Source: Roseimaritima sediminicola
GTDB taxonomy: Bacteria; Planctomycetota; Planctomycetia; Pirellulales; Pirellulaceae
Reading direction: 5' to 3'
Length of the DNA stretch: 45,273 nucleotides
Assembly (NCBI RefSeq): GCF_009618275.1
Contig: NZ_WIAD01000049.1
Span: 1-45,273, forward strand
Notes under the pieces: generated by a model
The model's input: only the letters and a program-made list of their open reading frames with translations
Databases searched by the model: none
Told to the model about the DNA's origin: nothing
Shown here: piece after piece, positions 1 to 45,273 of the stretch
How positions within the stretch are numbered: position 1 is the first letter of the stretch
How the letters are laid out: every line of letters starts with the position of its first letter
Position numbers and translations under genes: made by a program

Positions 1-11
1 TAGGTGTTTCG

Positions 12-1496
12 ATGAAACGATCTCCTGCCCATCGACAATCCCTGGCGGCGACGCTGGCAACGATCGCCGTCGCTGCTTTGTTTGCTCCCACCTGGGCGAC
101 CGCTCAGCAGGACGATGACTCGAGTCCCCGCCGCCCGAACATCATCTTTATCCTGGCGGACGACCTGGGCTACGGCGAACTGGGCAGCTACGGCCAGCAA
201 GTCATTCAGACTCCGCGGCTGGATCAGATGGCGGCCGAAGGGATGCGGTTCACGAACTTCTACGCCGGCAGCACCGTGTGCGCTCCCTCGCGCAGCGTGC
301 TGATGACCGGTCTGCACATGGGTCACACGCCGGTTCGCGGGAACGCCAGTGGGCCGGACATGTCCAAACAGTCCCTGGACGCTTCGGACGTGACGGTCGC
401 CGAAGTGCTGCGCGAGGCCGACTATTTCACGGCGTTGTGCGGCAAGTGGGGCCTGGGCGACGCGCACGAAAGCGGCCGGTCGGGGTTGCCCAACCGCCAG
501 GGGTTCGACCATTTCTATGGCTACCTGAACCAGGTCCACGCTCACAATTACTATCCCGAGTTCCTGTGGCGAAACACCGACCGGGTGCCACTGCGAAACA
601 AGGTCCGGCGGAACGACCGCAGCTACGGCGGCTTCACCGGCGGCTGGGCAGTGGAGCGGGTGGACTACACTCACGACCTGTTCGTGGAAGAATCGATGAA
701 GGTGATTCGCGAGCGCGCCGACACGGATTCGCCGTTTTTTCTGTATCTTGCCCTGACCATTCCCCATGCCAACAACGAAGCGACGGGAAAAACCGGCGAT
801 GGCCAGGAAGTGCCCGACTATGGCATTTACGAAGACCGTGACTGGCCCAAACAGGACAAGGGCCAAGCCGCGATGATCACCCGCATGGACCGAGACGTCG
901 GTCGGTTGCTGGATTTGTTGAAGGAATTAAACATCGACGAAGAGACGCTTGTCATGTTTTCCAGCGACAACGGTCCTCACAACGAGGGCGGTCACAACCC
1001 GGACCGCTTCGACCCGAATGGTCCGCTGCGTGGCATGAAGCGGTCGTTGACCGAGGGCGGCATCCGCGTCCCCTTCATCGTTCGCTGGCCCGGCACCACG
1101 CCCGCCGGCACGACCTCCGATCACATCGGCTACTTCGGTGATCTGATGGCCACGGCCGCCGAGCTGGCCGGCGGCTCAAGGCCAGAGGACCTCGACTCGA
1201 TCAGCTTCGTCCCAACCATCACCGGCAACCCCGAGCAGCAACAGCAACATCGCTATCTGTACTGGGAGTTCTACGAGCAGGGCGGACGCCAAGCCGTTCG
1301 CAGCGGCAAGTGGAAAGCGATCCGCCAGCCCTGGATCGGTGCCAAAACCCAGTTGTACGACCTGAGCGAGGACATCGGCGAGACGAACGATTTGGCTGCC
1401 GAGCATCCCGATCAGGTGGCCAGGATGGAGGCGATGATGGAAGCGGCTCACACGCCGCATCCGGCCTGGAAGGTCCCGGGACGTCGCAACCGGTAG
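12..1496 (+). CDS. Secreted sulfatase (arylsulfatase A-like)
   Basis: A 494-residue type I sulfatase, predicted to hydrolyse sulfate esters outside the cytoplasm. An N-terminal signal peptide (about residues 1-32, ending ATAQQ) precedes the alkaline-phosphatase-fold domain. Visible active-site elements are the metal-binding ADD after the first strand, the formylglycine motif C90-A-P-S-R, GKWGLGD, and SSDNGPHN with the downstream lysine in MKRSLTEGG. The Cys90 precursor needs a formylglycine-generating enzyme, which is not in this window. The C-terminal part ([13 protein letters not shown], then [16 protein letters not shown]) is typical of the family, so the gene looks complete. The true substrate cannot be read from sequence; sulfated algal polysaccharide is a reasonable guess for this lineage. 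The first bases of the window leave only 11 nt upstream, so the promoter is not visible. Confidence 0.93.
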
Positions 1497-1526
1497 ACCA
1501 GTGGTTGGTTGCTGAAGGTCCCGCTC

Positions 1527-1556
1527 TTGCTGGCCACGTGCCGCATCGAAGATAAT
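1527..1556 (+). promoter_or_regulatory. Possible sigma70-type promoter for trxC
   Basis: TTGCTG (1527-1532), an 18-bp gap and GATAAT (1551-1556) lie about 80 nt before the thioredoxin start. The -10 match is good, the -35 is only 3 of 6. This is a pattern match only. Confidence 0.25.
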
Positions 1557-1645
1557 AGAAACGGTGGTCGCCGCTGCCATGGTTTGGTACCGGTTCGCCG
1601 CGACCTTGGCGTTCTGTTCGGTCGAATCACAGCGGAATGAGTGCG

Positions 1646-2065
1646 ATGAAGCTGGTATGTGTCCATTGTCTGGCGGTCAATCGGGTTCCCGAAGACAAGC
1701 GCAGCGACGGCCCGATCTGCGGCAGGTGCAAAGAACCGCTGCTGCCGGCGGCGCCGGTTGATCTGACCGACACCAGCTTTGACAAGGTCGTGTCCAAAAC
1801 CGAACTGCCGGTTTTGGTGGATTTTTGGGCGGCCTGGTGTGGGCCGTGCCGGATGATGTCGCCGGCGTTTGCTGAAGCGGCCGCCTCACTGGCAACCCAG
1901 GCGGTGTGCGGCAAGCTGAACACCGAATTCTCGCCACAAACCGCCACGCGGTACAATATATCGGGCATCCCCACGGTGATCCTGTTCCAGCACGGTCAGG
2001 AAGTCCGGCGTCAGTCCGGCGTGATGAACACTCAACAGATCGTTCAGTTTGTCACCGGTGCCTGA
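1646..2065 (+). CDS. trxC: Thioredoxin 2 (TrxC-type, zinc-binding)
   Basis: A 139-residue cytoplasmic thiol-disulfide reductase. The first 30 residues carry two CxxC pairs (CVHC and CGRC), the zinc site that distinguishes Trx2 from Trx1. These are followed by a thioredoxin fold with the redox motif W-C-G-P-C and the cis-proline loop SGIPT. The length and the order of motifs match E. coli TrxC closely. ATG 1646 is preferred over ATG 1637, since a GGA sequence sits about 10 nt upstream of 1646 but directly abuts 1637. It likely repairs oxidised cytosolic proteins. It stands alone between the sulfatase and the dioxygenase with its own leader. Confidence 0.92.
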   Translation: MKLVCVHCLAVNRVPEDKRSDGPICGRCKEPLLPAAPVDLTDTSFDKVVSKTELPVLVDFWAAWCGPCRMMSPAFAEAAASLATQAVCGKLNTEFSPQTATRYNISGIPTVILFQHGQEVRRQSGVMNTQQIVQFVTGA

Positions 2066-2134
2066 TCGCTCGGTGGAGGTCCTTCAGCGTCACGTCCGGT
2101 CCCTCGTTCCCTGCTTCCTGTTAGGTCATTCTCC

Positions 2135-2860
2135 ATGCGTTCCCGTCTGCCGCTTCGTCGTCGATGGCTCCTCCGGGCCGGCTGCTTTCTCGGTGCGGCC
2201 GCTTACTCGACTCCGGGTCTGTTTGCCGACCTGATCCAGACAGCGCCACAGACCGAGGGGCCGTTTTATCCGGATCGCTTGCCATTGGACACCGACAACG
2301 ACCTGTTGGTGATCAACGATTCTGTCACTCCGGCGGTCGGCGAAATCACCCATCTGTCCGGACGGGTTCTGGATGCCAAGGGGGCCCCCGTCCGCAATGC
2401 GTTCGTAGAAATCTGGCAGGTCGACAACAACGCGGTTTACTTGCACAGCGGCGACAGGACCAACCGAGCCAACCAGGATTCGAACTTCCAAGGCTACGGC
2501 CGTTTCTTAACCGACGTAGGCGGACGGTATTACTTCCGCACCATCAAACCGGTGCCTTATCCCGGGCGGACGCCCCACATTCACTTTGGCGTCAGCATCC
2601 ACGGGCACCGCGTTCTGACGACTCAGCTGTACGTCAAAGATCACCCCAACAACGCTCGCGATGGCATCCTGCAGCGGATCGATGCCAAGTCGCGAGAGAC
2701 GGTGCTGAAGGAATTCAGACCCTTGCCGAAATCGAAGCTGGGCGAATTGGCGGTGGAGTTCGACATCGTGCTGGGCGGCACAGCGTTCGAAGGCGACGAT
2801 GGCACGATGCGTGGCATCGGCCCCTCGCAGTGGCGCAGCCGCCGCCGACGACGCGGGTAA
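2135..2860 (+). CDS. Intradiol ring-cleavage dioxygenase-like protein (PcaH family)
   Basis: A 241-residue protein of the protocatechuate 3,4-dioxygenase beta / intradiol dioxygenase family, which open catechol-type rings with non-heme Fe(III). Characteristic sequence is present: PQTEGPFYP at the start of the domain, LSGRVLDAKGAPVRNAFVEIWQ, then YYFRTIKPVPYPGR-TPHIHF. The expected four iron ligands are two tyrosines (one in NAVYLH, one in PYPGR) and the two histidines of HIHF, all visible. The N-terminus (RSRLPLRRRWLLRAG...) has a twin-arginine and hydrophobic stretch, suggesting export; exported intradiol enzymes are common in planctomycetes. No aromatic-degradation neighbours are seen, so the natural substrate is open. 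Confidence 0.85.
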   Translation: MRSRLPLRRRWLLRAGCFLGAAAYSTPGLFADLIQTAPQTEGPFYPDRLPLDTDNDLLVINDSVTPAVGEITHLSGRVLDAKGAPVRNAFVEIWQVDNNAVYLHSGDRTNRANQDSNFQGYGRFLTDVGGRYYFRTIKPVPYPGRTPHIHFGVSIHGHRVLTTQLYVKDHPNNARDGILQRIDAKSRETVLKEFRPLPKSKLGELAVEFDIVLGGTAFEGDDGTMRGIGPSQWRSRRRRRG

Positions 2861-2902
2861 GCCGTGGGATAAGCGCTCAGGCGCAGGCGAACGCACCGGA
2901 CG

Positions 2903-2951
2903 GAGATCTGAGATTTGAGATTTGAGATTTGAGATTTGAGATTTGAGATTT
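2903..2951. repeat. 7-bp tandem repeat (GAGATTT)x7
   Basis: Seven head-to-tail units of GAGATTT; the first reads GAGATCT. A shorter and more degenerate version occurs at 23303-23323. In both places the array is followed by the same ~23-bp motif (2953-2975 and 23325-23347, 19 of 23 identical), so the array is part of a larger dispersed element. Confidence 0.95.
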
Positions 2952-2999
2952 GCTGACACCGGCGGATTCTATGTAGGGGAACGAACGGTAGAAGGCAAT

Positions 3000-3242
3000 G
3001 TTTTCTCCCCTCTCCCCCGCTGCGCCGCGAGCGTCAGCGAGTGAAGCAGTGGTGGGAGAGGGGCCGGGGGTGAGGGGGCTCGGGTGCAACGGAATGGCTG
3101 TTTGCGTACGCCTTTCCGATTCCCGCACCGCATCGAAACACGGAAGCGGTGCTGCTCTGCTGGTCCCCCTCACCCCCAACCCCTCTCCCCCGAAGCCTGA
3201 CTCGCTTAGGCTCGCCAGGCTTCGGGGGAGAGGGGAGAAAAC
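3000..3242. mobile_element. Inverted-repeat (MITE-like) element, copy 1
   Basis: A 243-bp element bounded by perfect 19-bp inverted ends (GTTTTCTCCCCTCTCCCCC at 3000-3018 and its complement at 3224-3242). Inside are two hairpins. The right one is a perfect 20-bp stem (3180-3199 with 3216-3235) around a 16-nt loop. The left one pairs the CCCCTCTCCC end with GGGAGAGGGG near 3053-3062. A unique centre of about 85 bp lies between them. Copy 2 is at 23713-23957. No coding capacity is evident. Confidence 0.8.
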
Positions 3243-3284
3243 GATTCTTCTTATACATAAATTCCGCGAGAGTTAGGAACTCCT

Positions 3285-3308
3285 CCAAAGTCTGGCGACT
3301 TCGGCTAC
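3285..3308 (-). repeat. GTAG-hairpin repeat, family H, copy 1
   Basis: Read on the minus strand, GTAG is followed by CCGAAGTC, loop GCCA and GACTTTGG: an 8-bp stem with one G-T wobble. The TAG of the foot is the stop codon of the minus-strand sulfatase. A second copy, with loop ACCA, ends the methyltransferase gene at 31684-31707. Confidence 0.75.
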
Positions 3309-5176
3309 GGGGTTTGGGTTTCGGGCTGGGGCGTGAGCAACATCAGACGCAAGTCCATCACTTGCGATCCGGGGATCTCGAGGGCTTTTAATTGCAACCG
3401 GCCCGGGCCGGCGGCAAGCTCGATCTCGCCCAGCCGCATCCGTCCCCAATCCTTCGTGTACGATTCCATCCGCTCGACACGATCGTGTTCCCGGCCTACG
3501 AGCGGCGACTCGTGCGGCTCGCTGACCCGCCCCACCGTCCGAGAATTTCCAAAGCTCAGCTCGACCGTCGCGCCCACGTCCTCGGGCGGGCAGGTGTACA
3601 GCAGCTCCACCTGGTAGCGACCGGCCCGGTCGACCACGCAGTCCCAGGTGATGGCATCTTCGGTGCTGGTCCAACCCGAGAAGAACGAATCATTGGGAAA
3701 TCGATTGGAGCGTACGATTCCGCCATGAGCCTCCGCGTCCCGAGCCGGCAACTGCGTCAGCGGCGCGTCGGGGTGACCGACGACGAACGGCCGAAGATCG
3801 AACTCCGCGCCATGCCGGGCGAGCATCGTCTGGCGAAACCGATCGGCCTCCTGCTGGAGGGCTGCCAACGTCTCGGGCTGGTCGTCGATGGCGTGTTGTT
3901 GGCCGGGATCGGCGTCGATATCGTACAGGCGTCCTTGGTGGTCCAGGCGGTAGCGGTCGCTGCGCACCGAGACGCGGCCCCGCCAGGTGTGCACCAGCGT
4001 TCGCGGCGGCCAGTCCTTGGCGGAGCCAGCGTCGCCAGAGCCACGCAGCAGCGGCACCAGACTTCGCCCGTCCAGCTCATTCGCCCCCGCGATCGGCACA
4101 TCGGCCAATTCGCACAGCGTCGGCAAGAGGTCCATCGCCGAACTGATTGCTTCGATGTGCGTACCGGCGGGAATCTTTTCGGGCCAGCGAATGAACAGGG
4201 GCGAGCGAACGCCGCCTTCGTCGGTTGATCCTTTGCGACCGCGCAGGCCGCCGTTGTACCGCGAACCATTGGGACCGTTGTCGCAGAAGAAGACCACGAT
4301 CGTATCTTCGGCCAGTTGCAACTGGTCCAGCCGCTCGAGCAACCTTCCTACGTTCCAGTCGATATTCTCACACATCGCCAAGGCGGCCCGCGCGTGGTTG
4401 ATTTGTTTTTCGTTCAGTCCCTCGGGCAATTGCTCCAGCGGGTTGTCCTTGAACTTGTTCCACCAGCGATCCGGAACCTGCATGGGTGAATGCGGCGTGT
4501 TCAGCGGCAGGTACACAAAGAAGTTCTCGGCCCGATGCTCGTCGATGAACTCCATCGCTTGATTGGTCAGGTCGTCGACCAGAAAGCCCTCGCCGGTGGT
4601 CAGGTGCCCGTCACGCTCAAGCATTGGGCTGAAATAATTTCCCCAGTGCCCCGAGCAAAATCCGTAGAAGTGGTCAAAGCCGCGGGCCAGCGGATGGTAG
4701 GGAAACTGCATCCCGCTGTGCCACTTGCCGAAACCGGCGGTCCGGTAGCCGCTGCGCTGAAACAGTTCGCTGATCAGCGTCTCATCCAGATCGATGCGTT
4801 CGCCACCGGCGGAGGTGTGGTAGACGCCCGAACGGACGTGATGGCGTCCGGTCAACAGCTCCGCCCGGGTGGGCGAACAAACCGGGCTGACATAGAAGTG
4901 CTGGAAGCGAGCCCCGGCGGCGGCCAGAGCATCCAGGTGCGGCGTTTCGATCTCCAGATTACCGTGCAGGCGCAAGTCGCCCCAGCCCTGATCATCGGTC
5001 AGGACCACAATGACGTTGGGCCGAGTGGTCGACTGAGCCGTAGCGGCGGAACACGCCAACGTCTGCGCCAGCAGCGCCGCGACGACCAGCGCGGCGGGAG
5101 CGGCAATCCTGAGCAACACGGACCTCCGGAGGTCAGAACGACGAGCGGTAGGCGTGGAGTCAAAGAGGTGATTCAT
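3305..5176 (-). CDS. Secreted sulfatase with extra C-terminal domain
   Basis: A 623-residue sulfatase, longer than the usual 450-520. ATG 5176 is chosen because it gives a signal peptide (hydrophobic AAPAALVVAALLAQTLACSAATAQ) right before the sulfatase core; upstream in-frame codons run into the kinase gene. Core motifs are LTDDQGWGD, formylglycine site C100-S-P-T-R, GKWHSG, TPHSPM and CDNGPNGSRYNGG with RKGSTDEGG. From about residue 460 there is an additional region of about 160 residues (SGWTSTEDAITWDC...GRYQVELLYTCPPED...) that looks like a beta-sandwich, possibly carbohydrate-binding; this part is inference. It lies 20 nt downstream of the hybrid kinase, so the two are probably co-transcribed. 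Its stop codon lies within the H repeat. Confidence 0.92.
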   Translation of the reverse strand: MNHLFDSTPTARRSDLRRSVLLRIAAPAALVVAALLAQTLACSAATAQSTTRPNVIVVLTDDQGWGDLRLHGNLEIETPHLDALAAAGARFQHFYVSPVCSPTRAELLTGRHHVRSGVYHTSAGGERIDLDETLISELFQRSGYRTAGFGKWHSGMQFPYHPLARGFDHFYGFCSGHWGNYFSPMLERDGHLTTGEGFLVDDLTNQAMEFIDEHRAENFFVYLPLNTPHSPMQVPDRWWNKFKDNPLEQLPEGLNEKQINHARAALAMCENIDWNVGRLLERLDQLQLAEDTIVVFFCDNGPNGSRYNGGLRGRKGSTDEGGVRSPLFIRWPEKIPAGTHIEAISSAMDLLPTLCELADVPIAGANELDGRSLVPLLRGSGDAGSAKDWPPRTLVHTWRGRVSVRSDRYRLDHQGRLYDIDADPGQQHAIDDQPETLAALQQEADRFRQTMLARHGAEFDLRPFVVGHPDAPLTQLPARDAEAHGGIVRSNRFPNDSFFSGWTSTEDAITWDCVVDRAGRYQVELLYTCPPEDVGATVELSFGNSRTVGRVSEPHESPLVGREHDRVERMESYTKDWGRMRLGEIELAAGPGRLQLKALEIPGSQVMDLRLMLLTPQPETQTP

Positions 5177-5196
5177 GAGCGGATCATCAGCTTTCT

Positions 5197-8034
5197 TTAT
5201 GAGGAGGGATGTCGAGGCGGGGTCTTTGCTACGAGCGACTGCAGATCGCTCATCACCAGCGGTTTGGTCAGGCACCCGTCCATCCCGGCGGCGAGACATT
5301 CGTCCTGTTCCTCCTGCATGGCGTTGCCGGTCAGGGCTACCACGGGCAAGCGTGACCAGCCCTTTTCCGCTTCCCACTGACGCAGTTGCCGCGTGGCTTG
5401 CAAGCCGTCCATGACCGGCATTTGGACATCCATCAGAACCAGATCGAAGGCGTGGGGATCGGTCAACAGATCCAGGGCCACACGACCGTTTTCGGCGATC
5501 GTTACGTCATGACCGTGGTTGGTCAAGAACGCTTTGGCAACCATTTGGTTCACGGCGCTGTCCTCGACGACCAAGATGCGCCGCGGCTCGGCTGCGGGGG
5601 GCGCGGCCACCGTTTTCTTGGGTTGCCAAGCGGTCAGCGACGTAGCCAAAGCGCGCATCAACGTGCTCCGCCGCAGCGGCTTGGGCAGGACGACTTCGAA
5701 CAGGTCCGAATCGCCCGGACATTCGGTGTCGTGGGCGACTGCCGAGGAAGCCAACAGCAACGGAACCTGTTTTCCACCCGGCAGACGCCGCACCCATCGC
5801 GCCAGCTCCCAGCCGTCGATGCCCGGCATCATGGCGTCAAGGATCACGCCGTCGAAGCCCAAGCCGTTTTGATCATCGCAGGTCTTCAAAAGCTGCTGGG
5901 CACTTTCGGCGCTGTTGGCCACCGTCACGGCGACTCCCGCCGCGTCGAGCATGCCCTTGGCGACGCGGCGGTTGACCGCATTATCGTCGACCAGCAAGAT
6001 GCGTTTACCGCGCAGCAGATCACGGGGCGGCGTTTGATGCGGGGCAACGCGGCCGACTTCGATTTCGTCGGCCAGCGGCAGCGGGATGATTGCCGTAAAC
6101 GTGGTCCCTTCACCCAGTACGCTTTCCAGCGTCAGACTGCCGCCCATCAATTCGATCAATCGTTTGCAGATCACCAAGCCCAGCCCGGTGCCGCCGTATT
6201 GCCGAGTGGTTCCCGAATCGGCCTGCACGAAGGGTTGAAACAGTCGCTGCTGGGCCTCCGGTGAGATACCGATGCCGGTGTCGCAAACCTGGATCATCAC
6301 GGCGGGTTCGGAGCCCTCGACTTCGGCGGCGTTGCAGGCCTTGACGACCACGCGGCCGTTCTCGGTGAACTTGATGGCGTTGCCCGTCAGATTGGTCAGC
6401 ACCTGACGAATGCGTGTCGGATCGCCGCGCCGCACATCGGGCATGTCCAATTGGATATCCAGTTCGATCTCCATGCCTTGCTCGTAGGCTTTGGGAGAGA
6501 GCAATTGCAGCGTTTCGCTGAGCAGGTCATGCAGCGAGAAACCGACTTGCTCCAGCTCGATTCGCCCCGCTCGGATTTTGGAAAAATCGAGGATGTCGTT
6601 GATGATCCTCAGCAACGCGTCGCCGGAGGAAAGGATGACGTTCAATTGCTCGGTTTGCGTCGTGGTCAGCTCGCTGTCCTGCAGCAGTTGCGCCATCCCC
6701 AGAACGCCATTCATGGGCGTGCGGATCTCGTGGCTCATCGCGGCCAGGAAATCCGATTTGGCTTGATTGGCCGCCTCGGCTTGATCGCGTGCCTTCTCCA
6801 GTTCTCGCTGTTTCCGATTCAAGGCCTCGATCAATTTGGCCTGAACTTCTTTTTCGCGGCGCACCGTGGCGTGCAGGTCCACCACCGTGGGAAAGGCTTC
6901 GAGTGCTTGGTGGATGATCCGTCCCCGCAGCAGGTTCTCGACCCCCAACCACGGTTCGGGGTCGAGCATCTCGGGGTACTCCCAGATGATCTCGAATTCG
7001 CCTCCGCTTTTTCCGCGTCCGATCATCGCCCGTTTTCGCACATGATGGTTCTGCCGCAGTTCCATGATCCCGCAGGGACCTTCGACGACGATGAATTTGA
7101 ACCGGCGGAGCGAGGCAAAATCAAAGCTGCCGACGTCCTCGACCATCGCTTTCCAGAGAAACACCTGGGTGTAGGCATTGGCCATCGGCGACGAAACCGG
7201 ACAGTCCCAACCTACGAATTCGCGAATCCGCGGCAGGAAGTGTTGATTGACGGGACTCTTGCATGTCGAGAAATAGTCCCAACAGGCGTAGTGCCCGATC
7301 GCTTCGGGGGTCTCGGCAAGTTCCGTTTCCGAAAAGCTGAACGATACCACGGGCAGCCGCTCGGGGCCGGGGCCGAGTTCGGCCAGCACGCGAAAGAAGT
7401 CCGCGTTGGCCGAGCCGTTGATGGTGTTGAAGATCACCTCGGGATCGGACGCCAACAATCGCTCGACGAACGGCCGCAGCTGGGCGTCTTCCAGCGGCAC
7501 GTACACCTCGTCCAGCACCGAGCCACCGCGTTTTTCTAGAATCCCGTGCATCAGCGTGTTGGCCGTACGCGGGTACACGTAGTCGGAGCCGATCAGGGCG
7601 GAGCGTCGCCAGCCCTGATCCATCACCCAATCGATCGCCGGTTCGATCTGCTGATTCAGGGTGCTGCCGGTGTAGATCACGTTGGGGCTGCCCTCGAGCC
7701 CTTCGTACTGCTGGGGGTAGAACAGCATGCCGTCGTGTGTGTCCAGCACAGGCAACAGGGCTTTGCGCGACGACGAGGTCCAGCATCCGAAGATCACCGA
7801 AACGCCATCGTCTTCGAGAAAGCAGCGGGCCTGCTGGGCAAACCGCTCGGGCGACGAAGCCCCGTCGCGCTGATGCGCCACGACCTTTCGTCCCAGGACG
7901 CCGCCGGCAGCATTGATTTCGTCGATCGCCAAACGCGTCGCCTGGGCGACCAGTGTTTCGCTCCCAGCCATCGCACCTGTAAACGAATGCAAAATGCCGA
8001 CATGGTATTCCGCATCGGGCCGTAATTCGCTCAT
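5197..8034 (-). CDS. Cytosolic hybrid histidine kinase with amide/urea-binding-type sensor
   Basis: About 945 residues. Residues ~10-395 form a periplasmic-binding-protein fold of the AmiC/FmdD/UrtA type ([44 protein letters not shown]). This is followed by a short coiled coil, HisKA with phospho-acceptor H435 in [11 protein letters not shown], a HATPase domain (NAIKF, DTGIGI, GGTGLGL) and two receiver domains with phospho-acceptors near D733 (LDAMMPG) and D869 (MDVQMPV). There is no signal peptide and no transmembrane segment, so the ligand is sensed in the cytosol, as with AmiC. No HPt domain or output regulator is adjacent. ATG 8034, with AGGA 11 nt upstream, is preferred over TTG 8055. 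The ligand is unknown; a small amide or urea is the family-based guess. Probably in an operon with the sulfatase downstream. Confidence 0.9.
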
Positions 8035-8186
8035 CGAGTACGATTCCTGTTGCAAACAACCTGGTTTCCACCATCCATTCTAACGGAACCCGATGCCAGC
8101 GGGTTCTTGATCACCGCCGTCCCGAACACAACGCACCATCGAGGGAGAACAGGACGTGTAGGATGGCAGCAGGAGAATAATCCATC

Positions 8187-9677
8187 ATGCATCACAACAC
8201 ACGTTTGCTTTTGCTGCTCGCCGCCATGGCTCTTCAGTCTTGTTGGGGAACATTTGTTTCGGCGGCGGAAGACGCGGCGTCGCGTCCGAACATCGTGTTC
8301 CTGTTCGCCGACGATCAGAACACTTACTCGGTTGGCTGCTACGGCAACCGCGACGTCCAAACGCCGAACATGGACCAATTGGCCCGTGACGGGATGGCTT
8401 TTGACAACCACTACAACACCACGGCGATCTGCATGGCCAGCCGCGCTAACGTGTTCACCGGAATGTATGAATACAAGACGGGCTGCAATTTTGGCCACGG
8501 CAACATGCGTCCGGAGGTCTGGGCCAAGTCCTATCCGGTGCTGCTGCGGCAGGCCGGATACCTGACGGCGTTCGCGGGCAAATTCGGCATCGTGGTCCAG
8601 GGCAAGGGCCTGTGCGAAGACGACTTTGATGCCTGGGGCGGCGGTCCCGGGCAAACGCACTACGCGACGGCCAAAAACAAATCGATGGCCAAGTACGCCC
8701 CGCAGTACCCGCACTCCACGCTGTCCTACGGAGCCTTCGGACAAGACTTCATTCGCGAGGCCGCTGCAGCGGACAAGCCGTTCTGCCTGTCGATCAGCTT
8801 CAAAGCTCCGCACAAACCGGCTACGCCCGACCCCCGCTTCGATCCTGTGTACGCCGGCAAGCAGTTCACCAAACCGGCGAACTTTGGCCGCGAGTTCGGC
8901 GAACACCTCTCGCCGCAAAGCAAGCAGGGCCGGCAGTACCCGCGCTTTACCGAGTGGAACTACGACACGGATTACGACGGCGAGATGCGGAAGTACCACC
9001 AACAGGTCTACGGCATCGACGTCGCCCTCGGGATGATTCGCGACGAATTGAAGGCCCAGGGCGTGGCCGACAACACGGTGGTCATTTACACCAGCGACAA
9101 CGGCTACATCTGCGGTGCCCACGGCTACGGATCCAAAGTCCTGCCGATGGAAGAATCCTCGCGCGTGCCGCTGATCATCTACGATCCCCGCAGCCCCCTC
9201 AGCGGCAAACAGGTTCGCTGTGATCGGCTGACCGGCAACATTGATTTCGCTCCCACGATGCTCGAGCTGGCCGGCCTGCCGATCCCTGAGAACATGGACG
9301 GCCGGAGCCTGCTGGGGCTGCTGCAGAACCCCGACCAGGGCGGCCACGAACAACTGGCGTTCATCAACGTCTTCGGCCCCTTGGCCACCCACAGCCTGAC
9401 CTGCCTGACCCGCCAACACAAATACACGTACTGGTGGTTCGGAAACGATGCTATGGATCCAGTCGAGGAGCTGTTCGACACGGAGAACGATCCGCTGGAA
9501 TTGGTCAATCAAGTCGACAACCCCGAGTACGCCGAGACGTTGCAACAGATGCGCCGGCGCTACGATCAGGAATTGGCAAAGTGGAAACAGCAGGCCGTGG
9601 ATTACAACGACTACCAACGCTACGGAACGCTGTTCGACCGGCACATCTCTGCCGAGGACAAACCCGTTAGCAAGTAG
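8187..9677 (+). CDS. Secreted sulfatase (C-x-A-S-R type)
   Basis: A 496-residue sulfatase with a signal peptide ([18 protein letters not shown]..., cleavage near FVSAAE). Motifs: [12 protein letters not shown], formylglycine site C82-M-A-S-R in which alanine replaces the usual proline (allowed in the family), [21 protein letters not shown] with the lysine of [21 protein letters not shown], and a C-terminal [15 protein letters not shown]. All expected regions are present. An AGGAG sequence lies 13 nt before ATG 8187. It is transcribed away from the hybrid kinase; the 152-nt gap between them must hold both promoters, but no convincing consensus is seen for this gene. The substrate is unknown. 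Confidence 0.92.
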
Positions 9678-9728
9678 GACGGCAAACGTTCATCCTCGTA
9701 AGAAATCTCTCATACGTGAATGCACCCC

Positions 9729-11279
9729 ATGAAACGACTAATCCCGCTGGTCGCCCTCGCACTGGCGACCCTGACGTTCAATCAGGCGGTTGCCCAAGCC
9801 GCCGCGGCCGACTCCCTGCGTGGCTCGCGTCCCAACATCGTCTTCGTGATCACCGACGATCAGGGCATGGGCGATTTGGCGTGCCTGGGCAATGAAGTCC
9901 TGCGGACGCCGAACCTGGACCGTTTGTACCGCCAGTCCACCCGTTTGACCGACTTCCACGTCAGCCCAACCTGCGCGCCGACGCGATCGGCTTTGATGAG
10001 CGGGCGACCGCCTTTCAAGGTGGGCGTGACGCATACGATTCGTCAGCGAGAACGTTTGGCTCCGGACGTTTATACGCTGCCGCAAGCGTTGCAGTCGGCC
10101 GGCTATGCAACAGGCCTGTTCGGCAAGTGGCATCTGGGCGACGCCGAAGCTTACCTGCCGCAGAACCGCGGTTTCGACGAAGTCCTGATGCACGGTGCGG
10201 GCGGCATCGGACAGGTCCGTCTGGGCGATTTTCCGCCCAACAGCGAGAACGTCTACTTCGACAACGTCCTGCTGCACAACGATACGATTGTGCAAACCAA
10301 GGGCTATTGCACCGACATCTTCTTTCAAGCGGCTCTGAACTGGATCAAACAACAAGAAGGTTCCGCCGAACCCTACTTTGCCTACATCGCTCTGAACGCT
10401 CCGCATGGTCCGTTGGTGGCCCCGGAAAAATACAGCCGGCGGTTTCGCGAACTGGGCTACGACAAGGGCACGGCGGGGCGATACGGCATGATCGAAAACA
10501 TCGACGATAATGTCGGCCTGCTGATGCAGAAGCTGGAGCAGTGGAATGCTCTCGACGACACCCTGGTGGTCTTCATGACCGACAACGGAGCGGCGCATTT
10601 GCGAGGCACTCTCAATGGCCAGCGGGTTCAGCATTTCAACTTCCAGATGCGGGGCGGCAAGAACTCGCCGTACGAAGGCGGCACGCACGTCCCGGCTTTC
10701 TTCCGCTGGAAGGGCATCCTGGGCGAAGGCGTCGATATCGACGGCCTGACCGCTCACCTGGACATCTACCCGACGTTTGCCGAGCTGGCCGGTGCCAAGC
10801 TGCCGGACGACATGCAGCCGCTGGACGGTTCCTATATCGAAGGCTTCGAGGGGGCGGTGGGGATGTCCAGAAAAGACTACGTCGCCAAAGGGATGGAGGC
10901 GTTTCAAAAAGCCGCCCGCGACGGAGCGATCATCGCGTTTACCTGTGGCCTGGGCGACAACCAGCAAGACGCCGACGAAGCGCCGCGATCTGCCGGCGGG
11001 CACCAGCGGCGAAGCGGGGACGCGCAGAGCCGTTTCGATTACCAGTTGGCGATCTTTCTCGCTTGCGCCGAGCAGTACAGTTACTTTGATCTGCACGATG
11101 GTTACGACGCAAAGACCAGCAAGACCTGGATGACGCATCGGCCGGAGTACGACCGTCCGCTGGGTCCGCCCCGGGGGCCGGCCGTTCGCGACGGCTACAT
11201 CTTCACTCGGCAATTCGCCCACGCTTCGGTGCGGGTGGATATCGAAAACGAAACCGGCAGCATCGTCTGGAGTAAGTAA
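9729..11279 (+). CDS. Sulfatase N-terminal domain fused to glycoside-hydrolase-like C-terminus
   Basis: 516 residues from ATG 9729 (ATG 9720 is also possible). A signal peptide ([23 protein letters not shown]) is followed by sulfatase motifs [10 protein letters not shown]82-A-P-T-R, GKWHLGD, NAPHGP, MTDNGAA and [19 protein letters not shown]. At about residue 365-368 (nt ~10821-10830), where DGRSL and the sulfatase C-terminal subdomain would be expected, the sequence changes to [18 protein letters not shown], and then to [39 protein letters not shown] and [17 protein letters not shown]. That tail resembles the end of GHL15-type glycoside-hydrolase-like barrel proteins, recognised by pattern and not by search. 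The frame is open throughout. Sulfatase activity is doubtful without the normal C-terminal subdomain. Confidence 0.82.
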
Positions 11280-11525
11280 TGCTTCGCTCAATAGGTTCTT
11301 CGTTCGTGAAACGCATAGGCTTCAAACTCGCGTGCTGGTTGGGCATCGTGCTGGACTTGCTGGCGTTCGTTTTGATCGCTTCTATGCCGCCGCGCCGCTT
11401 TGTTCTCCGACGCGAGGCAGTTGCCTGACGGGCCGGTATCCATTCCGGTTCGGCGTGCTGGCCGCGCACACCGGTGGGATGCGAGTCGGCGAGATCACGG
11501 TCGCCGAAATGCTGCAGTCGGAACA
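11280..11525 (+). pseudogene. Sulfatase remnant (truncated, frameshifted)
   Basis: One frame encodes a signal-peptide-like start (from GTG 11307: [15 protein letters not shown]) running into LDLLA. The next frame then gives [20 protein letters not shown] and [31 protein letters not shown], an unmistakable formylglycine-site region with the C-S-P-T-R motif. The segment normally lying between signal peptide and active site (roughly 50-60 residues) is missing and the frame is broken. Everything after EMLQ, more than 350 residues, is absent: the match stops at the stop codon of the convergent ZIP gene. It follows the preceding sulfatase in the same orientation and is not expected to make a functional enzyme. 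Confidence 0.85.
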
Positions 11526-12344
11526 CTACCCAAGGGCCACGTCCAGGACCATCATCACGGCAAAGCCCAGCATCAAGCTGACCGTGGCCAGGTCGACGTT
11601 GCCTTCGCGGTGGGATTCCGGGATCAGCTCCTCGACCACGACGTAGACCATCGCCCCGGCGGCGAAGCTGAGGGCGTACGGCAGGAGGGGAGCCATCGCG
11701 AACACGGCGGCCGCGCCCACCACGGCGGCCACCGGTTCCACCACCGCCGACAGTTGCCCGTACCAAAAACACCTGCGACGGCTGACCCCTTCGCCGCGCA
11801 GCGGCATCGCCACCGCAACGCCTTCGGGAAAGTTTTGAATGCCGATGCCCAAGGCCAGCACGAGCGCTGCGGTCACGCCCGCGCCGCTCTCCCCACCGAT
11901 CACGCCGCCGAAGGCCACGCCCACGGCCAAGCCTTCGGGGATGTTGTGCAGCGTGATCGCGCTGACCAACAAAATCGCCCGGCTCCAAGTCGTCTTGGGA
12001 CCTTCGGCTTCCTCCAGCAAGCCGCCCAGGTGCAGGTGCGGCAGCGATTTATCCATCGCCCACAAGGCCGCTCCGCCGCACAGGAAACCGATCGCCGGTG
12101 GCACCCAAGACGGCAGGCTGCCCTGTTCGGAGATCTCGATCGCCGGGACCAACAGGGACCAGTTGCTGGCCGCCAGCATGACGCCGCCGGAGAAGCCCAG
12201 CATGGAATCGAGCAATCGGCGGTGAACCGAACGCGTGAAGAAAACCAAGGAGGCACCGGCCGCGGTCAGGCCCCAGGTAAACAGACCGGCCGTCAAGGCT
12301 TGCAGAACCGGATGCCATTGTTCGAAACGTTCTAGTAAATCCAT
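11526..12344 (-). CDS. ZIP-family divalent metal transporter
   Basis: A 272-residue inner-membrane metal importer of the ZIP (ZupT-like) family, likely for zinc or related divalent cations. It has about eight hydrophobic segments and the two signature metal-site helices: HNIPEG in [15 protein letters not shown] and QNFPEG in [14 protein letters not shown]. The cytoplasmic loop between TM3 and TM4 has a short histidine stretch (LPHLHLGG). The N- and C-termini look normal. ATG 12344 abuts the 66-bp tandem array (12345-12608), so any promoter or ribosome site lies within repeats; no Shine-Dalgarno sequence is visible. Its 3' end is joined directly to the sulfatase remnant. Confidence 0.92.
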
Positions 12345-12608
12345 AGCAGTGGCATAGGCTTCTAGCCTGTGAAAAAAAACCGCGGGCTAGCGCCCTGCGG
12401 CTGATAAGTGAGCAGTGGCATAGGCTTCTAGCCTGTGAAAAAAAAACCGCGGGCTAGCGCCCTACGGCTGATAAGTGAGCAGTGGCATAGGCTTCTAGCC
12501 TGTGAAAAAAACCGCGGGCTAGCGCCCTGCGGCTGATAAGTGAGCAGTGGCATAGGCTTCTAGCCTGTGAAAAAAAACCGCGGGCTAGTGCCCTGCGGCT
12601 GATAAGTG
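12345..12608. repeat. Tandem array of four ~66-bp units (hairpins A+B)
   Basis: Four head-to-tail units at 12345-12410, 12411-12477, 12478-12542 and 12543-12608 (66, 67, 65 and 66 bp). Each contains hairpin A (GTGG, then CATAGGCT, loop TCT, AGCCTGTG), a poly-A run of 8, 9, 7 and 8 bases, and hairpin B (CCGC, GGGC, TAGC, GCCC, bulged T, GCGG). Almost all the length variation is in the A run. The array starts at the ZIP start codon. Hairpin A recurs at 16996-17065 (inverted) and 45229-45273; hairpin B recurs inverted at 13715-13917. Confidence 0.95.
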
Positions 12609-12850
12609 AACAGTACAGCCCGTGAATAGTAGCAAGCCGTATACCAGTAATCGGCGGGCAGCGTGCGGCAGGTCCCGCCGAGCGGCCACTTCGAGCGACC
12701 GCCCACCCCCTCCGCAGACACCATCAATTCCCCTTTCCGAGCCCCATGGGGAAACCGTACCGTATCGGAAACGCTCGGGATTCGGTGGCACTTCGCCGCC
12801 GCCGCCGCGGAGCGAACTTCCATCGAGAACGGGGCAACCGGGAAAGCACG
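12609..12850. other. Intergenic stretch without recognised gene
   Basis: Together with the repeat array this makes a gap of about 500 bp before the deacetylase. Frames that cross it on the minus strand overlap the deacetylase and have no recognisable protein features. No RNA gene, terminator or convincing promoter was seen. Confidence 0.5.
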
Positions 12851-12917
12851 ATGACGTACGTTTATTATTCCCCGGTCTTCCTCGAGCACGACACGGGGCA
12901 TCATCCCGAAAGATCGC

Positions 12918-13700
12918 TTGACGCTGGCACATACCGCAGCGCATATCGAAGAAATCGCTCGGCTGGCCGAAAGCGGGGGGGGACGAGCCGACGCCGATAC
13001 CGTGCTCAGCGAGCGCTCCAACGACGTGGCAAGGTTGGCCACGGGAGCGGTTTGCGATGCGGTTGATCAGGTGATGCAGGGCGAACACTCGACAGCGTTT
13101 TGTTTGCTGCGGCCGCCGGGGCACCATGCCCTTGCGGACCGCGTCATGGGCTTCGGCTTGTTCAACCACGTCGCTGTCGCAGCTCGCTATGCCCAGCAAG
13201 CTTTCCAATTAGAACGCGTCCTGATCGCGGATTTCGACGTGCACCACGGCAACGGCACCCAAGCCATCTTTTGGGAAGATCCCTCGGTGACCTTTCTGTC
13301 GATGCACCGCGCCCCGTTCTATCCGTTTACCGGCGCGGCCGATGAAACCGGCGCCGGCCGAGGGCTGGGAACGACGCTGAATCTGCCCGTGGCCTTCGGC
13401 ACCGCCGCCGCCGAACAGGTCCAGCTGTTTGCCGACCGTCTGGAACGGTTCGCCAACCGCTTCGAGCCGGACCTGGTGCTGATCAGTGCCGGTTTCGACA
13501 GTCACCGCCTGGACCCCATCGGCAATCTGCAACTGGACGCCGAAGACTTTGCGGCCCTGACCGAAGCGATCGTCCAGGTCGCGCGGCAACATACCGGCGG
13601 GCGGTTGGTGAGCGTGCTCGAGGGCGGCTACAACCCGCACGCTCTGGCCGAATGTGTCCAGCGGCACCTGCAGGTGTTGTCGAAACCGGTCGCTTCCTGA
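12918..13700 (+). CDS. Histone-deacetylase-fold amidohydrolase, 5' end broken
   Basis: A class II HDAC / acetoin-utilisation / acetylpolyamine amidohydrolase family protein, a zinc hydrolase removing acyl groups from amines. Active-site elements are intact: LRPPGHHA (catalytic His pair), DFDVHHGNGT (zinc ligands), SAGFDSHRLDP and EGGYNP. The open frame can only start late, at TTG 12918. The normal N-terminus lies just upstream in another frame: ATG 12851 encodes MTYVYYSPVFLEHDTGHHPERS, the canonical first strand. From there the frame must shift by one, and the 40-45 residues that usually separate HHPER from the LAHTAAHIEEI helix are missing. So this is either a pseudogene or a shortened protein. 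Repeat arrays lie on both sides. Confidence 0.82.
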   Translation: MTLAHTAAHIEEIARLAESGGGRADADTVLSERSNDVARLATGAVCDAVDQVMQGEHSTAFCLLRPPGHHALADRVMGFGLFNHVAVAARYAQQAFQLERVLIADFDVHHGNGTQAIFWEDPSVTFLSMHRAPFYPFTGAADETGAGRGLGTTLNLPVAFGTAAAEQVQLFADRLERFANRFEPDLVLISAGFDSHRLDPIGNLQLDAEDFAALTEAIVQVARQHTGGRLVSVLEGGYNPHALAECVQRHLQVLSKPVAS

Positions 13701-13714
13701 GCCCACGATTTCAC

Positions 13715-13917
13715 CAGCCGCAGGGCGCTAGCCCACGGTTCCGTCACGCGGCGTCCCACGGTGAACCGGCACGGTACGAACCGTACGCTAGCGCGTTTCG
13801 GCTGCTGGGCCCACGGCCGCCCCATCATCAGCCGCAGGGCGCTAGCCCACGGTTCCGTCAGCCGCGGGGCGCTAGAGCCCACGGTTCATCAGCCGCGGGG
13901 GCGCTAGCCCACGGTTG
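13715..13917. repeat. Cluster of hairpin-B repeats
   Basis: Four copies in one direction of GCCGCAGGGCGCTAGCCC-type sequence, beginning near 13715, 13829, 13859 and 13891. They are inverted relative to the B hairpins at 12345-12608, so the deacetylase gene sits between opposed copies. They begin 15 nt after its stop codon. Together with 13918-14073, in which nothing else was recognised, this fills the 373-bp gap before the next gene. Confidence 0.85.
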
Positions 13918-14073
13918 GCTCACACCTTCCCGAAACGGGGGTAGCGTCCTCAACCGCTCAGGCGCGGCATACGCTTTGCAGCATTCTGCCCTCGCGATCA
14001 GCCAACTCCCGGCGGCCGCACTCCCAGTTTCGCAAAGCTAACCCGCCCCACCCACCGACTGGAGAACCTCCCC

Positions 14074-15474
14074 ATGACCATGGTATTCGAACGTGTCCAG
14101 ACCAACGGCATCGCTCAGATCTCTTACTTGGTCGGCGACGACAGCACGGGCACGGCAGCGGTGATCGACCCGCGTCCCAATGTCGAGGTCTATCTGGAAC
14201 TGGCCCGTACCCAGGGCGTGGCGATTACACACATTTTTGAAACGCACATCCACGCCGATTTCATGAGCGGTGCACGAGAGCTGAAGGATCGGCTCGGTTC
14301 GGCGAAGATCTACGCCAGTGGCGAGGGCGACGCCAAGTACGACTTCGAAGTGGAAAAGATTCGCGCCGGCGACCGCTTCTCGTTCGGCTCTTTGACGCTG
14401 ACCACACGGCACACCCCGGGACACACGCCCGAACACGTCTCCTACGAACTGGCCGAAACGGGCACGGAAGACCAACCCTGGGGCGTGCTCACCGGCGACT
14501 CGCTGTTTGTCGGTTCGGCCGGACGTCCCGATCTGTTGGGCGACGAAGAAACCGAGGAACTGACCGAGAAACTGTTTCACACGCTGCGGGACTACTACCT
14601 GAAACTGGATGACGGGGTGATCGTTTATCCCTGTCACGGTGCCGGCTCGGCCTGCGGTGCGGACATCGGCGAACGGCCCATGTCCACGATCGGCTATGAA
14701 CGCCGCACCAACGACTTCCTGCAGTACGACGACTTTGACGAGTTCAAGAAATACGTCAAAGAGGGCGCCCCACCGGTTCCCCAGCACTACCCGATCCTCA
14801 AGAAGGTTAACGCCAAGGGACCGGAGGTGATCGGATCGGCGCCGCACATCCCCGGCCGTGACCCCGAGACGTTTCAGAAATTGGCGGCACAAGGCGACGC
14901 CCAATTGGTCGACACGCGGCAGATGTTGGCCTTCGGCGGCGGTCACATCAAAGGGGCGATCAATATCGGCGACCGTCCGGAGCTGTCCGTCTGGGCCGGC
15001 GATATGCTGTCCTACGACAAGCCGATTCTGTTGGTCGTCGAGGATGCCACCCAACTGGAATGGATCGGTTGGCACTTCGCCTACGTGGGCCTGACCAAGT
15101 TTGCCGGTTACTTGGCCGGCGGCATGAAGGCCTGGAGCAACAAGGGGATGCCCATGGTGTCCCTGCCACAGATGACCGTCCAGGAACTGGCCGAGAACAA
15201 GTCTTCGGTCCAGGTCCTGGACGTGCGCTCCGACAGCGAGTTCAAGAGTGGCCGCATCGCCGATGCCCAGCACGTCTTCGTGGCTGAGATGCGAGACGGC
15301 GTCAATGGTCAACTGCCCGTGGACCGCGACAAACCGGTGGCGGTCTACTGCGGCAGCGGCTACCGGGCCAGCATCGCAGCGAGTATCTTGCAGCGTGATG
15401 GCTACGAAAAAGTCCGCAATGTGCCCGGCAGCATGCAAGCCTGGAAGAATGCCGGCTATGATGTGGAGAAATAA
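14074..15474 (+). CDS. Metallo-beta-lactamase fold / double rhodanese protein (persulfide dioxygenase-like)
   Basis: 466 residues. The N-terminal beta-lactamase domain (~1-250) has the ETHE1/glyoxalase-II-like metal motif THIHADFMSG, then HTPGHTPEH, GDSLFVGSAGRPDL and YPCHGAGSACG. Proteins of this layout oxidise persulfides such as glutathione persulfide. Two rhodanese domains follow. The first (~275-365) has no cysteine in its active loop (LVVEDATQLEW), so it should be catalytically dead. The second (~370-466) has the loop CGSGYR with the catalytic cysteine. GGAGA lies 9 nt upstream of ATG 14074. Cytoplasmic; it probably handles sulfane sulfur, which is plausible in an organism with heavy sulfate-ester use, though no link to the sulfatases is proven. 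Confidence 0.9.
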   Translation: MTMVFERVQTNGIAQISYLVGDDSTGTAAVIDPRPNVEVYLELARTQGVAITHIFETHIHADFMSGARELKDRLGSAKIYASGEGDAKYDFEVEKIRAGDRFSFGSLTLTTRHTPGHTPEHVSYELAETGTEDQPWGVLTGDSLFVGSAGRPDLLGDEETEELTEKLFHTLRDYYLKLDDGVIVYPCHGAGSACGADIGERPMSTIGYERRTNDFLQYDDFDEFKKYVKEGAPPVPQHYPILKKVNAKGPEVIGSAPHIPGRDPETFQKLAAQGDAQLVDTRQMLAFGGGHIKGAINIGDRPELSVWAGDMLSYDKPILLVVEDATQLEWIGWHFAYVGLTKFAGYLAGGMKAWSNKGMPMVSLPQMTVQELAENKSSVQVLDVRSDSEFKSGRIADAQHVFVAEMRDGVNGQLPVDRDKPVAVYCGSGYRASIAASILQRDGYEKVRNVPGSMQAWKNAGYDVEK

Positions 15475-15502
15475 TCCTTCTCGTTCCCAACCTTGATTGC
15501 CG

Positions 15503-16201
15503 ATGATTGCCCGCTCGCTTGAGTTCGTCCCGGCCGCTGCCAAAGCGGGCGAAGGCTTGCTTTGGACGTACCGTGAGCGGAGCGGTGACCCGGCGTTTTG
15601 GGCGGAACCCCTCAATGCCGCTTCCAACGTCTCGTTCTTGATCGCCGCCGCGGCGGGCCTGATGCTGGCACGGCGGCGACGAGCGAATTCACAGGCCAGC
15701 ATCGCGCTGCTGGCCTTGGCTGGGACGATCGGCGTGGGCAGCTTCATCTTTCACACCGCCCCCAACGCCGTTACGTTGTGGATGGACGTTGTGCCGATCG
15801 CAACCTTCCAGGTCTTGTTCCTGTGGTTGATCGCGCGGCATGCGTTCGCGCAGGGTCGTCTGATGGCCGCCGCTTTTGTGTGCGGGATCGTCGGCGTCTC
15901 GCTCAGCCTGCTGCCGCTGCGCGAACCTTTGAACGGTTCGCTGTTCTACGTGCCGACCCTGATCGGCCTGCTGGCCGTGGGAGTGATGTGGATCGAACGC
16001 AGCCCGGCCGAACCGTTTTTGCTACTCGCTGCGGCCCTGTGTTTTGCCGCAGCCGTTACAGCTCGCTCGATCGATTGGCTCGTCCCCTGGCCGTTCGGAA
16101 CGCATTTCCTATGGCATCTGATCGATGGCGTCGTCGTGTATCTGGCGCTGCGAGCCTGGCTGGTGTTCGCCGCAGCGGAGCCGGTGGAGGCAGAGGCCTG
16201 A
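15503..16201 (+). CDS. Ceramidase-family (CREST) membrane protein
   Basis: A 232-residue integral membrane protein with about seven hydrophobic helices. It shows the alkaline-ceramidase pattern: an N-terminal EPLNAASNVSFL, then GVGSFIFHTAPNAVTLWMDVVPI, and near the end GTHFLWHLIDGVV. In that superfamily the conserved Ser/His/Asp residues bind zinc and hydrolyse amide bonds in ceramide-like lipids. Whether this bacterium makes sphingolipid-like substrates is not shown here. ATG 15503 is preferred over TTG 15497. It starts 28 nt after the persulfide dioxygenase-like gene and may share its transcript. The 64-nt hairpin at 16259-16322 may end that transcript. Confidence 0.82.
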   Translation: MIARSLEFVPAAAKAGEGLLWTYRERSGDPAFWAEPLNAASNVSFLIAAAAGLMLARRRRANSQASIALLALAGTIGVGSFIFHTAPNAVTLWMDVVPIATFQVLFLWLIARHAFAQGRLMAAAFVCGIVGVSLSLLPLREPLNGSLFYVPTLIGLLAVGVMWIERSPAEPFLLLAAALCFAAAVTARSIDWLVPWPFGTHFLWHLIDGVVVYLALRAWLVFAAAEPVEAEA

Positions 16202-16258
16202 GCGTGAGCGGCCTGTCGCGTTAGTGAGTCGAATGCGCGAGCGGCCTGTCGCTTTAGT

Positions 16259-16322
16259 GAGCCGTTTAGGCGATAGCCTCGGTTTCGTCACCGCAGAACC
16301 GGGGCTATCGCCCAAACGGCTC
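16259..16322. terminator. Long inverted repeat downstream of ceramidase gene
   Basis: The 20-nt arm 16259-16278 (starting GAGCCGTTTAGG) pairs with 16303-16322 with one mismatch, around a 24-nt loop. No T-run follows. It could act as a bidirectional terminator or be another dispersed repeat. Just before it, a ~24-bp direct repeat (GCGGCCTGTCGC..TTAGTGAG) occurs at 16208 and 16241. Confidence 0.55.
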
Positions 16323-16391
16323 ATATAGGCAGTGCGTTTTCGAATAAATCGACAGCCCGCTCGCGCCGTCGGCTCAGGGTGTGGTGCCGCA

Positions 16392-16970
16392 CTACGCGCG
16401 ACCGATCGCTAGGATCGCGGCGGCGAAGGCGGCCAACGTTTGCATCGCCAGCAGATCACTGATCAACATCAACAGCCATAACGCTGACGCAGTCGCGGCG
16501 AAACGAAATCGCCCATGCCAGAATGCGGTGATGGTGATCGCCGTGACCAGCACCAATCCGCACGCCGGCTCAAAAAAGATAACAATTCCTGCGACGCTGC
16601 CAATTCCTTCGCCCCACGGTCCACTGGGAACCCACAAACCGGAGACGACCGGAATCATCAGTCCCCAACCCATTTGTCCGGCGATCAAGAGGTACAGCGA
16701 CACCGGGCCTCGCCAGATCACCAACATGACCACGGCCAACAGGAACGCAGCGGTTTGAACAGCCAGCCATCCGTACTCGCTGTGGAGCGGCAGCCAATCA
16801 ATCCATCGCCATAGTGCCTCCTGCTCCATCAACCAGCGGCGACAGCGGAGCCAGCCCATCATGGCCGCGACGATGGTGACGACCGCCAACAGAGAACGAA
16901 GCTGAAAACGCGGCCAGCGCCGGCTGGGGGTGGTTGGCGGGGTTGGCGGCGGGGTTGGTTCAGCGGGCAC
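16392..16970 (-). CDS. Hypothetical membrane protein (RFQLRSLL type)
   Basis: 192 residues with a proline-rich N-terminus (PAEPTPPPTPPTTPS), then RFQLRSLLAVVTIVAAMMGWLRCRR, a positively charged plus hydrophobic start that recurs in many planctomycete membrane proteins of unknown role. About four further hydrophobic segments follow. No catalytic motif is visible and no function is proposed. The stop lies near the 16259-16322 hairpin; the start faces hairpin-A repeats at 16996. Confidence 0.72.
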   Translation of the reverse strand: MPAEPTPPPTPPTTPSRRWPRFQLRSLLAVVTIVAAMMGWLRCRRWLMEQEALWRWIDWLPLHSEYGWLAVQTAAFLLAVVMLVIWRGPVSLYLLIAGQMGWGLMIPVVSGLWVPSGPWGEGIGSVAGIVIFFEPACGLVLVTAITITAFWHGRFRFAATASALWLLMLISDLLAMQTLAAFAAAILAIGRA

Positions 16971-16995
16971 GGGTTTGGGTGTTGGTGGGGGGGTT

Positions 16996-17065
16996 CACAG
17001 GCTGGAAGCCTATGCCACTGCTCACAGGCTGGAAGCCTATGCCACTGATGCCTATGCCACTACTG
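16996..17065 (-). repeat. Hairpin-A repeats between two minus-strand genes
   Basis: Two full copies (16996-17020 and 17023-17047) and a partial third (17048-17065), inverted relative to the 12345 array. On the minus strand each is GTGG, CATAGGCT, loop TCC, AGCCTGTG; the stem contains one T-G wobble on this strand, which becomes an A-C mismatch on the other. The stop codon of the DUF3293 gene (17060-17062) lies inside the partial copy. Confidence 0.85.
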
Positions 17066-17548
17066 CGTCCGGTCCATGGTGCCTTGGATCGTGCCGTCGA
17101 CGGCGACGACTCGTTTCGTATCTGCGTCTAATTCGAACACGGCACGCTGGTGGTGCCGTTCGGCCAACTGCAGGATTTCTGTGCGGTCCGGCGTGCTGAC
17201 CAAAAAGCTGACCTCCTGCCAGTGCCCACTGCGCGATCGCCCGATGACCGGCACGACGCTCTCGAACCGCAACTGCAGTACCTTTTCGAGCGTTTGGTTG
17301 CGACGATCGTTTTCGGCATCGCTCAGCTTGCCTTCCCGAGGGTTGGCGGCGGTGATCACATAGCACGGCGGTGGCAGCGGCAGAGCCACCGCATCGGGGC
17401 CGGCGTAGACCGTTCCGTCGCGGGCGTCGACGATGATCGAATCGAGATACGCTTGCCAGAGCTCCGCTGCGTCCTGCTGCGAAGGGCCGTCGTCCTGCCG
17501 CCGTTTTTGCATGCCAGTGAATTGCCGTAACGTGGATTGTCGATTCAT
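17060..17548 (-). CDS. DUF3293 domain protein
   Basis: 162 residues, soluble. The family pattern is YVITAANPREGKLSDAENDRRNQTLEKVL near the middle (an asparagine/arginine-rich helix after a strand), followed by PVIGRSRSGHWQEVSFLV. DUF3293 proteins have no established biochemical function. The competing frame 17052-17561 lacks these conserved features. The stop codon overlaps the hairpin-A repeat, so the extreme C-terminus (GTMDRTQ) may have been set by repeat insertion. Confidence 0.8.
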   Translation of the reverse strand: MNRQSTLRQFTGMQKRRQDDGPSQQDAAELWQAYLDSIIVDARDGTVYAGPDAVALPLPPPCYVITAANPREGKLSDAENDRRNQTLEKVLQLRFESVVPVIGRSRSGHWQEVSFLVSTPDRTEILQLAERHHQRAVFELDADTKRVVAVDGTIQGTMDRTQ

Positions 17549-17623
17549 CTTCCGCCCCCAACAGGACCGTGCTTTCTACCGCTTACGAAACCCCATCTTA
17601 CAGCACGGCGGGCTCCGCTCTGC

Positions 17624-17629
17624 TATAAT
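17624..17629 (+). promoter_or_regulatory. TATAAT box upstream of DUF1592 gene
   Basis: A perfect TATAAT lies 76 nt before the chosen start. No good -35 is found at 16-18 bp; TTACAG is 20 bp upstream. Confidence 0.35.
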
Positions 17630-17704
17630 CCTTCCACTGCGATGTCTTCCCCGACTCGCCCCCGCCTTCCGTTGTCCCCTCCCTCCATGCAATTGGCCCG
17701 CCCC

Positions 17705-20656
17705 ATGCCAATGAGTCGACTCGCGTGGACACTGCTGTTCGCCTGCACGCTACTGATGCCGGCTGTGGTCGTTGCCGACCAAGCGGAACGGGCTCGGTTG
17801 GACTCGGCGTTTACGCACGAGATTCGGCCCCTGCTCGAGACGCATTGTTTTGCTTGCCACGATGCCGAAACGGCCGAGGCGATGCTGGACCTGCAGGCGT
17901 TCGAGCGGACCAGCCAAGTGATCGCCGGTCATCAGCTGTGGGAAAGCGTCCTGGATCGCCTGCACGTCGGCGACATGCCACCGGAAGACGCCGCTGCGCC
18001 GCTCGCCGATGAAGACCGCCAGCGCTTGATCGCCTGGATCGAAGCCGTCCGCACGTTCGAAGCGAATCGCAACGCCGGCGACCCCGGTGCGGTGCTCGCC
18101 CGCCGGCTGAGCAACGCCGAATACGACTACAGCATCCGCGACCTGACCGGCGTGGACATTCGCCCCACGGCCACCTTCCCTGTCGATCCGGCCAACGAAG
18201 CCGGCTTCGATAATTCTGGCGAGTCGCTGGCGATGTCGCCGGCGTTGCTGAATAAATACCTCGCCGCGGCACGCTCGGTGGTCGAGCACTTGGTGCTGAC
18301 TCCCACCGGCATCCGCTTTGCCCCGCATCCGGTGGCCACCGATACCGACCGCGACAAGTACTGCGTGAACCGGATCGTGGCGTTCTACGAACGTCAGCCG
18401 ACCGACATCGCGGACTACTTCTTCGCTTGCTGGAAAGCCGAGACAAGCGGTGCCGGCGAAGCCGGACTGGCACAGCTCGCGGCCGAAGAAGCCGTTAGCG
18501 AAAAGTACCTGCGCCGCGTCTGGTCGGACCTCCATGACGCCGACGTTCGCTTCGGGCCGCTGGCCGAAGTGCAGCGTCGTTGGCAAGAATTAATTTCAAC
18601 AGAGGATCCGCACACCGCTCGCTCCGCTTGCCAAGACCTTCGCGACTATGTGGCCCGTGCCCGCAAGACGTTCGAGCCGCACTTTGAGAATCTGAAGATC
18701 AAAGAGGTGCACGCCGGCAGCCAGCCCTTCGTGTTGTGGAAGAACAAGCAGTACGCGGCGGCCCGTCGCACGGCGGATTTCTCAGCATGGGATCGCATCT
18801 TCGAAAAAACGGGATTGAAAGAGCCGACCGAAGCGGAACGCCCCGCCTTCGAAGCCGATTGCCGCCGGTTCTGCGCGACGTTTCCCGATGCGTTCTTCAT
18901 TTCCGAACGCGGGCGAGATTATCTGGGCAAACCCAAAAGCCAGCAGGAGAAGGGCCGTTTGCTGAGTGCCGGTTTCCACAGCATGATGGGCTACTTCCGC
19001 GACGACGCCCCACTGATGCAATTGATTCTGGACCCCGAGCAGCAACAGCAACTGGACGCACTCTGGCAGGAACTGGATTTCGTGACCTCGGCTCCGCTGC
19101 GACAATACCAGGGGTTTCTATGGTTTGAACGCACCGATTCGCGCTTCATGCGCGATCCGCAATTCGATTTCGCTCGGCCCGAGAACGTCAAGGCATTGGA
19201 GGCCGATGCGATTGCCGAGCTTTCGCGGGTGTACCTGGCGAAGGCCAAGAAAAATGGTGGCACGGCCGTTCCGCTCGCCGCGATCTCCGATTACTTCACC
19301 GAGATCAATCGCCAGATCCGCTGGGTCGAACAAACCCGCGACGCCGCGCAGGCTCATCACCTGGACGCTGTGGTCGAACTGTGCGGGCGGGCCTACCGTC
19401 GTCCCCTGGCCGACGCCGAACGCACCGAACTGGTGACGTTTTACCACCAACTACGCGACGAAGCCGAACTGAGCCACGAAGAGGCGATCGCCGATGTGGT
19501 CACATCCATCCTGATCTCGCCGCATTTCGCTTACCGCTGGGACCTCCTGAACGACTCGCCCGAACCGCGACCGCTGACCTCGTTGGAGCTGGCCAATCGG
19601 CTCAGTTATTTCCTCTGGTCCAGTTCGCCGGACCAGACGCTGCTGGCTCTGGCTGCCGACGACCGGCTGCGGGAACCGGACGTCTTGGACCAGCAGGTTC
19701 AGCGGATGTTGCGGGACCCACGCGTGCGGGCCTTGGCGGTGGAGTTCGGCGGCAACTGGCTGGACTTCCGTCGCTTTGAACAGCACAACAGCGTCGACCG
19801 TGAACGCTTTCCCGAGTTCGACGCACAGCTGCGACAGGCCATGTTTGAAGAACCGGTGCGATTCCTGTTGGATGTTTTCCAGCACGATCGCTCGGTGAAG
19901 GATTTTTTGTACGCCGACCACACCTTCGTCAACGCCGTTCTGGCTCGCCACTACGGCATTCCAGATGATCAACTCGACGCGGGCCAGTGGCAACGCGTGG
20001 AGAACGCTGCTCAGTACGGCCGCGGTGGCTTGCTGCCGATGTCGGTCTTTTTGACCAAGAACGCACCGGGCCTACGCACCAGTCCTGTCAAACGCGGTTA
20101 CTGGGTCGTGCGGCGGTTGCTGGGCGAACACATTCCTCCCCCGCCACCGGACGTTCCCGAATTGCCCGCCGACGAAAGCCAGCTGGGCGAGCGGACGCTG
20201 CGCGAGACGTTGGCGATGCACCGCGATCACGCCAGCTGTGCCGGATGCCATAACCGAATCGATGCGATCGGGCTGGTTTTCGAAGGCTATGGTCCGGTCG
20301 GCGAACGGCGAACGGTGGACCTGGGTGGCCGCCGGGTCGAAACCCATGCCGTGTTCCCCGACGGTTCCAGCCGCGACGGCGTGAACGATTTGCGCGAGTA
20401 CCTGCGCCAGAGGCGTGAGCAGGAATTCTTGCAGAACCTGTCGCGCAAGTTGTTGTCCTACGCCCTGGGACGCAGCTTGATGCTGTCCGACGAACCACTG
20501 CTCGTGCAGATGCAAGAGCGACTGCGCGAGGGCGACGATCGCTTCAGCGAACTCGTTCAAGCGATCGTCACCAGCCCACAGTTTTTGAACAAGCGCGGAC
20601 GCGAAGGAGCGTCCGCGGAACTTGCCAGTACGAAAAGGTCCAACGATGCGCCGTAA
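17705..20656 (+). CDS. Planctomycete cytochrome c, DUF1587/1592/1588/1585 protein
   Basis: About 983 residues with a signal peptide (MSRLAWTLLFACTLLMPAVVVADQ), hence extracytoplasmic. The N-terminal PSCyt1-type region has a heme c motif CFACH (C48 to H52) within EIRPLLETHCFACHDAE. DUF1587 follows (LARRLSNAEYDYSIRDLTGVDI, PVDPANEAGFDNSG), then a ~250-residue region not expected between these domains, then DUF1595/1592 (CGRAYRRPLADAER; ILISPHFAYRWDLL; LANRLSYFLWSS), DUF1588 (MHRDHASCAGCHNRIDAIGLVFEGYGP, a second CxxCH) and DUF1585 (LLSYALGRSL; QAIVTSPQFL). Function unknown; probably electron transfer linked to polysaccharide oxidation or degradation. The start could also be 17642, 17687 or 17711. 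It overlaps its DUF1552 partner by 11 nt. Confidence 0.92.
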   Translation: MPMSRLAWTLLFACTLLMPAVVVADQAERARLDSAFTHEIRPLLETHCFACHDAETAEAMLDLQAFERTSQVIAGHQLWESVLDRLHVGDMPPEDAAAPLADEDRQRLIAWIEAVRTFEANRNAGDPGAVLARRLSNAEYDYSIRDLTGVDIRPTATFPVDPANEAGFDNSGESLAMSPALLNKYLAAARSVVEHLVLTPTGIRFAPHPVATDTDRDKYCVNRIVAFYERQPTDIADYFFACWKAETSGAGEAGLAQLAAEEAVSEKYLRRVWSDLHDADVRFGPLAEVQRRWQELISTEDPHTARSACQDLRDYVARARKTFEPHFENLKIKEVHAGSQPFVLWKNKQYAAARRTADFSAWDRIFEKTGLKEPTEAERPAFEADCRRFCATFPDAFFISERGRDYLGKPKSQQEKGRLLSAGFHSMMGYFRDDAPLMQLILDPEQQQQLDALWQELDFVTSAPLRQYQGFLWFERTDSRFMRDPQFDFARPENVKALEADAIAELSRVYLAKAKKNGGTAVPLAAISDYFTEINRQIRWVEQTRDAAQAHHLDAVVELCGRAYRRPLADAERTELVTFYHQLRDEAELSHEEAIADVVTSILISPHFAYRWDLLNDSPEPRPLTSLELANRLSYFLWSSSPDQTLLALAADDRLREPDVLDQQVQRMLRDPRVRALAVEFGGNWLDFRRFEQHNSVDRERFPEFDAQLRQAMFEEPVRFLLDVFQHDRSVKDFLYADHTFVNAVLARHYGIPDDQLDAGQWQRVENAAQYGRGGLLPMSVFLTKNAPGLRTSPVKRGYWVVRRLLGEHIPPPPPDVPELPADESQLGERTLRETLAMHRDHASCAGCHNRIDAIGLVFEGYGPVGERRTVDLGGRRVETHAVFPDGSSRDGVNDLREYLRQRREQEFLQNLSRKLLSYALGRSLMLSDEPLLVQMQERLREGDDRFSELVQAIVTSPQFLNKRGREGASAELASTKRSNDAP

Positions 20657-21992
20657 ACCCCACCCCGCTTCTGTTCGCCTTTCCCGCCGCATCCTCCTGC
20701 AGGGAGCCGGTACGGCCGTGGCTTTGCCCTGGTTGGAATCCTTACCGGTGTGGGGCACCGCGGCGCGCGCTGCCGAAACCGCCGCCTCGCCGGTGCCGCT
20801 GCGGTTTGGTGTGCAATTCATGGCCTGTGGCGTCAACGCCGAACACTGGTGGGCCAAAGGCGAGGGTGCGTCGATGGAGCTGGGCAAGAGCCTGACGCCG
20901 ATGCAGCCGCACAAGCACAAGATGAACTTGGTCAACGGCCTGTTCAATCGCTCGGCCGTCGGCGTGGGCATCCATCCAGGACAAACCGGCAACATCCTGT
21001 CCGGTGCGGCCCTGCAAAAGGGGGCGGAGCTGCGCGGCGGCATCAGCGTCGACCAGGAATTGGCAAACCAGATCGGCGGCCAGACCGCCCAGGCCAGCCT
21101 CGTGCTGGGCTGCGAGCAACCGACGACGGGCTACCACGAAACCAATTTTTCGATGGCTTACAGCTCGCATATCTCTTGGCAGAACGCCACCTCGCCGGTG
21201 CCCATGGAAGTGTACCCCGCTTTGGCCTTCGACAGCCTGTTCGACAACCGCGGCAACCGTCGCAATCAGAGCGTGTTGGACCGAGTCCGGGAACACGCCG
21301 CCAGTTTGAGCCGTCAGGTCAGCTCCGGCGACAAGGCAAAACTGGACGAATATATGACCAGTGTCCGCGAAGTCGAAAAACAGATCCAGCGGATGCGGAA
21401 GCGTCAGGAAACGGCTGCCGACCGTTTGCAAACCTCTGGCAAACCCGCCCATCAGATGTCACGGCCGGACAACGGATTGCCCGAGGACATTCGCGATCAC
21501 ATGCGGTTGATGTGCGACATCATCGCGCTGGCGTTTCAAACCGACAAAACGCGTGTGGCCACGCTGTTGATGTGCCGTGACATCTCCGGTTTGTTCTACC
21601 CATTCCTGGACGTCCGCAGCGCCCACCACTCCGCCTCGCACCGCGATACCAGCGACGATTACGAACGCGTGACCCGGTACTACGTCAGCCAATTCGCTTA
21701 CCTGTGCCAGCGGCTGGACGCGATGCGCGAGGGCGACGGCACGGTGCTGGACAACACCTGTTTGATGTTCATCAACAATATGTGGTCGGGCAGTAAACAC
21801 GATTCGACCAAGGTGCCGCTGATCCTGGCCGGCGGGCTGGGCGGGTCGCTGCAGACGGGCCGCGTCCTGGATTACACCGACCGCGACGACGAGGACCGCA
21901 AGCTGTGCAGCTTGTACCTCAGCATCCTCCAGCGGATGGGCGTCCAGGCGGATGGCTTTGGCGACGCCGAACAACCCCTGGCTCAGTTGTAG
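20646..21992 (+). CDS. DUF1552 protein
   Basis: 448 residues from ATG 20646, with AAAGG 7 nt upstream; the start lies inside the end of the DUF1592 gene (TAA 20654-20656), so translation is probably coupled. The N-terminus has a Tat-like export signal (LSRRILLQGAGTAVALPWLESLP). The DUF1552 body is clear: RFGVQFMACGVNAEHWW, MNLVNGLFN, HPGQTGNILSG, SVDQELANQIG, NRRNQSVLDRVREHAASL, DEYMTSVREVEKQI. DUF1552 genes usually sit next to DUF1592-type cytochromes in planctomycetes, as here. The fold is related to alkaline-phosphatase/DUF1501-like proteins; activity unknown. Confidence 0.92.
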   Translation: MRRKPHPASVRLSRRILLQGAGTAVALPWLESLPVWGTAARAAETAASPVPLRFGVQFMACGVNAEHWWAKGEGASMELGKSLTPMQPHKHKMNLVNGLFNRSAVGVGIHPGQTGNILSGAALQKGAELRGGISVDQELANQIGGQTAQASLVLGCEQPTTGYHETNFSMAYSSHISWQNATSPVPMEVYPALAFDSLFDNRGNRRNQSVLDRVREHAASLSRQVSSGDKAKLDEYMTSVREVEKQIQRMRKRQETAADRLQTSGKPAHQMSRPDNGLPEDIRDHMRLMCDIIALAFQTDKTRVATLLMCRDISGLFYPFLDVRSAHHSASHRDTSDDYERVTRYYVSQFAYLCQRLDAMREGDGTVLDNTCLMFINNMWSGSKHDSTKVPLILAGGLGGSLQTGRVLDYTDRDDEDRKLCSLYLSILQRMGVQADGFGDAEQPLAQL

Positions 21993-21998
21993 CGACGA

Positions 21999-23162
21999 GT
22001 GCAGGTGAAGAAGCTGCGTAGTGTCGCTCTGCTGATCGAAACCTCCAACGCCTACGCCCGCGGGGTGTTGGAAGGTATCGTCGCGTACAACCGCGAGCAC
22101 GAGCCGTGGTCGATCTACTTGCCCGAGCAGGAACGCGGAGCGCAGCCGCCCAGCTGGATCCACTCCTGGCAGGGCGACGGTTTGATCGTGCGGATCGAAA
22201 CCGATGCCATCGCCGCCATCGTCCGCCAACTGGACAAACCGGTGGTGGATGTCAGTGCCGCCCGTCACGTACCCGGCATCCCTTGGGTGGAAACCAACGA
22301 CGCTTCGATCGCTCGCCTGGCGGTTGAACATTTTGTCGACCGCGGCTTTCGGCGGTTGGCTTTCTGTGGCGACCCGGATTTCAACTGGTCACTGTGGCGC
22401 GAGAACGCTTTTGCCCACGAGGTCGAAGCTCGCCCGGGACTGGAACTACTTCGTTTTCCAGCCACTTCCAAGACGGCCGCGAACTACTCCTGGAACCGCG
22501 AAAAACAGCGATTGGGCGACTGGCTCAAACAGCTGCCCAAACCCATCGGCATCTTCGCTTGCTACGACATCCGCGCCCAACAGATTCTCGACGCCTGTCG
22601 CGAAGCGTCGATCTCGGTCCCCGATGAAGTGGCCGTGCTGGGCGTGGACAACGACGAACTGCTGTGCAACCTGTGCTTTCCACCGCTTTCGAGCATCATA
22701 CCCGATGCCCACCGGGCGGGCCGTGAAGCGGCTCGCTTGCTGGACCTGCTGATGCAGGGCCAGTCGGTCGAGCAGGAACGGCACTTGATCGATGCCCGCG
22801 GCGTGGCCACGCGTCAGTCCACCGACGTGCTGGCTGTGGAAGACAGCGACATCGTCACCGCCGTGCGGTACATTCGCGAGCATGCCTGCGACGGCATCAA
22901 GGTGACCGATGTCGTGCGTCAGGTGCCGCTGACCCGCCGCGCCTTGGAGCAGCGGTTTCAGAACATCTTTGGCCGCACGCCGCACGAAGAGATCCTCCGC
23001 CAACGCGTCCAGCAGATTCGCACGCTGTTAGTGGAAACCGACCTGTCGCTTCACAAAATCGCTCGCCTGACCGGTTTTGAACACGAAGAGTACATGAGCG
23101 TCATGTTTCGCCGCGCAACCGGCCTGCCCCCGGGCAAGTACCGCCGTAGCGTCAAACAGTAG
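21999..23162 (+). CDS. XylR-like AraC-family transcriptional regulator
   Basis: 387 residues. Residues ~1-275 are a LacI/PBP-type sensor fold like E. coli XylR (SVALLIETSNAYARGVLEGIVAY at the start; VAVLGVDNDELLCNLCFPPLSSI at the end). Residues ~285-387 are an AraC-type double helix-turn-helix (VTDVVRQVPLTRRALEQRFQNIFGRTPHEEI; IARLTGFEHEEYMSVMFRRATGLPPGKYRR). It probably binds a sugar and activates transcription. It starts with GTG only 6 nt after the DUF1552 stop, so it is likely the third gene of that unit. Its target is not evident; the operon itself or nearby carbohydrate genes are candidates. Confidence 0.92.
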   Translation: MQVKKLRSVALLIETSNAYARGVLEGIVAYNREHEPWSIYLPEQERGAQPPSWIHSWQGDGLIVRIETDAIAAIVRQLDKPVVDVSAARHVPGIPWVETNDASIARLAVEHFVDRGFRRLAFCGDPDFNWSLWRENAFAHEVEARPGLELLRFPATSKTAANYSWNREKQRLGDWLKQLPKPIGIFACYDIRAQQILDACREASISVPDEVAVLGVDNDELLCNLCFPPLSSIIPDAHRAGREAARLLDLLMQGQSVEQERHLIDARGVATRQSTDVLAVEDSDIVTAVRYIREHACDGIKVTDVVRQVPLTRRALEQRFQNIFGRTPHEEILRQRVQQIRTLLVETDLSLHKIARLTGFEHEEYMSVMFRRATGLPPGKYRRSVKQ

Positions 23163-23378
23163 CGGTCGCCGGCGCCGTGGTCGGCCCAAGATCCCGAAGC
23201 CGCGAAGCAAAAAACGCGGCAAGCCCAACACCGCGTCGAGCAGCGACAGCAGGCGTCGATGCAGGTGGTGGGAAGGGGGAAGAGGGAAGGGATTTTAGAT
23301 TTGAGATTTGAGATTTCAGATTTCCTGACTCTACCGGATTCTATGTACACAAATTTTTCCTTCGTGGCTCGTGTTTTA

Positions 23379-23420
23379 GTCCCGCAGGGACGGCAGGATG
23401 TAGCCACGGGCGCGAGCCCA
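23379..23420 (+). repeat. Family-D-like repeat, decayed
   Basis: The palindrome GTCCCGCAGGGAC (23379-23391) is followed by GTAG at 23400-23403 and a partial hairpin with GGGC, GCGA, GCCC. Compared with the two intact D copies, the outer half of the stem no longer pairs. Confidence 0.55.
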
Positions 23421-23457
23421 ATGCCATCTACTTTCACCATCGCTTGCGATTGAAGCG

Positions 23458-23533
23458 TTAGCGGCGCGGCGCAAGCCGCCCGGTGTGTGAAGGTTCGCAC
23501 CGCAAAACCGGACGGCTCGCGCCGTTCCGCTAC
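23458..23533. repeat. BIME-like inverted pair of bulged hairpins
   Basis: Left hairpin (+): foot TTAG 23458-23461, then CGGCGCGGC, loop GCAA, GCCGCCCG, an 8-bp stem with one bulged base. Right hairpin (-): foot GTAG 23530-23533, then CGGAACGGC, loop GCGA, GCCGTCCG, again 8 bp with one bulged base. A G-C pair in one is an A-T pair in the other, so pairing is conserved while sequence is not. A shorter relative is at 24621-24637. Confidence 0.7.
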
Positions 23534-23586
23534 AAAGGAAGTGGCATTGGGCGCGAGGTGCGTGGAACGAAAACGACACGATTGCG

Positions 23587-23672
23587 CTAGTCCCGAAGGG
23601 ACTAAACGCCGAGGGGGCACCCATACCATGGGCTGACGCCCATGGCTACATCGCGATCGCCACTGGCGTGGC
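23587..23672. repeat. Family-D repeat, copy 1
   Basis: Three hairpins in a row: CTAG-TCCC-GAA-GGGA-CTA, then the perfect 8-bp stem CCATGGGCTGACGCCCATGG (23626-23645) with GTAG at its foot on the minus strand (23646-23649), then GCCAC-TGGC-GTGGC (23659-23672). A near-identical copy is at 31559-31629. Confidence 0.75.
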
Positions 23673-23712
23673 TGCTGCGTTGGACGGCTGAAGGCCGTAC
23701 ATAGGTAAGGAA

Positions 23713-23957
23713 GTTTTCTCCCCTCTCCCCCGCGGCGCCGCGAGCGTCAGCGAGTGAAGCCGTGGTGGGAGAGGGGCCGGGGGTGAGGGGGCTCGGGTGC
23801 AAATGGCTGACTCTCTGCATCGGATTTTCCTGCCGCGTATCGCATCAAGACGCGGCACTGACGAAACCACGCTGCAATTCCCCCTCACCCCCGACCCCTC
23901 TCCCCCAAATCCTGGCTCGCTTAGGCTCGCCAGGATTTGGGGGAGAGGGGAGAAAAC
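23713..23957. mobile_element. Inverted-repeat (MITE-like) element, copy 2
   Basis: 245 bp with the same perfect 19-bp inverted ends as copy 1 (23713-23731 and 23939-23957). The right inner hairpin is a perfect 21-bp stem (23895-23915 with 23930-23950); its loop (CTCGCTTAGGCTCG) is shared with copy 1 but its arms differ at covarying positions. The central ~85 bp is alignable with copy 1 but diverged. Confidence 0.8.
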
Positions 23958-24000
23958 GATTCTATTCGTCTACCGGATCCCTCGCCTCAACGGGACGGCT

Positions 24001-24486
24001 CTATCCGCCTGCCTTCGCCGTCTGCCTGGCTTTGAACAGCAGGGCGTTCAGCCGCCGCAGTTCGGCTTCGGACAGCTTGCCGAATTGTTGCTCGTGCAGC
24101 TGGCGCAGCGGTTTGTCCATCCGCGCAAGCAGCTTTTTTGCCTTGTCGCTCAGCCGTACCCACACGACTCGGCGGTCTTCCTCGCAGCGCTGCCGCTCGA
24201 TCAGCCCGGCCTCGTCCAGCCGCACGATCAAGCGCGAGATATCGGTTTGGCGAAAGATCATCCGCTCGGCGATCTGATACACCTGCATCGGCTGGCCGAC
24301 GCCCCGCAGGATCCGCAAGACGTTGTACTGGGCGTCGGAGATGCCGTGCGATTTGAAGAACTGCGACATCTCCGTGTGCAGTTGCTCGTGGGTGCGCAGC
24401 AGATTCAGGAACGTTTCCTGCTGCAAACTGGCAAAGCCGCTGGACTTGCCAAGCTCGTCGGCGAGATTCTTCTGTGTGGGACTCAT
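24001..24486 (-). CDS. MarR-family transcriptional regulator
   Basis: 161 residues. Winged-helix MarR pattern: helical dimerisation N-terminus (QQETFLNLLRTHEQLHTEMSQFF), ISDAQYNVLRILRGVG, recognition region MIFRQTDISRLIVRLDEAGLI and wing ERQRCEEDRRVVWVRLSDKAKKLL. ATG 24486 is chosen because the family match begins there and GGGTGG lies directly upstream; the longer frame to 24651 has no family similarity. It is divergent from the aldo/keto reductase, so it may control that gene and itself. The ligand is unknown. Confidence 0.9.
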   Translation of the reverse strand: MSPTQKNLADELGKSSGFASLQQETFLNLLRTHEQLHTEMSQFFKSHGISDAQYNVLRILRGVGQPMQVYQIAERMIFRQTDISRLIVRLDEAGLIERQRCEEDRRVVWVRLSDKAKKLLARMDKPLRQLHEQQFGKLSEAELRRLNALLFKARQTAKAGG

Positions 24487-24493
24487 CCACCCA

Positions 24494-24522
24494 TCTATAT
24501 GGTGCAACAGACAACAAGTCAA
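24494..24522 (-). promoter_or_regulatory. Sigma70-type promoter of the marR gene, very close to the start codon
   Basis: On the minus strand TTGACT (24517-24522), exactly 17 bp, then TATAGA (24494-24499). The start codon follows after only seven bases, so transcription would begin at or next to the A of ATG: a near-leaderless message. Confidence 0.55.
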
Positions 24523-24620
24523 GCGTTTGGGGCAGGCCGGGGCAGCCTGCCTGACTCGCGCCCATCGTATGTCGGTCCTACTTCTGGCCGCGACGTCGGG
24601 GGCGGTGTACCCTGCGGACT

Positions 24621-24637
24621 GTAGCGGAACGAGTCCG
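24621..24637 (+). repeat. Short GTAG hairpin
   Basis: GTAG followed by CGGAACGAGTCCG, a 5-bp stem with the same bulged A seen in the hairpin at 23509-23533. It lies 48 nt before the aldo/keto reductase start, in the MarR/AKR divergent region. No MarR-type operator palindrome was recognised there. Confidence 0.45.
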
Positions 24638-24684
24638 TGAGGGCTCAACATTATCTTCTTCGAACTTTCACCTTCTCGCGATAG

Positions 24685-25659
24685 ATGAAGACACGATCAC
24701 TTGGCAGTCAGGGCCCGACCGTTTCGGAGGTTGGACTGGGATGTTGGCAGTTGGGCGCGGACTGGGGCGAGGTCGCGGAAGCGGATGCGTTGGAGATTCT
24801 GGAGACCGCCTTCGCCCGCGGGATCACCTTCTTTGACACCGCCGATGTCTATGGCGACGGTCGCTCCGAACGGCTGGTCGGCCGCTTCCTGGACTCCCAT
24901 CAGGATCGCGTCTTCGTAGCGACCAAGGTGGGACGCCGCAATTATCCCGGACCCTATACCGCGGATACACTGCGGAGCCATATCAGCGACAGCATCCAGC
25001 GGCTGGGCGTCGAGCGACTGGACCTGGTGCAGTTGCACTGCGTGCCGTCGGAAGTGCTGGCCGAGGGCGCGATTTTCGATTGGCTGCGAGAGCTGAAACA
25101 GGAAGGTTTGATCCGGCACTTCGGGGCCAGCGTCGAATCGATGGACGAGGCGCTGCAGATCCTCGACCAACCGGAACTGACCTCTCTGCAAATCATTTTC
25201 AACCTCTTCCGCCAGAAGCCCATCGATGCATTGTTCGATCGCGCGGAGGCGCAAGGCGTGGGCTTGATCGTGCGGTTGCCGCTGGCCAGCGGCCTGCTGG
25301 CCGGCAAGTTCGACGCCGACACGACGTTCGCCGAAGACGACCCTCGCAACTACAATCGCGATGGAGCCGCCTTCAACGTCGGCGAAACGTTTGCCGGATT
25401 GCCGTTCACCACCGGCGTTCGCTTGGCCGACGGTTTGCGACCTTGGGTTCCCAATGGCGTCACCATGGCCCAGTTCGCGCAGCGCTGGATCCTGGACCAC
25501 CCGGCGGTCTCGACCGTCATTACCGGTGCCTCACGGCCGGACCAGGTGATCGACAACGCCGCCGTTTCCGCGCTCGCTTCGCTGGCCCCTGAAACCCATC
25601 GTCAACTGGCCGAGTACTACGCGGCGGAAGTTGCCCCTCATATTCGCGGAGTCTATTAG
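24685..25659 (+). CDS. Aldo/keto reductase
   Basis: 324 residues, cytoplasmic NADPH-dependent oxidoreductase. AKR hallmarks: an N-terminal VGLGCWQLG, FFDTADVYGDGRSERLVGRFL with the catalytic Asp and Tyr, VATKVGRR with the catalytic Lys, LDLVQLHCVP with the His position, and near the end ITGASRPDQVIDNAAVSAL, the nucleotide-binding region. The length is normal. It is divergent from marR. Its stop codon TAG shares its last base with the GTG start of the next sulfatase, implying coupled translation; this pairing suggests a joint role in handling a desulfated sugar, which is inference. Confidence 0.92.
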   Translation: MKTRSLGSQGPTVSEVGLGCWQLGADWGEVAEADALEILETAFARGITFFDTADVYGDGRSERLVGRFLDSHQDRVFVATKVGRRNYPGPYTADTLRSHISDSIQRLGVERLDLVQLHCVPSEVLAEGAIFDWLRELKQEGLIRHFGASVESMDEALQILDQPELTSLQIIFNLFRQKPIDALFDRAEAQGVGLIVRLPLASGLLAGKFDADTTFAEDDPRNYNRDGAAFNVGETFAGLPFTTGVRLADGLRPWVPNGVTMAQFAQRWILDHPAVSTVITGASRPDQVIDNAAVSALASLAPETHRQLAEYYAAEVAPHIRGVY

Positions 25660-27206
25660 TGTTATCGTTTCCGGTACTCGTTCGCTTGCTGTGGTCGCCC
25701 TCGCTTTGCTCAACCGTGTTGGGTCTGGTCATATCGCTGCTGGCGGGTACGGCCGTGGCAACCCCGGCGGACGAACCCCGCGCGGTGCCCAATCTGGTGC
25801 TGATCATCGCCGATGACATGAACTGGGACGACTGCGGCGCCTACGGACATCCTGCCATCCGCACGCCCAACATCGATCGGTTGGCCCGCGAAGGGCTGCG
25901 GTTCCAGCACGCTTATCTGACGACCAACTCCTGCAGCCCCTCGCGAGCAAGCTTGTTGACCGGCAAGTACCCGCACAACACGGGCGCCGAACAATTGCAC
26001 TGGCCCCTGCCGGCGGGCAGTCAGACCATGGCGGAACAGTTGCAGCGGGCGGGTTACTACACGGCGGCCGCGGGTAAATGGCATCTGGGCGACGCGGTCC
26101 GCGATCATTTCGACCGCGTCTACGAAGCCTCGACGGCGGGTTTCGTGTTGCCCTCCGGCGAGGACGGCCAGCCGGGCAAGATGATCGCCGCCCAGCCCAG
26201 CGGCTGCGAAGACTGGCAGCGGGCCTTGGAAGAACGTCCCCGCGATCGACCGTTCTTTCTGTGGTTGGCCGCCCTCGACCCGCATCGCGAGTACACCGAC
26301 GGAGCGCTCGACCCGCCGCACACCCACGACGACGTGATCGTCCCGCCGCATCTGCCGGATGTTCCCGAGGTGCGTGAGGACTTGCGGCTGTACTACGACG
26401 AGATCGGCCGTCTGGATGGTTACGTCGGCAAAGTGTTGGATGTTTTAAAACAGCAAGGTGTCGACGAAAACACGCTGGTTCTATTCATCAGCGACAACGG
26501 CCGCCCGTTTCCGCGTGACAAGACGACGTTGTACGACGGCGGGATCCGGACGCCCTGGATCGTTCGCTGGCCCCGCGTCGTGTCCGCCGGGCAAACGACG
26601 ACGGCACTGGTCAGCGCCGTCGACGTTGCCGCCACGTTTCTGGAATTGGCCGGCGTCGACAAAACCGAGCGCAGCGGATTGGCCACGTCGGGTCGCAGCT
26701 TTGCCGCCACGCTGCGAGACCCCGCCCAGCCGCATCGGCAATACGCGTTTGCCGAAGATCACTGGCACGATTACGAAGACCATGGCCGCAGCGTGATGAC
26801 GCAGCAGTTCAAGTTGATCCGCAACGACTATCCGGATCTGCCGCCCACGCCCTCGGCCGATGCCGGTCGTGGACTCAGCTGGCAAGCCATGTTGCGGCTG
26901 CAGCGCGAAGGCCGTCTGCCAACGCATCAACAAACGGCCTTCCTGCCGCGTTCGCATTGGGAGCTGTACGACCTACAGCGTGATCCCGGCGAATTGCACA
27001 ACGTCTTCGACGACCCCGCCTACCGCTCGACTCGCCAGCGGCTGCAGCAAGCCCTCAAGCAGTGGTCGACCGAGACCAGCGACTACATCCCCTCGGTGCG
27101 AACGCCCGACGAGTTCGACCGCGCAACGGGTGAACCCGACCACAGCGTCCGCGTTCGCCCGCGGCCCTCCAAGCAAGAGATGTTCGGTACCACCGGCAAG
27201 TATTAA
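25659..27206 (+). CDS. Secreted sulfatase (heparan N-sulfatase-like)
   Basis: 515 residues from GTG 25659. The start overlaps the preceding stop by one base (TAGTG). The signal sequence is hydrophobic (VLGLVISLLAGTAVA). Core motifs: IIADDMNWDDCGAYGHP, formylglycine site C92-S-P-S-R, GKWHLGD, DPHREY, FISDNGRPFPRDKTTLYDGGIRTPWIVRWP. The SDNGRPFPRDK version and short helical central part are like sulfamidase (SGSH) type enzymes, so an N-sulfate or related substrate is possible. It ends normally with LYDLQRDPGELHNVFDDPAYR and a C-terminal tail. No other sulfatase in the window is so tightly linked to a cytosolic enzyme. Confidence 0.92.
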   Translation: MLSFPVLVRLLWSPSLCSTVLGLVISLLAGTAVATPADEPRAVPNLVLIIADDMNWDDCGAYGHPAIRTPNIDRLAREGLRFQHAYLTTNSCSPSRASLLTGKYPHNTGAEQLHWPLPAGSQTMAEQLQRAGYYTAAAGKWHLGDAVRDHFDRVYEASTAGFVLPSGEDGQPGKMIAAQPSGCEDWQRALEERPRDRPFFLWLAALDPHREYTDGALDPPHTHDDVIVPPHLPDVPEVREDLRLYYDEIGRLDGYVGKVLDVLKQQGVDENTLVLFISDNGRPFPRDKTTLYDGGIRTPWIVRWPRVVSAGQTTTALVSAVDVAATFLELAGVDKTERSGLATSGRSFAATLRDPAQPHRQYAFAEDHWHDYEDHGRSVMTQQFKLIRNDYPDLPPTPSADAGRGLSWQAMLRLQREGRLPTHQQTAFLPRSHWELYDLQRDPGELHNVFDDPAYRSTRQRLQQALKQWSTETSDYIPSVRTPDEFDRATGEPDHSVRVRPRPSKQEMFGTTGKY

Positions 27207-27221
27207 TTCGTGAGCCCTGCC

Positions 27222-27932
27222 ATGAGCATGACCAAGACGCAAGTCATCGCCTTGCTGAGAGAGAACGCCGACCCTCGCGGCATCACCCACTGGAACAAGC
27301 GAGCCAGTGGGCTGAAGAGCTTTGGGATCGGGCTCACGCGGCTGCGCAAGCTGGCCAAACAGGTCGGCCGCGACCACCGGTTGGCTCAGTCGCTGTGGAA
27401 GAGCGACATCTACGACGCCAAGGTTTTGAGCCTGCTGGTCGACGATCCCAAACAGATGACGCCCCAGCAGGTCGAAGCCCAGGTGGACGACGGACTGGGC
27501 GAAGGGATGCTGGTCCACGTGTTCGCCTCCTGCGACGCGACGCTGGCCAAGACGCGTTTTGCTTTTGAGCTGGCCCGCGGGTGGATCGACAGCGACGATC
27601 CGCTGCGGCGACAGTGCGGCTACTCGCTGCTGTACGAGCTGTCCAAGAAGAACCCCAAAGGCATGGACGACGCGTATCTCCTGGCCCAGATCGAGCGGAT
27701 CGAGCAGACGATCGCCCAGCAACCGATGTGGGTGCGGGAGGCCATGGGAACGGCGCTGATGGGGATCGGCAAACGCAATCCGACGCTAAACAAGGCGGCC
27801 CTCAAAGCCGCTCGCCGGATCGGTCCCCTGGACGTGGACTACGGCGACGACAACCGCTGCGAACCGCTGGACATCGTCAAACATCTGACCTCGGACCATT
27901 TGAAAGTCAAATGGGCGCGGCAGGGGCAGTGA
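27222..27932 (+). CDS. DNA alkylation repair (AlkD/HEAT-repeat) family protein
   Basis: About 236 residues, all-helical and soluble. The pattern matches the DNA alkylation repair enzyme family (AlkD-like HEAT repeats): GLKSFGIGLTRLRKLAKQVGRDHRLAQSLWKSDIYDAKVLSLLVDDP, followed by helices FASCDATLAKTRFAFELARGWIDSDDPLRRQCGYSLLYELSKKNP and MWVREAMGTALMGIGKRNPTLNKAALKAARRIGPLDVDYG. In AlkD the analogous helices grip DNA and release alkylated bases; catalytic residues are not assigned here. ATG 27222 or 27228 are both possible, with little Shine-Dalgarno support. It follows the sulfatase by 15 nt. Confidence 0.8.
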   Translation: MSMTKTQVIALLRENADPRGITHWNKRASGLKSFGIGLTRLRKLAKQVGRDHRLAQSLWKSDIYDAKVLSLLVDDPKQMTPQQVEAQVDDGLGEGMLVHVFASCDATLAKTRFAFELARGWIDSDDPLRRQCGYSLLYELSKKNPKGMDDAYLLAQIERIEQTIAQQPMWVREAMGTALMGIGKRNPTLNKAALKAARRIGPLDVDYGDDNRCEPLDIVKHLTSDHLKVKWARQGQ

Positions 27933-28068
27933 ATCGGTGCCCTCTCTCTATAACCGTTGCTTCACCACCTCCCACCAGCCCACCTTCGAACTTGCCTGCG
28001 CCGAATCGTGACCTAGGCTTGCGGTAGTAACCGCTCCCCCACCACCCTCGTTCTGCAGGCTCCCTCAC

Positions 28069-29049
28069 ATGTCCTACCTGGTTGATTGGAACCCTGCCAC
28101 CTTCGGGGCTCTGGAAAAACGCATCCTGCTGGCCGAACATCGCTTGCACGAATTGGACCTGTTCAGCGACGAAGGCCTGGTCGAGATCCTGGACCGGCAT
28201 CCCGATGCCGCGCTCGGTCTGTCGACCATGGATCGCGACAGCATGACGTTCGAATGGCGGGACGGCGACCGCGGCGGCGTCTCCGGCGAAACCCTGCTGG
28301 AAACCGTGCGCCGGGGCCAACTGTGGATCAACTGCCGTCAGGTCATGCAGCACCAGCCCAAACTGGCGCGTTTGGTGGACGAGCTGTACGACGAACTGGA
28401 AGCCGAAAACCCGCAGTTTCGCGCCGAAGACCGTACCGCCAATCTATTGATCTCCTCACCTTCGGCCGTGGTCCATTACCACGTCGACATGCCTGTGAAC
28501 ATGCTGTGGCACCTGCGCGGTCGTAAACGCGTTTGGGTGTATCCGCCGTTTGATACGCGCGTGGCCAGCCTGCCCGTGCTGGAGCACGTGTGCTGTAACA
28601 AATGGTCCGAGGAGATTCCTTACGACGCTTCGTACGATACGTTCGCCGAGGTCTTCGACGCCGAACCGGGCCAGTTGATCACGTGGCCCCAACTGACGCC
28701 ACACCGGGTGACGAACCTGGACGGGTTGAACGTCTCGCTTTCGACCGAACACAAGAACCCCGCGGCTCGGCGTCGCTTGAACGTCCATCAAGCCAACTAC
28801 TTTTTGCGGAACCGCTTGGGCCTGAAACCCAGCTCTGCCGAGATCGATGGCTGGCAAGCTCACGCCAAACAGATGCTCGCCCGCGGCCTGCGTTATGCTG
28901 GTAAACTGTTGCCTAACAAACCGCAACCGTTTGCCTATCCCAAAAGCTTTGTCGTGGACCCCAACGAACCGACCGGGGTTCGCTTGTTGGAAGGCGAAGC
29001 CGGACAGACGGCCGCCCCACACCTGGAATACGAAATCGCCGGCAGCTGA
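28069..29049 (+). CDS. JmjC/cupin-like Fe(II)/2-oxoglutarate oxygenase family protein
   Basis: 326 residues, soluble. The double-stranded beta-helix core shows a likely facial triad: H138-x-D140 in VVHYHVDMP and H212 in [27 protein letters not shown] lies between these, as in JmjC/cupin_8 proteins. Such proteins hydroxylate amino acids in proteins or small molecules using iron and 2-oxoglutarate. The C-terminal 100 residues ([32 protein letters not shown]) are helical and family-specific. It stands free with a 136-nt upstream gap; no partner substrate gene is obvious. Confidence 0.75.
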
Positions 29050-29105
29050 ACAAGGTCGACCTCGTGCGACCTCTCATGCCGCCAAACGCCGCCCGAGTTC
29101 GCACT

Positions 29106-30494
29106 ATGACCCTTGACTTCGCTGGACGCTTTCCCGGACCGCTGTGTTGGTTGTTGCTGGTCGCAGTCGTCTGCGCCAGCAGCTCGGCTCAAGCTCCTCC
29201 CTATGACCAGGCTCCGGCCGCCGAGCCGCCCTACTACCGCGTGCGGTACGAAGCATCGGACAAAGAAGGCGAGCTGGCGTTTGCCGTTCAGTACACGGTT
29301 TGGATTCCGCCGGGTGTCGAAAACGTGCGCGGCGTCATCGTGCATCAACACGGCTGCGGCGAAGGTTCCTGCCGCAGCGGATTAACCGGTGCCTACGATC
29401 TGCACTGGCAGGCGTTGGCACTTGCACACAACTGCGCCCTCCTGGCACCGGCGTACGAGCAACCGCAGGACGCCGACTGTCAACTTTGGTGCGATCCCCG
29501 CAACGGTTCGGCCGACACGTTCTTGCGAGCCCTGGCGGACCTCGGCCAACAGGCCGGGCATCCCGAATTGGCGACGGTCCCCTGGGCCCTGTGGGGCCAC
29601 AGCGGCGGTGGTCACTGGGCCGGCGGCATGACGTTGCTGTATCCCGAGCGAGTGGCCGCGGCATGGCTGCGTTCGGGCGTACCGCTGCTGCAGGCCAATC
29701 CCGACCGGCCTTCGATCAAGCCGCATACCCTGAAGGATGCGGCCCTGAACGTTCCCATCATGTGCAATCTGGGAACCAAAGAAGGGGTCAGCAACACCGA
29801 AGGTCGCTTTGCCGGCGTCTGGCCCGCCAACCAAACCTTCTTCAACGCCCTGCGGAGCCGAGGCGGGTTGATCGGCGTCGCGATCGATCCCCTGACCTCG
29901 CATGAATGCGGCAACCAACGCTATCTGGCGATCCCCTGGCTGCATGCGTGCTTGACGGCCCGTCTTCCGGATCAAGCGGGCAAGCCGCTGCGCGAGATGC
30001 CGCGTGAGCAAGCTTACCTGGCGAAGCCGACGGGCCGGCAAGCCGTTCCGGCCGACCAGTTCCAGGGCGACCCGCTGACGGCCGCCTGGATTCCCGATGC
30101 AGCGCTCGCAAGGCAGTGGACGCAGTACGTCACCGACACCGCGGTCGAGGACGAAACGCCCCCGCCGCCACCGTCGGATGTTCGCCTGGAAGGCAGCACG
30201 CTGTTTTGGAACGCCGGCGCGGACCTCGAAAGCGGCGTGGAGTCCTTTGTGCTGCTGCGCGACGGACAGGTCTTTGCACGGATCGTGCCACCGACGGCCA
30301 ACCGCTTCGGTCGCAACGTTTTTCAGAACCTGCTGTACAGCGACACGCCGACCCAGCCTCTGGCTCCGATGCAATTTCAAATCAGTGACGACGCGGCCGC
30401 CGAGGGGCCGCGGTACAGTTTGCAGTCGGTCAACACGGTCGGGCTGTCCTCCTTCCCCGTGCCTGCCCGCGTGGCCGATCCCCAGGACGATTGA
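29106..30494 (+). CDS. Secreted alpha/beta hydrolase (esterase-like) with C-terminal beta domain
   Basis: 462 residues from ATG 29106, chosen because it gives a signal peptide ([19 protein letters not shown]). An alpha/beta hydrolase domain (~40-330) has the nucleophile elbow G-H-S166-G-G-G, an oxyanion-type HQHGCGEG early in the fold, and a likely catalytic His in [10 protein letters not shown]. The GHSGGG pattern and layout recall PHB depolymerase/esterase families. Residues ~350-462 ([37 protein letters not shown]) look like a fibronectin-III-type domain. It probably cleaves ester decorations outside the cytoplasm. The isomerase gene follows after 41 nt. Confidence 0.82.
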
Positions 30495-30535
30495 CTCGGT
30501 CTCGTCTCGCCCCTTCCACCAGGAGCCCCCCTACC

Positions 30536-31561
30536 GTGAACGATTCCAACAAACCGAACTTGGGCCGCCGCCAATTGCTCAGCTACGCCGCGTTTGGTGG
30601 CGTGGTCGCCGCCGCGGGCCATCGCGGTGACGCCACGGCTGCCGCTCCCCCACCGACCGGCGAAGCGGCTCCGGCACCTTCACCGCGGCCGCGCTACCAG
30701 ATGAAGAAGTCGATCAATCTGTGGGCGTTTCCGTATCCGGAAAAGATGACGCTGGTGCAGTGCTTGCAACTGGCCAAGGACGCCGGTTTTGACGGGATCG
30801 AATTGAACTACGATCTCGACAGCGACCTGTCACCCAAGGCGACAAGCAAGGATTTTCAGCGGATCCGGCGTCAAGCCGAAGAGATCGGGATCGCGATCAG
30901 CGGCGTGTGTTCGTTTCTGTTCTGGCCGTACCCGCTGACCAGCAACGATCCGGCCGAACGCGCCCGCGGCATGGAACTGGCCGGCAAGATGACGCAGGCC
31001 GCGCACGACCTGGGCACCGACAATCTGCTGGTCGTTCCCGGCGCGGTGCACATGCCCTGGCGAGAAGATCACGACCCGACGCCCAACGACGTGTGTCATC
31101 GCCGCGCCGAAACCGCCATCACCAAGCTGCTGCCGCAAGCGGAGAAGCTGGGCGTGCACCTGAACCTGGAAAACATCTTCTTCAACGGCTTTCTGATGTC
31201 GCCGATGGAGATGGCCGATTTCGTCGATTCGTTTTCCAGCCCCTACGTCCGCGTGCACTTCGACACCGGCAACATCATGGAGTACCAGTTTCCCGAACAC
31301 TGGATTCCGATCCTGGGCAAACGAATCGGCAACGTGCACTTAAAAGAGTACAGCAAGAACAGCACCGATCACTCATTGGAAGCGTTCCGGCCGCTGCTGG
31401 ACGGCACGACGAATTGGCCGGCCGTCCTGGAGGCCTTCGACGGAATCGGCTACGACGGCTACCTGACGTTCGAGTACTTCCATCCCTATCGGCACTATCC
31501 CGAAGCCCTGATCTACCAGACCTCCGATTCGCTGGACCGTATGCTGGGAAGGAAGACTTAG
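30536..31561 (+). CDS. Exported xylose-isomerase-like TIM barrel (sugar phosphate isomerase/epimerase family)
   Basis: 341 residues from GTG 30536, with AGGAG 11 nt upstream. The N-terminus carries a Tat-type signal (LGRRQLLSYAAFGGVVAAAG) and a Pro/Ala linker, then an AP_endonuc_2-type TIM barrel: SINLWAFPYPEKMTLVQCLQLAKDAGFDGIEL, LNLENIFFN, VRVHFDTGNIM, IGNVHLKEY, GYDGYLTFEYFH. The Glu, Asp, His and Glu in the last four motifs match the usual metal site. These proteins isomerise or epimerise keto-sugars. It is likely co-transcribed with the esterase. The stop codon TAG (31559-31561) is the first part of a family-D repeat, so the extreme C-terminus may be altered. Confidence 0.88.
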   Translation: MNDSNKPNLGRRQLLSYAAFGGVVAAAGHRGDATAAAPPPTGEAAPAPSPRPRYQMKKSINLWAFPYPEKMTLVQCLQLAKDAGFDGIELNYDLDSDLSPKATSKDFQRIRRQAEEIGIAISGVCSFLFWPYPLTSNDPAERARGMELAGKMTQAAHDLGTDNLLVVPGAVHMPWREDHDPTPNDVCHRRAETAITKLLPQAEKLGVHLNLENIFFNGFLMSPMEMADFVDSFSSPYVRVHFDTGNIMEYQFPEHWIPILGKRIGNVHLKEYSKNSTDHSLEAFRPLLDGTTNWPAVLEAFDGIGYDGYLTFEYFHPYRHYPEALIYQTSDSLDRMLGRKT

Positions 31562-31629
31562 TCCCGCAGGGACGACAGCTCATACCATGGGCTGACGCCC
31601 ATGGCTACATCCTGTCGCCACTACGTGGC
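31559..31629. repeat. Family-D repeat, copy 2
   Basis: TAG-TCCC-GCA-GGGA (31559-31572), then CCATGGGCTGACGCCCATGG (31585-31604) with GTAG on the minus strand (31605-31608), then GCCAC-TAC-GTGGC (31617-31629). It directly supplies the stop codon of the isomerase gene. An inverted motif E follows at 31655-31677. Confidence 0.8.
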
Positions 31630-31683
31630 TGCTATGCCCGAATGTCGCAAAGCATACAGAGCTACCGTTAGAGTCAGTGTTTC

Positions 31684-31707
31684 CCAAAGTCTGGTGACTT
31701 CGGCTAC
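31684..31707 (-). repeat. GTAG-hairpin repeat, family H, copy 2
   Basis: Minus strand GTAG (31704-31707), CCGAAGTC, loop ACCA, GACTTTGG. The loop differs by one base from copy 1; the stem is identical. As in copy 1, an inverted motif E lies 6-7 nt away, and the TAG is the stop codon of a minus-strand gene. Confidence 0.75.
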
Positions 31708-32774
31708 GCCAGAGTCTCCACTGCAACCGTTTGCTGCAGGTCTTCGACGGTTCCGCCGGCCCCGTAGGCGAAGCGCAGAACCATGTTTTGGTCTTTGTCG
31801 ATCGAGATCGGTGTGGCCAGCGGCAGCACCATGCACTGGTTGGCCCAGGTGATCGCCTGCTGCTTTTGCATGTCCACGGCCAGCACGTTTTGGGTGACGA
31901 AACGCAGGGCATTGATCTGTCCCGCCACGTCCGCCTTCATCCGCATCGCGACAGCGAAATCCAGCGGGATGGTTTCGGCGTAATCGATATTCGCGTAGGC
32001 GGACAGCGCTGCCAGCTCGGCCGTGCCCTCACGCTCCAGGACCGGGGCGTGAAAGCTGGGTACCGGGGCGTGGTAGCCGGCGAAATCAAAGCACTGGTGG
32101 ACCGGCTGGGCCATCAGAATGCTGACCTCTGGGATGAACGTCGGCAATGCTCCATCGAAGGCGCTTCGATAATTCTGCTTGAAGGCGCGAATCACCTGAG
32201 CCTGCTTTTCTCGCAGCAGCGCCACGTGCAGCATTTCGCAGACCACCACGTCGACCGGCGAATCGGGAACGTACCGAGCCGCATCGGCGTGCACAACGGT
32301 CACTCGATCATCCAAACCATTGTCCGCCAGAAACCCTCGCGAAGCTTCGACCAGGGCGGGCAACCGCTCGACACAGGTGACGCGGGCCCCGCGACGGGCG
32401 GCAAATGAGGACAGGATGCCCGTTCCCCCGCCCAGTTCCAGGACGTGCATGCCGGGCTGGACGACGGTGTTGATCGCGGCCTGGAATGCCTGAACCCGGT
32501 CGGCGTCCTGCAGCATGTTGTAGTGGTACAGCAGCGGGATGTACTGGCCGAGCAAGTGTTCGTCGCTGTCCGCGGCGGATACGGGGTTCTGCGAAGCGGA
32601 ACCGGCCGGGGCGGCAGGTGATGGGACGAGCGGGGCAGGGCGATTCAAAGCAACGGCACCTTGCGGAGAGGGAATGTGGGGGACGGGAACGACCGGGAGC
32701 TGCGACCCTAGAAGGCGACGAGTGTTCAGGGCAAGAGAGATTCGCGGGCCGGGGCGTGGGCCCGGGCTATGCAT
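31704..32774 (-). CDS. SAM-dependent methyltransferase (PRMT-like class I)
   Basis: 356 residues from ATG 32774. The first ~70 are proline/alanine-rich and low in conservation, so the start is uncertain. The methyltransferase part begins at DEHLLGQYIPLLYHYNMLQDADRVQAFQAAI and has motif I VLELGGGTGILSSFAARRG, acidic post-I VTCVERLP, and DVVVCEMLHVALLREKQ, where an E-M-L-H replaces the usual double-E loop. The C-terminal beta region is present. The overall layout is that of arginine-methyltransferase-like proteins; the substrate is unknown. It is divergent from the MFS gene. Its stop codon lies in the H repeat. Confidence 0.8.
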   Translation of the reverse strand: MHSPGPRPGPRISLALNTRRLLGSQLPVVPVPHIPSPQGAVALNRPAPLVPSPAAPAGSASQNPVSAADSDEHLLGQYIPLLYHYNMLQDADRVQAFQAAINTVVQPGMHVLELGGGTGILSSFAARRGARVTCVERLPALVEASRGFLADNGLDDRVTVVHADAARYVPDSPVDVVVCEMLHVALLREKQAQVIRAFKQNYRSAFDGALPTFIPEVSILMAQPVHQCFDFAGYHAPVPSFHAPVLEREGTAELAALSAYANIDYAETIPLDFAVAMRMKADVAGQINALRFVTQNVLAVDMQKQQAITWANQCMVLPLATPISIDKDQNMVLRFAYGAGGTVEDLQQTVAVETLA

Positions 32775-32887
32775 TTTCGCTCTTCGCCGTTTCCTTGCTG
32801 AGGCCTATGTTTTCGTCGCGGATGCGTATGGTTTACCCTGGTCCGCAGAAACTCTCCTTCCCTTGCCGTACCAATCGCCGCACCTTG

Positions 32888-34309
32888 ATGGATCCTCGCG
32901 CCCGCCACGGGGACGGTTCCCCCGCTCGGTCCGCTGCTCGCAGTGCCACCCAGACGACCGATCGCAACCTGGTTCGCAGCATGGTCGATGCGGGCTTTTA
33001 CGGCGGCATGATCGGCTGTGGCGAAACCTACTTTGCCGCCTTCGCCCTCGCCGCCGGTCTGGGAGAGACCGCTGCGGGCTTGGTGGCCAGCGTGCCTCTG
33101 GTGACCGGCGGAACGCTGCAATTAATTTCTCCCTGGGCGATCGCCTGGCTGGGCGATCTGCGGCGTTGGATCGTCCTGGGCGCGGTGCTGCAGGCCCTGA
33201 CGTTTCTGCCTTTGGCGCTGGCCGCCTGGCAGGGCAGCATCAGCATGACCGTCCTGTTGGTTCTGGCATCGCTGTACTGGGCGTCGGGACTGGCGACCGG
33301 CCCTGCCTGGAACACTTGGATCGAACGCGTGGTGCCCGACCGGATGCGGACGCGTTTCTTTTCCCGGCGCACGCGGTTGCAGCAGACCACGACGTTCGCC
33401 GGGCTGCTACTAGCCGGCGGTGCCCTGCAGTGGTGCTCGCAACGGGGCTGGGAATTCGCTGGGTTCGCCGCGTTGTTTCTGGTCGCCGCCGGATGCCGGT
33501 TGTTGTCGGCGTGGCAATTGTACCGAACAGGCGAATTGCCCCCGGCATCGCGCGGGGTGCGGGTGACCGCAAAGTCCCGCCGGCGACCGAAGGCTTGGCG
33601 AGTGATCGCGGCCAAGCGTTTGCTGGTATATCTGGTGCTGATGCAGGTGTTCCTCCAGTTCAGCGGACCGTACTTCGTTCCCTACATGCTGGAGCAACTG
33701 GACTTCAGCTACGGCACTTTTGTGCTTCTGATCTCGCTGGCTTTTGTCAGCAAGGTCGTTTCGATGTCGATGTGGGGACGCGTTGCCGAACGCGCCGGAG
33801 CCAGCCGCGTGCTGTGGCTGGGCGGCGTGGGGCTGGTGCCGCTGGCCGCCCTGTGGATTCCCAGCAGCAACGTCTGGTGGCTGGCCTCCATGCAGGTGCT
33901 CAGCGGCGTCGCCTGGGGCGCCTACGAACTGGGATTCTTTCTGTTGTTTTTCGAAACCCTGCCGGCGGATCGACGCACCCAGCTGCTGACGCTGTATAAC
34001 TTTGCCAACACCGCGGCGATGGCGATCGGAGCGGCCGCCGGCGCGGCGTTCCTGTATCACTTTGGGCTCAGCAGCCGCACTTACCACGGCCTGTTCGCGC
34101 TCTCGTCGGTGGGGCGGCTGGCCTGCCTGGTGGTCCTCTCGGGCATCAGGCTGCCGCGGCTCCAGTTGCACTCGATCCGCCTTCGCGTCTTGTCGGTGCG
34201 GCCCGGCGCGGCCAGCATGGCGGCGCCGGTGATCGCCAGCGCCTCACCAGCCGAGGTAGCCGATTCCCCCACGCCCCCACAGCCGCCGCGGGGCGGGGAG
34301 CCGTCATGA
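32888..34309 (+). CDS. MFS transporter
   Basis: About 473 residues with roughly 12 hydrophobic helices. N-terminal NLVRSMVDAGFYGGMIGCGETYFAAFALAAGLGETAAGLVASVP leads into TM1-2, and the loop 2-3 motif reads WAIAWLGDLRRW. The second half begins at AWRVIAAKRLLVYLVLMQVFLQFSGPYFVPYML. A cytoplasmic-membrane major facilitator is clear; the substrate is not. ATG 32888 places the first helix near the N-terminus; ATG 32807, with GAGG upstream, would add 27 residues. The C-terminus is a long non-membrane tail (SMAAPVIASASPAEVADSPTPPQPP). Confidence 0.85.
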   Translation: MDPRARHGDGSPARSAARSATQTTDRNLVRSMVDAGFYGGMIGCGETYFAAFALAAGLGETAAGLVASVPLVTGGTLQLISPWAIAWLGDLRRWIVLGAVLQALTFLPLALAAWQGSISMTVLLVLASLYWASGLATGPAWNTWIERVVPDRMRTRFFSRRTRLQQTTTFAGLLLAGGALQWCSQRGWEFAGFAALFLVAAGCRLLSAWQLYRTGELPPASRGVRVTAKSRRRPKAWRVIAAKRLLVYLVLMQVFLQFSGPYFVPYMLEQLDFSYGTFVLLISLAFVSKVVSMSMWGRVAERAGASRVLWLGGVGLVPLAALWIPSSNVWWLASMQVLSGVAWGAYELGFFLLFFETLPADRRTQLLTLYNFANTAAMAIGAAAGAAFLYHFGLSSRTYHGLFALSSVGRLACLVVLSGIRLPRLQLHSIRLRVLSVRPGAASMAAPVIASASPAEVADSPTPPQPPRGGEPS

Positions 34310-34501
34310 GCGGGCCCGGGGAAGAATCGCGACGAGGGTTATGGCCAGCTAGCAGGTGATCCGGTAGTTTTTGAGAGCCGTTACCCATTCAGCAGGAAGA
34401 TTGCGTGAAGGCCGGCCCTGGGATCCAGCAGGGTCGGGAAAGGGATTTTAGAAGTTGCCACGCCCCTTCCTTGCGATCCCTAAAACCCCTTCGGTGTACT
34501 T

Positions 34502-36184
34502 TTGGATTTCGACGCGCTCATCAGACTGGTGTTTGAACTGGTTGGAGGCTTAGGCATTTTCCTGTTGGGCATGAAGAACATGTCCGACGGGATGCAAGCG
34601 GTCGCCGGCAACAGCCTGCGGCGATTGATCAGCATCGTCACCAACAATCGCTTTATGGCCACGGTCGTCGGGGTGGTCGTGACCGGCGTGGTGCAGAGCA
34701 GCTCGATCACCACGGTGATGGTCATCGGTTTCGTCAACAGCGGCGTGATGGAACTGGCTCAGGCGGTGGGCGTGATCATGGGGGCCAACGTCGGCACCAC
34801 GGTTACCGGTTGGTTTCTGGCACTGAAGATCGGCAAGTACGGGCTGCCGCTGTTGGGCGCCGCGGCGTTTGTGTACCTGTTTTCCAGCGGCGATCGCTGG
34901 CGGTACTGGGCGATGGCGATCATGGGCGTGGGGATGGTCTTCTTTGGGCTGGAGCTGATGAAGGATGCCTGCGCGATCATCCGCGAAATCCCCAGCTTCG
35001 AAAGAGCCTTCCACTACTTCACGGCCGACAGCTACTTCGGCGTGCTGAAATGCGCTCTCGTGGGATGCGTGCTGACGACCCTGGTCCAGTCCTCCTCGGC
35101 CACGCTGGGGATCACGATCTCGTTGGCCTCGCAAGGCGTCATCTCCTACGAGACGGCCGCCGCGTTGGTCCTGGGAGAGAACCTGGGGACCACGATCACC
35201 GCCTTCGTCGCGTCGCTGGGAGCGACGACCAACGCCCGCCGCGCGGCCTACTTCCACGTCATCTTTAACTTTGTCGGGGTGCTGTGGATCACCGCCATCT
35301 TTCACTGGTACATCGACTTCATCCAGTCGATCATCCCGGGGGACGTCCAGAGAATAAAAATGGTCAAGGGCGTCGAGACGTTTCCCGACACGACGGCGAT
35401 GATTGCCGCAACCCATACCGTGTTCAATCTTGCCAACATGCTGCTGTTCCTGCCCTTCGTCCCGCTGTTCGTGCGCTTGCTGCACCGCCTGGCTCCGGAC
35501 AAGGGGTTCAAAGAGAAACCGCGGTTGACGGACCTGGACGTGCGGATGCTGGAAACGCCTCTGATGGCGATCGAACAGTCGCACAAGGAAGTCGAAAAGA
35601 TGGGTGCCGAATGCATCAAGATGCTGAAGTGGTTGGACGAGCTTCGTGATGCGGACAAGCCCGACAAGAAGCTGGCCGACAAACTCAAGAACCGCGAACA
35701 AGTGCTCGACGCGATGCAGGACGAAATCGCCGTCTACGTCACCAACCTGCTGGCCAACGATGTGCCGCACAGCGTGGCCGATGAAGCTCGACAACAACTG
35801 CGGATGGCCGATGAGTACGAATCGATCAGCGACTATGTGGCGAACCTGGACAAGTTCGACCGGAAACTGCGCCGCGACGGGCACCGTTTCAGCGAATCCC
35901 AGCGGGCGGGCTTGCGCGAATTGAATGCCCAGGCGATCGACTACGTCAGCGAGATCAACGAAGCCTACGTGCAGAACAACCGCAGCGTCCTGACCAAGAC
36001 GGTGGCGATGAGCAAACGGCTGCGCAGCCAGATCAAACAGCATCGCCGCAAACACATGGACGAATTGTCCGGTGGCGGCATCCCGCCGCTGGTCAGCGTC
36101 GCCTACCTGGCCTCGCTGAATGCCTACGCCCGGGTTCGCGACCACGCCGAGAACATTGCCGAAACCGTCTCCGGCGAACGGTAA
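34502..36184 (+). CDS. Na+/phosphate symporter (NptA/PNaS family) with PhoU-like domain
   Basis: 560 residues from TTG 34502 (the next ATG, 34571, would delete the first helix). Two inverted Na_Pi_cotransport repeats carry the QSSS signatures: VVQSSSITTVMVIGFVNSG and LVQSSSATLGITISLASQG, each followed by a GANVGTT / GENLGTT motif. Residues ~345-555 are a helical PhoU-like domain (MLETPLMAIEQSHKEVEKMGAECIKML...). It probably imports phosphate with sodium, with the PhoU part in the cytoplasm. In the leader, 34440-34451 can pair with 34480-34491 (one mismatch). No Shine-Dalgarno site is seen. Confidence 0.9.
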   Translation: MDFDALIRLVFELVGGLGIFLLGMKNMSDGMQAVAGNSLRRLISIVTNNRFMATVVGVVVTGVVQSSSITTVMVIGFVNSGVMELAQAVGVIMGANVGTTVTGWFLALKIGKYGLPLLGAAAFVYLFSSGDRWRYWAMAIMGVGMVFFGLELMKDACAIIREIPSFERAFHYFTADSYFGVLKCALVGCVLTTLVQSSSATLGITISLASQGVISYETAAALVLGENLGTTITAFVASLGATTNARRAAYFHVIFNFVGVLWITAIFHWYIDFIQSIIPGDVQRIKMVKGVETFPDTTAMIAATHTVFNLANMLLFLPFVPLFVRLLHRLAPDKGFKEKPRLTDLDVRMLETPLMAIEQSHKEVEKMGAECIKMLKWLDELRDADKPDKKLADKLKNREQVLDAMQDEIAVYVTNLLANDVPHSVADEARQQLRMADEYESISDYVANLDKFDRKLRRDGHRFSESQRAGLRELNAQAIDYVSEINEAYVQNNRSVLTKTVAMSKRLRSQIKQHRRKHMDELSGGGIPPLVSVAYLASLNAYARVRDHAENIAETVSGER

Positions 36185-36207
36185 AAAGCAGCACGCCGCC
36201 AAAGCAG

Positions 36208-36326
36208 CACGGCTCTCCGAGCCGTGACCGTTTCTGCTTCTCGGCTGGGACTGCCGAGCTACTATTTGCTTCTCGGCTGGGACAGCCGAGCTACTATCTG
36301 CTTCTCGGCTGGGACAGCCGAGCTAC
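36208..36326 (-). repeat. Family-F GTAG hairpins, three 32-bp tandem copies, plus related hairpin
   Basis: On the minus strand GTAG followed by CTCGGCTGTCCCAGCCGAG (8-bp stem, 3-nt loop TCC) at 36323-36304 and 36294-36272; the third copy (36262-36240) has one A for T that opens two pairs. The period is 32 bp. A separate hairpin with the same geometry (CACGGCTC, TCC, GAGCCGTG) is at 36208-36226. The last GTAG runs into the stop codon of the DUF1501 gene. Confidence 0.85.
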
Positions 36327-37771
36327 TATCCGGTGAACAGCGGATGGATCACCTTGCCGGCGGTGATCGGGCGCGGCCGCCCTTCGCGGTCGGGCAGGTA
36401 GGTTTCGGGATCCATCCCCAAAGCGTGCACGATGGTGGTGCCGAAATCGTAGGGGCTGACCGGATCGCGGATCGGATGTGCGGCCAGTTTATCGCTGGCC
36501 CCATACACCGTTCCGCCGCGGATTCCGCCGCCGGCCATCAGCCCGCTGTAACAGAACGGCCAGTGCTCGCGGCCGGCGTTGGCGGGATTGATCTGTGGTT
36601 TCCGGCCGAACTCGCCGACCCACACGACCAACGTTTCGTCCAGCATGCCGCGCTGCTCGAGATCCTCCAGCAGCGCCGACAGGGCCCTGTCCGAAGGCGG
36701 GATCAGGTCGTCCTTCAAACGATTGAAGTTGTTGACATGGGTGTCCCAGAAGTTGCGTCCGTCGTTGTGCCAGTTCACGCTGACCAGCGGCACGCCGTGT
36801 TCGACCAAGCGGCGGGCCATCAACACGCTCTGGCCGTGGATGTTGCGTCCGTATCGCTGCCGCACTTTTTCCGGTTCGGCCGCCAGATCGAAGGCCTTGC
36901 GGACGTGCGGTGAAGCCAACAGCCGGTGGGCTCGCTGTTGATGTTGGCGGAGCGTCGCGGTGGGATCGTCGGTGCCGCGTCCGAGCAACGGAGCGTCGCT
37001 TTCCATCTGCCGGCGCTGGGCGTCCAATTGTTTCAGCAGCGTGACCCGGCTCTCCAAACGTGCCAGTGACATGTCCGCCGGCAGGGCCAGCGAGCTGGGC
37101 TTCCAGTCCGCCGCGTTGGGGTCGCCGGTCAGCAAAAGTCCGTCGTGTGCCGGCCCCAACCAACCGCCGTGTTGTCCGGGCGCCTCGCCTCCCGGAGCCG
37201 CCGGATGCAAAGCCTTCCAGGGCAGGGTCACAAAGGATGGCACCCCCTGCTCGCTCGGCCGCAGCTTCGATACCAACGATCCCAGGTGCGGTGAATCGTT
37301 GTTGCTGGGCGGTGTGGCATCGCTCTTGACAACCGGAGCCGGTTGGCCGGTGACGGCGGCGTGTCCGCTGGAGAGGTGGGCCGGATCGTCGTGAGACAGC
37401 GACCGCACGATCGCCAACTTGTCGGTCATCTGCGCGAGGTGCGTGAAGTGCTCGCAGATGGGCATCCCGGCAACGCGAGTCGACACGGGGTTGAAACTGC
37501 CCCGCACCTCCGCCGGCGCATCGGGTTTCATGTCGAACGTTTCCAGCTGGCTGGGCCCACCCCACATGAACAGGAAAATACAGGCTTTGGCCGGTTTGGC
37601 GACCGTCGCAGAGGCCCGGACGTCGGTGGCCGCAAACCAATCCGCCAACCCCATCCCCAAGCCGCTCAGCATGCCGGCCTGCAGCAGGTGACGTCGAGAA
37701 CGCAAGCTGCGACGAAAATCAGAACAACCTTCGCTGGCAGCGGAACGGCCAGGGTGTCGAGAATGCGGCAT
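36326..37771 (-). CDS. DUF1501 protein, Tat-exported
   Basis: 481 residues. N-terminal twin-arginine signal SRRHLLQAGMLSGLGMGLADWFA. DUF1501 hallmarks follow: KACIFLFMWGGPSQLETFDMKPDAP, VRSLSHDDPAHLSSGHAAVTG, GVPLVSVNWHNDGRNFWDTH, LDETLVVWVGEFGRKPQINPANAGREHWPFCYSGLMAGGGIRGG, and HALGMDPETYLPDREGRPRPI. The fold is alkaline-phosphatase/sulfatase-like, but there is no C-x-P-x-R site. In planctomycetes it usually pairs with a DUF1549/DUF1553 cytochrome protein; no such gene is adjacent here. The stop codon lies at the foot of the F repeat. Confidence 0.92.
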   Translation of the reverse strand: MPHSRHPGRSAASEGCSDFRRSLRSRRHLLQAGMLSGLGMGLADWFAATDVRASATVAKPAKACIFLFMWGGPSQLETFDMKPDAPAEVRGSFNPVSTRVAGMPICEHFTHLAQMTDKLAIVRSLSHDDPAHLSSGHAAVTGQPAPVVKSDATPPSNNDSPHLGSLVSKLRPSEQGVPSFVTLPWKALHPAAPGGEAPGQHGGWLGPAHDGLLLTGDPNAADWKPSSLALPADMSLARLESRVTLLKQLDAQRRQMESDAPLLGRGTDDPTATLRQHQQRAHRLLASPHVRKAFDLAAEPEKVRQRYGRNIHGQSVLMARRLVEHGVPLVSVNWHNDGRNFWDTHVNNFNRLKDDLIPPSDRALSALLEDLEQRGMLDETLVVWVGEFGRKPQINPANAGREHWPFCYSGLMAGGGIRGGTVYGASDKLAAHPIRDPVSPYDFGTTIVHALGMDPETYLPDREGRPRPITAGKVIHPLFTG

Positions 37772-37868
37772 CAGGCGAGAACCTCTCGGGGCAGGAGGCG
37801 TAAGGCAGGAGATCGCGGGGCAGGACGCGGAGTGGGTCGCGGCGTGTCGGCAGACCCGTAGAGGCCTC

Positions 37869-37898
37869 AGTATAGCGCGGTCTGCGGTCGCTTGTCAG
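37869..37898 (-). promoter_or_regulatory. Sigma70-type promoter of the DUF1501 gene
   Basis: Minus strand CTGACA (37893-37898), 18 bp, TATACT (37869-37874), about 97 nt before ATG 37771. Both boxes match five of six consensus bases. Confidence 0.5.
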
Positions 37899-38003
37899 CT
37901 TTTTCCGAACCGCCACGGCAAACCGCCGCCGGCCCCGACCTGCTCCAAAACGCGTGGGAAAAACGACATATTTCGCCAAGTCGCCCAAAAACCCCAGGAA
38001 CCA

Positions 38004-38033
38004 TTCGCCTTTCGCTGCCGCAAGCGGTATACT
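38004..38033 (+). promoter_or_regulatory. Possible promoter of the cold-shock gene
   Basis: TTCGCC (38004-38009), 18 bp, TATACT (38028-38033). The -10 is good and the -35 weak (3 of 6). Confidence 0.4.
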
Positions 38034-38121
38034 TCTCGCCATAGCGTCCCTCCTGGCAGTCCGAACGAAGCGACTCGGGCGGGGATTGCTGGACTGAAGT
38101 TTTTTGGAGAGGAAAAGAGAG

Positions 38122-38328
38122 ATGGCAGAAGGTACGATCAAACGGCTGACGGACAAGGGTTTTGGATTCATCGACGCCGGTGGACCCAAGGACCTGTTTT
38201 TTCACCTGTCCAGCCTGGTAGACGTCCGATTCGATGACCTTCGCGAAGGGCAGCGAGTGACTTACGAAGAAGGCAACGGCCCCAAGGGACCGTGCGCCGA
38301 GAACGTTCAGGTGGCCGACACCGAGTAG
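38122..38328 (+). CDS. Cold-shock-domain protein (CspA family)
   Basis: 68 residues, the normal length of a single cold-shock domain. RNP1 is KGFGFI and RNP2 is LFFHLSSL, both used to bind single-stranded RNA or DNA. ATG 38122 is preceded by GGAGAGG; the in-frame TTG 38104 is less likely. It acts in the cytoplasm as an RNA chaperone. It is divergent from DUF1501 and convergent with the MDR oxidoreductase, with two strong hairpins immediately downstream. Confidence 0.95.
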   Translation: MAEGTIKRLTDKGFGFIDAGGPKDLFFHLSSLVDVRFDDLREGQRVTYEEGNGPKGPCAENVQVADTE

Positions 38329-38335
38329 TTCTCTG

Positions 38336-38402
38336 CCGCGTCGCGTTGTTGACGCGGTAGGAATCTTATCTTGAACCCCGTGGATGCGATGCGTCCACGG
38401 GG
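38336..38402. terminator. Two hairpins between convergent genes
   Basis: CCGCGTC (38336-38342) pairs with GACGCGG (38351-38357) and is followed by a T-rich stretch. CCCCGTGGA (38376-38384) pairs perfectly with TCCACGGGG (38394-38402). They lie between the cold-shock and oxidoreductase stop codons and are likely bidirectional termination signals. Confidence 0.55.
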
Positions 38403-38418
38403 CGATTGCTTCCCGGGC

Positions 38419-39414
38419 CTAGGCCACGCGGATGACGACCTTGCCGCGGTCGACGCCGGTTTCGACACGGCGATGCGCTTCGGCTGCATCCTCAAAGTCG
38501 TACACGCTGTCGATGGTGACCGCCAGCTTCTTCTCGACGAACAGCCGAATTAATTCTTCCAAATCCTCGGCTTTGGACTTGGCCAACATAATCGTGCCGG
38601 ATTTCGATAGCGGCCAGGTCAACACGGTCATCAACATGCCTTTGACGTCCGGCTCGGTCGACACGTAACGGCCGCCCTCGAGCAGGACCTCGCGAACGTC
38701 CAGGTACCCCGATTTGCCGGCCGCATCGAACACGATGTTCCACCGTTCATCGGACTTCGCAAAATCGGTTTGCAGGTAGTCATAGAAGTGGTCCGCCCCC
38801 AGCTCGCGACAAAACGCTTCGTTCTCGCCGCTGGCCACCGCGTCGACGTGGCACCCATAGGCTTTTGCGATCTGCACGGCAAACATCCCCACGCCACCGC
38901 TGGCTCCGTTGACCAACACGCGCTGACCGGACTGCATCCGGCCATGGTCCCGCAGGGACTGTAGGGCGGTCGATCCGGCCAAGGGGATGGCCGCGGCCTG
39001 TTCGTAGCTCATCTCCGGCGGAATCTTGGCCACGGCACTGACGCCACACGCGGCGTACTCGGCAAGCGCCCCGCCGCGGAGCGAATCCAAAAAGGCCATC
39101 ACAGAATCGCCAGCGGTCAGCCCGCTGCCCTGTGGACACTGCACCACCGTACCCGCCACGTCGTAGCCGGGGATGCGCGGAAACCCGCCGGGCAGCAACC
39201 CCTTCATCTCGCCGGATCGCAACCGATAGTCAACCGGATTGACACTGGATGCCCGCACGGCGATCAACACCTCGTCGCTGTCCGGCTTGGGTACCGGACG
39301 CTCGGCAGGATGCAACACCGAGGCATCGCCGTAATCGTCGAAGACGATCGCTCGCATCGACTGGCCAATCGCAGAGCTGGGTTCGGGACCACCGTTGGTT
39401 TTGATGTCTGACAT
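38419..39414 (-). CDS. MDR-family NADPH:quinone oxidoreductase-like protein
   Basis: 331 residues from ATG 39414. A medium-chain dehydrogenase/reductase of the zinc-free quinone-reductase type: MRAIVFDDYGDASVL, SSVNPVDYRLRSG, PGYDVAGTV, AAAIPLAGSTALQSL, and the nucleotide motif VLVNGASGGVGMFAVQIAKAYG. It lacks the cysteine/histidine catalytic zinc ligands. It probably reduces quinones or enones using NADPH in the cytosol. The C-terminus (FEDAAEAHRRVETGVDRGKVVIRV) is typical. A start at 39357 would remove 19 non-conserved residues. It is divergent from the FAD oxidoreductase. Confidence 0.9.
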   Translation of the reverse strand: MSDIKTNGGPEPSSAIGQSMRAIVFDDYGDASVLHPAERPVPKPDSDEVLIAVRASSVNPVDYRLRSGEMKGLLPGGFPRIPGYDVAGTVVQCPQGSGLTAGDSVMAFLDSLRGGALAEYAACGVSAVAKIPPEMSYEQAAAIPLAGSTALQSLRDHGRMQSGQRVLVNGASGGVGMFAVQIAKAYGCHVDAVASGENEAFCRELGADHFYDYLQTDFAKSDERWNIVFDAAGKSGYLDVREVLLEGGRYVSTEPDVKGMLMTVLTWPLSKSGTIMLAKSKAEDLEELIRLFVEKKLAVTIDSVYDFEDAAEAHRRVETGVDRGKVVIRVA

Positions 39415-39470
39415 AACCTGTGCACTTGGATAGGAAACAACGAACGACGACGAAAGCAGCCCAGAAGCCG

Positions 39471-39510
39471 CAAACCTCATGCCGCGGTGGCAAACCTCAT
39501 GCCGCGGCCG
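39471..39510. repeat. 20-bp direct repeat in a divergent promoter region
   Basis: CAAACCTCATGCCGCGG occurs twice, at 39471-39487 and 39491-39507 (20-bp period). It lies between the MDR and FAD oxidoreductase genes and could be an operator or simply a duplication. Confidence 0.5.
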
Positions 39511-39583
39511 GGTTGCTGGTCCCGCCCAGTCGCAAGGGCGGTTTACGGCCGGCGGTCAACGCCACGGTGGCGGCGGGGCAAAC

Positions 39584-39589
39584 TATAAT
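39584..39589 (+). promoter_or_regulatory. TATAAT box upstream of the FAD oxidoreductase
   Basis: A perfect TATAAT, 69 nt before ATG 39658; no convincing -35 at the right distance. Confidence 0.35.
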
Positions 39590-39657
39590 GATCCGCCTTG
39601 CCGCAGCGGCTCGCTGCCTCTCTCGCCCCCTCCCTCGTTTTCCGCAATAAGATATCC

Positions 39658-41784
39658 ATGCTACGACGCTTTGTTTTGCTGCTTGCCAGTGGTCTGCTGC
39701 TGCCGGCCGCTGTTGCTCTGGCCGCCCCGCCGCCAGCCCAGTCCGAAACCCATGAGGCCGACGTGATCGTTTACGGCGGCACTTCGGGCGGCGTGATCGC
39801 CGCAGTCCAAGCGAAGAAGATGGGCCGTTCGGTTATCCTGGTCTGTCCGGACAAGCACCTGGGCGGATTGTCCAGCGGCGGCCTGGGCTGGACCGACACG
39901 GGCAACAAATCCGTCATCGGCGGACTGGCCCGCGAGTTCTACCATCGCGTCTGGAAACATTACGACCAAGACGAAGCCTGGAAGTGGCAGCCGCGCAGCG
40001 ACTACGGCAACAAAGGTCAAGGCAATGCCGCGATCGACGGCAAGCAGCGGACGATGTGGATTTTCGAACCGCATGTCGCCGAACAGGTCTTCGACGATCT
40101 GGTCCGCGAGCACCAGATCCCCGTCCACCGCGACCAGTGGCTCGATCGCACCTCGGGTGTGAGCAAACGCGACGGACGCATCCAGGCGATCCGCATGCTC
40201 AGCGGCCAGACCTACCGCGGACGATCCTTTGTCGATGCCACCTACGAAGGCGATCTGATGGCGGCCGCGGGCGTGGATTACCACGTGGGACGCGAGTCGC
40301 AGCAGCAGTACGGCGAACAGTGGAATGGCGTGCAGACCGGCGTGCTGCATCACGGCCATCACTTTGGCGTTCTGCCCACTCCCGTCAGCCCCTACCGCAT
40401 CCCGGACGATCCCAGCAGCGGACTGCTGCCGCGGATCAGCCCCGATCCTCCCGGCGAGTACGGCTCCGGTGACCATCGCGTGCAGGCGTATTGTTTTCGC
40501 ATGTGCTTGACCGATCACCCGGAAAACCGCGTGGCGTTTCCCAAACCCGAAGGCTACGACCCGGATCAGTACGCGCTGCTGCTGCGGGTGTTGGAAGCCG
40601 GCTGGCGCGAGGGTTTCCAAAAATTCGATCCGATCCCCAACCACAAAACCGACACCAATAACCACGGCCCTTTCAGCACCGACAACATCGGGTTCAACTA
40701 CGATTACCCCGAAGCCGATTACGAGCGGCGACGCGAGATCATCCGCGAACACGAGGTTTACCAAAAGGGCTTGATGTACTTCCTGGCCAACGACCCGCGG
40801 GTCCCGGAAGACGTGCGCAGCAAATTCGCCAAGTGGGGATTGGCCAAGGACGAGTTTCAGGACAACGGCAATTGGCCTCATCAGCTGTACATCCGCGAAG
40901 CCCGCCGAATGATCGGCCAGTACGTGATGACTGAAAACGAATTGCTGAAGAAACGTCCCACGCCCGACTCGATCGGTATGGGCTCCTACACGATCGACTC
41001 GCACAACGTGCAGCGCTACGTCACACCCGAAGGTTACGTACAGAACGAAGGCGACATCGGCGTGCGCACCGGAGGCCCGTACGAGATCGCTCTGGGGTCG
41101 GTGCTGCCGCGGCGCGAACAATGCGAAAACCTGGTCGTGCCGGTGTGCGTCTCCAGCAGCCACATCGCCTTCGGTTCGATTCGCATGGAACCGGTATTCA
41201 TGATCCTGGGTCAATCCGCGGCCACGGTGGCCTGTCTGGCACTGGATCAAGACAAAGCCGTTCAAGATGTTGACTACCAGGAAATCCGCCAGCGACTGCT
41301 GGATGACGGCCAAGTGCTCGAGTACGACGGCCCGACCGGCCGAGCCGGAGTTGGTCGCGGCACGCCGGTGGCCGATCTGGACGGCACGGTCGTCGATGAT
41401 CGGCAAGCCGAACTGTCGGGCGTGTGGAACGTCAGCACGTCGGCCTTCCGCTGGGTCGGAGGGCAGTACGCCCACGACGAGAACCGAGCCGACGGACGCA
41501 GCGTCGCGCGCTTCGAAGCTCCCCTCGAAGCCGGCCGCTACGAAGTGCGTCTGGCCTACGCGTACCATGGCAATCGGGCCACCAATGTTCCGGTCACCAT
41601 CCATCACGCCGACGGCGAAACCACGGTGACGGTCAACCAACGCAAGGAGCCGCCGATCGACAAACTATTTATCTCGCTGGGTGAGTTCACGTTCGCCGCG
41701 GACCAGCCCGCCGTCGTGACGCTTTCGAACGACGGCACCGACGGTCACGTGATCGCCGACGCCGTGCAGTGGATCGCCAAGTAG
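39658..41784 (+). CDS. Secreted FAD-dependent oxidoreductase with golvesin-like C-terminal domain
   Basis: 708 residues from ATG 39658, with a signal peptide (MLRRFVLLLASGLLLPAAVALA). The FAD site is DVIVYGGTSGGVIAAVQAKKMGRSVIL; a second FAD-contact region RSFVDATYEGDLMAAAGVDY and the C-terminal HIAFGSIRMEPVFMILGQSAATVACLALD match the FAD-dependent oxidoreductase (PF12831-type) group. Residues ~575-708 (VSTSAFRWVGGQYAHDENRADGRSVARFEAPLEAGRYEVRLAYAYHGNRATNVPVTI) form a golvesin/xanthan-lyase-type beta domain, often attached to polysaccharide-active enzymes. It probably oxidises a sugar or related substrate in the periplasm. Divergent from the MDR gene. Confidence 0.88.
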   Translation: MLRRFVLLLASGLLLPAAVALAAPPPAQSETHEADVIVYGGTSGGVIAAVQAKKMGRSVILVCPDKHLGGLSSGGLGWTDTGNKSVIGGLAREFYHRVWKHYDQDEAWKWQPRSDYGNKGQGNAAIDGKQRTMWIFEPHVAEQVFDDLVREHQIPVHRDQWLDRTSGVSKRDGRIQAIRMLSGQTYRGRSFVDATYEGDLMAAAGVDYHVGRESQQQYGEQWNGVQTGVLHHGHHFGVLPTPVSPYRIPDDPSSGLLPRISPDPPGEYGSGDHRVQAYCFRMCLTDHPENRVAFPKPEGYDPDQYALLLRVLEAGWREGFQKFDPIPNHKTDTNNHGPFSTDNIGFNYDYPEADYERRREIIREHEVYQKGLMYFLANDPRVPEDVRSKFAKWGLAKDEFQDNGNWPHQLYIREARRMIGQYVMTENELLKKRPTPDSIGMGSYTIDSHNVQRYVTPEGYVQNEGDIGVRTGGPYEIALGSVLPRREQCENLVVPVCVSSSHIAFGSIRMEPVFMILGQSAATVACLALDQDKAVQDVDYQEIRQRLLDDGQVLEYDGPTGRAGVGRGTPVADLDGTVVDDRQAELSGVWNVSTSAFRWVGGQYAHDENRADGRSVARFEAPLEAGRYEVRLAYAYHGNRATNVPVTIHHADGETTVTVNQRKEPPIDKLFISLGEFTFAADQPAVVTLSNDGTDGHVIADAVQWIAK

Positions 41785-41811
41785 CGAGAAGTGTTTCGAA
41801 CTGCAACCCCC

Positions 41812-41824
41812 GCCCCTCCGGGAG
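41812..41824. terminator. Short GC palindrome after the FAD oxidoreductase gene
   Basis: CCCTCCGGGAGGG, 28 nt after the stop codon, within a C/G-rich stretch that extends to 41850. Possible terminator or repeat; no T-run follows. Confidence 0.35.
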
Positions 41825-41861
41825 GGTCGGGTTCTCAGGCCCGGGGAGGGCTTTGATTTGC

Positions 41862-41993
41862 ATGCTACCTAAAAGCTTCAGCAAAGCGTTTCTGGTACTA
41901 CTGACCTTGGCATCGAGCGCCGGCGTGCAGGCGGCCGATCCGGTCGAGCAGTTCTCCAGTGGCCGCGGCACGCTGAACGGTCTACAAGCTTGA
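41862..41993 (+). CDS. Small secreted peptide, coupled to trmK
   Basis: 43 residues: a lysine-containing start, a clear signal peptide (AFLVLLTLASSAGVQAA) and only ~18 mature residues (DPVEQFSSGRGTLNGLQA). Its TGA stop overlaps the ATG of trmK (TGATG), the usual sign of coupled translation. It may be a real small exported peptide, a leader for trmK, or the surviving 5' end of a longer secreted protein cut off by a deletion. No homologue is recognised. Confidence 0.45.
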   Translation: MLPKSFSKAFLVLLTLASSAGVQAADPVEQFSSGRGTLNGLQA

Positions 41994-42703
41994 TGCCTCG
42001 ACTTGATCAACGGCTGAAACTGGTTGCGCGTCAGATTCGTGCGCGCTGCCACGCCGATATCGGTTCCGATCACGGGCATCTATTAAAGGCCCTGCTCGCC
42101 GCCGGCCGGATCGAGCGCGGCATCGCGATCGAGAACAAACGGCAACCGTGGGCGAACTCGCAAGCGACGCTCCGAGGACTGCCGGCCGACGTCCGCTTCG
42201 GCGAGGGCCTGCAGCCGCTGCGTCCGGGCGAAGCCGATTCGGCCAGCATCTGCGGGATGGGCGGCCGATCGATCGAGCGAATCCTGGGGGAGGCGCCCGA
42301 ACGGATTCCCGAACGCCTGGTCCTGCAGCCCAACAAACACGCCGAGCAGCTGCGGCGATGGGCGTTCGCCGCCGGCTACCACCTCCAAGAAGAGCTCCGC
42401 ACCGCCGGTCGCCGCCGCTTCGACGTTTTGGTCTTTGTCCGCGGTGACGGGCATCCCGACCCGGTCTACGATTCGCTCGACCGGGAAGCCGCCCTGGTGT
42501 TCGGACCCTGGCACCTGCGACGCTGGGAAACGTGGTTCGTGCAACAGCTGCAGCAGCAACAGCGGTATCTGGCCACACTTGGCGGCCGCGACGCGGTGGC
42601 CGGCCAGCGGCTGGCCATCCTCGATCGCTTGCTGGCCGCACGTGAAAAACACCCCCAAAAAAACTTTGCACAAACCCCTCCGAGGCGGTACTTTGAGAAA
42701 TGA
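41993..42703 (+). CDS. trmK: tRNA (adenine22-N1)-methyltransferase TrmK family
   Basis: About 236 residues, cytoplasmic SAM enzyme. Motifs match TrmK/YqfN: near the N-terminus DQRLKLVARQI, SAM loop DIGSDHGHLLKALL, ICGMGGRSIERIL (GMGG loop) and LVLQPNKHAEQLRRWAFAAGYHL. The C-terminal helical part (LRRWETWFVQQLQQQQRYL) is typical. It methylates N1 of A22 in tRNAs in bacteria that have this enzyme. The start ATG overlaps the stop of the small peptide, and its own stop overlaps an ATG (ATGA) of the next frame at 42700. Confidence 0.85.
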   Translation: MPRLDQRLKLVARQIRARCHADIGSDHGHLLKALLAAGRIERGIAIENKRQPWANSQATLRGLPADVRFGEGLQPLRPGEADSASICGMGGRSIERILGEAPERIPERLVLQPNKHAEQLRRWAFAAGYHLQEELRTAGRRRFDVLVFVRGDGHPDPVYDSLDREAALVFGPWHLRRWETWFVQQLQQQQRYLATLGGRDAVAGQRLAILDRLLAAREKHPQKNFAQTPPRRYFEK

Positions 42704-42795
42704 GGTTCATCGCGGCGCTGCCGCGTTTCGGTTCCTCATCGGGTGGAACCGTCGGCGGCACCGTGGCTTCTTCGTCGCATCGAAAGGCCGCTGCC

Positions 42796-43575
42796 ATGTC
42801 TACCCGTCTGCATAACCGTCGCGATCACTTGCAAGCTCTTGGTGCGGCGGCCTTGGCGTACAGCCTGCTGGGGACGAAGCGGTCGCTGGCCTCGGAGGCA
42901 GGGCCCGACCCGGTGCAAGTTTGGCTCGACCGGTTGTATCGCAATGCCGGACGATTGAAACTCGCCGCCCAGTCGGGACTCGAGTGGCAGGAGACGATGG
43001 ATGCAATCTATGCCGATACGCCCTTGGAAGCGTTGTGCAAGCATCTGCGTTTTGATTCGCTGCGGCAACAGATCCTGGCGGACATCCCCAGCGATCGGGG
43101 CGAATTGTTTCATCGGGTCGAGCTACGAGGGGAACCAAACGCGGACGCTTCGGGGCGTGAACCTCACCGGGCGCTGATCACCAAAGTGGCGCATGTCAAG
43201 AAAGGCCGCAGCATCCCGCCGCACGGTCACTCCAATATGACCAGCGCGTTTCTATGTCTGTCCGGCGAGTTTGCCGTGCGGCAATACGACAAACTGGAAG
43301 ACCGAGGCGAACACTTGGTCGTGCGTCAAACGGTGGACGAACCCGTCGCAGGGGTGGGGACTTGGTCGAGCATCTCGGACTACCGCAACAACATCCATTG
43401 GTTGACGGCCCAAACCGACGATTGCTTTTTGTTCACGACCAAACTGATCGGGCTCGAACCGAACCGCGTCCTCCGCGGGCGTATCAATATCGATGTCCGC
43501 CGCGGCGAGTCGCTCGGCACCAACACGCTTCGAGCTCCCGTGATCACGTCTCGCGAAGCGGCCGAACGGTATTGA
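42796..43575 (+). CDS. Cupin-like protein with Tat signal
   Basis: 259 residues from ATG 42796, with AAAGG upstream; this start gives a compact Tat-type signal (NRRDHLQALGAAALAYSLLG). An earlier ATG at 42700 overlaps the trmK stop and would add 32 low-complexity residues, so coupling from there cannot be excluded. The mature part contains a cupin-like core: HVKKGRSIPPHGHSNMTSAFLCLSGEFAVRQYDKL and NIHWLTAQTDDCFLF, with the HGH and later His as possible metal ligands. No specific family or substrate is recognised. Confidence 0.72.
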   Translation: MSTRLHNRRDHLQALGAAALAYSLLGTKRSLASEAGPDPVQVWLDRLYRNAGRLKLAAQSGLEWQETMDAIYADTPLEALCKHLRFDSLRQQILADIPSDRGELFHRVELRGEPNADASGREPHRALITKVAHVKKGRSIPPHGHSNMTSAFLCLSGEFAVRQYDKLEDRGEHLVVRQTVDEPVAGVGTWSSISDYRNNIHWLTAQTDDCFLFTTKLIGLEPNRVLRGRINIDVRRGESLGTNTLRAPVITSREAAERY

Positions 43576-43633
43576 GCCGGAAAGCGCCGCCACGCTGTAC
43601 GGATGCCGCCCGAGCGACGCGCAATTCAAATGC

Positions 43634-43662
43634 TTGACCCGACGCCCCCCGGCAAGTACGAT
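43634..43662 (+). promoter_or_regulatory. Sigma70-type promoter of the DUF1559 gene
   Basis: TTGACC (43634-43639), exactly 17 bp, TACGAT (43657-43662), about 70 nt before ATG 43735. A hairpin GCCCGC-AATA-GCGGGC (43686-43701) lies in the leader. Confidence 0.5.
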
Positions 43663-43734
43663 TGCGTACCCCTGCCCTCCTTTACGCCCGCAATAGCGGG
43701 CACCCTCCTTCCTTAGAAACGGGGCGTCCTTTCT

Positions 43735-44793
43735 ATGAATGGTCTTAAAGTACGTACGTCCGCACCGCGGACCGGCTTCACCCTGGTGGAGCTGTTGGTT
43801 GTGATCGCAATTATTGGTGTCCTGGTCGGCTTGCTTTTGCCGGCCGTGCAAGCCGCTCGCGAAGCCGCGCGGCGGATGCAGTGCAGCAACAACCTGAAAC
43901 AACTGGGGTTGGCCATGCACAACTTCCATGACACGCGCGGTGAGTTTCCTGAGAACTACACCAAGGTCGGCGCCAGCGCGTGGCACGCAACAAGTGCCAA
44001 CTTCCATGTTCTGCCCTACATCGAACAGAACAATCTGTACGAACAGGGTCAGTCGCGACTGCGGGACGACAGCCTAACCGAAGCACAGCGTTGGAGCTTC
44101 TTCTACAACACGATCTTCAACACCGAGATCCCCGGGTTTCTCTGTCCTTCCTCGCCCGAAGCACCGCAGCGTGGCTCGCACCCCAACGGCTGGGACGGCC
44201 CCGGCACCAACTATGGCTGGAGCACCGGCAGCCGGACCGAGACGGTCTGGGCCGGAAATCGGTTCAACGGCATGATCTCCTATCAGAATCCGCGGAAAAT
44301 GGCCGACGTAACCGACGGCCTGTCGCAAACGCTGCTGGCTTCGGAACTGCTCTCCGGATCCGGTGCCACCGGCAGCAGCGGACGCTATCCCTACGACGTG
44401 TTCTACTCCAGCAACGGCCCCTTCAACGCCGTGGTCGACAAGGACTTTCCCACCAAGGCGGAACTGGATGCGATCGGTATCGCCGCTCGGGATAGCGCTT
44501 CGGGAGTGCGCAGCAACAACGGCACGATGTGGGGCTGGTACGCCGCCGGCCAGTCGACACTGACCACCGCTGCACCGCCCAACTGGGAATATCCGACCAC
44601 CGGCGGCGACTGCTGTCCCGGCGGAGCGCACGACTGGGGCGTCGGTATCTTTCCCCCACGCAGCATGCACCCCGGCGGTGTCAACGCCGTGCTGGGCGAC
44701 GGCTCGGTGCGGTTCATCACCGAGACGGTCAATCTGCTGACGTTCCAACGACTGGGCAATCGCCGTGACGGAGAACCTCTGGGCGATTTCTAG
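43735..44793 (+). CDS. DUF1559 pseudopilin-like protein
   Basis: 352 residues. The N-terminus is a type IV prepilin signal: RTGFTLVELLVVIAIIGVLVGLLLPAVQAAREAARRMQC, cleaved after glycine and N-methylated on phenylalanine in the family, followed by the planctomycete DUF1559 body (CSNNLKQLGLAMHNFHD, FHVLPYIEQNNLYEQ, FLCPSSP, FNGMISYQNPRKMADVTDGLSQTLLASE). The C-terminus has the usual SMHPGGVNAVLGDGSVRFITETVNL. These abundant proteins sit in the envelope with unknown function, possibly pseudopilus or surface fibre components. The lipoprotein gene follows after 56 nt, a common pairing. Confidence 0.95.
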   Translation: MNGLKVRTSAPRTGFTLVELLVVIAIIGVLVGLLLPAVQAAREAARRMQCSNNLKQLGLAMHNFHDTRGEFPENYTKVGASAWHATSANFHVLPYIEQNNLYEQGQSRLRDDSLTEAQRWSFFYNTIFNTEIPGFLCPSSPEAPQRGSHPNGWDGPGTNYGWSTGSRTETVWAGNRFNGMISYQNPRKMADVTDGLSQTLLASELLSGSGATGSSGRYPYDVFYSSNGPFNAVVDKDFPTKAELDAIGIAARDSASGVRSNNGTMWGWYAAGQSTLTTAAPPNWEYPTTGGDCCPGGAHDWGVGIFPPRSMHPGGVNAVLGDGSVRFITETVNLLTFQRLGNRRDGEPLGDF

Positions 44794-44849
44794 TTGCCGG
44801 ACGATTTCGTATTCACCTTCCAGAACTTTTGATGAAAGATGCTTTCAAC

Positions 44850-45224
44850 ATGAAGAAACGATTCTTCGTTGCCCTGGCGGCGCTGTGCCTTGTCTCGCCT
44901 GGGCTGCTGGGGTGCAGCCGTGGTGTGCAAGAACGCGACATCCAGGTCAGCACGGCCAACGATCCGCTGTCCGAACCACGCTCGCTGTTGCAACGCTATG
45001 CCGAAGGCCAAGCGATCGGCAGTGAATCGATGGGATACCCGGCCCTGGTCGCCAACGTCCGCGAAGTCGACCCCGAACGGGCGGACATCCTGGAGGACGG
45101 CTTGGCCAAGCTGGAGAAAGCCTCTCCGGCCCAGCGGAAAGCCATCGCCGCGGAACTGCTCCAGAAGCTGCAGCCGCAGATGGTTCCCAGCGGCCCCGCG
45201 GACGACGCCGCGGACGCCGAATAA
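44850..45224 (+). CDS. Small lipoprotein downstream of DUF1559
   Basis: 124 residues from ATG 44850 (ATG 44832 also possible). A signal sequence MKKRFFVALAALCLVSPGL ends in the lipobox LLGC, so the mature protein is lipid-anchored. The rest is short, charged and helical (EDGLAKLEKASPAQRKAIAAELLQKLQPQ) and has no recognised domain. Its position right after a DUF1559 gene suggests a shared transcript and envelope role. Confidence 0.85.
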   Translation: MKKRFFVALAALCLVSPGLLGCSRGVQERDIQVSTANDPLSEPRSLLQRYAEGQAIGSESMGYPALVANVREVDPERADILEDGLAKLEKASPAQRKAIAAELLQKLQPQMVPSGPADDAADAE

Positions 45225-45228
45225 GCCA

Positions 45229-45273
45229 GTGGCATAGGCTCTTCCCAGCCTGTGGACCAGTGGCATAGGCTTC
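45229..45273 (+). repeat. Hairpin-A repeats at the window end
   Basis: One variant copy (GTGG, CATAGGCT, longer loop CTTCCC, AGCCTGTG) and the start of a second copy cut off by the window edge. It begins four bases after the lipoprotein stop codon. Confidence 0.8.

Follow-up and report, generated by a model that had tools for sequence, protein, structure and literature searches.

Introduction

REPINs and BIMEs, which are doublets of REP sequences that accompany a RAYT gene, consist of two inverted palindromic units present in high copy number, and compensatory changes in the arms of REPIN hairpins are described as common (PMC3116915). MITEs, in turn, are short dispersed elements with inverted ends and no transposase gene inside. 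A third comparison is with a mutation process and not a family: template switching at quasipalindromes homogenises hairpin arms and inverts the spacer between them (PMC8604942, PMC8794818), and compensatory changes with loop inversion were very rare in the latter. Lastly, G-rich heptamer repeats of Xanthomonas and Nostoc (PMC4692102) are bacterial intergenic repeats that combine heptamer periodicity with G-quadruplex potential.

Here we describe a dispersed repeat of the planctomycete Roseimaritima sediminicola. Like REPINs and BIMEs, it holds two inverted palindromic units and is numerous, but it is longer and has additional inverted ends around it, and in the loci examined its units do not flank a Y1 gene. 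Like MITEs, it is short and non-coding within inverted ends, but no autonomous parent was found among the outer-end pairs and loci read, it is flanked by repeats with a 7-bp period and not by a clean target duplication, and different interiors share its ends. Its heptamers are A/T-rich flanks and its G-runs lie inside the element, unlike the repeats of Xanthomonas and Nostoc. Arm homogenisation and loop inversion are common to this repeat and to template-switch mutation, here across copies of a dispersed repeat in one genome. We consider it probable that the repeat is a non-autonomous family of mobile DNA, of about 150 inner modules, that is spread by a transposase in trans and whose hairpin arms are kept alike at least partly by template switching.

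Results

The window, by which we mean the whole stretch of 45,273 nucleotides that was analysed, is one whole contig of a draft genome (6.25 Mb, 185 contigs) whose gene content, together with the relatives of one protein, marks it as planctomycete-like. A preliminary description had reported a MITE-like element at 3000-3242 with a second copy about 20 kb away. Both copies lie where they were placed, with perfect 19-bp inner inverted ends and the same nested plan; the loop core CTCGCTTAGGCTCG is identical in the two, and the arm differences quoted for them are present. Each copy contains two inverted hairpin units, each beside a C-run or G-run frame (Table 1). The boundaries had to be moved, as aligned flanks of the copies revealed outer inverted ends, CTGACTCCGGCGGAATCTATGTA and TACATAGATTCCGCCGGAGTCAG, and homology reaches 2953 and 3276. 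Thus, the true element is 324 bp long, with outer ends of the form CTGACTC.../...GAGTCAG beside 7-bp repeats, and its terminal inverted repeats comprise the inner ends of 18-19 bp plus the outer arms. In 74 pairs, the 22-bp outer arms differ at a mean of 3.57 positions within a copy, compared with 4.15 after shuffling (0/2000 shuffles as low). Folded as DNA, the 324-nt element is far more stable than its shuffles (z -9.4, 0/100).

Table 1. Features of the element and of related sequences in the window.
Feature	Position	Strand	Remarks
(GAGATTT)n heptamer array	2903..2952	+	abuts left outer end; TRF, 7.1 copies
Left outer inverted end	2953..2975	+	CTGACACCGGCGGATTCTATGTA
Left inner inverted end	3000..3018	+	GTTTTCTCCCCTCTCCCCC; the end named in the preliminary description
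Left hairpin	3008..3063	+	unit type U2
G-run frame	3054..3078	+	GGGAGAGGGGCCGGGGGTGAGGGGG; four G-runs, fits G-quadruplex motif
C-run frame	3165..3189	-	CCCCCTCACCCCCAACCCCTCTCCC; mirror frame of right unit
Right hairpin	3180..3235	+	unit type U1; arms 3190-3199 / 3216-3225, loop 3200-3215
Right inner inverted end	3224..3242	+	
Right outer inverted end	3254..3276	+	diverged
Second copy of inner module	23713..23957	+	other subfamily (AAAT/ATTT arms)
Different-cargo element heading towards second copy	23291..23347	+	heptamer array 23291-23323, left outer end 23325-23347
Acido-Lenti-1 motif and degraded right outer end	31585..31677	+	motif 31585-31630, end 31655-31677

Each frame has a set of four G-runs on one of the two strands and might fold into a G-quadruplex. 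Across 65 copies, G-run positions changed less often than other positions of the frames (0.0024 vs 0.0179 and 0.0105 vs 0.126 substitutions per site), a comparison in which two variable positions dominate one side. The window also holds tandem or inverted palindromic repeats of different families at 12345-12614, 13711-13923, 16995-17047 and 36233-36330.

The notion of a two-copy element did not survive a genome-wide search, in which the 18-bp inner end gave 310 matches (158+152) at up to 3 mismatches, whereas a control gave 2. Provided that most copies have two ends, this corresponds to about 150 copies. Collecting copies by end patterns and similarity, we extracted 93 inner end pairs (90 non-overlapping and 3 overlapping; 75 of 225-270 bp) and 181 hairpin units, namely 95 U1, 74 U2 and 12 U3, with one of the U1 units resembling U3 by its letters; these entries and units, like the 74 outer pairs, are samples among the matches listed. 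The U1 unit has the usual orientation in 93 of 95 cases and is inverted in 1, with 1 undetermined. Eight of the 93 entries are solo-hairpin forms of 70-71 bp, which would fit deletions between the repeated frames. A literature search with the repeat letters CCCCTCTCCC and CCCTCACCCC returned nothing on this repeat among the matches listed.

Only partial matches were seen in relatives, in 10 of 39 other genomes, and those listed span 24-73 nt (at most about 19 candidates scored per genome); the exact frame is present in 10 of 293 other genomes of the phylum. In other genomes, wherever a related hairpin can be read, it keeps the C-run frame and differs in stem and loop: some have loops of 67-68 nt on stems such as CCCCCAGGCAAGC, CCCCCGAAACAAGC and CCCCCAATAAAGCCG, and others are short forms with loops of 1-5 nt. 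A scan of genome contigs with the flanking sulfatase returned 48 homologues of 38-63% identity.

The outer ends enclose more than one kind of interior. The 74 outer-end pairs comprise 51 of 311-347 bp, 12 of 282-289 bp, 9 of 126-205 bp and 2 of 387-388 bp, and those of 282-289 bp that were read have a different interior within the same outer ends. Among three such other-cargo elements that were scanned, two (L148 and L150) each hold two inverted Acido-Lenti-1 motifs and the third (L159) holds none. A search of the genome for an uninterrupted 'empty' outer palindrome, allowing gaps of 0-30 nt, gave no exact match; one locus (L068) has a loosely similar outer palindrome with a 37-nt gap. We noticed no autonomous parent among the 74 pairs, which span 126-388 bp (pairing below 420 bp, draft genome), or near the ends at 20 further outer-end loci.

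Heptamer arrays, often (GAGATTT)n, adjoin the outer ends. In the window and 27 loci of the same genome, 20 of them picked for holding outer ends, a two-heptamer motif has 13 matches in 2,663 bp beside outer ends and 1 in 131,718 bp elsewhere, overlapping matches included. The two flanks of a copy match each other directly better than flanks of different copies do (12.6 vs 9.5, 0/5000 permutations, 74 copies), and this holds for the 52 copies that have no neighbouring element (12.7 vs 9.5, 0/5000). Direct repeats are in excess at 8, 15, 22 and 29 bp, with the top z at 15 (8.8; 8.6 on recount). At least 13 of 15 flank bases match in 20 of 74 copies, where 6.4 are expected, and in 12 of the 52 copies without neighbours, where 2.8 are expected. 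Tandem neighbours are mostly spaced by 15 bp, and some by 16, 22, 29 or 36 bp. Because the flanks are heptamer-periodic, no single target-duplication length can be read from them. Inverted extension of the ends into the flanks was also considered and set aside, as inverted matches within a copy are overall no better than those across copies (11.1 vs 11.6, 3799/5000 permutations as high; 11.8 vs 11.6 and 1892/5000 in the 52 copies). Single cases do exist at two loci (L118 and L159); at L118, the element at 624-949 has 30 bp on each side that are exact inverted copies of one another, whereas many other copies have direct repeats there.

These flanks and interiors allow a broader model, which strikes us as improbable, in which the family is a modular transposition platform: outer ends and 7-bp-phased flanking direct repeats, strongest at 15 bp, would carry quite different pairs of hairpins, among them palindromes of the type that flanks Y1-transposase genes. 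The heptamer arrays might then be a product of the element, made by duplicating the target again and again, and not targets that existed beforehand, given that the examined sequence is nearly devoid of the two-heptamer motif outside the ends of elements.

The description as MITE-like is borne out by dispersal, inverted ends and non-coding content. In keeping with the earlier claim that the window lacks a transposase, none was found by Pfam among 37 window ORFs, a subset that includes some overlapping alternative frames. Three minus-strand ORFs of at least 100 aa, which lie outside that scanned set, reach into 2953-3276 (2507-2959; 2877-3179, 100 aa; 3273-3674); they are too short or mostly outside the element, as the claim of no coding capacity would have it.

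If the inverted hairpin doublet were itself the unit, it could be REPIN-like, with a hairpin-reading Y1 transposase (HUH, TnpA-REP/RAYT) moving it in the form of single-stranded DNA. The inverted doublet of palindromic units is present, as are the solo derivatives; the genome has seven Y1 transposase matches; two of the three other-cargo elements carry Acido-Lenti-1 pairs, and three of the seven Y1 genes have the same motif on either side. Compensatory arm changes, too, are familiar from REPIN hairpins. However, U-type units are absent from all seven Y1 loci of this genome, within about 1.5 kb on each side and at up to 4 mismatches in end, frame or loop motifs, where weak single matches are loop fragments; thus, the RAYT gene flanked by REPs of its own type that a REPIN should have was not seen there. 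Nor did we find a Y1 transposase flanked by U-type units when 28 loci of relatives were added, one per genome and only part of the many more Y1 matches in relatives, and isolated frame-like strings occur in only 2 of these 35 loci. In addition, the finding of different cargo within the same outer ends argues for recognition of the ends instead of reading of hairpins by a Y1 enzyme. We therefore regard a REPIN-like origin as conceivable but doubtful.

Acido-Lenti-1 (RF01687), an 'sRNA' in Rfam, has at least 103 matches over the cut-off among 112 listed (best 150 of 1679 candidates scored). At the three Y1 genes that it surrounds, the hits number 2 (L138) and 3 (L139), in one orientation, and 13 (L140), in both. 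Acido-Lenti-1 looks like the REP palindrome of a TnpA-REP system more than an sRNA, and it resembles class 3 of PMC6006769; the literature matches listed contained no link between Acido-Lenti-1 and a REP palindrome.

The preliminary description had also proposed that both hairpins covary, from which it derived either selection on the folded form or a process in which one arm is copied repeatedly from the other. We counted arm states in 90 of the 95 U1 units (36 nt) and 69 of the 74 U2 units (37 nt), dropping other lengths. For the left hairpin, the covariation seen in TGC/GCA and GGC/GCC does not hold up across copies: the named pair is T-A in 30 units, G-C in 4, G.A in 30 and G.G in 5, so that 34 of 69 are paired and 35 mispaired (of the five dropped units, 4 are paired and 1 mispaired).

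The right hairpin gives a mixed answer. Pair 3 is G-C in 76 of 90 units, A-T in 13 and A.C in 1, and pair 6 is G-C in 53, T-A in 22, T.C in 13 and otherwise in 2, with the opposite mismatch, G.A, in none of the 90. A real pairing signal stands, as 64 of 90 units have perfect arms where 2000 shuffles give a mean of 36 and a maximum of 47; counted over distinct arm pairs, perfect pairing shows a weak excess (5 of 21; mean 2.0, maximum 7). Among the 37 distinct 36-nt sequences (five units of other lengths left out), three measures lie above all 500 shuffles, all of a kind prone to inflation by related rows: the share of paired cells is 95.4% (shuffles 89.3%), two-sided changes affect 25 cells (shuffles 10.1) and the covariation score is 0.176 (shuffles 0.079). 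Two other measures, on which relatedness has the least influence, stay within the shuffles: 3 pairs are changed on both sides (shuffles 2.2; 120/500 as high), and there are 6 further pair types (shuffles 6.1; 479/500 as high). One-sided arms, which the preliminary description expected to speak against it if found in many copies, do occur in part: 13 of 90 units carry the one-sided T.C mismatch at pair 6, with GAAT/CTTC in 10 units, AAAT/CTTT in 2 and AAAT/CCTT in 1. Given the failure of the left hairpin and these one-sided intermediates in the right, the data do not establish selection on the folded form.

The other proposal, copying of one arm from the other, fares better. At one locus (L026), 7 substitutions outside the loop separate two tandem copies, and in the second the 16-nt loop is exactly reverse-complemented between unchanged arms, while in the first it is uninverted; such an inversion is seen in only 1 of 95 U1 units. 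There are also private two-sided arm changes, GCAG/CTGC and ACAG/CTGT, and a further one, GACAG/CTGTC, in a unit with another stem mismatch. In a tree of 65 copies built with the hairpins excluded (two others skipped), paired and mispaired states mix side by side; because copies recombine, the tree cannot prove that double changes arose in single events. Together, the loop inversion, the private changes and the mixed states are consistent with arm copying, and template switching accounts for the state of the arms no less well than selection on the fold.

If the fold itself were functional, the repeat might be a structured RNA or an RNA-level terminator under selection between converging genes. 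Gene settings per locus are convergent in 29, tandem in 15, divergent in 4 and undetermined in 2 (29/48 convergent), and per copy 31, 17, 4 and 4 (56 entries), with genes called by a small codon model for which 6 genes of the window served as training set; entries below 190 bp or with less than 600 bp of flank were left out, and the recount per locus allows for copies that share a gap. By comparison, window gaps above 100 bp are convergent in 6 cases, tandem in 9 and divergent in 6, and two of the convergent gaps hold the element itself. This excess, the strong folding and the raised fraction of paired cells in the right hairpin would all suit such an RNA, but the convergent bias fits promoter avoidance as well as a terminator role. 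In addition, covariation fails in the left stem, which is mispaired in 35 of 69 units, and is mixed in the right, which gives no excess of two-sided pairs or pair types; the commonest right-hairpin intermediate, T.C, is no wobble pair on either strand; and a single Rfam family, Acido-Lenti-1, passes the threshold in the window, at a place outside the element. Thus, we think it quite unlikely that the pairing reflects an RNA function.

Discussion

We observe directly the dispersal of the repeat, its ends, its modularity, the alternative cargo within the same outer ends and the bias towards convergent gaps. Our best reading of the repeat is a MITE/REPIN-like non-autonomous element with arms partly homogenised by template switching. 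In this model, a full copy of about 324 bp would consist of outer inverted ends of about 23 bp around two inverted hairpin units, each with its G-run frame. A putative transposase, acting in trans on the ends, would spread the copies; template switching between the arms during replication would keep them alike, at least in part, and the same process may have inverted the one loop. Weak selection on the fold, as a DNA hairpin or a transcript, may contribute, but the data do not require it.

Changes on both sides of a hairpin are usually taken as proof of a functional fold. Here, the family of about 150 copies in one genome includes an inverted loop and intermediates with mispaired arms, which is what copying between arms should give. 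Families of this kind supply many near-identical replicates, which lets template switching and selection be separated. The modular cargo, in turn, suggests that a single set of mobile ends can serve palindromes unrelated to each other.
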